This document shows, in pieces, positions 1 through 57,589 of a DNA stretch of 57,589 nucleotides. The position numbers and the translations under genes were made by a program. The stretch comes from Chromatiales bacterium (GTDB lineage: Bacteria; Pseudomonadota; Gammaproteobacteria; Chromatiales; Chromatiaceae): positions 1 to 57,589 of the forward strand of contig JANQLO010000057.1 of the NCBI GenBank assembly GCA_028280505.1, in the 5' to 3' direction. How positions within the stretch are numbered: the stretch's first letter is position 1; each line of letters starts with the position of its first letter. Below the pieces are notes generated by a model, which was given only the letters and a program-made list of their open reading frames with translations, was not told the origin of the DNA and did no database searches.

Positions 1-1
1 G

Positions 2-403
2 GGGTTACTCGAGGGTACCGGCAAACCGGATACCGCACGTTGCGTCGATATCGCCACCTCGGCTGCTCTGCAAAAAATGGTCATTCCCGGTGCGATCGCG
101 GTGTCCGCGCCCGTGATCATCGGTTTCGGTATCAGTCCCGAGGCGCTTGGCGGCATGTTGGGCGGTGCTTTGGTCGCGTGTGTGCTGCTGGCGTTAACCA
201 TGGCGAACGCCGGCGGGGCCTGGGACAACGCCAAGAAGTGGGTGGAGAAGGGCAACCTGGGCGGTAAGGGCTCGGAGGTGCACAAGGCGGCGGTGGTCGG
301 CGATACGGTTGGCGACCCTTTCAAAGACACCTCGGGCCCCTCGATGAACATCCTGATCAACGTCATGGCGATCGTTTCGCTGGTCATCGCACCCATCCTC
401 TAA
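2..403 (+). CDS. hppA: Membrane-bound proton-translocating pyrophosphatase, C-terminal part (5' end outside window)
   Basis: Frame open from the window edge to TAA at 401-403; 133 codons of the C-terminus are present. The segment [16 protein letters not shown] and the later stretch [19 protein letters not shown] followed by [13 protein letters not shown] are hallmarks of the C-terminal membrane core of H+-pumping pyrophosphatases, which couple PPi hydrolysis to ion export. Two hydrophobic helices flank the conserved hydrophilic loop. The K+-dependence determinant (Ala or Lys in the GNTT(A/K)A motif) lies upstream of the window, so the subclass cannot be told. A perfect stem-loop lies 34 bp after the stop. 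The PPi-dependent phosphofructokinase is about 2.7 kb away on the opposite strand, which suggests a shared PPi economy. Family assignment is very safe. Confidence 0.97.
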
Positions 404-436
404 ACCGCCAGTACGACGAGACATCGGTTTCGGATA

Positions 437-461
437 GCAGGCGACCGATAAGGTCGCCTGC
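437..461. other. Perfect 10-bp inverted repeat downstream of hppA
   Basis: gcaggcgacc (437-446), loop gataa, ggtcgcctgc (452-461). It is GC-rich and sits just after the hppA stop, where a transcription stop is expected. No T-run follows on either strand, so it is not a textbook intrinsic terminator. It may be a Rho-assisted or 3'-end-protecting hairpin. Confidence 0.5.
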
Positions 462-473
462 CCCTGAACGTGG

Positions 474-725
474 TCAGCGGCCCACCCTGGAAAAATCGGT
501 GCCCGCCGCCAGGCCGAATTTCTGCTCCAGATCGAGTTAGCGAATCAGGTGGTCGTGCGCCTTGCCCGTGTTCGTTACTGATTTCGGCCAGGATCGGCCG
601 AACGGCAGTGCGGTTGTAGCCGCCGCCGAATGAGTGTTGGACTTGAATCGGCTCGCGTGCTTTGTCGAACATCACGTTGATGCGTCTTTGCCGACAACGG
701 CCGGGGTATCGACGTTTTGCGACTC
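474..725 (-). pseudogene. Decayed 3' remnant of an unidentified gene (frameshifts plus in-frame stop)
   Basis: Protein-like sequence can be read on the minus strand only by switching frames. It starts with NVDTPAVVGKD (about 690-725), then in another frame INVMFDKAREPIQVQHSFGG followed by GYNR and AEISNEHG (about 560-681), then a third register KAHDHLIR, an in-frame TAA at 537-539, and LDLEQKFGLAAGTDFSRVGR ending in TGA at 474-476. The joined segments look like one continuous protein C-terminus with at least three disabling changes in 250 bp. I do not recognise the parent family. It fills most of the gap between hppA and the GGDEF-EAL gene; the rest of 404-758 holds only the hairpin at 437-461. 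Sequencing error is possible, but three lesions argue for real decay. Confidence 0.5.
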
Positions 726-758
726 AAGCCCAACCCTTCGCCCGTTGAGGGTGGTGTC

Positions 759-2906
759 CTAGGCGTCGTGCGTCTCACAGAGATTGCCCACCTCGTCGAC
801 GGCCAGCGCTTTGGAGAATGCGTAGCCCTGACTGTAGGCACAGCCAACCTCGCGCAGGCAGTCGATTTCGGCATCGGTTTCGCCGCCCTCGGCGATGACT
901 GTCAGATCGAGGTTTTGTGCCAAGTTGACGATGGTGCGCACAATCTCGCGGCTTTTGGGTTCGGTGTCGATCTGCTGTACGAAGCTGCGGTCGATCTTGA
1001 GTGCATCGAAGGCGAATCGGTGCAGGTAGCTGAGAGACGAGTAGCCCGTGCCGAAGTCGTCTATTGCGGTAGCCACGCCCAGTTCGCGCAACGCGTCCAG
1101 CACCCATGAGGCATGCGCGGTGTTTTCGATCAGGACTGTTTCGGTGACTTCGAGTTTCAGCTTGTCGGGTTTGAGACCCGAGGCGCGTAAGGCCTTGGTT
1201 ACCTGAGCGACCAGATCGGGATGGGCAAATTCACTGCTCGACAGATTGATAGAGATGTAACAGGCGCGCATATGAGGGTTCATCTCGTGCCACCGTGCCA
1301 ATTGTGAGGTGGCCTGGCGCAGCACCCAGTGGCCGATCGGTATGATCAAACCCGATTCCTCGGCGATACCCAAGTAGGATTCGGGCGGTAGCAGGCCTTT
1401 TGTCGGGTGCTGCCATCGGAGTAATGCCTCGAAACCGACGACTCGCCGGTCCTCGAGTCGATAAATCGGCTGATAGTAAATTCGCAGTTCGTCTCGGGTG
1501 ATTGCTGCACGCAAATCGTTCTCGATGCTTAGCATCGCGGCGATCTGGGTGTGCATGGTGGTATCGAACACCTCATGTCGGTTTTTGCCCAGACCCTTCG
1601 CTCGGTACATTGCGATGTCAGCGTCGCGCAACATGTCTTCGGCGTGCGAATAGGTGGGGTTGTGGAGGGTAATGCCCAGGCTGGCGGTGATCGCCACCTC
1701 CTGATTCAGCAGCGGAAAGGGCAGCGAGATTTCGCGCCGAATACGTTCGATCAGTCGGCTGAGGTCGGCATACTGGCCTATATCGTCGAGCAAAATGGCA
1801 AATTCGTCGCCGCCGATGCGTGCCAGCGTGTCTGATGTACGTAAATGATGCCCGATGCGCTCCCCGATACGGCACAGTAAGCTGTCGCCCGCCAGATGGC
1901 CGAGGCTATCGTTGATTGTTTTGAAACGATCTAGATCGATGACGGCGACTGCGAACCGGTAGTCCGCGCGGCGCTGCGCGAGGCGGATCGAATGAGCAAT
2001 GCGCTCCAGCAGCAGTTCACGATTGGCCAGGCCGGTGAGCGAATCGTGCAAAGCGTCGTGAATCAGTTGTGCTTCGGCGCGTTTGCGTTCGGTGATGTCG
2101 GTCTGCGAGCCGGCCATGCGGTAGGCTTCGCCGTCGGCATCCCGGATTGCCAGCGCCCGGCACAGCATCCAGTGGTAGTCATTGTCGTGGTCGCGTATCC
2201 GGTATTCAATTTCGAGTTTGGCGATGCGTCCTGCAAGGTGGTCGTTGAGTTCATTGCGGAAGCCGAGTAAGTCGTCGGGATGCACTCGGTCCAGCCACGC
2301 GTCCATGTGGTTCGTGATGTCTCCTTCGCGCAGTCCCAGTTGCTCGCGCCAACGCGGTGAGTAATAGACCTTGTCCTCTCGGATGTTCCAGTCCCATAGG
2401 CCATCGTTAGCGCCGGATGCGGCCAGCGCGTAGCGCTCTTCGCTTTCGGCGAGCCGGGTGCGGTCCCGGTTTGCGCGCAATACGTAGTGCATCTGGTGAC
2501 GTAACAAAAACCAGTTGATCGGTTTGGTAACGAACGCGGTCGCACCCGCCTCGTAGGCGCGTTCGATAGATGCGTTGTCGTCCAGGCTGGTCGCCATGAT
2601 GATGGGTAGGCGGTGATGGGTATCCGAAGCACGGATATGGCGACAGACATCGAAACCGCTGACGCCCGACATCAGTACGTCGAGCAGTATCAGATTAGGC
2701 GGTGCTGTCTCGACCGCTTTTATCGCGGCTTCGCCGGTGTTGACAGTGCGTACCGTGTAGCCGAAATCGGTCAGCGCCATTTTTGCCATGAGTGCGACAG
2801 CCGGGTCGTCATCGGCGACCAAAAGCTGAATTGGGCTGTCGTCACTGTTCAGCATGGCCTTGTACATGCCGAATGCGAGCAGGTTGGAACCTGACCGCGT
2901 AGACAC
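759..2906 (-). CDS. Response regulator with PAS, GGDEF and EAL domains (c-di-GMP turnover)
   Basis: 715 residues from a GTG; ATGs at codons 14 and 18 are equally plausible starts, because the receiver domain begins only near residue 26. Order: REC about 26-145 (acidic cluster DDD 32-34, phospho-acceptor D76, K128), PAS about 153-275, GGDEF about 285-447, EAL about 462-700. The cyclase site is intact (GGDEF 365-369), with the product-inhibition I-site RTSD (356-359) exactly five residues before it. The phosphodiesterase domain keeps FEALLRW (492-498), DDFGTGYSS and LKIDRSFV, so both activities are possible. No transmembrane segment is seen, so it should be cytosolic and controlled by an unlinked histidine kinase. 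No partner kinase lies nearby. Confidence 0.9.
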   Translation of the reverse strand: MSTRSGSNLLAFGMYKAMLNSDDSPIQLLVADDDPAVALMAKMALTDFGYTVRTVNTGEAAIKAVETAPPNLILLDVLMSGVSGFDVCRHIRASDTHHRLPIIMATSLDDNASIERAYEAGATAFVTKPINWFLLRHQMHYVLRANRDRTRLAESEERYALAASGANDGLWDWNIREDKVYYSPRWREQLGLREGDITNHMDAWLDRVHPDDLLGFRNELNDHLAGRIAKLEIEYRIRDHDNDYHWMLCRALAIRDADGEAYRMAGSQTDITERKRAEAQLIHDALHDSLTGLANRELLLERIAHSIRLAQRRADYRFAVAVIDLDRFKTINDSLGHLAGDSLLCRIGERIGHHLRTSDTLARIGGDEFAILLDDIGQYADLSRLIERIRREISLPFPLLNQEVAITASLGITLHNPTYSHAEDMLRDADIAMYRAKGLGKNRHEVFDTTMHTQIAAMLSIENDLRAAITRDELRIYYQPIYRLEDRRVVGFEALLRWQHPTKGLLPPESYLGIAEESGLIIPIGHWVLRQATSQLARWHEMNPHMRACYISINLSSSEFAHPDLVAQVTKALRASGLKPDKLKLEVTETVLIENTAHASWVLDALRELGVATAIDDFGTGYSSLSYLHRFAFDALKIDRSFVQQIDTEPKSREIVRTIVNLAQNLDLTVIAEGGETDAEIDCLREVGCAYSQGYAFSKALAVDEVGNLCETHDA

Positions 2907-3071
2907 CTGACGGGTGTGCCATCGGAGGGGGGGAGCGCTGCCATAACCCAGGTTAGTTGTCGTTATCTGGCATACAGTTTGTAGCGTTTAGGGCGCCCTG
3001 TAAAGGCCGTGTTTCGGCGGAGCCGAAAAAGCCCTTGTCCTTATGCCAGTCAACGTAGTGTTTTGGGTGTA

Positions 3072-3103
3072 ATAAACGAAAAGGGCCCCTACCCGGGGCC
3101 CTC
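3072..3103 (-). terminator. Intrinsic terminator of the phosphofructokinase gene
   Basis: On the minus strand, an 8-bp GC-rich stem (core gggcccc/ggggccc, 3083-3101, closed by an a-t pair) with a five-base loop is followed by TTTTCGTTT. It lies about 20 bp beyond the stop of the gene ending at 3125. Clear Rho-independent form. Confidence 0.85.
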
Positions 3104-3124
3104 CATGTTCCCTCGGGGGGCGCT

Positions 3125-4381
3125 CTACAGACTGAAATCCGGCAGTTTGCGCGGCACGCTGTTCAACTTCAGGGTTACGTAGTCAGGCATGCCGTTCGGC
3201 TTGTAAGGCGGATAGGCCTCGCCCTGGATCAGCGGGTACAGGTAGTCCTTGCACTTCTGGGTGATGCCGAAGCCGTCTTCGGAGATGAAGTCCATCGGCA
3301 TCATCTTTTCGACATTGGCTACTTCGCTCAGCGGCGCCTCGCCAATTTCCCAAGCGTAAGGGCTGTTCGACGTACGCACCACGGTCGGCATGATCGAGTT
3401 CTTGCCTTCAAGCGCGCGTTCGACCGCGGCCTTGCCCAGAGCATAGGCCTGTTCGACATCGGATTGCGATGCCAGATGACGTGCCGCGCGCTGCAGGTAG
3501 TCGGCCACGGCCCAATGATATTTGTAGCCGAGCGCGTCCTTGATCATGTTAGCGACCACGGGCGCTGCGCCGCCGAGCTGCGCATGGCCGAACGAGTCAC
3601 GGGTGCCTTGCTCGGCGAGGAAAGTGCCGTCGGGCCAGTGACAGCCTTCGGATACACAGATGGTGCAATATCCGTGCTGTTTGACTTTGGCGTCCACATT
3701 GGCAAGGAACTTGTCCTTGTCGAATTCGACCTCCGGGAACAGGGTGACCACCGGGATACCCTCATCTTCGACCAGCGCGCCCGCGGCGGCGATCCAGCCG
3801 GCATGACGACCCATAACCTCGATAACGAAGATCTTGGTCGAGGTGGCGGCCATCGAGCGCACGTCGAAGCTCGCTTCGAGGGTGGAGACGGCGATGTACT
3901 TGGCGACCGAGCCGAAGCCTGGGCAGTTATCGGTGATTGGCAGGTCGTTATCGACCGTTTTCGGGACATGGATCGCCTGGACGGGGAAACCCATCTTTTC
4001 CGACAGTTGCGAGACCTTGTAGCAGGTGTCGGCCGAATCGCCGCCCCCGTTGTAGAAGAAGTAGCCGATATCGTGCGCTTTGAAGACCTCGATCAGACGT
4101 TCGTATTCGCGTTTGTTGTCTTCCAGACTCTTCAGTTTGAAGCGGCAGGAGCCGAAGCCGCCTGACGGGGTGTGTTTCAACGCTGCGATGTCTTCGGCCG
4201 ATTCCTGGCCGGTGTCGATCAGGTCTTCGACCAGTGCGCCAATGATGCCGTTGCGTCCTGCGTAGACATTGGCGATTTTGTCTGAATGGGCGCGCGCGGT
4301 TTCGATGACACCGCAGGCCGAGGCGTTGATGACGGCGGTCACCCCGCCGGACTGAGCATAGAAGGCATTCTTTGCCGACAT
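3125..4381 (-). CDS. pfp: Pyrophosphate-dependent 6-phosphofructokinase
   Basis: 418 residues. PPi rather than ATP as phosphoryl donor is indicated by two signature positions. In NGGGDS (111-116), Asp115 stands where ATP enzymes have Gly104. In PKTVDND (140-146), Lys141 replaces the Gly of the ATP-type PGTIDND; Asp144 is the expected catalytic base. MGRHAGW further on is the usual fructose-6-phosphate loop. The reaction is reversible: fructose 6-phosphate + PPi to fructose 1,6-bisphosphate + Pi. In autotrophic gammaproteobacteria such enzymes are thought to replace FBPase/SBPase in the Calvin cycle and to return PPi. A strong ribosome site (GAGGGGAC) lies 5 bases before ATG. The nearby hppA supports PPi recycling. 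Ends at a clear terminator. Confidence 0.95.
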   Translation of the reverse strand: MSAKNAFYAQSGGVTAVINASACGVIETARAHSDKIANVYAGRNGIIGALVEDLIDTGQESAEDIAALKHTPSGGFGSCRFKLKSLEDNKREYERLIEVFKAHDIGYFFYNGGGDSADTCYKVSQLSEKMGFPVQAIHVPKTVDNDLPITDNCPGFGSVAKYIAVSTLEASFDVRSMAATSTKIFVIEVMGRHAGWIAAAGALVEDEGIPVVTLFPEVEFDKDKFLANVDAKVKQHGYCTICVSEGCHWPDGTFLAEQGTRDSFGHAQLGGAAPVVANMIKDALGYKYHWAVADYLQRAARHLASQSDVEQAYALGKAAVERALEGKNSIMPTVVRTSNSPYAWEIGEAPLSEVANVEKMMPMDFISEDGFGITQKCKDYLYPLIQGEAYPPYKPNGMPDYVTLKLNSVPRKLPDFSL

Positions 4382-4441
4382 TTCGTGTCCCCTCTGTTCT
4401 GTAATGTGATTTTCTAGATGATGCCCGCGCCAACCGGAGGG

Positions 4442-4801
4442 TCAGCGCCTTTTGTGTGCGATGTTGCCGCGTTCTTCGGCTGCGTGGTCCGCCTGCGCCT
4501 GCAGCAGCGATACGGTGCATTCGGTGAGATCGTCATATTCGTGTACGCCGGTGCCGTATTGCTGGTAGCCGCGGTAGTAGAACTGGCAACGATAGCGCCG
4601 TTCATCGGTCTTGAAGATGACGAAATGACAAGCCCCTGATTCCCAAACGAAAACAGGGCAGGGTGTTAGCTCTCGATCAGCCGGGTTCAAGCGGATTTCG
4701 GCGTCGGCGAACTGCAGCGCCACATCCTGGCCATAGCGCTCTTTCAGCGTTGTCCGGACGACCCACTCTTCAGTTTCGGTAATGTCGGGAATGCTGCTCA
4801 T
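4442..4801 (-). CDS. Conserved hypothetical protein, 119 aa
   Basis: Small soluble protein, no signal peptide or membrane helix. It has an acidic N-terminus (ITETEEWVV), a central stretch rich in aromatic residues (CHFVIFKTDERRYRCQFYYR) and a charged Gln/Ala-rich C-terminus. It lies 60 bp upstream of, and in the same direction as, the PPi-phosphofructokinase gene, so the two may be co-transcribed. I do not recognise the family. Codon use resembles the neighbours and the opposite-strand frame gives no better protein, so it is likely real. No good ribosome site precedes the ATG, so the start is uncertain. Confidence 0.7.
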   Translation of the reverse strand: MSSIPDITETEEWVVRTTLKERYGQDVALQFADAEIRLNPADRELTPCPVFVWESGACHFVIFKTDERRYRCQFYYRGYQQYGTGVHEYDDLTECTVSLLQAQADHAAEERGNIAHKRR

Positions 4802-5120
4802 GCGTGCTGATCGGCTACAAAAACGCCTATGTTAGTCCTATGAAGGCGGGTACAAGGCCGTTTATTGTCCGTGAATCCGGGCGGATCTTACGAGATAAAC
4901 TCGTTTATTTCCGCTAATCGCCTAAAATTCGTAGAAAATCAGGCGCTTCGTTGACAGGCAAATTAATGTGCGATTAGCTTAGACAACCCGGCACGGGGCA
5001 GCCAATGCAAAACACACATGCCCCTATAGGAAAATCCTGATTTCCTTATATGGTAAGGGTCGAGCGGATTTCGGACCGCCAAACGTCGGGCAGAACAATA
5101 ATGGCCACCAAGGAGCCAAA
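4802..5120. promoter_or_regulatory. Divergent intergenic region upstream of the kinase-H1 fusion gene
   Basis: 319 bp, visibly more AT-rich than the surrounding genes, between divergent genes. A consensus -35 hexamer TTGACA at 4951-4956 is followed 18 bp later by TAGCTT, only a weak -10, reading toward the fusion gene. A short inverted repeat acgag/ctcgt (4890-4904) is also present. AAGGAG lies 8 bases before the ATG at 5121. No ORF or RNA gene is seen here. The promoter call is tentative. Confidence 0.4.
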
Positions 5121-6470
5121 ATGAGGATCGTTCTACTAGGCCCCCCGGGCTCCGGGAAGGCCGAGTTGTCAGAAAAGCTCTCCAAACAATACGGTATGCC
5201 CGTCATTACGGTAGGTAGCGTGATGCAGCGGGCCGCGGCCGAACCCACCGAACTCGGTCGCCTGGCCAAGGAAGCGATGGACATGTCGCGGGTTTCGGAC
5301 GAGCTGTTGTTGGCTTTGTTACGCATCCAAATACCGCAGATGGATCTGAGTCGGGGATTCCTGCTTGTCGATTTTCCGAAAAACGCCGGTCAGGCCGATG
5401 TCCTGGACAGCGTATTGAACGACCTGGGCGCCGGGATTGAGTTGGTGCTCAACCTCGAGGTAGATCCCGATGAATTGATGGAACGTTTGGTCGGCCGCAT
5501 TACCTGTGACAACTGTGGTGCTCAGTACAATATGTACATCAATCCACCGATGGTTGAGGGTATCTGCGACGCTTGCGGTGCACGCGTGGTTCGCCGTCCG
5601 GACGATTACGAAGAGACCATCAGTAATCGTCTGCGTGTGTACGAGGGCCAGATGGGGCCGTTGCTTCAATATTATCAATTGAACGAAAAACTGCAGCGTA
5701 TTGCGGCCGATCAGGGCATCGACAAAATCTGGGGCTCGGTCAAAAAGATCGTTGCGGCGTTACCGCCGCCGACTGTTGCCGAAACACTCGAGCCGGAGCC
5801 CGAGGAGGCGGCACCGGCAGCAGCGGCGCAGGAGATCGCTCAGGTGCGCAAGGGCAAGACTCCCAAGCGGGTAGTGGAAAAAACTGCCGCCAAGAAGACA
5901 TCTGCCAAGCCGGCGGCGAAGAAAGCGGCAGCGAAAGCCGAGCAGTCTGCGGTAAAGAAGACGGCGGCGAAAAAGCCCGCTACGAAAAAAACCGCTGCCA
6001 AAAAGGCATCAACGAAAAAAGCAGCGGCGAAAAAGGCAGTTGCCAAAAAGCCTGCGGCAAAGAAGGCGGCGGCAAAGAAGAAAGCCAAAGCTGCGAAGAA
6101 AATCGTGAAAAAGGCGGTTGCTAGGAAGGCGGCATCGAAAAAGGCTGCGGCGAAGAAGGTTACCGCTAAAAAGGTTCAGGCCAAGAAAAGGGTGGCGAAG
6201 AAAGCGGCTGCCAAAAAGGTGCCGGCTAGGAAGGTCGTGGCCAAAAAGACTACAGCCAAGAAAAAGGTCGCGGCGAAAAAGAAAACCGCCGGATCTAAAA
6301 AAGTGACATCCAAAAAGGTGGTTAAGAAGACGGCTGCAAAAAAGGCCGCGGCCAACAAACGTTCGGCCGGGAAGTCTGTGGTTAAAAAAACGACGGCACG
6401 CAAGGCACCGGCCGCCAAGGTCAAGAAAAAGAGCTCGTCAAAGGCGAAGAAGCGGTCTTCGCGTCGTTAA
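5121..6470 (+). CDS. Divergent adenylate-kinase-like domain fused to a Lys/Ala-rich histone-H1-like tail
   Basis: 449 residues. Residues 1-213 have the adenylate kinase layout: P-loop GPPGSGKAE (7-15), NMP-binding region with ELGRLAKEAMD, FPK at 85-87 (usually FPR), LID with a Cys4 zinc site (C129, C132, C149, C152) and the RRPDDYEET...NRLRVY arginines. A Pro/Glu/Ala linker (214-240) follows. Then about 208 residues run in roughly five-residue AAKKx units, with no acidic residue after E274, like bacterial H1-type proteins (AlgP, BpH1, Hc1). The P-loop is odd: canonical kinases have GKGT, whereas here GKAE lacks the Ser/Thr that helps bind Mg. Activity is therefore uncertain and a second, canonical adk would be expected elsewhere. 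The tail should bind DNA, RNA or polyphosphate-like anions (inference). A good terminator follows. Confidence 0.88.
   Translation: MRIVLLGPPGSGKAELSEKLSKQYGMPVITVGSVMQRAAAEPTELGRLAKEAMDMSRVSDELLLALLRIQIPQMDLSRGFLLVDFPKNAGQADVLDSVLNDLGAGIELVLNLEVDPDELMERLVGRITCDNCGAQYNMYINPPMVEGICDACGARVVRRPDDYEETISNRLRVYEGQMGPLLQYYQLNEKLQRIAADQGIDKIWGSVKKIVAALPPPTVAETLEPEPEEAAPAAAAQEIAQVRKGKTPKRVVEKTAAKKTSAKPAAKKAAAKAEQSAVKKTAAKKPATKKTAAKKASTKKAAAKKAVAKKPAAKKAAAKKKAKAAKKIVKKAVARKAASKKAAAKKVTAKKVQAKKRVAKKAAAKKVPARKVVAKKTTAKKKVAAKKKTAGSKKVTSKKVVKKTAAKKAAANKRSAGKSVVKKTTARKAPAAKVKKKSSSKAKKRSSRR
5880..6460. repeat. Degenerate 15-bp tandem coding repeat (AAKKx units)
   Basis: DNA counterpart of the Lys/Ala tail: alternating gcN-gcN-aaR-aaR codons with a loose 15-bp period. 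Units vary at third positions (gcg/gct/gcc/gca, aaa/aag), so it is an old, drifting repeat rather than a fresh expansion. Tail length probably varies between strains by replication slippage. Confidence 0.8.
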
Positions 6471-6491
6471 AAGATTCCCTATGCGGTTTCG

Positions 6492-6520
6492 AGCGACTTC
6501 GGATTGAAGTCGCTTTTGTT
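6492..6520 (+). terminator. Intrinsic terminator after the kinase-H1 fusion gene
   Basis: Perfect 9-bp stem agcgacttc / gaagtcgct (6492-6500 and 6506-6514), loop ggatt, followed by TTTGTT. It begins 22 bp after the stop at 6470 and ends at the stop of the convergent small gene. Confidence 0.9.
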
Positions 6521-6744
6521 CAATCCAACGCCGGGCCGAGTTGGAAGTCCACCGCCTCGAAGCCGTGGTCCTCGAGCATGGCAAGTACATCATCCCAGGC
6601 ATACCCCGGGTGCTGTTCTTCGACTTGGGCGATCAGCCTGGTGACGTGCCGGTAGGCCTCCTGGCCTTCGAAATCGGGCGGTATCCGTACCAGGCGGATC
6701 TGGGTTTTGTCTGCCGCAGGTAGAATCATTAGCGAATTGGGCAT
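6520..6744 (-). CDS. Small conserved hypothetical protein, 74 aa
   Basis: The frame is open from 6774, but GGGAG lies nine bases before the ATG at 6744, so I take that start (MPNSLMILPAADKTQ). The product is small, soluble and acidic, with a predicted mixed alpha/beta pattern: IRLVRIPPDF, then a helix RHVTRLIAQVEEQ, then DDVLAMLEDHGFEAV. No cysteine pair, signal or membrane segment. It lies 76 bp downstream of gloA on the same strand. Family not recognised; I am fairly sure it is a gene because start, ribosome site and neighbour spacing agree. Confidence 0.6.
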   Translation of the reverse strand: MPNSLMILPAADKTQIRLVRIPPDFEGQEAYRHVTRLIAQVEEQHPGYAWDDVLAMLEDHGFEAVDFQLGPALD

Positions 6745-6820
6745 GATGTCGGTCTCCCGATGCATAGTGTTCATGAGGGTGCACTTCCTGTGTGGTAGCT
6801 CATGGCCCGAGGGCGCATGC

Positions 6821-7210
6821 TCAGCCGTCTTTGCGTCCGATCAGTTCGATCGGATAGCCGTCGGGGTCCTCGACGAAGGCGATGATCGTCGTACCGGCGT
6901 TCATCGGGCCGGCGTCGCGTAGGATTTTGCCGCCACGTGCTTTGATATCGTCCGCCGCTTGGTAGACGTCGTCGACTTCGATGGCGATATGGCCGTAGGC
7001 ATCGCCCATATCGTACTGATCGACGCCCCAGTTGTAAGTCAGCTCGATGACGGTGTTTTCGGATTCGTCCCCATAGCCGAGGAAGGCCAGGGTGAACTCG
7101 CCATCCGGATAATCCTTTTTGCGTAGCAAGCGCATGCCCAGTACTTCGGTGTAGAAGTCGATCGATCGGTCCAGATCACCGGTTCTCAACATGGTGTGTA
7201 GGATACGCAT
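6821..7210 (-). CDS. gloA: Lactoylglutathione lyase (glyoxalase I)
   Basis: 129 residues from ATG at 7210, chosen because AAGGAG lies eight bases upstream; the open frame extends 15 codons further without support. It isomerises the hemithioacetal of methylglyoxal and glutathione to S-lactoylglutathione. All four metal ligands sit at the E. coli positions: H5, E56, H74 and E122. The motif [11 protein letters not shown] and the lack of the insertions found in zinc enzymes point to the Ni/Co-type bacterial subclass. The enzyme is a cytosolic dimer. The neighbours are not metabolic partners; detoxification of methylglyoxal from triose phosphates fits the glycolytic gene nearby only loosely. Confidence 0.96.
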
Positions 7211-7347
7211 GGTGATTACTCCTTGCGGTGTTTGTATATCGACAGGTGTTTTCACTCGGCGCTGCGGTTAGTGGTGGTGTTGCCGTATATGCCCCTCTCT
7301 GAACTCTCGTTTGCAGGACTGTTGGCGCATCAGTGATGTTGCGGCGT

Positions 7348-8679
7348 TCAATCACCGCCGACCGTCATGCCGTTTATCAGCCAAGAACCGGTACGAATGC
7401 TGCCCGGAATATCGTTGTCGTTACCGATGCCGGCTAGCTTTTGATACATATCGCGCAGGTTGCCGGCTACGGTGATTTCCTCCACCGGATACTGAATCTC
7501 GCCGTTTTCTACCCAGAAGCCGGCTGCGCCACGCGAATAGTCGCCGGTGACCAAATTGGTGCCCTGGCCCATCAACTCGGTGACCACAATGCCACGATCC
7601 ATCTCGCGCAGCAGCTGTTCGAACGATTGGCCCGTGTCGCTGATGGTTGCGTTGCGCACACCGCCGGCACTGGCAGTACTTTGCAGGCCCAGCTTGCGTG
7701 CAGCGTAGCTATCCAAAAGGTAACCTTGGAGCACGCCGTCACTGACCAGTTCGCGATATTGTGTGGCGACACCTTCGTTGTCGAATGGCGCGCTGGCCGC
7801 GCCGCGCAGGCGCAGAGGGTCTTCGCTGATCTTGACCCAGTCGGGAAAGATCCGCTCACCGACTTGGTCCAATAGGAAAGTCGATTTGCGATAGACGGCG
7901 TGACCACGAATGGCGCCGAACAGACTACGGAGCAGACTTGGCGCGATATCCGCGCGGAACAACACCGGACATTCACGGGTTCCGAGCTTGCGGCCGTTCA
8001 ATCGGGCCAACGCGCGTTGTGCCGCACGTTCGCCGATGCTTGTCGGTGAGTCCAATTCATCGGGTAGGCGGCTGCTGTCGTACCAGTAGTCGCGTTGCAT
8101 GTCGTCGCCCTCCTGGGCGATCACGGCGCAACTCAGACTATGGCGCGTGGTCGGATAACCGCCGATGAAGCCATGGGTGTTGCCGTACACGAAGGCCGAG
8201 CGCTGAGTGTAAAGGGTCGCGCCTTCCGAGTTACTGATGCGTGTATCGATCGCGCGGGCGGCATCTTCGCAGTGGCGTGCGATCTCGGTCGCCTGGTCGG
8301 CGTCCAATTCCCACGGGTGGTAGAGATCAAGGTCGGCAATGTCTTTCGCCATTAGCTCGGGGTCGGCCAGACCCGCTGCCGGATCCTCCGAGGTATATTT
8401 GGCGATGCGGCACGCGGCCGCGACGCTCTCGCGTATGGCATCTGGGCGCAAGTCGGTGGTATTGGCCGAGCCCTTGCGATGGCCGAAGTACACAGTGATA
8501 CCGAGTCCGTTGTCACTGGTGTGTTCGATGGTCTCGGTCTCGCCCAGGCGGACGGTTACCGACAGGCCGGTTTGCGCCGAAACACCCGCCTCCGCAGTGT
8601 CTGCGCCCTGCTCACGAGCTTCTTTCAGCAGGTCGTCGACAACTTGTTTAAGGCGGGCTATCTGTTGTGGGTCGGTCAT
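7348..8679 (-). CDS. pmbA: Metalloprotease-like protein PmbA/TldE
   Basis: 443 residues. PmbA (TldE) forms a heterodimeric protease with TldD that trims unfolded peptides, CcdA antitoxin and microcin or RiPP leader peptides; PmbA is the non-metal subunit. Features seen: N-terminal MTDPQQIARLKQVVDDLL, the domain-1 patch GLGITVYFGHRKGSANTTDL, and the C-terminal region TGDYSRGAAGFWVENGEI followed by PVEEITVAGNL, the last matching the family's conserved end. It lies 27 bp downstream of tldD on the same strand, so the two subunits are made from one transcript. In several pseudomonads a yjgA gene separates them; here it does not. Confidence 0.95.
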   Translation of the reverse strand: MTDPQQIARLKQVVDDLLKEAREQGADTAEAGVSAQTGLSVTVRLGETETIEHTSDNGLGITVYFGHRKGSANTTDLRPDAIRESVAAACRIAKYTSEDPAAGLADPELMAKDIADLDLYHPWELDADQATEIARHCEDAARAIDTRISNSEGATLYTQRSAFVYGNTHGFIGGYPTTRHSLSCAVIAQEGDDMQRDYWYDSSRLPDELDSPTSIGERAAQRALARLNGRKLGTRECPVLFRADIAPSLLRSLFGAIRGHAVYRKSTFLLDQVGERIFPDWVKISEDPLRLRGAASAPFDNEGVATQYRELVSDGVLQGYLLDSYAARKLGLQSTASAGGVRNATISDTGQSFEQLLREMDRGIVVTELMGQGTNLVTGDYSRGAAGFWVENGEIQYPVEEITVAGNLRDMYQKLAGIGNDNDIPGSIRTGSWLINGMTVGGD

Positions 8680-8706
8680 GGATGCGTTATCTGTGTTCGT
8701 GTTGAA

Positions 8707-10149
8707 TTAGGCAGCGGTGCCGCCTACCGTCAATTGATCGATTTTCAGTGTCGGTTGACCAACCCCGACAGGTACGCTCTGGCCCTCTTTGCCGCAGGTG
8801 CCTACCCCGGTGTCCAGCGACAGATCGTCGCCGACCATGCTGATCCGGGTCATTACTTCGGGGCCGTTTCCAATCAAGGTGGCGCCTTTGACCGGATGAC
8901 TGATCTTGCCATTTTCGATTAAATAGGCTTCGTTGGCCGAAAACACGAATTTGCCCGAGGTGATGTCGACCTGGCCGCCGCCGAAATTGACCGCATACAG
9001 CCCGTGATCAACCGAAGCGATGATTTCTTCCGGATTGTGTTTGCCGGGCAGCATATAGGTGTTGGTCATGCGTGGCATGGGTAAATGCGCGTAGGATTCC
9101 CGCCGCCCGTTGCCGGTCGGTTCAACGCCCATGAGTCGAGCGTTCATGGTGTCCTGCATGTAGTTTTTAAGGATGCCGTTCTCAATGAGGACATTGTTTG
9201 CCGACGGCGTGCCTTCGTCGTCGATCGTGAGTGAGCCCCGCCGTCCCGGCAGTGTGCCGTCGTCGACCACGGTACATAGCGGCGAGGCCACTTGTTCGCC
9301 GATACGGCCGGAGAAGGCCGAGGTGCCTTTGCGATTGAAGTCGCCTTCGAGGCCATGGCCGACGGCCTCGTGCAGCAGTACGCCCGGCCAGCCGGGACCA
9401 AGCACCACCGGCAACATCCCGGCAGGTGCCGGTTGCGCTTCCAAATTAACCAGGGCCAAGCGGACCGCTTCTCGGGCGTAGCCCATGCCGCGGTCGTCTT
9501 CGAGGAAGTAGTCCAGCGGTTGGCGGGCGCCGCCGCCGGCGTGTCCTTGTTCCCGCTTACCGTCCTGCTCGACGATCACCTGCACGTTCATGCGGATCAA
9601 CGGGCGCACATCACCGCTGATGCGACCGGTATTGTCCATCACCAGGATGACGTCATGAGCTGCAACCAGGCTGACGATCACCTCCTTCACTCTCGGGTCG
9701 GCTGTCCGTGCCTCCGCGTCGGCGCGTCGCATCAACTCCAGTTTCTGGTCCTCGCGCAACGAGTCCAACGGGTTTATCGCCGGGTAGAGCATGGGCACCT
9801 GTGCGCCGGCGACCATCGCCTGGCGGCCATGCTGGCCGGCCTGGGCGATGGCGCGTGCGGCGCCGGCGGCATCGAGCAGGTGGCCCAGCTCAAGGCTGTC
9901 GGTATAGGCAAAGCCTGTTTTTTCGCCACTGATTGCGCGAAGACCGGCACCTTGTTCGATACTATGGCTACCCTCCTTGATGATGCCGTCTTCCAGTACC
10001 CAGGATTCCAGTCGGCTGTATTGGAAGTAGATGTCGGCCGCATCGACTCTGCGACTGAGCAGACGATCCATAACCCGGCCGAGTTGGATTTCGTCCAGGC
10101 CCGGGGTGTCGAGCAAGGTTGCGCGGGCAATCGTGTTGTTCTCGGTCAT
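8707..10149 (-). CDS. tldD: Metalloprotease TldD
   Basis: 480 residues, the zinc-bearing partner of PmbA. The metal-binding HExxxH motif is intact as HEAVGH (260-265), with the third ligand expected in the conserved C-terminal [12 protein letters not shown] region. The heterodimer degrades extended peptides inside a closed chamber. Start ATG at 10149 is preceded by GAGGA. The gene lies 34 bp downstream of the nitrilase-family gene and just upstream of pmbA, matching the conserved rng-yhdP-(nit)-tldD order. Length equals E. coli TldD (481). Confidence 0.97.
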
Positions 10150-10183
10150 GTTAAATGTCCTCGCGTCCGGCGTCGGTCATCGT

Positions 10184-11026
10184 TCAACGGCAGTGCAGAC
10201 GGCGATGATCCAGGCAGGGGAAATTACGCCTTGTGGTGTGCTGAAAGTCCGGATCGATTTCCGCGCTTATGAAGCCGTTGCCGCGAGGCCGTTCGGCCAG
10301 CTTGGTACCCCATGGGTCGACGATCATACTGTGGCCGTAGGTTTGCCGACTGGCGATATGGAAGCCGCCTTGTGCGGCGGCGACAACATAACAGAGGTTC
10401 TCGATCGCGCGCGCTCTTATCAGGATTTCCCAGTGGGCATTGCCGGTAATCGCCGTGAAGGCCGCGGGCAGAGTGATGACCTCCACGCCACGGTCGATCA
10501 TTGCGCGATACAGTTCGGGAAAACGCAAATCGTAACAGACTGAGATGCCAAGACGCCCGACCGGACTATCGATAACCATGACTCGGTCGCCCGGTTCGAT
10601 GCTTTCGGACTCGACGAACTGTTCGTCGCTTTCGATCAGATTGACGTCGAACAGGTGTTGTTTGTCGTAGCGAGCGACCTGGCGTCCTTTTTGATCGTAA
10701 ACGGTGCAGGCGGCGCGCCATTTGGCGGCATCGTCAGCCTCCAAAGGTATGGTGCCGCCGACCAACCAAACATCCAATCGCTTGGCCAACTGCGAGAGAA
10801 AGGCCTGCAATGGACCGTCACCGGGAATCTCGCGCAGCGCATTGGCGTCATTGCAGTTGTGACCCATGAAGGCAAAGTTTTCCGGTAAGACGATCAATGC
10901 GGCGCCTTCTTTGGCCGCGGCTTCTGCCAGGCGCTCCGTTTCGAGCAGATTGGCGTTCACGTTATTGCCGGAGGCCAATTGAATAGCGGCGACTTTTTTC
11001 TTTGTGTGCTTCATCGTTGTCTGCAT
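10184..11026 (-). CDS. Carbon-nitrogen hydrolase, probable deaminated glutathione amidase (Nit1/YbeM type)
   Basis: 280 residues. The nitrilase catalytic triad is visible: Glu49 in LPENF, Lys122 in YDKQHLF and Cys164 in SVCYDLRFPELY. The DLRFPELYR stretch and the length fit the Nit1 group, which hydrolyses deaminated glutathione, a side product of transaminases, to alpha-ketoglutarate and cysteinylglycine. An omega-amidase or another nitrilase-branch role cannot be excluded. AGGGTGA lies just before the ATG at 11026; a second ATG four codons in is possible. Located between yhdP and tldD as in pseudomonads. Cytosolic. Confidence 0.88.
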   Translation of the reverse strand: MQTTMKHTKKKVAAIQLASGNNVNANLLETERLAEAAAKEGAALIVLPENFAFMGHNCNDANALREIPGDGPLQAFLSQLAKRLDVWLVGGTIPLEADDAAKWRAACTVYDQKGRQVARYDKQHLFDVNLIESDEQFVESESIEPGDRVMVIDSPVGRLGISVCYDLRFPELYRAMIDRGVEVITLPAAFTAITGNAHWEILIRARAIENLCYVVAAAQGGFHIASRQTYGHSMIVDPWGTKLAERPRGNGFISAEIDPDFQHTTRRNFPCLDHRRLHCR

Positions 11027-11040
11027 CTGTCACCCTATAG

Positions 11041-11277
11041 TCAGGGTCGTGTCCGTTCGGTTTCATCCAATTGGCCGGTAAATCCCAAGCCTTCGGGCAA
11101 TGCACGTGTATCCATCAGCAAGGAACACGGATTTGCTGCCCCTATGGCCACTCTAATGGTTGCGGCCTCGCGCGCAAAGCCCATAAACGTACTGAATTCG
11201 GTTGCATCAGCGAGGGTATTTTCAGCACGTGCCCCTACTTTTTGATTTCTCACGGTTCTTCGCGAATCGCTAGACAT
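11041..11277 (-). CDS. Possible small protein, 78 aa, between yhdP and nit1
   Basis: ATG at 11275-11277 lies four bases beyond the yhdP stop, with TAGGGG just upstream, and the stop lies 14 bp before the nit1 start. It would fit the operon exactly. The product (MSSDSRRTVRNQK...) has no signal, no membrane helix and a single Cys. Codon choice is less GC-biased at third positions than in the flanking genes, and I do not recognise it. It may be a lineage-specific gene, decayed sequence, or just spacer that happens to be open. Confidence 0.35.
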   Translation of the reverse strand: MSSDSRRTVRNQKVGARAENTLADATEFSTFMGFAREAATIRVAIGAANPCSLLMDTRALPEGLGFTGQLDETERTRP

Positions 11278-11281
11278 GCCC

Positions 11282-14200
11282 CTAGTCTTCGCTGCTCGGC
11301 AGAACGTCCTCGTGTGGTTTTCCATTTTTGAACACATCGAGCAAACGGCGTAAGGGATTCGCATTCGTCGTCTTTTCGGAATCGTCGGTGGCCGGTTTTG
11401 TAGGTGATTCCGAGGCTGGCGACGATGTGTCGGGTTTGGGGCCTGCTTGTGTGGCGGCATCGTCGGTTTCAGGTGTGTTTTCGGTTTGCGCCCCCGTGGT
11501 CGTGTCTGCCGGGTCGACTTGGGCGCCGGTCAACGGTCGCAGGATTTTCGACAGTGTGCCGCCGGAGTTGAGTTGCTTGACTTCGGGGTCAGTCCATGGG
11601 CCTTGCACGCTATATTCGAAGCGATTGATATTGTCGACCTCGTCGCTCATGACGCGTTGTGCGACCAGTACGGCAACGCCGGCAATCGGCCCGCCGGCCA
11701 ACGTGCTGGCGATCGGCAAGGTTGCATCGAGATTCGGGGTGACCTTGACCGTTTGATCCAGGGTGCGTGCGGTGAGGTCGGTGTCGCCTGCGAGGTCGAT
11801 ACGACCGGTCGGCCCAAGTACCACTAAATTGTTCGTTTTGGCAGTCCCTTCGGCGAAGGTGAAGTCACCTTTGATACTGTCGAAACTGTACCCTTTTTTG
11901 TAGAAATCGCTGAAGTCCAGGCGCAGTCGTCGCGTCAGGGCGTTCAGGTTCAGCAGACCGACCACGCGGGTGACGCCGGGGTCGAGCTCGACCAGGCGGC
12001 CGGCACCGATATTCAAGCTGATGGTGCCGTCAAGCGTCGCCCGATGCAGTTGTGACGGGTCACCCGGCCAACCGAGTTTGAAACCGATACTGCCGCCGGT
12101 GTCTTCAAGCTGCCGCGAGTAGCCCATGTCGACCAGCAGGTTGCCGAGGTCTTCGGCGCCGATTGTGCCGCTCAAACCGCTCCTGCTGCCGCTGTCCGAG
12201 TGAGTCCACTTACCGCTGGCGTCGAGTTCGAGTTGGCCGCCGTTGAGCGTGAAGCGCGTCAGGCGAAGCCCCGCCACGTCGTGCTGCGCGGTTAGCTGCA
12301 ATCGACCGAGTTCGGCTTCGTTGATCGCCAGTGCTTCAATGGTCAGGTTCAGGCCCGGCAGGCTGTGCGGGTCCGGGCCTGCGGTGGGGTCTGGTACCGG
12401 AGATGATGTGTCGTCTTCATCCGGCGGCAGATGTAGCGTGAGTCTTTGCAGCGCGATTCGGGCGTCACCGGCCTCGGCATGTTCCGGTATGTCGAAAGTG
12501 CCGCTCACATCGGGTGCGTTGATTTGCCCCTGCCATCGGCGTCCGTCCCGCAAGGCCGTCAGATGCAGCTGTTCGTAGGCGATGTCGCCAGCCGTCAGGC
12601 GGTTGATATCCAAGTCCAACGACACGTTGCCGGATGTGTTTTCCGGATTGCCGCCGAGGGCCGACAGGCGGTCGGCCCAGGCAGCGACATCGACTTCATC
12701 GAGCCGACCGCGAACACGTATCCCGGGGGTATCGCCCAGGCTTGCTCGATCATCTCCGAGCACCAGGTCCACACGGTTACCCGCGCCGTCGAAGCGGGCT
12801 GTCAACTGCTTGCCGTAACGCAGGCTGCCGAGCGCATCGTCACTATCGAGCGGCATTTTCAGGGCGAGTTCGGTGCGATTCTTGGCCGATTTGCCGAACG
12901 GCGGCGGCAAATCAACGCGCATGCCTTTCAGGTTACTTCTAACCGCAAGCATGGTGGGACTTCCTGCCGGTGCGCTGCCGGGAGGGATTTCGACGTCGAT
13001 GACGAAATTCGAACTGCCCGATGCGAGCGTCAATGGCAGGGTCGGCAACTGCTTGGCAATGGCGGCCTTATCCAGGCGGGCTTTTGCGCGCACTCGCGTT
13101 GTCCCGTCCGGCAGTGGCGATACATCGACCAGCACGGGCGCACCCATGGCGTGTGCTTTGATTTCTTTGGCGAATAAGCCGTCGAGGTCGAAAGCGAGTT
13201 CGCCGTCGATTTTTTCGAGGGCGAAGTCCCAGCCCGGCAGTGCCAAACCGGCCTGTTCGAATCCGAGCCGGCCGTCTAATGCATATTCGCCGTAATCGCC
13301 CAGGGGCACGGTAAAATCCAGCGTCAGGCTCGAGTTGCCCTCGGCCGCCAGGCCTTCGGCAAAACGCCCGAAACGTTCACGCAAAGCCTCCTCTTGCAGC
13401 ACTTGTAGGGTATTGGTTAACGGGCCGTCGAGCCGTCCGCGGATATCGATCGGCGAGACCGGGTCGAGGCGACTGATGTGCGCACTCAAGCGGTTGATTT
13501 CGCTGCTGTAAATTTGGCCTTTACGGGCGGTGATGTCGAGCTGGTTACCATGGAACTTCAGGTATGCGTCGAGGTTGTCGATCTTTGGCCAGCCGGTGTG
13601 ATAGTCGAGCTCGACGTCTACGGTATCGAATACGACTTGAAAACTCCCGTTGCGGCTGTTTTCGAAAGCGAAGTCGTCGACCGGGCCGTACATCAGCGCA
13701 CTGCCGGACGTGATTCGGCCCGACAGGATGGAGCGATCAAGCCAGGCGACCAGTTCCTTGCCCATAATGCCGGCAGGGTAGTACAACGATGCATGGCCGG
13801 CATCGCCATTGCTGAAGTCGGTCTGCAAATCGATGTGCAATGGCCGGCCGGGGTCTTGCTTCAGTACTAGGCGGGTGATGGCGCTGAGATGCGGCGTCAC
13901 CGCGGTGAGGGCATCGGTACGCACCGACCAGTTTTCTTTACCCCGGCTGACCAGGTCGAGCTGTCCGCTGAGCCGCGACAGGGCGAGTGGATGACGGAAC
14001 AGGCCGGTGAAGCTCAGTTTGCTGTCTCGGCTGTCGAGGTTGAGCTGCAAGTGGTTTTGCTGGCCGTGCAGATGGCCGCTGAGATTTTGAATGCCGGGAA
14101 TGTCTTCCCAGGGTTGGATTTCCAGGCCCGCGAAGCGGGTGTGCACGCGCCACGTGCTGTGTTGTCCGTTGAGCTCAGCGGTGACGCGGAGATCATGCAG

Positions 14201-15412
14201 TTCACCGGCGGGCTTGAGGGTGCCGAGCGTTTGTGCGATATCGGCCGAAGGCGGACGAAGCAACAAAAAGCGGTTCAGACCATCGAGGCCAAGGTAGTCC
14301 GTGGCCAAATCGAGCTGCCGGGTGCCGGTGTCGTCCGTGCTCAACGTGGCGGCGAGATTGCCCGTCGGCCAGGTGTGGTCGCCGAAGTCGAGTTGCAGCC
14401 GGTGTACGTCGAGGTGCAAACCGGTCGGTGTGCGTTGTAGTCTGAATCTTCCTCCAGCGTGGGTCAGTTCGAGAGTCTCCGCGCCTTCGGCGCGTCCGTG
14501 CAAGTCCAAATCATGCAGATGCAATTCGCCGTCGGCCGCCACCAAGTTCGCATTTTCCCAGCGGCTCCAGGATTCGAGATCGACGGTCAATTGGCGCAGG
14601 GCATAGTCCGATGGGAGAAAAGGACCAATAAGCTGTGCGACCGACAGATTGTCGAGCTTGAGGTAGGTCTCGCCCCGCCATTGGGTGGTCCATAAATAAC
14701 CTTTGAGTTGCGCCGCGAGGTCGATCTTGCCCGACGCCGAATTCAGTTGCGCGCGCAATTGCAGGTGATCACCGTTGCGATCGAGCGCGACGGCTATTTG
14801 GTCGAGAACCAATGGCGGCTTACCGCTCTTGAGATCCGTCCAAACCAATCGGGTGTTGAGCAGGCGCAAATGGCTGGGTAGCGTCGGCGATGCATTGTCG
14901 TTATCCGTGGCGAGGTTGATTGCACCCAGGCCTTCCAGATGCAGCTGTCCGTTGGGTTCGCGCACGGCCGCGAGTTGCAAACCGTCGACGGTCAGGCGCA
15001 GCGCAGCCATGAGTGACCCGCCGAAAATGCCACTCGGTTCGATCTCGACCACGGCATGTTCGACCGACAGCGATTCGACGCCTGTTCCGACCGTCATCCG
15101 ATCAATCTCGATCAGCGGACCAAAACCATACCACCGCGCATTCAAAGCACCGATCTGTACGGGTGCGCCAAGATGCTCCGCTAGCATCTCGGCCAGGCTG
15201 TCACGGTAATTGCTCAGCAGCGGCGTGGCGGCTTGCACCAGCAAGGCCAGCAGGCCCCAGCTGATGATGATGGTGGCCAGTAATCGTTTAAGAATGCGCA
15301 ATCGGTTTTCCTGGTGCGGCAAGCGTCCGCGCCTTGGCGAAGGGCGGTTCGGCTCGTTACTAACTTCGGTTATATCAAGATTTAGGTCCGAACTATGCCA
15401 GTTCGGCGGCAA
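11282..15412 (-). CDS. yhdP: AsmA-like envelope protein YhdP (phospholipid transport)
   Basis: 1376 residues. An N-terminal transmembrane helix (about 47-65, ATIIISWGLLALLVQAA) anchors a very long periplasmic part built from repetitive beta-strand units, typical of the AsmA/TamB/YhdP bridge proteins that carry phospholipids to the outer membrane. The C-terminal AsmA-like core (about 1000-1290) is followed by a low-complexity Thr/Pro/Glu/Ser tail of about 75 residues, not found in E. coli YhdP (1266 aa). No ATG exists upstream of the membrane helix: the frame opens right after a TAA and the first start is TTG at 15412, with further TTGs at codons 31 and 38. The rng-yhdP-tldD order is kept, though a 4-kb insert separates it from rng. 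Confidence 0.93.
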   Translation of the reverse strand: MPPNWHSSDLNLDITEVSNEPNRPSPRRGRLPHQENRLRILKRLLATIIISWGLLALLVQAATPLLSNYRDSLAEMLAEHLGAPVQIGALNARWYGFGPLIEIDRMTVGTGVESLSVEHAVVEIEPSGIFGGSLMAALRLTVDGLQLAAVREPNGQLHLEGLGAINLATDNDNASPTLPSHLRLLNTRLVWTDLKSGKPPLVLDQIAVALDRNGDHLQLRAQLNSASGKIDLAAQLKGYLWTTQWRGETYLKLDNLSVAQLIGPFLPSDYALRQLTVDLESWSRWENANLVAADGELHLHDLDLHGRAEGAETLELTHAGGRFRLQRTPTGLHLDVHRLQLDFGDHTWPTGNLAATLSTDDTGTRQLDLATDYLGLDGLNRFLLLRPPSADIAQTLGTLKPAGELHDLRVTAELNGQHSTWRVHTRFAGLEIQPWEDIPGIQNLSGHLHGQQNHLQLNLDSRDSKLSFTGLFRHPLALSRLSGQLDLVSRGKENWSVRTDALTAVTPHLSAITRLVLKQDPGRPLHIDLQTDFSNGDAGHASLYYPAGIMGKELVAWLDRSILSGRITSGSALMYGPVDDFAFENSRNGSFQVVFDTVDVELDYHTGWPKIDNLDAYLKFHGNQLDITARKGQIYSSEINRLSAHISRLDPVSPIDIRGRLDGPLTNTLQVLQEEALRERFGRFAEGLAAEGNSSLTLDFTVPLGDYGEYALDGRLGFEQAGLALPGWDFALEKIDGELAFDLDGLFAKEIKAHAMGAPVLVDVSPLPDGTTRVRAKARLDKAAIAKQLPTLPLTLASGSSNFVIDVEIPPGSAPAGSPTMLAVRSNLKGMRVDLPPPFGKSAKNRTELALKMPLDSDDALGSLRYGKQLTARFDGAGNRVDLVLGDDRASLGDTPGIRVRGRLDEVDVAAWADRLSALGGNPENTSGNVSLDLDINRLTAGDIAYEQLHLTALRDGRRWQGQINAPDVSGTFDIPEHAEAGDARIALQRLTLHLPPDEDDTSSPVPDPTAGPDPHSLPGLNLTIEALAINEAELGRLQLTAQHDVAGLRLTRFTLNGGQLELDASGKWTHSDSGSRSGLSGTIGAEDLGNLLVDMGYSRQLEDTGGSIGFKLGWPGDPSQLHRATLDGTISLNIGAGRLVELDPGVTRVVGLLNLNALTRRLRLDFSDFYKKGYSFDSIKGDFTFAEGTAKTNNLVVLGPTGRIDLAGDTDLTARTLDQTVKVTPNLDATLPIASTLAGGPIAGVAVLVAQRVMSDEVDNINRFEYSVQGPWTDPEVKQLNSGGTLSKILRPLTGAQVDPADTTTGAQTENTPETDDAATQAGPKPDTSSPASESPTKPATDDSEKTTNANPLRRLLDVFKNGKPHEDVLPSSED

Positions 15413-15593
15413 TATGTGATTTTATGCCGCATTCTCATGAGCGACATCGCGATGTATCATTCGACACAGCCTTAAGGTGCATGTTCCTCAGCCGCTACTA
15501 AGTTATGAGACGCATGGACGCCGGTTGGCGGCCGGATTGCTGCGATTTATCGTTGCTAATGCCGCTGAAGCCCAAATATTCGGCGTCAAAAAC

Positions 15594-16592
15594 ATGAGCC
15601 AGCTCAATAAAATGCGTTTGCAGCCGCCAATGAAGGCTATGGTGTCGCGTGCTGTCTTGTTGTCGATCGTCCTGTTGTCCGTCTGCCTGGTAGGTCTGAC
15701 TGCAAACGCAAAGGAGCCGGTTGCGCCTCTGCCTGAGGTTTTGTCTCTGGACCCCGCAAAGGTGCGTCTGGGTCGTGAACTATTCTTCGATCCGCGCTTG
15801 TCGCGCGACAACAGCGTATCCTGCGCGAGTTGCCACGATCTCACGGCCGGTGGAGATGACCGTCGTCGGTATTCGATCGGTATCGATGGCCAGGTTGGTG
15901 TGGTCAACACGCCGACGGTACTCAACAGCGGTTACGATTTCCGACAGTTCTGGGATGGTCGCGCGGCATCGCTCGAGGAGCAGGCCGCCGGGCCTATCCA
16001 TAATCCGATCGAGATGGATTCGAACTGGTCACAGGTGCTTGCAAAACTCGAATCCGATGCTGCCGTCGTTGCGGCATTCAAGGATATCTATCCGGGTGGC
16101 CTGACGGCGGAAACGGTCGCCGACAGTATCGCCGAGTTTCAGCGCTCGTTGGTGACGCCGGCGCCTTTCGACCGCTATTTGCGTGGTGACGAAGTTGCGG
16201 TGTCGAGTCTCGCAAAGCGTGGGTTTCAGCTATTCAAGCGATATGGCTGCGTGTCCTGTCATCAGGGTCGCAACATCGGCGGTAACATGTACCAGCGGTT
16301 TGGGGTCTTTGGTGACTACTTCGCCGATCGAGGGGGGGGCTCATCCGCTGACTATGGGCGATTCAACGTCACCGGCCGGGAAAGCGATCGCTATGTGTTC
16401 AAAGTCCCGAGCTTGCGCAACGTTGATATCACCTCACCTTATTTTCATGATGGCAGCGTGGCGACCCTGCGTAGGGCTGTTCGGGTCATGGCGCGCTATC
16501 AGCTCGGTGTCGAGGTGCCATCCGCCGATCTCGATGCCCTGGTTGCCTTTCTTCAGTCGTTGACCGGTACGCCCTTGGGTGTCGAACAGTGA
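15594..16592 (+). CDS. Di-heme cytochrome c peroxidase (MauG/CcpA family), periplasmic
   Basis: About 332 residues from the ATG at 15594; the open frame begins at a GTG at 15477, and ATGs at 15630 or 15639 would also leave a good signal peptide (AVLLSIVLLSVCLVGLTANA, cut after ANA). Two CxxCH heme sites: CASCH soon after the mature N-terminus and CVSCH mid-protein. LGRELFFDPRLSRDNSVSC, NTPTVLNSGYDFRQFWDGR and YFHDGSVATLRRAV are family signatures. Such enzymes reduce H2O2 with electrons from small cytochromes, or in the MauG branch carry out protein oxidation. Its stop overlaps the GTG start of a c-di-GMP protein by four bases. It is divergent from yhdP, and the 180 bp upstream presumably holds its promoter. 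Confidence 0.92.
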   Translation: MSQLNKMRLQPPMKAMVSRAVLLSIVLLSVCLVGLTANAKEPVAPLPEVLSLDPAKVRLGRELFFDPRLSRDNSVSCASCHDLTAGGDDRRRYSIGIDGQVGVVNTPTVLNSGYDFRQFWDGRAASLEEQAAGPIHNPIEMDSNWSQVLAKLESDAAVVAAFKDIYPGGLTAETVADSIAEFQRSLVTPAPFDRYLRGDEVAVSSLAKRGFQLFKRYGCVSCHQGRNIGGNMYQRFGVFGDYFADRGGGSSADYGRFNVTGRESDRYVFKVPSLRNVDITSPYFHDGSVATLRRAVRVMARYQLGVEVPSADLDALVAFLQSLTGTPLGVEQ

Positions 16593-19576
16593 GCGCAACC
16601 ACAGGTAAACGCGATCTCGACCCTTGGCGCTGGCTGCCGATACTCGGCGGCCTGATCCTGCTGGTCAGTCTCGCTGCTTATTATTCCTGGACGAAAGAAC
16701 TGGATGCGGAAAGTTTCCAACGGGGGGAGTATTATCTCGAGAACGTCCGCCATCTCGATCATCAGCTCGGTCGAGACGTTCTGTTCGCCCGCCAGTCGGA
16801 TTATCACAATTACGATGCCTTGGTGGCTTCGTCGCAGGAGCTTGCGTCGTCGGTCGCCTTTGTCGGGGATGCTCTGCGGCCGCATTTCGACAGTCGTCGC
16901 GATATGTTGGCACTCTATGAACAGCTGAACAGTGCCGTCAGCAAAAAACTCGAGGTGTTGGAGGACTTCAAGTCCGCCAATGCCCTGTTGAAAAACTCGC
17001 TGCACTATTTGCCACAAAATGCAGACCTGCTTTTGGCCGCAGTGGAGAGCGACGCGGTTTTACACGGACGTCTCGCGGAACATATCGAATCTCTGTTGCG
17101 CGACGTGCTGATACATACCCTTACCCAGGACGACGCTTATCTCAACGATGTGTCCTATTCGCGTATCGCTTTATGGGGCGCTGCAAGGGAAGCCCCGGCC
17201 GAGATCGAGGGCTTGACGACACAGCTGCTCAAACATGTCGATTTGGTTATGAAGCAGCGTGCGCGAGTGGCCGAACAGGTTGACATGTTGCTTGGCGAAA
17301 CCATCCAGGATTTCAGCAATCAACTCGGTGTGCGGCATACGCAACTTGGTTTGGAGCATCATCGTTCGATCGAAAACTCGCGATTGGTGTTTTTCGTGTT
17401 GACGGCGCTGCTGTCGATCTATCTCATTCACATCATTCGCCGATTACATTGGCAGTCCGTTTCGCTACAACGTGCCTTGAATGATCTGAAGTATCAGAAA
17501 TTCGCGCTCGACCAGCATGCAGTGGTCAGTGTGACCGATGTCAAAGGTAACATTCGCTACGTCAACGATCAGTTCACCGAGCTGTCCGGCTATTCGCGGG
17601 ACGAGCTGATTGGCAAGACACATGGCATCGTGCGCTCCGGGACACACTCTTCAGAGTTCTACTCACAGTTGTGGAGCACCATCAAACGCGGTGAGGTTTG
17701 GAAAGGTGAGATCTGTAACCGGCGTAAGAACGGCGATTTGTTTTGGGTCGATGCGACCATTGTGCCGTTCCGCGATGCTGCGGGGGAACCGACACAGTAC
17801 GTCGCCATCCACTCCGACATTACCTCGCGGCACCTCGCCGAAGAGGCCCTGTTTTCCGAAAAGGAGTTTGCCCAGACGACGCTGCGTTCCATTGCAGACG
17901 GTATCGTGACCACTGACATGGACGGCTTGATCAGCTATGTGAATCCGGTATTGGAGGAACTCTCGGGGTACAAGCAGACCGAGGTCTTGGGCAAGCATTT
18001 GACCACGGTGGTCCAGTTGGTGAATGAGGACAACGGTGCTCACCTGACCGAGAAACTATTGGCGCGCTGTTTGGCCGGTCGGGACATTCCGGAGGATGGC
18101 GACATCAATCCGGCAGTAGTCAGTGCCTGGGGCCAGAGCACGCCGGTCAAGGTTTCGGCCTCGCTGTTGTGTGACGCCCAGGGTGTTTCGACCGGCAGTG
18201 TCATCGTATTTCACGACATGGGGCGTGAACGCCATCTGCGACGCCGTTTGGTTCACCAGGCGACCCATGACGAATTGACCCAGTTGGCCAATCGCCGGAT
18301 TTTCGAGGAGCGTTTGGCCGATCTGATCAATGTCGCGCAGCGTGAGAACACCAAAAGCGTACTGTTGTATCTCGATCTCGATCAATTCAAGGTCGTGAAC
18401 GATACCTGCGGTCACGTTGCCGGTGACGAACTGTTGAAACAGGTCGCGGCCTTGTTGCGCGAACAGTTGCGCGAAAGCGATCTGATTGCCCGTTTGGGCG
18501 GTGACGAGTTCGGTGTTCTGTTGCCGTACACGGGGCTGCTCGATGGCGAAAGGGTTGCGGAGAAGCTCATCCGTGTGGTGCAGGAACTGCGTTTTCGCTG
18601 GGCCGATCAGGTGTTTACCATCGGCGTCAGTATCGGTTTGGTCCCGATGGACGAGACGACGGAGAACGCCGCGGTAGCGATGAGCGATGCCGATATGGCC
18701 TGTTATGCCGCGAAGGAAAAAGGGCGTTCACGGGTCCAGGTGTTCGAGAGCCGCGATCAAGAGACCCATTTACGGCGTGGCGAAATGCGCTGGGTCTCAC
18801 GTATCTCGCGTGCGATCGAAGAGTCGCGCTTCGAACTGTTTGCGCAGGCGATCGTGCCTGCCCGTACCAAAAAAGGTGACCCGGCCGGTCATTACGAAGT
18901 GCTGGTGCGGATGAAGGACGAGATGGGCGCGACCTTGCCGCCCGGCGGTTTCATCCCGGCCGCCGAGCGTTACGATCTCATGCCGACCATTGATCGCTGG
19001 GTGATCAAAAACCTGTTTGAAAACTATGCGGCCTATCTGGCCGACAATGACGGTCGTCGTTTGGTGTTTTCGATCAATCTCTCGGGTACTTCGCTCAATG
19101 ACGGCCGCATGCTGCGTTATATTCTTGCGCAGTTCGATATCCATCGGATTCCTCCCGAAGATATCTGCTTCGAAGTGACCGAAACCGCCACCATCGGCAA
19201 CCTGAAGCACGCAATGGACTTCATGAGTCAGATCAAAGCCAGGGGCTGCCGTTTTTCATTGGATGATTTCGGTAGTGGCCTATCGTCGTTCGCCTATCTC
19301 AAAAGCCTGCCGGTGGACCATCTGAAAATCGATGGTGCCTTCGTGCGTGATGTGGTCACCGACCCGCTCGATCGGGCCATGATCGAAGCGATCAATCGGG
19401 TAGGCCATACCATGGGGCTCAAAACCATAGCGGAGTGGGTTGAAAACGATGAGGTTCGCGCGGAGCTGGTCGAGCTCGGGATCGATTATCTGCAGGGCTA
19501 CGGTATTCACGAGCCGGAACCTTTGTTCAATGTTCTCCGGCAGGTGCGCCATACCCACCTCAAGGTTGTTTCTTAA
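16589..19576 (+). CDS. Membrane c-di-GMP protein: DAHL-type sensor, two PAS, GGDEF and EAL
   Basis: 995 residues from GTG at 16589, inside the stop of the peroxidase gene (GTGA), so translation is coupled. Helix 1 about 14-33; a helical periplasmic region 34-262 with the DVLFAR...YDALV and NALLKNSLHYLP motifs of the DAHL ligand-binding domain; helix 2 about 265-285; PAS 304-420 and 424-550; GGDEF about 555-725; EAL about 735-990. GGDEF is intact with an RESD I-site five residues upstream. The EAL motif reads EVL (Glu kept), with DDFGSG and LKIDGAFV present, so phosphodiesterase activity is likely. A periplasmic sensor made together with a periplasmic peroxidase suggests sensing of redox state, peroxide or a related ligand (inference). 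Confidence 0.92.
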   Translation: MSATTGKRDLDPWRWLPILGGLILLVSLAAYYSWTKELDAESFQRGEYYLENVRHLDHQLGRDVLFARQSDYHNYDALVASSQELASSVAFVGDALRPHFDSRRDMLALYEQLNSAVSKKLEVLEDFKSANALLKNSLHYLPQNADLLLAAVESDAVLHGRLAEHIESLLRDVLIHTLTQDDAYLNDVSYSRIALWGAAREAPAEIEGLTTQLLKHVDLVMKQRARVAEQVDMLLGETIQDFSNQLGVRHTQLGLEHHRSIENSRLVFFVLTALLSIYLIHIIRRLHWQSVSLQRALNDLKYQKFALDQHAVVSVTDVKGNIRYVNDQFTELSGYSRDELIGKTHGIVRSGTHSSEFYSQLWSTIKRGEVWKGEICNRRKNGDLFWVDATIVPFRDAAGEPTQYVAIHSDITSRHLAEEALFSEKEFAQTTLRSIADGIVTTDMDGLISYVNPVLEELSGYKQTEVLGKHLTTVVQLVNEDNGAHLTEKLLARCLAGRDIPEDGDINPAVVSAWGQSTPVKVSASLLCDAQGVSTGSVIVFHDMGRERHLRRRLVHQATHDELTQLANRRIFEERLADLINVAQRENTKSVLLYLDLDQFKVVNDTCGHVAGDELLKQVAALLREQLRESDLIARLGGDEFGVLLPYTGLLDGERVAEKLIRVVQELRFRWADQVFTIGVSIGLVPMDETTENAAVAMSDADMACYAAKEKGRSRVQVFESRDQETHLRRGEMRWVSRISRAIEESRFELFAQAIVPARTKKGDPAGHYEVLVRMKDEMGATLPPGGFIPAAERYDLMPTIDRWVIKNLFENYAAYLADNDGRRLVFSINLSGTSLNDGRMLRYILAQFDIHRIPPEDICFEVTETATIGNLKHAMDFMSQIKARGCRFSLDDFGSGLSSFAYLKSLPVDHLKIDGAFVRDVVTDPLDRAMIEAINRVGHTMGLKTIAEWVENDEVRAELVELGIDYLQGYGIHEPEPLFNVLRQVRHTHLKVVS

Positions 19577-19581
19577 GGTGT

Positions 19582-19612
19582 TAACACAACGGCAGCGCTT
19601 CAACTTGTGTTA
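19582..19612. other. Inverted repeat between convergent genes
   Basis: taacacaa (19582-19589) and ttgtgtta (19605-19612), 15-base loop, in the 47-bp gap between the c-di-GMP gene and rng. An AT-rich stem without a T-run; possibly a weak bidirectional transcription stop. Confidence 0.3.
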
Positions 19613-19623
19613 GCAGGCCCGCA

Positions 19624-21075
19624 TCAGATCAGCACGACGTCGTACTGTTCTTGGTTGTACAGTGCCTCGGCCTGAAACTTGATCGGGCGCCCGATGAATT
19701 GTTCCAATTCGGCCAGGTTCTGCGATTCTTCGTCGAGCAAACGGTCGACCACGTCTTGCGATGCGAGCACCAGCAGTTGCTCGACGTCGAACTGACGCCA
19801 TTCGCGCAATATGTCGCGATAGATGTCGAAGCAGGTGGTCTCGGCAGTTTTCAGTGTACCGCGACCGCCGCAGGTGGGGCACGACTCGCACAGCACATGC
19901 TCCAGTGACTCGCGAGTGCGCTTTCGGGTCATTTCGACCAACCCGAGCGACGAGACTTCGGAAATATGGGTTTTGGCATGGTCGCGCGATAAACAGCGTT
20001 CCAATGCGCGGATGACCTGACGTTTGTGGTCTTCGTCGGTCATATCGATGAAGTCGATAATGATGATGCCGCCAAGATTGCGTAGACGCAGCTGGCGGCA
20101 GATTGCCTGGGCCGCCTCGAGATTGGTCTTGAAAATGGTTTCTTCGAGATTGCGATGGCCAACGAAGGCGCCGGTATTCACGTCGATCGTGGTCATTGCC
20201 TCGGTTTGGTCGATCACGAGGTGGCCGCCGGACTTCAGATCCACCTTGCGCTCCAACGCCTTTTGAATTTCGTCTTCGACGCCATAGAGATCGAAAATCG
20301 GGCGCTCGCCCGGATAGTATTCGATGGACGATCTTTGATCCGGGATGTACTTGAATGCGAATTGTTGTGCTTTTTCCCAGGTCGAGCGTGAATCTACCCG
20401 AATCTTTTCGACTTCGGGATTGATCAAGTCGCGCAGTGCGCGCAATGCCAGGGGTAAATCCTCGTGTACCAGTTCCTTGCTCGGTGCCGATGCGGCACGT
20501 TCCTGGATCGAACTCCATAGCCGCATCAGAAAACGCATGTCGGTTTGCAGCGCTTCCTCGGAGACACCCTCGGCGGCCGTACGTGCAATAAAGCCGGCAT
20601 TAATCTCATTGGCCTCGGCAAAGCGGGTAAGGATATCCCGTAACCTGGTGCGTTCGGCATCGTCTTCGATCTTTTGCGAAACCCCGACGTTATGCACATT
20701 TGGCATGAACACCATATAACGCGACGGTATCGAGATATTGGTGGTCAGGCGTGCACCCTTGGTGCCCAGGGGATCCTTGACCACCTGAACGATGACCTCG
20801 CCGCCTTCGCGCACCAAGTCGGTGATCTGGTCGGATTTCTGGGCGGGATCGGCATGAATGTCCGAGGCGTGCAGGAAGGCGGCGCGTGCCAGGCCGGCGT
20901 CGACGAATGCGGCCTGCATGCCCGGCAGTACCCGGCAAACCTTGCCCTTGTAGATGTTGCCGACCAGACCACGTTTGGCCGTGCGTTCGACAATGATCTC
21001 CTGTACAACGCCGTTTTCGATGACCGCCACACGGGTTTCCGGTGGCGTGACGTTGATCAGGATTTCTTCACTCAT
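19624..21075 (-). CDS. rng: Ribonuclease G
   Basis: 483 residues, close to E. coli RNase G (489). N-terminal S1 domain (RGLVGNIYKGKVCRVLPGMQ, about 35-115), then the RNase E/G core. The catalytic metal-binding Asps lie in MTTIDVNTGAFVG and IIIIDFIDM, and the zinc-link motif CPTC sits in CESCPTCGGRGTLK. It lacks the long C-terminal degradosome scaffold, which separates it from RNase E. Role: 16S rRNA 5' maturation and mRNA decay. It lies 9 bp downstream of maf in the conserved maf-rng order. Confidence 0.97.
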   Translation of the reverse strand: MSEEILINVTPPETRVAVIENGVVQEIIVERTAKRGLVGNIYKGKVCRVLPGMQAAFVDAGLARAAFLHASDIHADPAQKSDQITDLVREGGEVIVQVVKDPLGTKGARLTTNISIPSRYMVFMPNVHNVGVSQKIEDDAERTRLRDILTRFAEANEINAGFIARTAAEGVSEEALQTDMRFLMRLWSSIQERAASAPSKELVHEDLPLALRALRDLINPEVEKIRVDSRSTWEKAQQFAFKYIPDQRSSIEYYPGERPIFDLYGVEDEIQKALERKVDLKSGGHLVIDQTEAMTTIDVNTGAFVGHRNLEETIFKTNLEAAQAICRQLRLRNLGGIIIIDFIDMTDEDHKRQVIRALERCLSRDHAKTHISEVSSLGLVEMTRKRTRESLEHVLCESCPTCGGRGTLKTAETTCFDIYRDILREWRQFDVEQLLVLASQDVVDRLLDEESQNLAELEQFIGRPIKFQAEALYNQEQYDVVLI

Positions 21076-21084
21076 GCCCTGAGT

Positions 21085-21648
21085 TTACACGTGGCCACGC
21101 ACCCCGATCACCTGCAACATCTGCAGGGTCTCGAACAAGGGCAGGCCCATGATCCCGGAGTAACTGCCCTCGATGTGCTCGATAAAGGCCGCGGCGATGC
21201 CTTGGATCGCGTAGCCACCCGCCTTGTCGACCGGTTCGCCGGTCTCCCAATAGGCCGTGGCCTCGGCCGGCTCGATAGCGCGAAACCTTACCCGGCTGGT
21301 GCTCAGGCGATAGTCGGTTGCGTGAGTAACCAGGGCTACCCCCGTCAACACGCGATGGGTATTGCCGGACAGGGCGAGGAGCATGGCGACAGCATCATTA
21401 CGATCCCGCGGTTTGCCCAAGATGCGGTCGCCCAGTACGACTGCGGTATCCGCGCCTAAAACCGGCGAATCGGCATAACGATTATGCACCGCAGCGGCCT
21501 TGGCGCAGGCCATTCGGTGTACATAATCCTCCGCGGATTCACCGGGTTGTTGATGTTCGTCGATCGCGGCCGGTTCGATTCGAAAATCGATACCGACCTG
21601 GCGCAACAGCTCGGCGCGGCGCGGGGATTGCGAGGCGAGAATGAGCAT
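21085..21648 (-). CDS. maf: Maf-family nucleotide pyrophosphatase (YhdE type)
   Basis: 187 residues from ATG at 21648; the frame is open 38 codons further upstream but that part overlaps rlmH. It begins with the signature LILASQSPRRAELLRQVG. The catalytic Asp in GADTAV and the GKPRD loop are present. Maf proteins hydrolyse dTTP, UTP and modified pyrimidine nucleotides to monophosphates plus PPi. The start lies two bases beyond the rlmH stop, so translation is probably coupled. Position between rlmH and rng is the standard gammaproteobacterial order. Which of the two Maf subtypes it is, is inferred from context. Confidence 0.95.
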   Translation of the reverse strand: MLILASQSPRRAELLRQVGIDFRIEPAAIDEHQQPGESAEDYVHRMACAKAAAVHNRYADSPVLGADTAVVLGDRILGKPRDRNDAVAMLLALSGNTHRVLTGVALVTHATDYRLSTSRVRFRAIEPAEATAYWETGEPVDKAGGYAIQGIAAAFIEHIEGSYSGIMGLPLFETLQMLQVIGVRGHV

Positions 21649-21650
21649 AC

Positions 21651-22121
21651 TCAGGCGCGATGATAGGGATGGTTGTGCAGGATGCTCCAGGCTCGGTAGA
21701 GCTGTTCGGCCACGATAACGCGTACCAAGGGGTGCGGCAGGGTTAGCGAAGATAGCGACCATTGCTGCTGGGCCGCTGTGCGTACCTGCTCGGTCAGGCC
21801 GTCCGGACCGCCGATCAACAGCGCCACGTCTTGTCCCTCAGCCATCCAGCGTTCGAGCTGTTTCGCCAGCTGTTCGGTCGACCAAGATTTGCCGTCGACT
21901 TCCAGGGCCAGGATGCGGGCGCTCTTGGGTACCGCGGTCAACAGACGTTCGGATTCGCCCCGGCGGATGCGCGCGATATCGGCATTTTTACCGCGTTTGC
22001 CCGCCGCGACCTCGATCAGGCGCAATCCACATTCGGGTGGCAGACGTTTGGCGTATTCGTCGAAACCCTGCTGTACCCAACCGGGCATGCGTTCGCCGAC
22101 CGCAATCAGGTTAATTTGCAT
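21651..22121 (-). CDS. rlmH: 23S rRNA pseudouridine-1915 N3-methyltransferase RlmH
   Basis: 156 residues (E. coli 155). SPOUT-fold enzyme that methylates pseudouridine 1915 in helix 69 of 23S rRNA on assembled ribosomes. Family markers: [16 protein letters not shown] at the start, [14 protein letters not shown], the SAM-binding knot LLIGGPDGL, and the C-terminal [16 protein letters not shown] followed by HPYHR. Part of rsfS-rlmH-maf. Cytosolic. Confidence 0.98.
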
Positions 22122-22176
22122 GAAGCAGCCGGCGTTCGGCCGTCGCGTCGAAAACGGGTCGGCGGCACACCGATAC

Positions 22177-22542
22177 TCAGGACGAACCGCGTTCTTTGCT
22201 GACCCTTTCGGCGGTCGAGGGATCGAGGTCCCAGAGGCGTTCGAGCTGATAAAAATCCCGCACCCTGGGCCGCATGATATGCACCACGACGCCGTTCAGA
22301 TCGATCAATGCCCATTCACCTTCCTGCAGACCCTCGGTACCGATCGGCGCCTGGCCGGCCTGTTTTGCCTGAAAGGCCACCGAATCGGCCGACGATTTGA
22401 CGTGACGATCGGAACTGCCGGAGGCGATGACGAAAAAATCGGTGATCGCGGTCTTGCCGCGGACATCGAGCGTGACGATGTCGAAGGCCTTCATGTCTTC
22501 GAGGGTGTTGACGACGAGGTCGCGTATTTTTTCTACCTGCAT
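22177..22542 (-). CDS. rsfS: Ribosome silencing factor RsfS
   Basis: 121 residues. Binds L14 on the 50S subunit and blocks subunit joining under nutrient limitation. Conserved core [20 protein letters not shown] and [10 protein letters not shown], then [14 protein letters not shown] and YQLERLWD. It has a short C-terminal extension after the core. It lies 31 bp downstream of nadD, the usual partner. Confidence 0.97.
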
Positions 22543-22573
22543 GCGGTGATCCGGGAATTACATCTACTTAGCA

Positions 22574-23236
22574 TCATAAACCAACTGGCCCGTTCTGCCT
22601 GTCCGGAGAGTGTCCCTCGCTGTTGTACAGCCCATACGCCTTGATCAGCGTCAGTACCGGGTCGGGGACCAGAAAATCGATGCTGCGGCCGGCGCTTATG
22701 CGCCTACGTATGTCGCTGGCGGCGATATCGAGCTGGGTGACGGGAGAAATCACGATCTGGCCACGCCCCGCAGAGAGTTGTTTGACTTCGTGACGCTCAA
22801 GCAGATGCTGCAGTGCGGGATCGGGCGTCCGGACATGTCCAGGACGCTCCAAAATCGCGAGATTCGCCAGGCTCAGAATACCTTCCGGATCGCGCCAGGA
22901 TAAAAAGCCGTTGAAGGCATCACCGCCCAACAGCAGGCACAGATCCCGATCCGGAAATTCGGCACGGACCGAACGCAGCGTATCGATAGTGTAGGAGGGG
23001 CCGTCGCGGTTCAGCTCGCGGTCGTCGACCACGAATTGGGAACGGCCATTGACCGCGGCCTGCAGCATCGCCAGCCGGATTGCCGCAGGCGTTTCCGGCT
23101 GGTCGCGATGCACTGCGTGGGCCAGGGGGATCAGTCGAACCTCGGTGAGATCCAGGGCTTCCACGGCGTCCAGCGCGATGCGCAGATGGCCGTTGTGGAC
23201 CGGGTCGAAGGTGCCGCCGAACAGACCGATTGTCAT
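22574..23236 (-). CDS. nadD: Nicotinate-nucleotide adenylyltransferase
   Basis: 220 residues. Transfers AMP from ATP to nicotinate mononucleotide, giving deamido-NAD and PPi. The nucleotidyltransferase motif GGTFDPVHNGH (7-17) with HxGH is intact. LLLGGDAFNGFLSWRDPE and the C-terminal ASDIRRRISAGRSIDFLVP (the IS(S/A)T(x)IR-like element) match NadD. Followed by rsfS on the same strand. Normally proA lies directly upstream; here a lipoprotein gene intervenes. Confidence 0.97.
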   Translation of the reverse strand: MTIGLFGGTFDPVHNGHLRIALDAVEALDLTEVRLIPLAHAVHRDQPETPAAIRLAMLQAAVNGRSQFVVDDRELNRDGPSYTIDTLRSVRAEFPDRDLCLLLGGDAFNGFLSWRDPEGILSLANLAILERPGHVRTPDPALQHLLERHEVKQLSAGRGQIVISPVTQLDIAASDIRRRISAGRSIDFLVPDPVLTLIKAYGLYNSEGHSPDRQNGPVGL

Positions 23237-23287
23237 TTCACTGGAGAAACAAAAAAACGGTCTTGGATTCGGCGGCGATGGCAGCGG

Positions 23288-23902
23288 TCAGCCTATCTTG
23301 GCAGCGCTGCGTTTTTGCTCCAGGCTTTCGCGGCGTTCGGTGGCCGTGTCCTCTACTTTTTTCCGTTGTTCGTCGCAATGGAATTCATCATCTCCGCACT
23401 GTTGTTCGACTTTTTTCAGTTGAATTTCCGCCTGTTCGTCGAGTTTCGCCAGAATTTTATTGAAGAATTCGTCGCGTTCTTCCACGGTTGCGAATGACTC
23501 CGGGATCAGCACGAGTTCGACCGAAGTTGGATATTTGTTCATTGCACCGCTGCCGGCATCGATGGCGATTCCAATCACACCGCCCAGGATGACATTGCCG
23601 AGAGTGGCGCCCTGAAAATTCGATTCGATCGATTCGATTGTCTCCATGTGTCCCGCGAGGGTGCATTCGATTGAAATCGGGTCTTTGTCTTTATCGACCG
23701 TTACGGTACCAGGGGTACCATTGATTGCCCCAATAGTTTCGTCCTCGCGGACCATCAGACATGTTGCGCCTTCCGGTATTGTGCTTATGGTGATCGATTG
23801 GGTAGAACCGGTAGTTACGGTTGCACATCCCGAAATCAAGCCCGCGGTTGAGGCGAATAGGGCGATGGCAAGCGGCTTAAGGTTGGCATTCCAGCGATAC
23901 AT
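23288..23902 (-). CDS. Lipoprotein with a PEGA-like N-terminal domain, unknown function
   Basis: 204 residues. Signal peptide with lipobox LISGC, so the mature protein starts at Cys26. The next part (QSITISTIPEGATCLM through GTPGTVTVDKD) resembles a PEGA-type beta domain as found in surface and phage-like lipoproteins. A glycine-rich hydrophobic stretch GNVILGGVIGIAIDAG follows, then a charged, probably coiled-coil C-terminus with a Cys pair. AAGGAA lies nine bases before ATG. It sits between proA and nadD, normally neighbours, so it was inserted there or is lineage-specific. Probably at the outer membrane. Family not named with confidence. Confidence 0.8.
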   Translation of the reverse strand: MYRWNANLKPLAIALFASTAGLISGCATVTTGSTQSITISTIPEGATCLMVREDETIGAINGTPGTVTVDKDKDPISIECTLAGHMETIESIESNFQGATLGNVILGGVIGIAIDAGSGAMNKYPTSVELVLIPESFATVEERDEFFNKILAKLDEQAEIQLKKVEQQCGDDEFHCDEQRKKVEDTATERRESLEQKRSAAKIG

Positions 23903-23959
23903 CGTTGTTTTTTCCTTAAAAAATGTGGAGAAGGAAGGTCCGCTGGAGATGTTAATGGG

Positions 23960-25243
23960 TTAGGTTCTAATATGCCCATCGCCAAACACGATGAACTTGA
24001 CCGAGGTCAGCCCTTCGAGGCCGACCGGGCCCCGGGCGTGGAATTTGTCGGTCGAGATGCCGATCTCGGCGCCCAGGCCGTATTCGAAGCCGTCGGCGAA
24101 GCGGGTGGACGCGTTGATCATGACCGAGCTGGAGTCGACCTCGCACAGGAAGCGGCGGGCCTTGGTGAAATTCTCGGTGACGATGCTGTCGGTGTGTTGC
24201 GAGCTATGGCGGGCGATGTGGTCGACCGCCTGGTCGATGTCGTCCACCACCCGGACCGACAATACGGGGGCCAGGTACTCGGTGTCCCAGTCCTCGTCGG
24301 TCGCCGGTTTGCAGTCGGCCAGGATAGCGCGAGTCTTCGCGCAACCGCGCAGTTCCACGCCTTTTTCCGCATAAGCCGCGGCAAGGCCGGGCAGGAAGTC
24401 GCCGGCAATGGTGTCGTGCACCAGCAACGTTTCCAGGGTGTTGCAGGTGCCGTAGCGCTGGGTTTTGGCGTTTAGTGCAACATCGAAGGCTTTCTGCGGA
24501 TCGGCTTCGTCGTCGACATAGACGTGGCAGATACCGTCCAGATGCTTGATCACCGGTACCCGGGCGTCGCGGCTGATGCGTTCGATCAGGCCCTTGCCGC
24601 CGCGTGGGATGATCACGTCGATGTAGTCGGGCATGGCGATCATGCTGCCGACCGCGGCGCGGTCTGTCGTGGCCAGTACCTGTACCGCATCGGCCGGCAG
24701 ACCGGCCTGCTCCAGGCCGCGATGGATGCATGCCGCGATCGCCTGATTCGAATGGAAGGCCTCCGAGCCGCCGCGCAGTACCGCGGCGTTGCCCGATTTC
24801 AGACACAGGGCTGCGGCATCCGCGGTGACGTTGGGGCGCGATTCGTAGATGATCCCGACGACCCCGAGCGGCACGCGCATGCGACCGACCTGGATACCGC
24901 TCGGACGATAGTTCATGTCGAAGACCTCGCCGATCGGATCCGGCAGCGCGGCGATCTGGCGCAGCCCCTCGATCATACCGTCGATTCGTCCCGAAGTGAG
25001 TGCCAGCCGGTCGAGCAGCGCGGCGTCGAGGCCTTTCGCGGCGCCGGCGTCCAGATCCTTGCGGTTTTCGGCCATCAAGGTATCGCGGGTACGGTCGAGT
25101 TCGTCGCCGATCGCATGCAGCGCGGCATTCTTGGCGCTCGTGTCGGCTGCGGCCAGCAGGCGCGCGGCGGCGCGCGCACGGCGTCCGAGGTCGTGCATAT
25201 AGGCGTCGACGTCGTCGATCGGCAATGGGGCGGCTTGGCTCAT
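23960..25243 (-). CDS. proA: Gamma-glutamyl phosphate reductase
   Basis: 427 residues from ATG at 25243 (AGGG eight bases upstream); the frame is open 12 codons earlier without support. Second step of proline synthesis: NADPH-dependent reduction of gamma-glutamyl phosphate to the semialdehyde. The aldehyde-dehydrogenase-fold markers are present: [36 protein letters not shown], the catalytic Cys in RYGTCNTLE and the C-terminal [20 protein letters not shown]. Length normal (E. coli 417). proB is not in the window. Confidence 0.98.
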
Positions 25244-25317
25244 GGCGTTACCCTGTCGGAATCCTTGAGGAAACCGCAAATTCTAGCGTAAACGGCCTTA
25301 TCGGTGGCCCCAAGCGA

Positions 25318-26109
25318 TCAGCTGCCCGGCGCGACGACCGGTTGCGGCGTGGCCATCTGGGCCTGTTGCTGTTCGGGCTCTTCCCAGGAGAATTTCGGGA
25401 GGTTGCGGAAGGCATCCTGGATACCGTTGTTCCAGGCCTCACGCAGTCCGATCAGGTAGGGGTCGTTGGCGTCGAAACGACAGCGTACGCCAAGCGATAG
25501 ACTGTCGCGTTCGTAGGTGACCAACTCGAACGGCGGGCCGACCGTGATGTTCGAGCGTGTGGTGGCGTCGAGCGAAACCAGCGTCAGTCGTGCGCCCTGG
25601 TTGAGCGACAACCCGGGGTGCACGATCCGGTCGAGTGCCGGTTTGCCGTATTTGCTTTCGCCGATTTGCAAATACGGCGTTTCGGGAGACGAGGTGATGT
25701 AGTTGCCCTGGGGATAGATCATCATCAGGCCATGCGGCTGGCCGGCGATCTGGCCCCCGATCAGCAACGTGGTCTGACCGCTGACGCCGGACTGCGCGAG
25801 TGCGCTGCTGTGTTCTTTCTGCACCCCCAGGCTGACGGCACCCACATATTCCGCGGCCTCGAACAAATAGCGTACATTGGCCAGGTTGGGGCCGCCGGAC
25901 GGATAGTCGAGATCGCGCTGAATGTGGTTGATGACTTCCTGCGTGGTGGCCAGGTTACCGGCGGACAGGATCACGAACAGCCGGTCGGGCGACGGCGTGA
26001 ACACATGCATTTTGCTGTAGGTGGTCACATAGTCGACCCCGGCGTTGGTTCGCGAGTCCGACGCGAAGACAAGGCCGTCTTCGAGACTGAGTCCTACACA
26101 ATAGGTCAT
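25318..26109 (-). CDS. Anbu: bacterial proteasome-like Ntn-hydrolase protease
   Basis: 263 residues. Begins MTYCVGL; removal of Met would expose the Thr nucleophile. In mature numbering Thr1, Asp17 (in FASDSRTNAG) and Lys32 form the proteasome-type catalytic set. Length and the start fit Anbu (ancestral beta-subunit), not HslV (about 175 aa) or the actinobacterial beta-subunit. Anbu forms open helical or ring assemblies without a known ATPase. The last 20 or so residues (EEPEQQQAQ, Pro/Ala/Val) are low-complexity. It is divergent, across 151 bp, from transglutaminase-DUF2126, ATP-grasp and alpha-E genes, the combination described by comparative genomics as a peptide-ligase/protease system. 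Substrate unknown. Confidence 0.93.
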   Translation of the reverse strand: MTYCVGLSLEDGLVFASDSRTNAGVDYVTTYSKMHVFTPSPDRLFVILSAGNLATTQEVINHIQRDLDYPSGGPNLANVRYLFEAAEYVGAVSLGVQKEHSSALAQSGVSGQTTLLIGGQIAGQPHGLMMIYPQGNYITSSPETPYLQIGESKYGKPALDRIVHPGLSLNQGARLTLVSLDATTRSNITVGPPFELVTYERDSLSLGVRCRFDANDPYLIGLREAWNNGIQDAFRNLPKFSWEEPEQQQAQMATPQPVVAPGS

Positions 26110-26260
26110 AGTTTGAGCACCTGGGGTCGGCGTGATGGGCTAAAAGTATCGGATGAAAACCTACCCGTTTGGAAGGCCTTTTTAACCCCTATTTTTTGGC
26201 GGGCGAATTCGGGCACCATACTTGCTTTGAATTCGAACATCGTTTTACCGAGGTAGCACC
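26110..26260. promoter_or_regulatory. Divergent control region of the Anbu island
   Basis: 151 bp between Anbu (minus) and the transglutaminase gene (plus), with an AT-rich centre. Two copies of gaattcg (26205-26211 and 26229-26235) lie 24 bp apart, close to two helical turns; each is built on the palindrome gaattc. They could bind a dimeric regulator, but no clear -35/-10 pair is seen. GAGGTAG precedes the ATG at 26261. Confidence 0.35.
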
Positions 26261-29200
26261 ATGTCCATCCGTGTGGCCATTCGCCACAAGACCGAATATC
26301 GGTTCGACCGCAGCGTTTCGCTGTCGCCGCATCAAATCCGTCTGCGCCCCGCGCCCCATGCCCGCACGCCGGTCCACCAATATTCGCTCAAGGTCGAGCC
26401 GGCGGAGCATTTTCTCAATTGGCAACAGGACCCTTTCGGCAATTTCGTTGCCCGCTACGTGTTCCCGGAAAAGACCCGGAAGATGGTCATCGATGTCGGC
26501 CTGGTGGTCGAGATGGTCACCATCAATCCTTTCGATTTCTTCGTCGAGGAATATGCCGAGCATTTCCCGTTCGACTACCCCAAACAGCTGCACAAGGAAC
26601 TCAAGCCCTATTTCGAATGCACCGAGTCGGGTCCGCGATTGCTCGCATGGCTGGGCGAGGTATCGGGCGACGGCGAACAGATCGTCGATTTCCTGGTGGC
26701 GCTCAACCAGCGTCTGCAACAGGACATCGGTTATGTCATCCGTATGGAACCCGGGGTGCAGACCTGCGAAGAGACGCTCGAAGTGGGTAAGGGCTCGTGT
26801 CGCGACAGTGCCTGGTTATTGGTTCAGATACTGCGTCATCTCGGCTTGGCGGCGCGTTTCGTATCGGGCTATCTGGTGCAGTTGGCGCCGGACCAGGAGT
26901 CGCTCGACGGGCCTTCCGGCCCGGCCGAGGATTTTACCGACCTGCATGCCTGGGCCGAGGTGTTCGTGCCCGGCGCGGGCTGGATCGGCCTCGACCCGAC
27001 TTCGGGCCTGTTCGCCGGTGAGGGCCATATTCCGTTGGCCTGCACGCCGGACTATGTGAGTGCCGCGGCGGTAATGGGTGCGGTCGATAAAAGCGAGGTC
27101 GAGTTCGCGTTCGTCAACCAGGTCACCCGTATCCACGAGGACCCGCGCGTCACCCTGCCGTATACCGAGCGGCAATGGGCCGAGGTCATGGCCCTGGGCG
27201 AGCGGGTCGACGCGGAACTGTCGGCGAACGATGTCCGGCTGACCATGGGCGGCGAGCCGACCTTCGTGTCGATCGACGACATGGACGGCGCCGAATGGAA
27301 CACCGCTGCGCTCGGCGCGCGCAAACGCGAGCGTGCCGAGATATTGCTGCGTCGGCTATGGGGGCGCTTCGCCGATGGTGGCGTACTGCATCATGGTCAG
27401 GGCAAGTGGTATCCGGGCGAGCCATTGCCGCGCTGGGCACTGTCCTGTCTTTGGCGTGACGATGGTCATGCGATCTGGCGCGATCCCATGCTTCTGACCG
27501 ATCCGACCAAGCCCGGTCGGGCAGACGCCGATGTTGCGCGGGCCTTTGCCCGCCGCTTGGCCGCACGCCTTGGGATACCCGCAGACCATGTCGAGGCCGG
27601 TTTCGAAGACGTGCTGTATTACCTCTGGAAAGAGGGCACGCTGCCGGAGAATGTCGACGTACTCGACAGTAAGCTGGAAGATAAGCTCGAACGCGCACGT
27701 CTCAGGCGATTGTTCGAGCGCGGCTTGGATCAGACCGTCGGCTATGCGCTGCCCTTGGGTTGGGATCACGATACCGAGGCCTGGGTGAGCTCACCCTGGA
27801 CCTTCCGTCGCGACCACATGTTCTTATTGCCCGGTGACTCGCCCATGGGGCTGCGCCTGCCTTTGGATGCGTTGATCTGGGAAAAGCCGGAGCTACGCCA
27901 AGCCCTGCATCCGACCGATCCCTTCGCCCCACGTGAGGCCTTGCCGGGTGAAGAGGACGATGCGCGTTTCGGTCATGGTGCGGGCGATGTCTCCGAGCGT
28001 TACAGTCTTTACCAAGAAGGTGTTCCCGAAGACGATTTGCGCGCCACGCGATTGAGCGAACAAGGGCTGGCCGATGCTGAACACGAAGGCCGCTTCTTTG
28101 TCCGCACGGCTATGTCTTTCGAGCCGCGCGACGGCAATCTACATGTTTTTCTGCCGCCCTTGGGCGACGTCGCGCATTGGCTCGATCTGGTACGCGGCAT
28201 CGAAGATACCGCGCGTGAACTGGGTCAGCCGGTCGTGCTCGAAGGCTACCCGGCACCCCAGGACCCTCGCCTCAAACGCCTGTCGGTTACCCCGGACCCG
28301 GGCGTGATCGAGGTGAACATCCATCCCGCACAGGATTGGTGGAGCCTGGTAACCAATACCGAGATCCTGTACGAAGAGGCCCGCTTATCCCGCTTGGGTA
28401 CCGAGAAGTTCATGTTGGACGGACGACATACCGGCACCGGCGGCGGCAACCATGTCACCCTCGGTGGGCCAAGCCCGGCCGACAGTCCCATCCTGCGACA
28501 ACCACAGGTGCTGGGTAGCTTGCTTCGGTATTGGCAGAATCATCCGGCGCTGTCCTATTTGTTCTCGGGCATGTTCATCGGCCCGACCTCGCAGGCACCG
28601 CGGGTCGACGAGGCCCGCGACGACAGCCTGTACGAACTGGCCATTGCGCTGCAACAGCTGCCGTCAGGCGAGACGCCGGCACCCTGGGCGGTCGATCGGG
28701 CGTTGCGCAATCTGTTGGTCGACATGACCGGCAACACGCATCGTGCCGAGTTTTGTATCGACAAGCTGTATTCGCCCGATTCGGCCAGCGGGCGACTCGG
28801 CCTGGTCGAGTTCCGCGGTTTCGAGATGCCGCCGCATGCGCGCATGTCCATGGTGCAGAATCTGCTGTTGCGTTCGTTGGTCTCGCGCTTTTGGCAGCAG
28901 CCCTATACCCAGGAGCCGGTGTCTTGGGGTACCGAACTGCACGACCGCTTCATGTTGCCGCATTACGTGCAAGGCGACATGGGGGATGTCATCGCCGATC
29001 TCCAGCGTTGGGGTTACCCGGTCGATCCGGCCTGGTTCGATCCCTTCGTCGAGTTTCGCTTTCCTCGCTACGGCACCATCAATGTCGGCGACATCGAACT
29101 GGAGCTGCGTTTCGCCATCGAGCCCTGGCATGTCTTGGGCGAGGAGGTCACCGCGCAGGGTACCGCGCGCTTCGTCGACTCCTCGGTCGAGCGTCTTCAG

Positions 29201-29617
29201 GTCAAGGTGCGTGGCATGACCGATACGCGCCATGTTGTGGCATGCAACGGTCGTAATGTGCCATTGCGGTGCACCGGCGAGCGGGGCGAGTTCGTCGCCG
29301 GGGTGCGCTACAAGGCCTGGAATCCGCCGTCGGGGCTCCATCCCACCATCCCGGTGCATGCGCCGCTGGTATTCGATATCGTCGATCGCTGGGCCGAGCG
29401 TTCGCTCGGCGGCTGCACCTACCATGTCGCGCACCCGGGCGGGCGCAATTACGAAACGCTGCCGGTGAATGCCTACGAGGCCGAGTCGCGTCGCTTGGCG
29501 CGTTTCTGGCCCGTCGGGCACAGCAGTGGGTCGGTCGAGGTGCTCGCCGAGACGCCGTCGTGTGATCATCCCCATACCCTCGACCTGCGATACGCCAAGC
29601 CGGCGCAGACCGATTGA
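26261..29617 (+). CDS. Transglutaminase-like protein with C-terminal DUF2126 domain
   Basis: 1118 residues. An N-terminal beta domain (1-about 120) leads to a transglutaminase/protease fold with Cys180 (GKGSCRDSAW), His229 (DLHAWAEVF) and Asp245 (WIGLDPTSG), a full catalytic triad. The large remainder (about 320-1118) is DUF2126; VIEVNIHPAQDWWSLV and HTGTGGGNHVTLGG look like the active-site strands of glutamine-synthetase-fold carboxylate-amine ligases, as proposed for this family (from memory). The protein may thus both cut or transfer and form amide bonds. No signal peptide: cytosolic. First gene of a three-gene run; the next start is 7 bases past its stop. Biochemical role unknown. Confidence 0.93.
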   Translation: MSIRVAIRHKTEYRFDRSVSLSPHQIRLRPAPHARTPVHQYSLKVEPAEHFLNWQQDPFGNFVARYVFPEKTRKMVIDVGLVVEMVTINPFDFFVEEYAEHFPFDYPKQLHKELKPYFECTESGPRLLAWLGEVSGDGEQIVDFLVALNQRLQQDIGYVIRMEPGVQTCEETLEVGKGSCRDSAWLLVQILRHLGLAARFVSGYLVQLAPDQESLDGPSGPAEDFTDLHAWAEVFVPGAGWIGLDPTSGLFAGEGHIPLACTPDYVSAAAVMGAVDKSEVEFAFVNQVTRIHEDPRVTLPYTERQWAEVMALGERVDAELSANDVRLTMGGEPTFVSIDDMDGAEWNTAALGARKRERAEILLRRLWGRFADGGVLHHGQGKWYPGEPLPRWALSCLWRDDGHAIWRDPMLLTDPTKPGRADADVARAFARRLAARLGIPADHVEAGFEDVLYYLWKEGTLPENVDVLDSKLEDKLERARLRRLFERGLDQTVGYALPLGWDHDTEAWVSSPWTFRRDHMFLLPGDSPMGLRLPLDALIWEKPELRQALHPTDPFAPREALPGEEDDARFGHGAGDVSERYSLYQEGVPEDDLRATRLSEQGLADAEHEGRFFVRTAMSFEPRDGNLHVFLPPLGDVAHWLDLVRGIEDTARELGQPVVLEGYPAPQDPRLKRLSVTPDPGVIEVNIHPAQDWWSLVTNTEILYEEARLSRLGTEKFMLDGRHTGTGGGNHVTLGGPSPADSPILRQPQVLGSLLRYWQNHPALSYLFSGMFIGPTSQAPRVDEARDDSLYELAIALQQLPSGETPAPWAVDRALRNLLVDMTGNTHRAEFCIDKLYSPDSASGRLGLVEFRGFEMPPHARMSMVQNLLLRSLVSRFWQQPYTQEPVSWGTELHDRFMLPHYVQGDMGDVIADLQRWGYPVDPAWFDPFVEFRFPRYGTINVGDIELELRFAIEPWHVLGEEVTAQGTARFVDSSVERLQVKVRGMTDTRHVVACNGRNVPLRCTGERGEFVAGVRYKAWNPPSGLHPTIPVHAPLVFDIVDRWAERSLGGCTYHVAHPGGRNYETLPVNAYEAESRRLARFWPVGHSSGSVEVLAETPSCDHPHTLDLRYAKPAQTD

Positions 29618-29624
29618 TGCCGCC

Positions 29625-31076
29625 ATGCCGATAGATCTCAAACACTACGACCCGGGCCCTTTCTTCGACGAGATGATGGCGAGCAAGAATCGCGCTCGAC
29701 CGCTGGCAAAGGAGTTGATCGGTCTGTTTCGGCGAATGAATGACGGTGCCCTGGCCGCGCGCCAGGCCTCGGCCGAGTTGGCGATCAAGGAGATGGGCAT
29801 CACCTTTACGGTGTACAACGAAGACGACGGCATGATCGATCGCAACTGGCCGTTCGATATCGTGCCGCGGATCATCGACAAACAGGAATGGGATCGTATT
29901 GAGCAGGGGCTGAAGCAGCGGGTTCGGGCGCTGAACCTGTTCATTAACGATCTTTACCATGAGCAGAAGATCGTCAAGGACGGTGTCTTCCCGGCCGAGG
30001 TGCTCGCGGAGTCGAAGAATTTCCGACCGCAATGTGTCGGGGTCAAGCCGCCGCTCGGTGTCTGGGCGCATATCTGCGGTTCGGACCTGGTGCGTGACGC
30101 CGACGGCGCCATGTATGTGCTCGAAGACAACCTGCGAGTGCCGTCCGGCGTGTCTTATATGCTTGAGAATCGTTTGGTGACCAAGCGGGTCTTTCCCGAA
30201 CTGTTCGAGACTTATGCGCCGTTGCCCGTCGGCGACTACTCCATCCAGCTCTATGAGCTTTTGGCCGCGTTGTCGTCGCATAGCGTGCGTCGCCCGAGTG
30301 TCGTCGTACTCACGCCGGGTATCTACAATTCGGCCTATTTCGAACATGCCTATCTGGCGATGGAGATGGGCGCCGAGTTGGTCGAGGGGCGCGACCTGTT
30401 CGTCGACAAGCACGATATGGTTTATATGCGCACGGTTTCGGGGGCGCGCAAGGTCGACGTGATTTATCGCCGAATCGACGATGAATTCATGGACCCCGAG
30501 GTGTTTCGCGAAGATTCCGCGCTCGGCGTGCCCGGGCTGATGCGTGCTTGGAAGGTCGGTAACGTCGGGTTGGCGAACGCACCGGGTGCCGGGGTGGCCG
30601 ACGACAAGGTGGTCTACGCTTTCGTGCCCGACATCATTCGTTACTATCTCGACGAAGCGCCGGGGATTCCCAATGTGCCGACCTATCGCTGTATGTATCC
30701 CGAGGAACGCAAATACGTGCTGGCACACCTGGATGAGTTGGTGGTGAAGCCGGCGAACGAATCCGGCGGCTACGGCATGTTGATCGGTCCGCGTGCGACC
30801 AAGGCCGAGCGCAAGACTTTTGCCGGACTCATTCGGCGTAACCCGCGTAACTATATTGCTCAACCGACGCTCGGTATCTCGACCGTACCGACCGTGGTCG
30901 GGCAGACTCTGGAGCCGCGGCATGTCGATCTGCGCCCCTTTATTCTCAGCGGGCGCAAAACCACGGTGACCACCGGTGGGTTGACCCGGGTCGCGTTGCG
31001 CAAGGGTTCGCTGGTGGTCAACTCGTCGCAGGGCGGCGGTTCGAAAGACACCTGGATCGTGGACAGCGGAAACTGA
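29625..31076 (+). CDS. Circularly permuted ATP-grasp ligase (DUF404/DUF407 type)
   Basis: 483 residues from ATG at 29625; the longer open frame upstream overlaps the preceding gene. Family markers: VYNEDDGMIDRNWPFDIVPR, VLEDNLRVPSGVSYMLENR, VDVIYRRIDDEFMDP, LVVKPANESGGYGMLIGP (ATP-grasp Lys and Gly-rich loop) and a C-terminal VDLRPFILSGRK with VNSSQGGGSKDTWI. ATP-grasp ligases activate a carboxylate as acyl-phosphate and join it to an amine. This permuted family is predicted to make or attach small peptides. It is sandwiched between the transglutaminase-DUF2126 and alpha-E genes with spacings of 7 and 38 bp, so a shared pathway is likely. Confidence 0.94.
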   Translation: MPIDLKHYDPGPFFDEMMASKNRARPLAKELIGLFRRMNDGALAARQASAELAIKEMGITFTVYNEDDGMIDRNWPFDIVPRIIDKQEWDRIEQGLKQRVRALNLFINDLYHEQKIVKDGVFPAEVLAESKNFRPQCVGVKPPLGVWAHICGSDLVRDADGAMYVLEDNLRVPSGVSYMLENRLVTKRVFPELFETYAPLPVGDYSIQLYELLAALSSHSVRRPSVVVLTPGIYNSAYFEHAYLAMEMGAELVEGRDLFVDKHDMVYMRTVSGARKVDVIYRRIDDEFMDPEVFREDSALGVPGLMRAWKVGNVGLANAPGAGVADDKVVYAFVPDIIRYYLDEAPGIPNVPTYRCMYPEERKYVLAHLDELVVKPANESGGYGMLIGPRATKAERKTFAGLIRRNPRNYIAQPTLGISTVPTVVGQTLEPRHVDLRPFILSGRKTTVTTGGLTRVALRKGSLVVNSSQGGGSKDTWIVDSGN

Positions 31077-31114
31077 TCCGATGCAACGGTGTTTCTTTTA
31101 AAGAGGTGGCTGGC

Positions 31115-32065
31115 ATGCTGTCACGCGTCGCAGAAAACATCTATTGGCTGGCCCGGTATGTCGAACGGGCCGAGAACACCGCGCGCCTGATTCGGGTGAA
31201 TTCCCATTTGGTATTGGACACCCCGCGCGGTATTACGCCGGGCTGGTTGCCTCTGGTCGAGATCACCGGTTTGCATAATGCGTTTTATGCGGTCGAGCGT
31301 GAGCCCAACGAACGCAACATTGTACGTTTCCTGATTGGTGATCCGAACAACCCGGGTTCGATTCTGTGTTCCCTGGCGGCGGCGCGCGAAAACTGTCGTA
31401 CCGTTCGCGAAGTGCTGCCGCGCACGGCGTGGGAGGCGCTCAACGAGCTTTATCTGTTTGCCAAGGAAAACATCGCGTCGGGCCTGACCAAAGGGGGACG
31501 TGACGATTTTCTCGAACACATCGTAACGGGTTCGCAGGGCATTACCGGTTTGTTCGGTTCGGTGATGTACCGCGATGTGGCGTGGCAGTTCTCGCGCGTC
31601 GGTCGTAATCTCGAACGCGCCGATATGACCACGCGTATCATCGACGTGCGTTCGACCGATTTGTTTCCGGACGATCTACTGGAATCGCGCTCGCTCGATA
31701 CGTTGCAATGGATCAGCGTATTGCGTTCGTTGTCCGGCTACCAGGCGTATCGTCGACACGTCGCTATCCGGGTTGGTCGTGGCGACGTGTTGAACTTCCT
31801 CTTCCACGATGCTGCTTTTCCGCGTTCGGTCATGCATTGCGTTCATGCGGTCGAGGAAAGTCTCGGTGAACTGGAAAACACCGACGCCGCGATGCGCAGT
31901 GCTCGCGCGCTCGCACGCAAGTTAAAAACCACCAAAATGGCAGAACTCGACCAAGTGTCGTTGCATGAGTTCATCGACGAGTTGCAGATCGCCATCATGA
32001 AGCTGCATGGCGATATCGCCAAGGCCTATTTCCCTCCGCCGGTTGTGTTGGAACAGAGTGCCTGA
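31115..32065 (+). CDS. Alpha-E domain protein (DUF403)
   Basis: 316 residues from ATG at 31115, with AAGAGGTG eight bases upstream; a GTG three codons earlier is less likely because it lies inside that ribosome site. All-helical protein. Start MLSRVAENIYWLARYVERAE and the repeat-like GSVMYRDVAWQFSRVGRNLE with RADMTTRIIDVR are diagnostic of alpha-E, with conserved Glu/Arg/Asp pairs facing a putative active cleft. It always travels with the permuted ATP-grasp gene, often fused to it. Function is unknown; a helper or second catalytic subunit in peptide bond formation is proposed. Last gene of the run; no clear terminator follows. Confidence 0.93.
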   Translation: MLSRVAENIYWLARYVERAENTARLIRVNSHLVLDTPRGITPGWLPLVEITGLHNAFYAVEREPNERNIVRFLIGDPNNPGSILCSLAAARENCRTVREVLPRTAWEALNELYLFAKENIASGLTKGGRDDFLEHIVTGSQGITGLFGSVMYRDVAWQFSRVGRNLERADMTTRIIDVRSTDLFPDDLLESRSLDTLQWISVLRSLSGYQAYRRHVAIRVGRGDVLNFLFHDAAFPRSVMHCVHAVEESLGELENTDAAMRSARALARKLKTTKMAELDQVSLHEFIDELQIAIMKLHGDIAKAYFPPPVVLEQSA

Positions 32066-32206
32066 ACCCCCTGTTTGGGATCGCTTTGATCGAATTGGCG
32101 CGGCATTGATGTGTCTTTGTTAGCCATCTCGTTGTGCGGTTGGAAGCGGTCGACTACTTGATTAAAATCGACCGTCTTGTTTTCTTGCATGGGTTTGATG
32201 TTTTTC

Positions 32207-32713
32207 ATGCAGCTGAAAGAAATAGATAAGGGCAGATACAGAAAGAATTTCAGGCTGGTTTTTGCCGGTATTATCGTAGCGTTGACGGTTGTTGCTCTTG
32301 GCTCGTCGACACTCGTGATTCAATTCTTCGGCACGCCCGGCGAATCGCATTTCTGGTTCAACTTGGCGGGCGTGGTTTTCGCGGCAATTGTTGTCGTATT
32401 CATGCTGACGAAACTGCGCGACCACCCGTTCATGCGGGAGGTGGTTTACGTCTGGGATTTGAAACAACAGCTAAATCGCATTTATCGGAAACAAAACAAG
32501 ATCGAGCCGCTTGTCGAGGATGACGACCGTGATGCGATGATCGTCATGAATTACTTCTATCGCGGTTCCAAACAGCTTTATGAACTGGACGATAACACCA
32601 TTACGATGGATACGCTGGGCATCAAACTTCGTGCGCTTGAAAAAAGGATGGAAGGCTTGGGGATGAATGCATCGACCGACACTTATCACCCCGATATGTT
32701 GGAACGATTTTAG
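32207..32713 (+). CDS. DUF3087-family membrane protein
   Basis: 168 residues from ATG at 32207 (start MQLKEIDKGRYRKNF); the open frame begins at a TTG ten codons earlier. Two transmembrane helices (about 17-39 and 50-72) with a short loop, then a cytosolic helical domain DLKQQLNRIYRKQNKIEPLV and a C-terminal ALEKRMEGLG helix. This matches the uncharacterised DUF3087 family of gammaproteobacteria. It is monocistronic and convergent with holA across a 105-bp gap. The 141 bp upstream, after the alpha-E gene, are AT-rich and may hold its promoter. Confidence 0.75.
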   Translation: MQLKEIDKGRYRKNFRLVFAGIIVALTVVALGSSTLVIQFFGTPGESHFWFNLAGVVFAAIVVVFMLTKLRDHPFMREVVYVWDLKQQLNRIYRKQNKIEPLVEDDDRDAMIVMNYFYRGSKQLYELDDNTITMDTLGIKLRALEKRMEGLGMNASTDTYHPDMLERF

Positions 32714-32818
32714 TTCAACAAAACTTACACATTTCAATCCCAACGTTAACGAGCAGCAATCCTGCAATAGTGCGTTGCGGGGCTTCAGGATGTGAGTTTG
32801 AAATAAGCGTTTGCACGA

Positions 32819-33835
32819 TCAGGTCGTTAACGGACGGCCGCTCATCGTTAACGTAATGCGTTCCAACAGCAGCCAGGGCGATGCTGCACCGACGCCTTTG
32901 ATCGCACCGTCGGCTTGCTGACACTGGTCGAGAAGCGTCAGCCACTGTGGCGTGTGTAACCTGCCCATCCCCTGACGCACCAGTGCTATGCGTTTGCTGA
33001 ATACCCTGGCGCGGCTGATCGCGTGATCGGGACTGAGGCCTTTGGCGACATCGGCCGAGATTTGCGCCATGTTGCGCACCTCGCGGTGCAGTGCCCACAG
33101 CACGACCGGCGGTGCGACACCTTCGCCTCGCAGCCCGGTGAGTATTTGCACGCAGCGATCCGCTTCGCCGCGTAAGGCACTGTCGATCAGCTCGAAAACG
33201 TCATAACGTGCGCTGTCGCTGACAGCCGCGGCGAGTTGTTCGGCGTCGAGTGGCCCGGGACCGTGAAGCAACAGCAGCTTTTCGATTTCCTGCCGTGCCG
33301 CCAAGAGATTGCCCTCGACCCTGTCGGCCAGCATGGCGGCAGCTTCCCGGCTTGGTTGTATGCCAACCCGCTTTAGTCGGTTTTCGATCCAACCCGGTAA
33401 GCGCCGCGGTTCAATCGGCCACACTTGAAGAATAGCGCCCAGTTTGTCCAACACTTTGAACCATTTGGCGTTCTGTTGTTGGCGATCGAGTTTCGGCAGT
33501 GTGAGTAGCAGCAGAGTATCGGATGGCGGATTCGCGCAATAGTCGACCAGGGCGCGACTGCCATCGGCGCCCGGTTTCCCGCTGGGGATGCGCAGGTCGA
33601 TAATCTTTTTTTCGGCAAACAGCGAAAAGGCTGCGGCTTCGGCGTAGAGTTGTTGCCAGTCGAAACCCGTGCCGACCTCAAATATTACGCGGGTGCTGTG
33701 TCCGGTCTCTCGTGCGGCATGCCGAATGGCGTCGCAGCACTCGCCCAGCTGCAAAGGCTCGTCGCCGCTGACGAGATAGGCCGGAGCCAAATGGCTACCG
33801 AGCTGTTCGCGTAGCTTGTCTGGCTGAATACGCAC
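32819..33835 (-). CDS. holA: DNA polymerase III delta subunit
   Basis: 338 residues (E. coli 343), starting with GTG at 33835, nine bases past the lptE stop. Clamp-loader subunit that opens the beta clamp. N-terminal PAYLVSGDEPLQLGECCDAI is the family mark, followed by the AAA+-like fold and a helical collar domain (RRLPGWIENRLKRVGIQPSR). The order leuS-lptE-holA is conserved in gammaproteobacteria; nadD, which follows in E. coli, is elsewhere in this window. Confidence 0.96.
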   Translation of the reverse strand: MRIQPDKLREQLGSHLAPAYLVSGDEPLQLGECCDAIRHAARETGHSTRVIFEVGTGFDWQQLYAEAAAFSLFAEKKIIDLRIPSGKPGADGSRALVDYCANPPSDTLLLLTLPKLDRQQQNAKWFKVLDKLGAILQVWPIEPRRLPGWIENRLKRVGIQPSREAAAMLADRVEGNLLAARQEIEKLLLLHGPGPLDAEQLAAAVSDSARYDVFELIDSALRGEADRCVQILTGLRGEGVAPPVVLWALHREVRNMAQISADVAKGLSPDHAISRARVFSKRIALVRQGMGRLHTPQWLTLLDQCQQADGAIKGVGAASPWLLLERITLTMSGRPLTT

Positions 33836-33844
33836 TGAAAAAGT

Positions 33845-34363
33845 TTAGCGGAGCGTGGCGAGTCGATTGGTGATGCGCTGAGCGATCTCTGCGCGCATAG
33901 CATCTCGCAGAAGTTCCGCTTCGCGACCGCTGCCGAGAATGCCTTCGGGTGGGCTGAACGAGATACGCAACGTACGAATTTGTTGTGGTGCTATGAGTTC
34001 TCTGCCAGCGCGGTCGTAAACGGCCATCCGAACCGTTTCTTCGAGCTCATACTCGATTGCCCTATTGAGGCTATCGAGCGACAGTAAGCGCGTCTCGGCC
34101 TTATGATCGCTGATCCGTAACAGTAACGCGCTGTCCCGTGCGGATTTTGCCAATGCGATACCGCTACGCTGTAATTGTTTGCGTAGCTCACGATGTATAT
34201 CGGAGTGGCGTTCGATACCGCTGATAAATAGCGGGGAGGGCAGACTGCTGAGGTCGATCGTGGCGCCGCGAGGCTGGAAGCCGCAGGCGGACAAAGTCAG
34301 CAACAGGATTAGCAATATGCTGCGGCTGATGTATTGGTGCAAAGTCGTGGGTCGTCTTGTCAT
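33845..34363 (-). CDS. lptE: LPS-assembly lipoprotein LptE
   Basis: 172 residues. Signal peptide with lipobox LSAC (mature Cys27), then GFQPRG, the classic LptE start. It plugs the LptD barrel in the outer membrane to form the LPS insertion machine. The C-terminal helix (GREAELLRDAMRAEIAQRI) fits. It starts 11 bases downstream of the leuS stop and precedes holA. The remaining Lpt genes in this window are lptA, lptB and lptC near 48 kb. Confidence 0.95.
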   Translation of the reverse strand: MTRRPTTLHQYISRSILLILLLTLSACGFQPRGATIDLSSLPSPLFISGIERHSDIHRELRKQLQRSGIALAKSARDSALLLRISDHKAETRLLSLDSLNRAIEYELEETVRMAVYDRAGRELIAPQQIRTLRISFSPPEGILGSGREAELLRDAMRAEIAQRITNRLATLR

Positions 34364-34373
34364 GGATGTGTTG

Positions 34374-37073
<2,700 letters not shown>

Positions 37074-37189
37074 TTAAAAACTCGGCGATTGGCAATTGCC
37101 GGCGCGACGACCCGGCACCCATAGTGGCGATAGCGTCATCACACAACACTACTATAACTACACTTATTGGAATGGAAGGAGACGGCACC

Positions 37190-37636
37190 ATGGTCAGCTA
37201 CGAACAACTGCACACGCAGAATCACAAGATTACCGAATTGACGAATATCCTCGAGCACCTGCTCGGCGATCGGTCGTTGTGCGATTCTCAGGTCACCTGC
37301 GACCTGTTTTTCGAATACGTGAATACCGTCAAGGATCACCTGGCGGTCACCGATAGCGCGATGTATTCCAAGTTACTCAGCTCCGGAGATCAAAAACTGA
37401 GCAATGTCGCCAATCGTTTCATGGGAGGATCGCGCGAAATCAACCGTATCTTCTCGGCTTACTTAAAGCGTTGGTGCAAAGTGAAGAACAAGGAATTGGT
37501 GATTCGCGAGTACGATTCCTTTATGCACGATACCCATGAAATGTTTGCCATGGTGCTTGATCGCATCCAGGACGAAACGGAACATCTTTATCCTGCGGTG
37601 CAACACCTTACCGGGGACCGGCACGCGGTTGCTTGA
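37190..37636 (+). CDS. Hemerythrin-like (HHE) protein
   Basis: 148 residues from ATG at 37190, with AAGGAG nine bases upstream; ATG at 37172 is less well placed. An all-helical protein with histidines and acids in helix-paired positions: NHKITEL (His12), YVNTVKDHL, HDTHEMF and ETEHLYP. This pattern resembles hemerythrin-type di-iron bundles, but the canonical H-HxxxE-H-HxxxxD spacing is incomplete, so iron and oxygen binding is not assured. Two cysteines lie near residue 31-37. Soluble. It is divergent from leuS; a TATAAC box near 37153 may be part of its promoter. A relative regulating redox or NO responses is possible. Confidence 0.7.
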   Translation: MVSYEQLHTQNHKITELTNILEHLLGDRSLCDSQVTCDLFFEYVNTVKDHLAVTDSAMYSKLLSSGDQKLSNVANRFMGGSREINRIFSAYLKRWCKVKNKELVIREYDSFMHDTHEMFAMVLDRIQDETEHLYPAVQHLTGDRHAVA

Positions 37637-37701
37637 GCCGGTTTCCGCCAAACGTCTTGCAGCGTCGAGGTGCCCGTGCGTCTGCAAGACGGTAAACGGC
37701 T
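37636..37701. other. Large inverted repeat downstream of the hemerythrin-like gene
   Basis: A perfect 10-bp stem cgtcttgcag (37653-37662) / ctgcaagacg (37682-37691) closes a 19-base loop. It is extended by outer pairs agccg (37636-37640) / cggct (37697-37701) and ttt/aaa. It starts at the stop codon at 37634-37636 and has no T-run. It may be a 3'-end or regulatory RNA structure. The rest of 37637-37920 holds no gene I can support. Confidence 0.45.
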
Positions 37702-37920
37702 GACGTCGCCTTCGCGCGCAAAGGGGATTACCGGCAGCTGGTGACCAGACAGTTTGAGCGCCAAATGCGTCAGCGCTTCGTTCAAACCCTTCGCAATAGC
37801 TCACAATGACATGCGGTTCGTCCCTCGACCTGACGCATTCGGCGTCTCAATCCGAATTGCCCAGAGTCATCGGAAGTCCCCTAAACTAGCCAGTAGTAAG
37901 GCAGTCATGGAGGTAAGCGC

Positions 37921-38451
37921 ATGAACGACAAAAAATCCGATCCGGTCGATCGCCTGGTCTCGGCCTATGAAGCGATGTTGGAACGTGTGCACGAGGCCGC
38001 TGACTCAGCCGAAAGCAAGACGGTGCCTTGGTTGCGCGAGGCCTTGGGCAATGCCAGGGAACGTGCGGTCGAGTTGGAAGAGCTGACCCGGGAGGAGGCT
38101 GAGAAGATCTCGCGCTATGTCGAACGCGACCTGCACGAGGCGGCCAGCTTTCTCGCCGATACCGGGCAGGAATTTCGTGACTGGCTGAGCTTCGATTGGC
38201 AGCTGATGCAAAATCGCATGCTGGATATGTTCGCCGGCATGGCGGACCAGACCAGCATGGCACTCAAGGACATCGCTGAACAGGCGCGTCAGGCCAGCCT
38301 TTATCACACCGGCGAGATTGCGGCGCCGGGGGTACTGGAATGCACCGAGTGCGGTGAACTGCTGCATTTCAAGAAGACGGGGCACATCCCGCCTTGCCCA
38401 AAATGCCAGGCGACGGTTTTTCAACGCAAGCCGGCAGAGAAACCGGAATAA
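37921..38451 (+). CDS. Zinc-ribbon protein of the YbeL/DUF1451 family
   Basis: 176 residues. A long amphipathic helical N-terminal part (1-about 130, Glu/Arg/Ala rich, likely coiled coil) precedes a C-terminal zinc ribbon with CTECGE and CPKCQ (two CxxC knuckles). GGAGG lies seven bases before ATG. The E. coli homologue ybeL also neighbours leuS. Cytosolic; function unknown. The stop codon is one base from that of the convergent spermidine-synthase-like gene, within the small inverted repeat ggaat/attcc. Confidence 0.85.
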   Translation: MNDKKSDPVDRLVSAYEAMLERVHEAADSAESKTVPWLREALGNARERAVELEELTREEAEKISRYVERDLHEAASFLADTGQEFRDWLSFDWQLMQNRMLDMFAGMADQTSMALKDIAEQARQASLYHTGEIAAPGVLECTECGELLHFKKTGHIPPCPKCQATVFQRKPAEKPE

Positions 38452-38452
38452 C

Positions 38453-39208
38453 TCATTCCGCGGGGCCGAGCCGGGTCATTCTACCGGCCAGGGTGGTGAA
38501 ATCGATTCCCCAGCGTTTGCCCGTCATTTGCAGTGCGGCAGGTTCGGGGACGTCCGGCGTGCCCCGGCGGCTTGCCAGCACCAGCAGATTGTCATGGCCC
38601 GGGTCGCACAGCAGTGCGATACCCGCACCGAATATCTGGCGAATGCGTAGCAATGCAGCGCTGCTTGCGCTGGTGTGTTCGGTGATCAGGTTCAATGTGA
38701 GCGTGCCGGACTCGGTCAGCCGCTCGTGACAGGTCCGCAAAAAGGTCTCTTCGGTCAGCCAGGCCGGGCTGATCTGGTTTTCCTCCAGGTCGACCAGAAT
38801 GAAGTCGTAATGTCGATTGCAGTTGACCAGGTGTTCGCGGACATCCCCGACCAGCAGCCGCCAGCGGCTTTCTGGCGGTGGGAAGTCGAAATATTCTCGT
38901 GCCAGCCGCGCGACCGTCGGCGATAGTTCGACCGCGTCGCCTTCGATATCGGGTGCGCGGGCGTTCAGCCAGCGGGCGATGGCGCCGCCACCGCAACCGG
39001 CCAGCAATACGGACTGCAGGGGCGGTTCGAACATCAGGTGGGCGAGCATCGCGCGATTGACGGGATTGGGCAGAACGGCGGGATCGTGTACGTGAATCTC
39101 GGACTGCAGAATGACATCGTCGAACCAAAGGCTGCGATGATCGCCTTCGTCCCAGATTTCCAGATGTGACTCGGCGTTTTCCTCGCGGTAGATGCAGCGC
39201 GCGGTCAT
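38453..39208 (-). CDS. Spermidine-synthase-like Rossmann protein
   Basis: 251 residues. The fold resembles aminopropyltransferases: an N-terminal beta part (SLWFDDVILQSEIHVHDP), then a nucleotide loop VLLAGCGGGAIARWL (SpeE has GGGDGG), VELSPTVARLAREYF and a strand YDFILVDLEEN. The aspartates that hold putrescine in true SpeE are not obvious, so polyamine synthesis is doubtful; a methyltransferase or a non-catalytic role is possible. The start shares its A with the mgtE stop (TGATG), so the two are coupled. Cytosolic, no signal. Confidence 0.75.
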   Translation of the reverse strand: MTARCIYREENAESHLEIWDEGDHRSLWFDDVILQSEIHVHDPAVLPNPVNRAMLAHLMFEPPLQSVLLAGCGGGAIARWLNARAPDIEGDAVELSPTVARLAREYFDFPPPESRWRLLVGDVREHLVNCNRHYDFILVDLEENQISPAWLTEETFLRTCHERLTESGTLTLNLITEHTSASSAALLRIRQIFGAGIALLCDPGHDNLLVLASRRGTPDVPEPAALQMTGKRWGIDFTTLAGRMTRLGPAE

Positions 39209-40566
39209 CAGAGCAGGAACAGGGTTGCCAGGCCGAGGAAGGACAGGAAGCCGACTACATCAGTCACCGTAGTGAGCAATACCGACCCGGCCAATGCGGG
39301 ATCTATGCCGACCCGTTCCAGCAACAGGGGCAAGAGCGAGCCGGTCAGGGCGGCGAACAACAGGTTGATGCTGATTGCCGCTGCAATCAACCAGGCGATT
39401 TCGATACTGTTGAACCAAACCCCGGCGATCACGGCGACCACGGCTGCCCAGATCAGGCTATTCAGGGTGCCTACCGCAAGTTCCTTGAGTACGAGAGCAC
39501 GGGCATTTTTCGCACTGAGCTGGCCGAGTGCAATACCACGAATTGCCAGTGTAAGCGTCTGACTGCCGGCGATCCCACCCATACTGGCGACGATCGGCAT
39601 GAGCACTGCCAGTGCGACGACCTTGGACAGGGTCTCCTCGAACTGCCCGATCACCCAGGAGGCAAGGAATGCCGTCGCCAGATTGATGCCCAGCCAGAGC
39701 GCGCGTCGGCGTGTGCTCGACAGTACGGGGGCGAACATGTCCTCTTCTTCCGAAAGCCCAGCGCGGCCCATGAACTGGTGTTCGCCTTCTTCGCGAATAA
39801 CGTCGATGACGTCGTCCACCGTGATACGTCCGAGCAGGCGGCCTTCGATGTCGACGACCGGTGCTGACAAGATGTCGTGTGCCTCGAAGCGGCGTGCAAC
39901 CTCGGTGGTCGACATGTCGGCGGGAATCGGTTGCATATTCAGGCTCATTGCCTCCGCGACCGTCTCCTGCGGGTCACGGGTCACCAGTTGCGACAACTGC
40001 AAGATACCCAGATAGCCGTCGTCTCGGTTGACGACGAACAGTTTGTCGGTGGAGCTGGGCACGGCCTCACCGAGGCGGCGAAGGTAACGCAGGACGACGT
40101 CGAGCGTGACCTCCGGTCGCACCGTCACGGTGTCGGTATTCATCAGGCCGCCGGCGGTGTCCTCGGAGTAGGAGAGTACGGCCTCCAGACGTTTGCGCCG
40201 TTGATCGTCGAGTGCGTCCAGCACCTCGGCAGTGATCGCCGATGGCATTTGCTGTACCAGATCGGCAAGGTCGTCGAGATCCAGGTTTTCGGTTGCCGCC
40301 AGCAGTTCTTCGGCATCCATGTGGCGAATCAGGGAGGCGCTGACCTCATCGGTCACCAGCAGTAGGATTTCGCCGTCGTGTTCCTCGTCGACCAGATTCC
40401 AGATGATCTCGCGCTCGGCCGGTGGCAGCGATTCGAGCAAATGGGCGATCTCAGCCGGTGCCAGGCTGCGCATCAGTGTCGATGCCTCGCGGATCGCGCC
40501 GGACGCGAGAATGTCCTGCAATCGTTGCAGGCGGGATTCTTCGCTGGATTCCACGGCGGCGCTCAT
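39208..40566 (-). CDS. mgtE: Magnesium transporter MgtE
   Basis: 452 residues. Domain order is typical: superhelical N domain (about 20-130), two CBS domains (about 135-255; ILSAPVVDIEGRLLGRITVD marks the second), a plug helix and five C-terminal transmembrane helices with SMGGIAGSQTLTLAIRG in the pore region. MgtE is a Mg2+-gated channel closed by Mg2+ binding to the cytosolic domains. Downstream and coupled is a spermidine-synthase-like gene; both polyamines and Mg2+ balance nucleic-acid charge, though that link is speculation. Confidence 0.95.
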   Translation of the reverse strand: MSAAVESSEESRLQRLQDILASGAIREASTLMRSLAPAEIAHLLESLPPAEREIIWNLVDEEHDGEILLLVTDEVSASLIRHMDAEELLAATENLDLDDLADLVQQMPSAITAEVLDALDDQRRKRLEAVLSYSEDTAGGLMNTDTVTVRPEVTLDVVLRYLRRLGEAVPSSTDKLFVVNRDDGYLGILQLSQLVTRDPQETVAEAMSLNMQPIPADMSTTEVARRFEAHDILSAPVVDIEGRLLGRITVDDVIDVIREEGEHQFMGRAGLSEEEDMFAPVLSSTRRRALWLGINLATAFLASWVIGQFEETLSKVVALAVLMPIVASMGGIAGSQTLTLAIRGIALGQLSAKNARALVLKELAVGTLNSLIWAAVVAVIAGVWFNSIEIAWLIAAAISINLLFAALTGSLLPLLLERVGIDPALAGSVLLTTVTDVVGFLSFLGLATLFLL

Positions 40567-40658
40567 GTGATCGACTCAGGCTTAAAGTTTGCGACTGCGC
40601 CAGAGTGTAGCAGCCGGGCTTTACGGTCGGGAGTCGGCAGCCTTTGTATCAGGTTCGC

Positions 40659-42386
40659 TCAGTGCGAGCGTGTCAGCTCTTCGAAGAGTTCCAAGGGGTC
40701 GGCCAGCTCGAGATTGTCGAATACTTGGTTGACCGCTTGCGAGAGGCGTTCGCCGTTCAATCGGCCCAGTTGCTCGCGCACGTCGAGTAGGGCCGAGGGC
40801 TGCATGCTGAACTCACGTAGGCCCATGCCGATCAACAGCGGCACGCAGCGGGCGTCGCCTGCCATCTCGCCGCACATGCCGACCGGTACGCCGACCGCCA
40901 AACCGGCATCAACCACCTCGCGGATCAAGCGCAGCACAGCGGGATGCCCGGGGTCATAGAGATAATTGAGTTCGTCGTCGACGCGGTCGATAGCCAAAGT
41001 GTACTGGATCAAGTCGTTGGTACCGATCGACAGAAAGTCCAGTCGCTGCGCGAAGGCCTGCGCGTTGAGTGCGGCTGCCGGCACCTCGATCATGCCGCCG
41101 ATCGGGATGTCTTGGTCGAAGGCGATCCCTGCGTGCTTTAGCTCGTCCATCGCCTGATGGATGTGACGCTCAGCCTGCGCGATCTCCCACGTGCTGGTCA
41201 GCATCGGTAGCATGATACGCACCGGGCCGTAGGCGGATGCGCGCAGGATTGCGCGAACCTGCGGCATGAACAGCTCGGGTTCCTTCAGGCACAGTCGAAT
41301 CGCACGTAATCCGAGCGCTGGGTTGCTGCCGCCGCCACGGCCGTCACCCGGTTGCTTATCGGCGCCGAGATCGAGGGTACGAATGGTAACAGGCCGCCCC
41401 TGCATGCCTTCGACCACCGCACGGTAGGTGGTGAAGTGTTCTTCTTCGTCCGGCGGTGACCGGCGGTTCATGTACAGAAACTCGGTGCGGTAGAGACCGA
41501 TACCTTCCGCGCCGTTGGCGAAGGCGAGTTCGACATCGTCGGGCAGTTCGATATTGGCCAGGAGTTCGACGTTGATGCCGTCCGCGGTAACCGCTTGTCT
41601 GGTTGCTTGGCTTCGCAGTTGTTCGGCACGTGACAATTCTGCGGCACGGCGTGTGGCGAAATGCGCCAGCATGGCTCTGTCGCAGTCGGCCATGACAATC
41701 CCGTTTGCGGCGTCCAGTACCAGGCTTTCGCCATGCTGTAGACACTGTGTGGCGCCGCGCGCACCCACGATGGCCGGGATGCCCAGGCTGCGTGCCAGGA
41801 TCGCGGTGTGCGACATCGGTCCCCCGTAGTCGGTGACGAAGCCGGCTATTTCCTGGTTTTTCATCAAAATGACGTCTGCCGGTGTGAGGTCTTCGGCAAG
41901 GACGATCTGGCCGCGCAATTCGTCGAACTGCGCCTGGTGTTGTTCCAGAAGAATACTGAGTATGCGGTTGACTACGTGGTCGAGGTCGTCGCGACGGGTG
42001 CGCAGATACGTGTCCTCCATTTTCTCGAACACCCGAATCAAGGAATCGCGGTGTAGCTGCAATGCCCATTCCGCACTCAGACCTTCGTTGCGGATCAGGT
42101 GAATGGGTTGGCCGGACAGGGCCTTGTCTTCGAGCATCAGCAGATGGGTATCGATGAACTCGGCAATGTCCGAAGGTGTATCGCCGGGGATCTGCCCGCG
42201 TACCTCGCGTAGCTGGCGGCCGGCGATTGCGATTGCGCCTTCGAACCGACGGACTTCGTCCTCGATGTGTTCGGTAGCGACCCAACTCGGTGTTACGCAA
42301 AGCGGCCCGCGACACAACAGAAAGGCATCGCCCAGCGCAACGCTGGCCGCCCCACCGACACCGATGCCGATGCAGGCGACCGTCAT
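40659..42386 (-). CDS. ptsI: Phosphoenolpyruvate-protein phosphotransferase (enzyme I)
   Basis: 575 residues. Transfers phosphate from PEP to HPr. Phospho-His193 lies in YGGPMSHTAILARS; the PEP-binding C-terminal barrel has GIGLYRTEFLYM, the SIGTNDLIQYTLAIDR stretch and the catalytic Cys in GMCGEMAGD. No N-terminal GAF domain, so it is not the PtsP form of nitrogen-PTS in E. coli, although context is regulatory. Its ATG overlaps the HPr stop by four bases (ATGA). Last of the ptsN-hprK-rapZ-EIIA-HPr-EI run; no sugar permease is nearby. Confidence 0.95.
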   Translation of the reverse strand: MTVACIGIGVGGAASVALGDAFLLCRGPLCVTPSWVATEHIEDEVRRFEGAIAIAGRQLREVRGQIPGDTPSDIAEFIDTHLLMLEDKALSGQPIHLIRNEGLSAEWALQLHRDSLIRVFEKMEDTYLRTRRDDLDHVVNRILSILLEQHQAQFDELRGQIVLAEDLTPADVILMKNQEIAGFVTDYGGPMSHTAILARSLGIPAIVGARGATQCLQHGESLVLDAANGIVMADCDRAMLAHFATRRAAELSRAEQLRSQATRQAVTADGINVELLANIELPDDVELAFANGAEGIGLYRTEFLYMNRRSPPDEEEHFTTYRAVVEGMQGRPVTIRTLDLGADKQPGDGRGGGSNPALGLRAIRLCLKEPELFMPQVRAILRASAYGPVRIMLPMLTSTWEIAQAERHIHQAMDELKHAGIAFDQDIPIGGMIEVPAAALNAQAFAQRLDFLSIGTNDLIQYTLAIDRVDDELNYLYDPGHPAVLRLIREVVDAGLAVGVPVGMCGEMAGDARCVPLLIGMGLREFSMQPSALLDVREQLGRLNGERLSQAVNQVFDNLELADPLELFEELTRSH

Positions 42387-42652
42387 TCGCCTTCTCCGAA
42401 TTTGTCGTCAATGAGCGCGACCAGGGCTTGCATGGCCTCCTCTTCGCCATCGCCGTCAATGGCGATATGCAATACCGTTCCCTGGCTGGCGGCAAGCATC
42501 ATCACCCCCATGATGCTCTTGCCGTTCACGCTTTGCCCGTCTTTTTCCAGCGTGATGTTGGCACCGTAGCCGCTGGCGATGCTGACCAACTTGGCCGCGG
42601 CGCGCGCGTGTAGGCCGAGTTTGTTGCCGATGGTGATTTCGCGTGCAAGCAT
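42383..42652 (-). CDS. HPr-family phosphocarrier protein
   Basis: 89 residues, starting at 42652 where its ATG shares a base with the EIIA stop. Both regulatory sites are present: His15 in GLHARAA (phosphorylated by enzyme I) and Ser46 in GKSIMGVMML (site for HPr kinase). That Ser46 is kept, and hprK lies in the same operon, indicates a kinase-controlled relay. It could be named npr or ptsH; sequence alone does not decide. Cytosolic. Confidence 0.95.
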   Translation of the reverse strand: MLAREITIGNKLGLHARAAAKLVSIASGYGANITLEKDGQSVNGKSIMGVMMLAASQGTVLHIAIDGDGEEEAMQALVALIDDKFGEGE

Positions 42653-43074
42653 CAGGTGTTCTCCGGGGATGCGCCGACCGGGGTCATCGGGCAGGTCATG
42701 ATGCCTCGCGTACCGCCCTCGGCGGCCTTGCTTGCCAGGGTGTCGAGGTCGTCTTCCGGATAATTGAACACGCGCAGCAGCATCGGCAGGTTGAGTCCCG
42801 ACAACACGGTCGTCGATTTGCCGGCGCACGCGACCTCGCGGGCGATATTGTGGGGTGTGGCGCCGTATAGGTCCGTCAGGACCAGCACGCCGGCGCCGCG
42901 ATCGAGCACCTTCAGCATGCTGACTGCACGTTCGCGCACCGCATCGAGCGCGGCGTCCGGCGGTACGTCGAGACATTTGATCGGCAGGGTGCTTTTGCCG
43001 ATGATCCGGGTCGCGATATGCAACATCCCCGAACCGATGCCGGGATGGGTGATCAGCAGTACGCCGACGGTCAT
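42652..43074 (-). CDS. PTS EIIA component, mannose family
   Basis: 140 residues from ATG at 43074; the frame is open 49 codons upstream but overlaps rapZ. It begins MTVGVLLITHPGIGSGML; His10 is in the phosphorylation position of EIIA-Man. VLVLTDLYGATPHNIA is the second family mark. No EIIB/C/D partner lies in the window, so it probably acts as a regulatory end-point of the phosphorelay, as proposed for proteobacteria with hprK. ATG overlaps the rapZ stop (ATGA). Confidence 0.93.
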   Translation of the reverse strand: MTVGVLLITHPGIGSGMLHIATRIIGKSTLPIKCLDVPPDAALDAVRERAVSMLKVLDRGAGVLVLTDLYGATPHNIAREVACAGKSTTVLSGLNLPMLLRVFNYPEDDLDTLASKAAEGGTRGIMTCPMTPVGASPENT

Positions 43075-43958
43075 GACAATTCCCGGTGGCTGTGCACCAC
43101 GCTGCGTCCCTGCGCGCTGAAAAATTGTGCGAGTTGTTCCACCAGATAGACTGAGCGGTGCTGGCCCCCGGTGCAGCCGATTGCAATGGTCAGGTAGCTG
43201 CGGCCCTCGGCCTCGAAACACGGCACCCAGCGGGCGAGGAAGTCGCTGATGTCGCTGAGCATGGAAGCAGCCTTGAGATCACGACTTAGGAATTCGGCAA
43301 CGGCCTTGTCGCGTCCGGTATAGGGACGCAGATCGGGCTGCCAATGCGGATTGGGCAGGCAACGCGCATCGAACACGAAATCGGCATTACGTGGTACGCC
43401 GTGTTTGAAGCCGAAGGACTGCAACATGATGGACATTTCGCCGCGATCGCGTTCGGCCACCCGTGCGCGGATCAACTCGCGTAGCTCGTGCAGCGTAGTG
43501 CGGGTGGTGTCGATCTTGAGCCTTGCGAGATCGAGCAACGGCTCGAGCGTATCGCGTTCGAGCTGAATCGCCTGGTCGAGATCGTGATCGGCGTCGGTAA
43601 GCGGGTGTCGGCGGCGGGTTTCGCTGAAACGCTGCATCAGCACGTTGTCTTCGGCGTCGAGAAAAACCACCTCGCAATCCACGCCGTGATCGCGCAGTGC
43701 CTTGATCAGATTCGGTAATCGCTTGAGTTCGCTGCCGGGGTTGCGCGCATCGATGCCGACGGCGATTAGGTTGCGTGCCTTATCCGGATCGTTGCTTATG
43801 TCCCTTGCCAACGTTTCGAACAGACTGACCGGCAAGTTGTCGATACAGTAGTAACCGACATCTTCGAGAACCTGCAGCGCGATGCTTTTGCCTGAACCGG
43901 AAAGGCCGGTCACCAGGATGACGCGCGGTGGGTCGGAGCTGATGCTGCTATCGGGCAT
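43071..43958 (-). CDS. rapZ: RNase adapter protein RapZ
   Basis: 295 residues. Walker A GLSGSGKS (18-25), then the RapZ/YvcJ hallmarks YCIDNLPVSLF, GIDARN, FLDAEDNVLMQRFSETRRRHPL and the C-terminal GCTGGQHRSVYLVEQLA. In enterobacteria RapZ binds GlcN6P and steers GlmZ sRNA to RNase E; the C-terminal domain holds that function. Neighbours hprK and EIIA match the gammaproteobacterial pattern. Confidence 0.97.
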   Translation of the reverse strand: MPDSSISSDPPRVILVTGLSGSGKSIALQVLEDVGYYCIDNLPVSLFETLARDISNDPDKARNLIAVGIDARNPGSELKRLPNLIKALRDHGVDCEVVFLDAEDNVLMQRFSETRRRHPLTDADHDLDQAIQLERDTLEPLLDLARLKIDTTRTTLHELRELIRARVAERDRGEMSIMLQSFGFKHGVPRNADFVFDARCLPNPHWQPDLRPYTGRDKAVAEFLSRDLKAASMLSDISDFLARWVPCFEAEGRSYLTIAIGCTGGQHRSVYLVEQLAQFFSAQGRSVVHSHRELS

Positions 43959-44022
43959 GCCGCTGATTATAGGTTGGTCACGGGGGCTTGCGAGATCGAA
44001 AAACCGAGGTTTGCCGTAACCT

Positions 44023-44964
44023 TTATTGGTCGAGGATCGCTTGTTGCTGGCGTTCGATCAACACCTCGGTAGCGTCGTAGCCCTTCAGTCGTAGTAAATG
44101 GTTGCGCACTGCGGATTCGACCAAAACCGAAAGATTGCGCCCCGGGGCGACCGGAACGGTGACCTGCGGGATGGACACGCCGAGTACGTCACGATTGGTG
44201 TGCGCGCCGGAGAGGCGGTCCATGCCCGAGATCTGCTCCGATGACATGCGTTTGAGATGCACGATAAGTCGCAGATATTTGGTGCGTTTGATCGAGCTGT
44301 CGCCGAACATCGCACGGATGTTGAGAATGCCGAGTCCGCGTACTTCCAAGAATTCGCGCAGCAGGGGTGGACAGGTACCGCTGATGATGTCCGGAGCGAT
44401 GCGTGTGAACTCGGGCGCATCGTCGGCAACCAGGCGACTGCCGCGGGTGATCAGATCCAGTGCCAGTTCGCTTTTGCCCACTGCGGGATCGCCGGTCAGC
44501 AATACGCCCATGCCGAGCACCTCGAGAAAAACGCCGTGCAGCGTTGTCTTCTCGGACAGAAACAGCGAGGCGTAATACTGCAGATTGTCGAGTACCTGAT
44601 TGTCGGGCAACGGCGAGCGCAGCAGCGCGACCTTGGCGTCATTGGCCATGCCGGGCAGTTCCGCCGCACCGGCAATATCGTTTACCAACACCACGGCGGC
44701 CGGTTGGTCGGAAAACAGTTGCTGCAATGCCTGAAGTCGGTTGGCCGGGCGCAGGGTGTTCAGATACTGCTCCTCGGCCGGACCGATGACCTGCACTCGG
44801 TTGGGATGGATGTAATTCAACGGACCGACAATGATGCCGGTGCTGGCTTCCGACGGGTCGGACAATAGGGGATTGTCCGCACCGGCTTCACCCGCAACCC
44901 AGCTCAGTTCGAGCCGGTCGCTTAGCGCGTCGTACAGATCGCGCACCCGGATGCTATGCGGCAT
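44023..44964 (-). CDS. hprK: HPr kinase/phosphorylase
   Basis: 313 residues. Two-domain protein; His143 and P-loop GDPAVGKSE (158-166), LVADDAPEF and the signature ...RGLGILNIRAMFGD are present. Adds or removes phosphate on Ser46 of HPr, which this operon's HPr retains. E. coli lacks this enzyme, so the relay differs from the E. coli nitrogen PTS. The start lies 11 bases inside ptsN. A short hairpin followed by TTTTT in minus-strand sense (about 43999-44022) sits just past its stop and may attenuate read-through to rapZ. Confidence 0.97.
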   Translation of the reverse strand: MPHSIRVRDLYDALSDRLELSWVAGEAGADNPLLSDPSEASTGIIVGPLNYIHPNRVQVIGPAEEQYLNTLRPANRLQALQQLFSDQPAAVVLVNDIAGAAELPGMANDAKVALLRSPLPDNQVLDNLQYYASLFLSEKTTLHGVFLEVLGMGVLLTGDPAVGKSELALDLITRGSRLVADDAPEFTRIAPDIISGTCPPLLREFLEVRGLGILNIRAMFGDSSIKRTKYLRLIVHLKRMSSEQISGMDRLSGAHTNRDVLGVSIPQVTVPVAPGRNLSVLVESAVRNHLLRLKGYDATEVLIERQQQAILDQ

Positions 44965-45418
44965 GGGTATCGGCGTGTTTGGTCAGGATGTCCAGTGCTT
45001 CTTCGGACTCGGCGCTGCGCAGGCGTTGTCTGAGTCGCTCTTCGTTGAACATTCCGGCCAACCGGGCCAGCAACTGCAGATGCTCCTCATTGGCGTTTTC
45101 CGGTACCAGCAAGGCAAACACCAGATCGACCGGCTCGCCGTCGAGTGCATCGAACTCGACCGGTTCGGCGAGTCGCAAAAAGGCGCCGCGACATTGCTTG
45201 ATTCCGGGCATACGGGCGTGCGGTAGGGCGACACCACCGGCCAGGCCGGTGCTGCCCAGGCGTTCACGCTCGAGCAGGCGTTCGAACACCTGCTCGGCGG
45301 TCGGTTCCTCGGCCAAGTCGGCGAGCAGGCGAGCGGCCTGTTCGAGCACGCGCTTCTTGCTCGATGCCGGGTCGCCGATGCTGACTCGTCGGGGTTCGAG
45401 GATACCGTTAGGTAACAT
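44954..45418 (-). CDS. ptsN: PTS IIA-like nitrogen regulatory protein
   Basis: 154 residues. EIIA-Ntr with phospho-His67 in GGVALPHARMPG. It receives phosphate from HPr/NPr and regulates K+ transport and other targets through its phosphorylation state. It follows hpf and rpoN in the conserved order and overlaps hprK by 11 bases. N-terminus MLPNGILEPRRVS is normal for the family. Confidence 0.96.
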   Translation of the reverse strand: MLPNGILEPRRVSIGDPASSKKRVLEQAARLLADLAEEPTAEQVFERLLERERLGSTGLAGGVALPHARMPGIKQCRGAFLRLAEPVEFDALDGEPVDLVFALLVPENANEEHLQLLARLAGMFNEERLRQRLRSAESEEALDILTKHADTHAA

Positions 45419-45436
45419 GGTGAAACTGACTCCGGG

Positions 45437-45766
45437 TTATCCCGCGGCCTCGATCGATGATTCGCGATGGCCGTTGCCGCGATGGCTTTTGAGTTTTTCC
45501 TTGTGACGGATCACCTGGCGGTCGAGTTTGTCGACCAACGCGTCGATGGCGGCGTACATGTCTTGATGGACCGAATCGGCAAAGACGTCTGCTCCGGCAA
45601 TATGTACCGTGGCTTCGGCCTTCTGGTTCAGCTTTTCCACGCTCAAGATGACATGAACATTGGTGACATGATCGAAATGCCGCTCGAGGCGGGCGATCTT
45701 CTCATCAACATAAGCACGCAGGGCGTCGGTGAGGTCGACATGGTGACCGGTCAGGTTGACTTGCAT
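45437..45766 (-). CDS. hpf: Ribosome hibernation promoting factor (short form)
   Basis: 109 residues, lacking the C-terminal dimerisation domain of long HPF, so it is the short gammaproteobacterial type that works with RMF. MQVNLTGHHVDLTDALRAYV and KLNQKAEATVHIAG are typical. AAGGAG precedes ATG. Between rpoN and ptsN as usual. Confidence 0.97.
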   Translation of the reverse strand: MQVNLTGHHVDLTDALRAYVDEKIARLERHFDHVTNVHVILSVEKLNQKAEATVHIAGADVFADSVHQDMYAAIDALVDKLDRQVIRHKEKLKSHRGNGHRESSIEAAG

Positions 45767-45792
45767 GGTCTTCTCCTTGCTGTTTAGCGCTC

Positions 45793-47283
45793 TTATGCCA
45801 AGCGCTTGCGTTCGTTCGACGGCGGAATGGCCATCGATTCGCGGTATTTGGCGACGGTCCGGCGGGCGACGTTGATTCCCTGGTCCGCCAGTATCGCCGC
45901 AATCTTGTTGTCGGATAAAGGCTTGTTTGGTTTTTCCGCACCGATCAGCTTTTTGATCAAGGCCCGGATCGCGGTCGCCGAGGCCTCGCCGCCGCTCGCG
46001 GTGCTGACGTGGCTGGAAAAAAAGTATTTGAATTCATAAGTACCGCGTGGGGTGTGCATGTATTTCTGCGTGGTGACCCGGGATATGGTCGATTCGTGCA
46101 TCTCCAATGCTTCGGCGATGTCGCGCAACACCAGCGGCTTCATGGCTTCTTCGCCGTAGTCGAAGAAGTTGCGCTGAACGTCGACGATCCGGGTTGCCAC
46201 CCGCAGCAGGGTATCGTTGCGACTCTGCAGGCTTTTGATGAACCAACGTGCTTCCTGCAAGTGGTTCTTCATAGTGACATTGTCGGCGCTGTTGTCGGCC
46301 CGGCGGATCATGCCGGCGTATTCGGCATTGACCCGCAGACGCGGCGCCGCATCGGGGTTGAGCTCGACACGCCATTGATTGTTGCGCTTATAGACGAAGA
46401 CGTCGGGTTCAATATAGCTCGGCGCCTCCTGTGCGACGCTGGTGCCGGGACGCGGATTGAGCGAGCGGATCAACCCTATCACGGCCATCACGTCGTCGCT
46501 GTCGAGCTTGAGCTTGCGTCGCATTTGCGTTTCGTCCTGCTGTGCGAGCAAGTCGAAATGCGTATCGACCAGTTGAATCGCCTGTTCGCGCCAATCGAAA
46601 TCCGCCGGTAGCTGGCGCAGTTGGATCAGCAGGCATTCGCGCAGGTCACGGGCAGCGATCCCCGCAGGATCGAAGGCCTGGATGCGGTGCAATACCGCCT
46701 CGACCTCTTCGATTTCGACATCGGGATCGTCCATGGCCGTGACGACGTCTTCCAGCGGCGTGGTCAAATAGCCGTCTTCGCTGATGCCGTCGATGATCGC
46801 CTCGGCGATGGCGAGGTCGGTCGGGCTGAAAGGTGTCAGCTGCATCTGCCAGATCAGGTGGTCCTGCAAAGATTCGCCGCTGCTTTGTTGGCTGAGAAAA
46901 TCCTGGCCGTCATCGCTCGGTGCCGGGGCGGTGCCGCTGCTCGGGGTGACGCTATCGTAAATATCGTCCCAGACGGTGTCGACCGGTAGCTCGTCCGGCA
47001 TCGATTCGGCCTCGATCTTGATCTCGCTTTCGTTGTTGGGATCGTTCGTCCCGTTGGCGTTCGTCTCCTGGCCGTTGAAATCCTCGCTCTTGTTTTTGTC
47101 GTTGGCGGTGTCGTCTCGGCGTACACCTTCTTCTTCGGTCTCGAGCATTAAATTGGACTCGAGCGCCTCCTGGATCTCCTGTTTGAGGTCGAGCGTCGAC
47201 AACTGCAACAGCTTGATTGCCTGCTGCAGCTGGGGGGTCATGGTCAGGTGTTGGCCCAGTCGAAGCTGGATCGTGGGCTTCAT
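45793..47283 (-). CDS. rpoN: RNA polymerase sigma-54 factor
   Basis: 496 residues. N-terminal activator-interacting region with Gln/Leu repeats ([20 protein letters not shown]), an acidic region II (about 50-115), the core-binding domain, a helix-turn-helix and the RpoN box [11 protein letters not shown] near the C-terminus, which reads the -24 element. Needs AAA+ enhancer-binding proteins, none of which lie here. The 152 bp upstream, before lptB, contain the hairpin tcacgcg/cgcgtga (47388-47408) but no obvious promoter. Confidence 0.98.
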
Positions 47284-47435
47284 TGGGTCGTTATCTGGTA
47301 CGAATCTTGTTTAACATCCATAGGTATCATTCTAGCGCAACTCGGGAAGGGTCAAGGCCAGAGGGCCTGCGGTGTCTTTGACGCCGGTCACGCGCGTACG
47401 ACGCGTGAATCTTGCGTCATTATTCGGGTTGTGCT

Positions 47436-48161
47436 TTACAGTTTGAAATTCTCGCCCAGATAGACTGCGCGAACCTCATCATTTTCCAGGATTTCCTGTG
47501 GCGAGCCGAGAGCCAACACGCTGCCCTCGTTGATGATGTAGGCCCGGCTGCAGATGCCCAGGGTTTCACGGACATTGTGGTCAGTAATAAGAATCCCAAT
47601 TCCGCGTTCGGCGAGTTGGGCGACAATGCGCTGGATGTCGACGACGGAAATCGGATCGACCCCAGCGAATGGCTCGTCGAGCAGGATGAAACGCGGTTCG
47701 ACGGCCAGCGCCCGAGCAATTTCCAGTCGTCGGCGTTCACCACCGGACAGGCTGATCGCCATGCTGTCGCGAAGCTGGCGGATGCCGAATTCGTGTAGCA
47801 GGGTTTCGGTCAGTTCGGCACGTTCCGCGCGGTTGAGGTCGGCGCGGGTCTCGAGGATGGCGAGGACGTTTTGTGCCACTGTCAGACGACGGAATATCGA
47901 CGGTTCTTGCGCCAGATAACCCAGGCCGAGACGGGCACGGGCGTGCATGGGCTTGTCGGTGAGGTCCTCTTCGCCAAGGGTTACGCGACCCTGGTCTGCC
48001 GGGATGAGCCCCGCCATCATGTAAAAGGTCGTGGTTTTGCCGGCGCCGTTGGGTCCGAGCAGACCGACGACCTCGCCGGGATTGACGTGCAAGGTCACAC
48101 CGTTGACGACCGCCCGCCCGCGGTAGCGTTTCACCAGATCTTCTGCAGCGAGATGGTTCAT
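47436..48161 (-). CDS. lptB: LPS export ABC transporter ATP-binding protein LptB
   Basis: 241 residues. Walker A GPNGAGKT (36-43), signature LSGGERRR, Walker [14 protein letters not shown] and the switch His in ITDHNVRE. It powers LptFG extraction of LPS from the inner membrane. It follows lptA by 18 bp. lptF and lptG are not in the window. Confidence 0.98.
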
Positions 48162-48179
48162 GCAGCCGAAAAGCTTGGC

Positions 48180-48668
48180 CTATTTGCCGGGTGCCTCGAT
48201 CGAGATGCGGACGCGCTGTTTGCCGCTTGCTGCGGCCCCGGCCTTGACCACCGCGCGCACCCGATCGTAAACGATGCGATCGCTGCGCATGCTGTCTTTG
48301 CCCTGAACTAAAACGGCATCGCCGATCAATACCAGGTTCTCGCTGGCAACCTCGTATTCGACCTGCTTGGCTTCGCCGTCGACCAGGCCGCGTTCGGTTT
48401 GTTGGCGAAACTTGACCGGTTTGCCCTCGGCAACGATTTTCGAGGGTTTGCGATCGACATGACTTACCGTAACCACGTCGGCCAGCAGGTGGATGGTGCC
48501 TTGACGCAGGTCGACATCGCCACGATAGATACTGATGCCTTTGGCCTCGTCGATGTCAACGCTGTCGGCAGCCAATTCGATCGGTTGATCACGGTCGGAT
48601 TCGAGCGCAAATGCTGCCGACAGAAGTGTCAGCAACAGTGCGGTGAACAGGGCGTTAGCGCGGAACAT
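48180..48668 (-). CDS. lptA: Periplasmic LPS-binding protein LptA
   Basis: 162 residues. Signal peptide FRANALFTALLLTLLSAAFA, then the beta-jellyroll units that stack into the trans-periplasmic bridge (PIELAADSVDIDEAKGISIY, RGDVDLRQGTIHLLAD). The start lies within the last codons of lptC (14-base overlap). Normal length for the family. Confidence 0.94.
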   Translation of the reverse strand: MFRANALFTALLLTLLSAAFALESDRDQPIELAADSVDIDEAKGISIYRGDVDLRQGTIHLLADVVTVSHVDRKPSKIVAEGKPVKFRQQTERGLVDGEAKQVEYEVASENLVLIGDAVLVQGKDSMRSDRIVYDRVRAVVKAGAAASGKQRVRISIEAPGK

Positions 48669-49224
48669 AATAGCCTTTTACCTGGGACAAGAACTTAAGC
48701 CGTGACGGCGGACGCAGCCAAGCCTGCATGCCGACTGCGTCGAGCGTATCGGTATCGGTTTCTACCCTAACCTTTTCGTCGGTCTCCGCATAGTCTTGCC
48801 GAGGTTGAACCCGCATTTCGCGAGTAACCATCCGTACCGGCGGGCTGTTGGCATGTGCGGCCCGGGTGACGACGACCTCGCCGCTCAAGAGTACCAGGCT
48901 GCCGTCGGCCGACATCCAGGCCCGTTCGGCATCGATCTCCCACGGTGGTTGCTCGCCCTGAAACACCGTCAGTTGCGGACGTTCGAGTTCCGTGGTTTCG
49001 TCGTCGTTGAAGTGTCGCAACACGGTGGCGCGTAATCGATGCGCGGGTTGTCCGGCCTCGGTCATACGCGTGACGTCCAGGCCGGTGACGGTATAGTCGA
49101 TTTCGCGAGGGCCCTGTTGGGAAAGGTGGGCGGGTTCGGTGGGTTGTTGGCGGTCTACCAACCACCAGCTGAACACCGCGGCAGCGATCAGGATCAGTGC
49201 CAGAGTCGGCCGATAACGCCGCAT
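48655..49224 (-). CDS. lptC: LPS export protein LptC
   Basis: 189 residues. One N-terminal membrane helix (about 6-22, PTLALILIAAAVFSWWL), then a periplasmic jellyroll with DYTVTGLDVTRMTEAGQP and GEVVVTRAAHANSPPVRM. It docks LptA to the LptB2FG extractor. It lies three bases past kdsC. Confidence 0.93.
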   Translation of the reverse strand: MRRYRPTLALILIAAAVFSWWLVDRQQPTEPAHLSQQGPREIDYTVTGLDVTRMTEAGQPAHRLRATVLRHFNDDETTELERPQLTVFQGEQPPWEIDAERAWMSADGSLVLLSGEVVVTRAAHANSPPVRMVTREMRVQPRQDYAETDEKVRVETDTDTLDAVGMQAWLRPPSRLKFLSQVKGYYVPR

Positions 49225-49227
49225 CGG

Positions 49228-49752
49228 TCAGTTCAGGTAGATCGACAACGCGTCGTCGAGCGTGCCTTGGGCATCCATGATCAATTCGCTGACCTCGCGA
49301 GCGGCGCCACGCCCGCCACCGCTGGGCGTGACCCAATGCGCATGTTGCTTGGTCAGGGGATGGGCATCCTGTACGGCGATTGCCAAGCCGACCCGGGTCA
49401 TGATCGGCAGGTCGACCACGTCGTCGCCGACATAGGCGATCTGGGCGTCACCGAGGCCGGTCAGCGCTTTGAGTTCCTCATAGGCGGGGAGCTTTTCACG
49501 TTTTCCTTGGTAGACATGTTCGATACCGAGGCTGGCCATGCGGATGCGTACGACTTCCGACGTGCGCCCGGTAATGATGCCGATTTGGACTCCTGAATGT
49601 TGCAGCATCACCATGCCGTGACCGTCTTTGGAGTTGAACTCCTTATATTCTTGCCCATCGTCGCCGATGAATAGGCCGCCATCGGTGAGTACGCCGTCGA
49701 CGTCGAATATGACCAATCGGACAGTGGCCGCTTTTTGTCTTATATCCTGCAT
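49228..49752 (-). CDS. kdsC: 3-deoxy-D-manno-octulosonate 8-phosphate phosphatase
   Basis: 174 residues. Cap-less HAD phosphatase; Asp17 and Asp19 in FDVDGVLTDG form the nucleophile/acid pair, with TGRTSEVVRIR and YVGDDVVDLPIM as motifs II-IV. Releases Kdo from Kdo-8-P. It follows kdsD by 18 bp and precedes lptC, the standard Kdo/Lpt operon. Confidence 0.97.
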   Translation of the reverse strand: MQDIRQKAATVRLVIFDVDGVLTDGGLFIGDDGQEYKEFNSKDGHGMVMLQHSGVQIGIITGRTSEVVRIRMASLGIEHVYQGKREKLPAYEELKALTGLGDAQIAYVGDDVVDLPIMTRVGLAIAVQDAHPLTKQHAHWVTPSGGGRGAAREVSELIMDAQGTLDDALSIYLN

Positions 49753-49770
49753 GGCTTGTTGATCCTTCGT

Positions 49771-50748
49771 TCACATCACACCGGCACGTAGCAGATCGTG
49801 CATGTTCAGGGCGCCGCAAAGTCGCCCGCTGTCGTCAATGACCAGTAAGGCGTTGATCTTGTTGTTTTCCATCATATTAAGCGCCTCTACCGCCAGGCGT
49901 TCGTGCGTGATCCGCTTACCGCCCGGCGTCATGACATCGGCGACCACAGCATTGCGTACGTCGATGCCGCGATCCAGACAGCGCCGCAGGTCACCGTCGG
50001 TGAAGATGCCCACCGCATGGCCGTCGTCGTCGACCACCGCGGTCATGCCCAGCCCTTTGGCCGTCATTTCCACCAGCGCGTCACGCACCGAGGCTTCGAC
50101 GCCGACCGTCGGAATCTGCGTACCTTTGTGCATGACATCGTACACGTGAAGTAGCAGCCGGCGACCGAGGCTGCCACCGGGATGTGACATCGCGAAGTCC
50201 TCGGCGGTGAAGCCACGCGCTTCCAGCAGCGCGATTGCCAAGGCATCGCCCATCACCAATGCTGCAGTGGTGCTCGCCGTGGGCGCCAGATCCAGCGGAC
50301 AGGCCTCTTTGGCAACGCTGACGTCGAGATTGACGTCAGCCTCTCGTGCGAGCGATGAATTGGCGTTACCGGTCATGCTGATCAGCGGTGCGCCCATCCG
50401 CTTGATCAAAGGCACGATGGTCGCGATCTCTTGGGTTTCGCCGGAATTCGACAACACCAATACAACGTCTTGGGCGGTGATCATGCCGAGGTCGCCGTGG
50501 CTGGCTTCGCCGGGATGGACGAAAAACGCCGGGCTGCCGGTGCTGGCCAGTGTCGCGGCGATCTTGCCCCCGATATGCCCGGACTTGCCCATACCGATAA
50601 CCACGATGCGGCCGCTGCAGGCCAGCATATGGCGGCAGGCGGCGACGAAATCGTCGTTGATGCGTGATTGCAGCGCGCCAACCGCGTCGCCTTCGATGCG
50701 GATAACGCTGGTGGCGGCCCGGATCAGGTCTGCGGCTTCGGTTCCCAT
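49771..50748 (-). CDS. kdsD: Arabinose-5-phosphate isomerase KdsD
   Basis: 325 residues from ATG at 50748; the open frame begins 21 codons earlier inside yrbG. An SIS domain (GMGKSGHIGGKIAATLASTG, LVLSNSGETQEI) is followed by two CBS domains (PTVGVEASVRDALVEM; RITHERLAVEALNMME). Converts ribulose 5-phosphate to arabinose 5-phosphate, first step of Kdo synthesis. A GAAGGAGAC lies a little far (12 bases) from the start. Confidence 0.96.
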   Translation of the reverse strand: MGTEAADLIRAATSVIRIEGDAVGALQSRINDDFVAACRHMLACSGRIVVIGMGKSGHIGGKIAATLASTGSPAFFVHPGEASHGDLGMITAQDVVLVLSNSGETQEIATIVPLIKRMGAPLISMTGNANSSLAREADVNLDVSVAKEACPLDLAPTASTTAALVMGDALAIALLEARGFTAEDFAMSHPGGSLGRRLLLHVYDVMHKGTQIPTVGVEASVRDALVEMTAKGLGMTAVVDDDGHAVGIFTDGDLRRCLDRGIDVRNAVVADVMTPGGKRITHERLAVEALNMMENNKINALLVIDDSGRLCGALNMHDLLRAGVM

Positions 50749-50767
50749 GGCGGTTTTTTCGTCTCCT

Positions 50768-51739
50768 TCAGGCGGCACCGGTTTGCCATAGCAGCCAGGC
50801 CTGGTAGGCAATAAAGCAGGTCAATAGCAGCCCGCCTTCGAGCCGGTTGATCACCCCGTGGGTCTGTGAACTGCGGCCCATCACGAACAGCGCCAGGGTG
50901 AGCGCCAGCATAACGAGCATGTCGCGACTCAGCACCTCCGGGGGAATCAGGCCCGGTGCCAACAGCCCCGGTACGCCAAGCACCGCGAGTAGATTCCAAA
51001 TGTTCGATCCGACGACGTTGCCGATCGCCAGATCATGTTCGTTCTTCAGCGCACTCATTACGGCGGCGGCCAGTTCCGGCAGGCTGGTTCCAACGGCAAC
51101 GATGGTCAAGCCGATCACCAGATCGCTGACGCCGAAAGCGGTTGCGACCTCGACTGCGCCCCAGACCAGCATACGCGAGCTGATGATCAACACCACCAGG
51201 CCGATCGCGAACCAGAAAATGGACGCGCCGGTACCGACATCGCCCGGGATTTCGGCCTCCATTTCGACCGCCAGCGGGTCGTTGTCGCGTCGGTTCAAAC
51301 CGATGCGTACGAGCAGCAACATGCTGATGACCAGCCCGAGCAGCAACAAAATGCCGTCCAACTGGTCGAGATCGCCGTCCCACAACAACAGAAAGGCGCC
51401 GATACTCACTGCGAGCAACAGCGGGTACTCCCGCCGCAGCATGTCCGATTGTACGGTCAGCGGCGCGATCAGCGCCGTGGTGCCGAGGATCAGGGCGATG
51501 TTGGCGATATTCGATCCGATCGCGTTGCCGATACCGATACCCGGGTTGCCCTGCCAGGCGGCCATCCCAGAGACCAATATTTCCGGTGCCGATGTGCCGA
51601 AACCGACCACCGTTAGGCCGATCAGCAATGGCGGTACACCGAGGTTTCGGGCCAGCGCCGCAGCACCGATGACAAAGCGGTCGGCGCCCCACACGAGTAG
51701 CGTCAGACCTACGATGATGGCGGCGGAGGCGAGCAGCAT
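50768..51739 (-). CDS. yrbG: Sodium/calcium antiporter family protein YrbG
   Basis: 323 residues, about ten transmembrane helices in two inverted repeats. The two alpha-repeats are clear: GTSAPEILVSGMAAWQGNPG in the first and GTSLPELAAAVMSALKNEHD in the second. The first gene of the yrbG-kdsD-kdsC-lptCAB run, as in E. coli. Transport substrate unproven in this family. Confidence 0.95.
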   Translation of the reverse strand: MLLASAAIIVGLTLLVWGADRFVIGAAALARNLGVPPLLIGLTVVGFGTSAPEILVSGMAAWQGNPGIGIGNAIGSNIANIALILGTTALIAPLTVQSDMLRREYPLLLAVSIGAFLLLWDGDLDQLDGILLLLGLVISMLLLVRIGLNRRDNDPLAVEMEAEIPGDVGTGASIFWFAIGLVVLIISSRMLVWGAVEVATAFGVSDLVIGLTIVAVGTSLPELAAAVMSALKNEHDLAIGNVVGSNIWNLLAVLGVPGLLAPGLIPPEVLSRDMLVMLALTLALFVMGRSSQTHGVINRLEGGLLLTCFIAYQAWLLWQTGAA

Positions 51740-51820
51740 GATGATACGACAGCGGGGGTCACGCGGCGGATTCGGAGCGCGAATTGTCGCGGAACCGCCG
51801 CCGCTTGTCCAAACCGTGAG

Positions 51821-52006
51821 TCAGTGCGCCCGTACCTTGGTACGGCCGCAGCGCGTGCAACGGTAGCGCGTTACCAGTTTGCCGAGCTTGACGTCGAATA
51901 CCGATTCTTTGTCGATCACCCACTTGTGGTGGCCATTACGGCACAGCGTATCGCCGCGATGACGCTCACTCGCCTTGGGTTTTTTGAACGGTAGAATCTG
52001 GGCCAT
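51821..52006 (-). CDS. Small zinc-ribbon-like protein, 61 aa
   Basis: Very short basic protein. C22, H26/H27 (LCRNGHHKW) and C50/C53 (YRCTRCGRTKVRAH) make a plausible zinc site. The pattern looks conserved and codon use is normal, so I take it as a real gene. No signal or membrane segment. It is divergent from the next gene across 29 bp and lies 81 bp upstream of yrbG in the same direction. A nucleic-acid-binding role is likely from charge and zinc site, but that is inference. Confidence 0.75.
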   Translation of the reverse strand: MAQILPFKKPKASERHRGDTLCRNGHHKWVIDKESVFDVKLGKLVTRYRCTRCGRTKVRAH

Positions 52007-52035
52007 TGGGATCGGTGTGCATCAGGGGGTGTGCG

Positions 52036-52578
52036 ATGGCCGAGTTTAACCCCGAAGGTCGCTTTTTGCTCGGTACCATGGGTTGGCTGCGTGACGATTG
52101 GCATCAAACCTATTATCCGGACGATTTGCCCGAGGATTGGCGGCTGAGCTATTACGCGAACGATTGCGATGCCGTGCTTTTGCCGCACGTGGCCTGGCAG
52201 CGGGATGATGAGGTCCACGGGGCGATGGCCGATGAGGCGCCGCCGGCCCTGCACTTTTTCTTGCTCGACGGGCCGGATGATCCGGGCGTCTTCCCATTGT
52301 TTCCACTCGAACGTACGGCACTGTTGGTCGAGCGGCCCAGGCCATCGATCGGCGGTTTTGCGCAATGGGTGGCGGATGGCCTGGATCGTTGGGTCGCTCC
52401 GGCGGGTGACGCTCTAGCCCAGCGCTGGTGGGTCGATGCAATGGATCTGCGTGCGTTACGTGAGCGAGCGGTGACATTGGATCCGAGAACTCAGGCCTTA
52501 TTGCTCGATGGGCCCGGTGCCGATCCCGGCAGGATGGCCGAACTGCGAACCCTTTTGCAGCTACTCGGACGTCAGTAG
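52036..52578 (+). CDS. Hypothetical protein with YecE/DUF72-like N-terminus, 180 aa
   Basis: Starts at ATG 52036, preceded by AGGGGGT; the frame is open ten codons earlier. The N-terminal stretch LLGTMGWLRDDWHQTYYPDD with LPEDWRLSYYAN closely resembles the first strand and helix of DUF72 (YecE) TIM-barrel proteins (GTSGW...YP..L). Full DUF72 proteins are 240-290 residues, so this is a shorter, divergent relative; the catalytic-looking residues of YecE cannot be judged. Soluble. It is divergent from the zinc-ribbon gene and lies between yrbG and mlaF, an unusual position. Confidence 0.72.
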   Translation: MAEFNPEGRFLLGTMGWLRDDWHQTYYPDDLPEDWRLSYYANDCDAVLLPHVAWQRDDEVHGAMADEAPPALHFFLLDGPDDPGVFPLFPLERTALLVERPRPSIGGFAQWVADGLDRWVAPAGDALAQRWWVDAMDLRALRERAVTLDPRTQALLLDGPGADPGRMAELRTLLQLLGRQ

Positions 52579-52725
52579 TCGCGACGAGTGCCAACGCGTG
52601 TATTCAACACCGAACTTGACGCGATTTCGGCGGCTCCCCAGAATGCAGGGCTTGTCATGGCAACGCGTCTGTCACGGCACGGACACGAAGTACCGGCGCA
52701 GCACCACCGCCTAATAACATCACCA

Positions 52726-53547
52726 ATGAGTCGACCCCCTCCATCTGAAGACATTTTGGTCCGTATTCGAGGCCTGAAGTTTTATCGTGGCCAGCGGGCC
52801 ATCTTCGATGGCGTGGATATCGATATCCCGCGCGGCGGGGTGACGGCCATCATGGGGCCTTCCGGCACCGGTAAGACCACGTTGTTGAAACTGATCGGCG
52901 GGCAGCTGACGCCTGATGCCGGCACCATTGAAGTCGATGGCCAAGAGGTCCATGCGCTGTCGACGCGCGAACTCTACCGGTTGCGCATGCGTATGGGCAT
53001 GCTGTTTCAGAGCGGTGCGTTGCTGACCGATCTGAACGTATTCGACAATGTCGCGTACCCGTTGCGTGAACACACCAAGCTGAATCCCTCGATGACTCGC
53101 AAGCTGGTGCTGATGAAGCTCGAAGCGGTCGGTTTGCGTGGGGCACACCAATTGATGCCGAGCGAATTGTCCGGCGGTATGGCACGTCGGGTCGCATTGG
53201 CACGTGCCATCGCGCTGGACCCGATGATGATCATGTACGACGAGCCCTTCACCGGCCAGGACCCGATTTCGATGGGTGTGCTGGTGCAACTGATCCGACG
53301 GCTCAACGACGCGGCACGTATCTCCAGTATCGTGGTTTCGCATGATGTGGCCGAAACCTGCGAGATTGCCGATCTGGTGTACGTCATTTCGAACGGTAAG
53401 GTGATCGAGTCCGGTTCGCCGCAGGCTTTGCACGAAGGCGGCGGCGAGTGGACGAGACAGTTCATGGGGGGGCTCGCGGATGGTCCCGTGCCTTTTCACT
53501 ACCCGGCGCCGGGGCTCGAAAGCGATTTGTTCGGAGAGTCGGCCTGA
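52726..53547 (+). CDS. mlaF: Phospholipid ABC transporter ATP-binding protein MlaF
   Basis: 273 residues from ATG at 52726; the open frame extends 46 codons upstream with no family similarity. Walker A GPSGTGKT (44-51), signature [15 protein letters not shown], Walker [14 protein letters not shown]. Drives the MlaFEDB complex, which moves phospholipids between inner membrane and MlaC. Its stop shares a base with the mlaE start. No convincing ribosome site before the ATG; the 147 bp upstream (from 52579) probably contain the operon promoter. Confidence 0.96.
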
Positions 53548-54320
53548 TGGATTGGCTGGCGGCACTGGGGCGTGGTGGCTTGGCGGTTTCGGCCCGCTTG
53601 GGACGGGCGAATCTGCTGATGTTGGCGATGCTCGGCGGCTTGGCCGAATTGGTGCGTCGACCGCGCTTGCTGTTGGAACAGTTGATGTCGGTCGGCGTGC
53701 TGACCGTACTGATCATCGCCGTGTCCGGGGTTTTCGTCGGCATGGTGCTGGGTCTGCAGGGGTATTACATTCTTTCGCGATTCGGTGCCGAGGCCACGTT
53801 GGGCGTCATGGTTGCTGCATCTTTGGTACGCGAGCTGGGCCCGGTGGTGACTGCGCTGTTGTTCGCCGGACGCGCCGGTTCGGCTCTGGCTGCCGAAATT
53901 GGTCTGATGAAAGCGACCGAGCAGTTGTCCGGTCTCGAAATGATGGCGGTCAATCCGCAACACCGGGTGCTGACGCCACGCTTGGTTGCCGGTATTTTGT
54001 CCATGCCGTTGCTGGCGGCCTTGTTCAGCATGCTCGGTGTATACGGCGGTTGGTTTGTGGGAGTCGGTCTGCTGGGCGTGGATGACGGCACTTATTGGGC
54101 GCAGATGCAGTCGCAGATCGATTGGTACGAGGACGTCGGCAATGGTGTGATCAAATCGGTGGTGTTCGGTGTGGTATGTACCTGGATTGCGATTTTCCAG
54201 GGTTACGATTGCGTGCCGACGTCCGAGGGGGTGAGCCGGGCGACCACGCGTACGGTGGTGCATTCATCGCTTGCGGTATTGGGGCTGGACTTCGTGTTGA
54301 CCGCGCTGATGTTCAACTGA
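53547..54320 (+). CDS. mlaE: Phospholipid ABC transporter permease MlaE
   Basis: 257 residues from ATG at 53547 (TGATG overlap with mlaF). Five to six membrane helices. Family marks: [40 protein letters not shown] and [20 protein letters not shown] with LEMMAVNP. The C-terminus TALMFN is typical. Forms the dimeric membrane core. Confidence 0.96.
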
Positions 54321-54346
54321 TTGTCGAGTGCGGACTGGAACTGGAT

Positions 54347-54817
54347 ATGTCGAAAACGAGACAAATAGAAATATGGGTTGGTGCCTTCATTGCAGCGGGC
54401 TTTCTCGCGCTGTTCTTTCTCGCTATGCAGGTCAGCAATCTGGGTACGGTGAACTCGGGCGATTCGTATACGGTGTTGGCGCGTTTCGATAACATCGGCG
54501 GATTGAAGGTGAAATCGCCGGTGACCCTCGCCGGGGTAGAAGTCGGTCGTGTTCTGGATATTTATTATGATGCCGAGGATTTTCGGGCGGTTGCCGTTTT
54601 GGGGATTTATTCGCAGTACGACACCATCCCGGATGATACTTTCGCCAAGATCCTGACCGCCGGATTGCTCGGCGAACAATATGTCGGCCTGGACCCTGGC
54701 GGCAGCGAGCAGGTGCTTAAAGAGGGCAGCGAAATTGCCGTTACCCAATCTGCGCTGGTGCTGGAAGAGGTCATCGGGCAGTTTATTTACGGCAAGGCAC
54801 AGGAAGGAGCGAACTGA
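54347..54817 (+). CDS. mlaD: Outer-membrane lipid asymmetry MCE protein MlaD
   Basis: 156 residues from ATG at 54347. One N-terminal helix (about 9-27, IWVGAFIAAGFLALFFLAM) anchors a periplasmic MCE domain (about 38-117: YTVLARFDNIGGLKVKSPVT, GVEVGRV, ILTAGLLGEQYVGLDPG). It forms the hexameric lipid channel ring. Its stop shares a base with the mlaC start. Confidence 0.96.
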   Translation: MSKTRQIEIWVGAFIAAGFLALFFLAMQVSNLGTVNSGDSYTVLARFDNIGGLKVKSPVTLAGVEVGRVLDIYYDAEDFRAVAVLGIYSQYDTIPDDTFAKILTAGLLGEQYVGLDPGGSEQVLKEGSEIAVTQSALVLEEVIGQFIYGKAQEGAN

Positions 54818-55440
54818 TGCGTACATTCAAACCTGCGTGCGGCTGGTTGGTCAGCCTGTTGCTGTTGTCTACCTATTCCTTTGCGGTTGCCGCGATCGAG
54901 GACCCGCAGCAAATGGTGCGTTCGACCGCCGACGGCGTGTTGGCCCAGCTCACCGAACGTAGGGCCGAGCTCGAGGCTGATCCAACGTTGATCTACCCGC
55001 TGGTCGAAGAGACGGTACTGCCGCATTTCGATTTTCGTCGAATGTCGCAGTCGGCAATGGGCCGTTTTTGGCGCAGGGCTACCGAAGAACAAAAGGTCGG
55101 TGTCACGGAGCAGTTCCGAGAGCTGCTCGTCCGAACCTATGCCACGGCGTTGCTCGGCTATTCGGGCCAACGGATCGAGTATCTTCCGGTGCAGTACCGC
55201 GAAGGTGCGACCGAGGTCATGATTCCAACCCGTTTGTCGGCCTCAAACGCACCGCCCATCCCGGTCAATTATCGGTTGCGGCTCGGTGAAGGCGGCAAAT
55301 GGTTGGTTTACGATGTCGTCATCGACGGTGTGAGCCTGATCACCAATTATCGCAGCCAGTTCACCACAGCCGTGCGTCGCGGCGGTATCGATGGGCTGAT
55401 CAGCTCGTTGGCGGACAAAAACCGCCGCACCGAGAAGTGA
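54817..55440 (+). CDS. mlaC: Periplasmic phospholipid-binding protein MlaC
   Basis: 207 residues. Signal peptide (cut near residue 27, after FAVAA). Mature sequence has the Ttg2/MlaC pattern LIYPLVEETVLPHFDFRRMS followed by GRFWRRATEEQK and WLVYDVVIDGVSLITNYR. Shuttles phospholipid between the outer-membrane MlaA-porin complex and MlaD. Start and stop both overlap neighbours (TGATG, GTGA). Confidence 0.96.
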   Translation: MRTFKPACGWLVSLLLLSTYSFAVAAIEDPQQMVRSTADGVLAQLTERRAELEADPTLIYPLVEETVLPHFDFRRMSQSAMGRFWRRATEEQKVGVTEQFRELLVRTYATALLGYSGQRIEYLPVQYREGATEVMIPTRLSASNAPPIPVNYRLRLGEGGKWLVYDVVIDGVSLITNYRSQFTTAVRRGGIDGLISSLADKNRRTEK

Positions 55441-55730
55441 GTCAGGCCCACTTGAGCTCTGTGGGTGATGATCGCTGGTCGCTTGTCGGTGACCTTGATT
55501 TCAACTCGGTCCCCGACGTTTGGCGAGAGCTGGAAAAAACACTGCACGCCGGCGGCCGGATGACGCTGTCGCTTGCCGAGACGCGGCATGCCAATAGTGC
55601 CGGGCTGGTGTTGTTGATCGAAGCTTTGGATGTCGCCCGGCGCAACGGATGCGAGCTACGCCTGACCGACGTGCCGGCCGATCTCATGGATCTGGCCCGT
55701 ATGTCGCAGTGCGAGCATTTGCTCGCCTGA
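55437..55730 (+). CDS. mlaB: STAS-domain protein MlaB
   Basis: 97 residues from GTG at 55437, overlapping the mlaC stop (GTGA). STAS fold with SLAETRHANSAGLVLLIEAL; the conserved Ser of the NSAG loop fits MlaB, which stabilises and activates MlaF. Ends the mla set. In many relatives a bolA-type gene (ibaG) follows; here only a 104-bp spacer separates it from murA. Confidence 0.9.
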   Translation: MSQAHLSSVGDDRWSLVGDLDFNSVPDVWRELEKTLHAGGRMTLSLAETRHANSAGLVLLIEALDVARRNGCELRLTDVPADLMDLARMSQCEHLLA

Positions 55731-55831
55731 TTTTTCTGCCGGCGGCACGATGCTGCCGTCGCCCTCCCGCAGTTCTTCGATTTTCTTTATCATTGATACC
55801 CTTTGCCCTGAATCGTGCGATCTCTCACTAA

Positions 55832-57094
<1,263 letters not shown>

Positions 57095-57104
57095 GATCAC
57101 GAGT

Positions 57105-57589
57105 ATGGCTGTAGCAGCAATCGAATCGCCGTTGGCCATTGCCTTGTCCAAGGGGCGTATTTTCAAAGACACCCTGCCACTGTTGAAGCAGGCCGGAATA
57201 GAGCCATTGGACGATCCCGAGACCAGCCGCAAGCTGATCCTCGATACCACCCACCCGCAGGTCAAGTTCGTGTTGATCAGGGCAACCGACGTGCCGACTT
57301 ATGTGCAATGGGGCGCGGCTGACCTCGGGGTGGCGGGTAAGGACGTTCTGATGGAGCATGGGGGCGATGGCCTGTATGAGCCCTTGGATTTGCGTATCGC
57401 ACGTTGCCGCATGATGGTCGCCGGCCGTTCGGGTACCGATATCAGTGCCCGCCGGGTGCGCGTGGCGACCAAATACGTAAACGCCGCACGCACCTTTTTC
57501 GCCGCGCGTGGTCAACAGGTTGAGGTGATCAAGCTTTACGGCTCCATGGAGCTGGCGCCGCTGGTGGGTTTGTCTGATTTAATCGTCGA
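57105..57589 (+). CDS. hisG: ATP phosphoribosyltransferase (5' part; runs off the window)
   Basis: ATG at 57105; 161 codons present, 3' end beyond the window. First step of histidine synthesis. Marks: [20 protein letters not shown] near the start, [20 protein letters not shown] and [19 protein letters not shown]. The sequence begins like the short HisG form, which needs HisZ as regulator, but the C-terminal part that would prove this is missing. Located after murA as in Pseudomonas. Confidence 0.97.

Follow-up and report, generated by a model that had tools for sequence, protein, structure and literature searches.

The pairing of the Anbu proteasome-like protease with the alpha-E protein is near-obligate across the phylum surveyed, whereas the transglutaminase-like (TGL) domain and DUF2126 are dispensable. 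Sorting near-obligatory from optional partners of Anbu is the most useful outcome of our analysis, which centers on a locus within a 57,589-nt stretch of DNA (the window). This locus is real and known in kind: it is a compact version of the Anbu operon already described in the literature. It is distinct in its DUF2126 fusion, its gene order and the presence of each part as a single genome copy.

Layout of the locus and its relation to known operons

The ligase operon of TGL-DUF2126, ATP-grasp and alpha-E genes spans positions 26261-32065 on the forward strand, with Anbu on the opposite strand 151 bp away (Table 1). The open reading frames and their order agree with the original prediction, which had described Anbu as divergent from three tightly spaced genes. 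The ATP-grasp frame as listed starts at 29469 and overlaps the preceding gene; its likely start is the ATG given in the table, 8 bp past the TGL-DUF2126 stop. The alpha-E frame, listed with a GTG start, has an alternative ATG at 31115. The DUF3087 gene downstream, which had no match in the congener locus (L101), is probably outside the Anbu system.

Table 1. Positions of the features at the Anbu locus, numbered from the start of the window.
Feature	Position	Strand	Description and support
Anbu, proteasome-like Ntn-hydrolase	25318..26109	-	263 aa; Pfam, PDB relatives, catalytic residues, single copy
Divergent intergenic region, 151 bp	26110..26260	.	between Anbu and TGL-DUF2126
Sigma-54-like -24/-12 site GGGCACCATACTTGCT	26211..26226	+	one mismatch to TGGCACN5TTGCW; 34 bp before TGL-DUF2126 ATG
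Transglutaminase-like domain fused to DUF2126 putative amidoligase	26261..29617	+	1118 aa; Pfam, triad, tree, single copy
Circularly permuted ATP-grasp ligase, CP_ATPgrasp_2	29625..31076	+	483 aa from ATG 29625; Pfam, solved relative 3n6x, single copy
Alpha-E helical protein	31106..32065	+	319 aa from GTG 31106; Pfam, single copy, all-helical model
DUF3087 gene downstream	32177..32713	+	Pfam

The island is flanked by leuS-lptE-holA on one side and proA-nadD-rsfS on the other. In two Nevskia loci (L277 and L283) holA neighbors proA, so the island probably splits a cluster of housekeeping genes. A foreign origin judged by base composition was considered and set aside, as GC over the island bins (0.585-0.643) is just slightly higher than in the surroundings (0.536-0.598), which is not conclusive.

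Pfam matched all four of the predicted families. Anbu matched Proteasome (PF00227) at 24.3 bits against a cut-off of 22.4, the ATP-grasp protein matched CP_ATPgrasp_2 at 547 bits, alpha-E scored 307 bits, and the fusion protein contains Bact_transglu_N, Transglut_core and DUF2126, the last at 1330 bits. None of the five proteins tested exceeded the cut-off of any NCBIfam model, and Pfam found no transporter among the island genes. Five solved structures matched Anbu at E <= 0.001 (5loy, 5lox, 5nyw, 5nyj and 5nyf; E 1e-74 to 2e-55) and all are of the Anbu group, placing the protein there rather than with HslV or 20S. The ATP-grasp protein belongs to the circularly permuted ATP-grasp enzymes, with a solved relative in 3n6x (E 2.6e-163), the structure of a putative glutathionylspermidine synthase. 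By sequence, alpha-E matched no solved structure at an E-value below 0.26; its predicted model is confident and all-helical (mean pLDDT 91.7, pTM 0.90, 43 sequences).

The catalytic residues that had been reported as intact are also conserved on alignment. Thr1 of Anbu is kept in 225 of 226 aligned ORFs (the remaining one has Ser1), and Asp17 and Lys32 in all 226, some of the loci sharing one genome. Cys180, His229 and Asp245 of the transglutaminase are kept in 143, 141 and 144 of 144 domains, a set that includes some loci from the same genomes, and the full triad is present in 36/36 domains fused to DUF2126. Profile searches of the locus genome (4.65 Mb, 99.98% complete) found Anbu, DUF2126, alpha-E, CP_ATPgrasp_2 and Bact_transglu_N once each, always at the island. 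The predicted complete set in one place, with intact active sites and forming one functional unit, is supported and is also single-copy genome-wide. The congener (G042) has the same locus along with three extra Bact_transglu_N genes and another DUF2126 gene, a divergent one that was reported as two matches.

Pfam labels DUF2126 a putative amidoligase. By sequence, just two weak partial matches (E 0.02) to solved structures were found. A Foldseek search with a low-confidence model (mean pLDDT 65.7, 15 sequences) returned 0/238 matches at E <= 0.001, with 1lgr on top at E 0.62, and 11 of the 50 matches listed for this low-confidence model are glutamine synthetases or gamma-glutamylmethylamide synthetase. 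The pattern agrees with a possible amidoligase fold and is no proof of one. The name DUF2126 is absent from the literature searched, which excluded subscription papers; Iyer et al. 2009 may well describe the DUF2126 link.

An Anbu operon of ATP-grasp, alpha-E, transglutaminase and Anbu genes has been published (PMC6376114; PMC5666114, citing Iyer et al. 2009 and Valas & Bourne 2008); here and below, statements on cited papers refer to their available portions. Our locus is alike in having all four families adjacent and the Anbu active-site residues kept. Unlike the published operon, it has a divergent Anbu and a transglutaminase that comes first and is fused to DUF2126, an order that rules out reading it as the canonical operon and leaves the reading as the same system standing. 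The B. cenocepacia genes I35_5080-83 likewise comprise ATP-grasp, alpha-E, TGL and a large TGL protein, and their sigma-54/NtrC dependence can be likened to the sigma-54-like site seen here; in contrast to our locus, Anbu is not named in the available text and the large protein may contain DUF2126 (PMC5491218). Further clusters (such as L086, L090 and L093) have the same TGL-DUF2126 family with Anbu adjacent. They carry a separate fused ATP-grasp-alpha-E plus a second alpha-E, whereas the ATP-grasp and alpha-E genes of our locus form a single standalone pair, of the kind that adjoins Anbu.

Near-obligate and dispensable partners of Anbu

Our survey covered 398 genomes of the phylum, with Anbu in 145, alpha-E in 212 and DUF2126 in 120; relatedness is uncorrected in all co-occurrence tests. 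Alpha-E is present in 142/145 Anbu genomes (odds ratio about 124, p about 2e-49, relatedness uncorrected) and in 120/120 DUF2126 genomes. DUF2126 itself occurs in 76 of the 145 Anbu genomes and is missing from the other 69, and within alpha-E genomes the presence of Anbu shows no dependence on that of DUF2126 (odds ratio 0.68, p 0.24, relatedness uncorrected), on which ground co-dependence of the two was rejected. A family survey of 57 genomes found alpha-E in 16/16 genomes with Anbu and in 18/19 with DUF2126, where DUF2126 of the exception (G038) comes as two short fragments that contain an internal stop.

The transglutaminase is dispensable too. No Bact_transglu_N match was found in 8/26 selected Anbu genomes, all with alpha-E, and in a further genome of the 26 (G242) the sole match fell below the cut-off. 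Six of the eight (G003, G010, G158, G344, G340 and G087) have ATP-grasp and alpha-E beside Anbu, the ATP-grasp count covering these six; the other two of the eight are G138 and G252. Since these six genomes keep both genes at Anbu, the smallest partnered unit seen is Anbu with ATP-grasp and alpha-E. The original prediction held that relatives should not routinely keep Anbu without the other genes. This stood for alpha-E, missing in 3/145, and failed for DUF2126 and the transglutaminase; an obligate four-part system is ruled out by the Anbu genomes lacking either of these.

The three Anbu genomes without alpha-E (G150, G358 and G449) belong to one genus and keep Thr1, Asp17 and Lys32; no alpha-E, DUF2126, CP_ATPgrasp_2 or Bact_transglu_N was found in them. 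Near two of these orphan Anbu genes, no ligase substitute appeared among the 8 neighbor proteins tested, which were histidine kinases, a short-chain dehydrogenase, methyltransferases and two proteins without a family. Alpha-E copy number was exactly one in 65/66 Anbu genomes without DUF2126, at least two in 71/76 genomes with both Anbu and DUF2126, and at least two in 39/44 with DUF2126 alone; genomes with neither had one copy in 15 cases and two in 11. The locus genome, with its one copy, is among the five exceptions in the group that has both.

Gene order at Anbu loci varies. The family regions comprised 19 Anbu loci and one region taken for DUF2126 alone: Anbu is divergent from ATP-grasp/alpha-E in seven, alone in six (three of them close to contig ends), in our order in two (L101 and L113) and in other orders in three, and in one locus (L103) the contig stops past the transglutaminase. 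The phylum regions represent 120 of 146 Anbu places, our locus being itself one of the 146. The published order of ATP-grasp, alpha-E, TGL and Anbu occurs in 75/120 of these, TGL-DUF2126 lies within the cluster in 15/120, and Anbu has no linked partner in 20/120; in one of these 20 (L201) the partners lie just beyond the stretch, and alpha-E is found elsewhere in 17 of the 20 genomes with unlinked Anbu. Among named loci (the best 80 of at least 587, overlapping with the family set), TGL-DUF2126 is in the cluster in 15/80 and Anbu is alone in 31/80, some at contig ends. Our order also occurs in L222, L225 (Candidatus Thiodiazotropha endoloripes), L232 (Methylomicrobium sp. RS1) and L234, and with an additional TGL in L233. 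The recurrence of the same order in relatives argues that the arrangement is not due to chance.

The ATP-grasp protein of the locus has 70-84% identity to its nearest relatives listed and at most 39% to the fused ATP-grasp-alpha-E proteins, nine rows of which form one side of a branch (SH-aLRT 100). In the ATP-grasp tree (94 of 201 rows kept, thinned at 82% identity; quick method, SH-aLRT only), the locus lies in a 16-row set (SH-aLRT 96), 11 of which have a divergent Anbu. The DUF2126 tree (47 rows, likewise a quick method with SH-aLRT only) omits 13 named duplicates or fragments, ORFs below 700 aa and ORFs without TGL. In it, the locus protein groups with that of the congener (SH-aLRT 99) inside a 10-row set (100), 9/10 rows of which adjoin Anbu with a standalone ATP-grasp; rows labeled as not near Anbu mostly had 1.5-kb flanks. 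We infer that TGL-DUF2126 of this lineage probably acts together with an ATP-grasp/alpha-E pair of the Anbu type, instead of the fused pair that accompanies it at other loci.

Sigma-54-like sites and nitrogen control

The sigma-54 -24/-12 promoter follows the consensus TGGCACN5TTGCW. The site upstream of TGL-DUF2126 is the sole place in the window with at most one mismatch plus GG and GC; two further one-mismatch places lack GG, and weaker matches show no excess (33 vs 29 expected). The site was not found in the congener (L002), and for this reason we rate the evidence for putative sigma-54 control of this one locus as moderate. A sigma-70 scan of the divergent region (26110-26260) found nothing. 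The window itself encodes RpoN (45793-47283), and an NtrC that scores above its NCBIfam cut-off is encoded in another part of the genome. Upstream of the locus there is no good NtrC palindrome, just a 3-mismatch match far upstream.

With at most one mismatch and GG and GC intact, sigma-54-like sites precede 35/165 ligase operons compared to 6/1952 control genes, which are other genes of the same loci, and 0/165 on the reverse strand. At up to two mismatches the counts are 52 operons, 83 controls and 11 on the reverse strand. Thinning of similar operon promoters leaves the site in 26/141, the controls being unthinned. Sites occur in 28 loci that carry a family code; 11 codes are represented, and a single one (f49) accounts for 10 of these loci. 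In 130/165 operons there is no site at this one-mismatch threshold. Among ATP-grasp-first operons, the site occurs in 31/118 without a divergent Anbu and 1/25 with one; TGL-DUF2126-first operons have it in 3/10, our locus included, fused ATP-grasp-alpha-E operons with divergent Anbu in 0/10, and two other single-case types in none. Of the operons with a divergent Anbu, 3/42 have a site, and upstream of Anbu itself sites occur in 0/48 divergent, 0/85 in-operon and 3/85 lone genes. Most sites thus precede operons that lack a divergent Anbu and often include the Anbu gene, and the one-sided control suggested below for our locus is not a general rule. NtrC palindromes with at most two mismatches are weakly enriched (7/35 sigma-54-positive, 13/113 negative and 30/800 sampled controls), with no difference between groups at up to four mismatches.

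COG3484, which we take to be Anbu, has a published link to sigma-54. It appears in a sigma-54 regulon study (PMC12316311). In P. putida under nitrogen limitation, PP_2686-2688 rise 12.6-, 11.0- and 14.7-fold in the wild type, where Anbu (PP_2685) is at 1.12, and 14.2-, 16.0- and 19.6-fold in an rpoN mutant (PMC7801951, Table 2), the latter arguing against strict sigma-54 dependence in this species. Anbu itself is induced in two P. putida studies: PP_2685 and PP_2688 are up by log2 4.4 and 4.0 on nitrate vs ammonium (PMC8050072), and PP2685-2687 are up 7-11-fold on nitrogen limitation (PMC3325844). An ntrC mutant of B. cenocepacia shows 6-9-fold reduced levels of I35_5080-83 (DUF404/407, DUF403, TGL and the large TGL protein; PMC5491218), and in marine metagenomes DUF403/404/407 and Bact_transglu_N correlate with urea-metabolism domains (PMC3597751). 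The available portions of two nitrogen transcriptome papers (PMC5748707 and PMC2820453) do not mention the system's genes, the sole related mention in that of PMC10274813 is a different transglutaminase homolog, hvyA, and PMC13207237 lists one ATP-grasp gene with a site, type unspecified. The sigma-54-like enrichment fits this published nitrogen control, which was already known for the gene family; our analysis adds how far the promoter signal extends.

Possible function of the module

We tentatively propose, at a little below an even chance, that the locus encodes a nitrogen-responsive amide-bond module with the ligase operon as "writer" and Anbu as "eraser". From family chemistry, ATP-grasp with alpha-E would use ATP to activate a carboxylate and form an amide-linked peptide, metabolite or protein tag. 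TGL-DUF2126 would provide a second, optional activity pair, in which DUF2126 may act as an amidoligase akin to glutamine synthetase and the transglutaminase domain, with its Cys-His-Asp triad, as a transferase or isopeptidase. The divergently transcribed Anbu, as an Ntn amide hydrolase, would trim or remove the product. The steps past family chemistry are ones we infer; computation supports the Anbu-alpha-E pairing, the dispensability of TGL and DUF2126, the single-copy completeness and the sigma-54-like enrichment. Against the module stand the Anbu of Y. bercovieri, for which the available text reports neither peptidase nor amidase activity, no specific complexes with its operon partners and no stimulation of the ATP-grasp enzyme (PMC6376114), three species in which no partner of Anbu was found, the congener without the site, the missing good NtrC palindrome and the weak DUF2126 model.

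A more specific version, which we think unlikely, is a minimal write/erase cycle, in which the single alpha-E would serve two different amidoligases as well as a transglutaminase. Nitrogen shortage, acting through sigma-54, would turn on synthesis and not Anbu, with the product building up and being removed later. Synthesis could be switched without the eraser because Anbu is divergent here, and Anbu would then be a dedicated product hydrolase and no proteasome. We hold both this cycle and the broader module at these levels because most site-bearing relatives have no divergent Anbu, two P. putida studies see Anbu co-induced, and the rpoN mutant still shows induction. For the amide-bond module, the survey points to ATP-grasp with alpha-E, not the transglutaminase, as the partner to test with Anbu, and to nitrogen limitation as the condition. 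As the locus genome has each part once, single deletions would be unmasked by paralogues, and so compact and complete a version could help to trace the product of the Anbu system.

Published proposals for Anbu include tagging, deubiquitinase-like removal, degradation of tagged proteins and nitrogen-starvation proteolysis (PMC6376114). It is somewhat unlikely, in our judgment, that Anbu is a general degradative protease for protein turnover in nitrogen shortage, with the ligases supplying a degradation-aiding modification or feeding glutamine/ammonia balance. Protein degradation has been held more likely than peptide synthesis, with a ring-like open assembly and proteasome-inhibitor binding argued as evidence (PMC5666114), and induction on nitrogen limitation favors this role (PMC7801951; PMC8050072; PMC3325844). 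However, three 20S (AMC) substrates were left uncut by Yersinia, Hyphomicrobium and Pseudomonas Anbu (PMC6376114), no AAA+ partner is known according to the available text of PMC5666114, and alpha-E in nearly every Anbu genome would be odd for a free-standing protease.

We consider it improbable that the locus is a pure small-molecule pathway, in which ATP-grasp, DUF2126 and TGL build a metabolite resembling a peptide, Anbu serves as the amidase that matures it or even as a ligase, and no protein is tagged. The similarity of the ATP-grasp protein to 3n6x points this way, as do the urea-metabolism correlation in marine metagenomes (PMC3597751) and connectase, a proteasome-like ligase of the same family as Anbu (PMC8665760), while the island genes include no transporter and the available portions of the cited literature report no metabolite. 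That the genes are chance neighbors or hitch-hikers and Anbu acts alone is highly improbable. The orphan Anbu genes with intact residues and the unlinked Anbu loci (20/120 in the phylum regions; 31/80 of the best of at least 587 named ones, some at contig ends) would suit such a view, 17 of the 20 genomes having alpha-E elsewhere. Against it are the association with alpha-E across the 398 genomes, uncorrected for relatedness, and an adjacency that recurs in many different gene orders.

Housekeeping genes around the island

The island is bordered in the window by genes of a leuS-lptE-holA / proA-nadD-rsfS housekeeping cluster, which it has probably split. In two Nevskia loci (L277 and L283), holA lies next to proA. 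No DUF3087 match was found in the congener's locus (L101).

Features bordering the island in the window
Feature	Position	Arrangement	Basis
Flanks of the island	22177-25279 and 32819-37004	leuS-lptE-holA on one flank, proA-nadD-rsfS on the other	
DUF3087 gene	32177-32713	Between alpha-E and holA	Pfam match

Anbu without its partners

At three loci (L134, L142 and L144), which represent three species of one genus, Anbu stands as an orphan gene whose active-site residues are all preserved. The genomes carrying them contain no matches to alpha-E, CP_ATPgrasp_2, Bact_transglu_N or DUF2126; these orphans constitute a natural test of Anbu alone.

Variant and expanded loci

A divergent type of DUF2126 that lacks the fused transglutaminase occurs at four loci (L041-L044) and in genome G323, encoded by ORFs of ~715-810 aa with 34-38% identity; a divergent transglutaminase gene lies close by in three of the four loci. 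Super-clusters (loci L086, L088, L090, L091, L093, L096, L098, L100 and L130) combine TGL-DUF2126, Anbu, a fused ATP-grasp-alpha-E protein, a small transglutaminase and a second, standalone alpha-E/ATP-grasp pair. Extra copies were also observed at L221, where a single cluster holds two Anbu genes, and at L286, where one Anbu is flanked by two ATP-grasp/alpha-E pairs.
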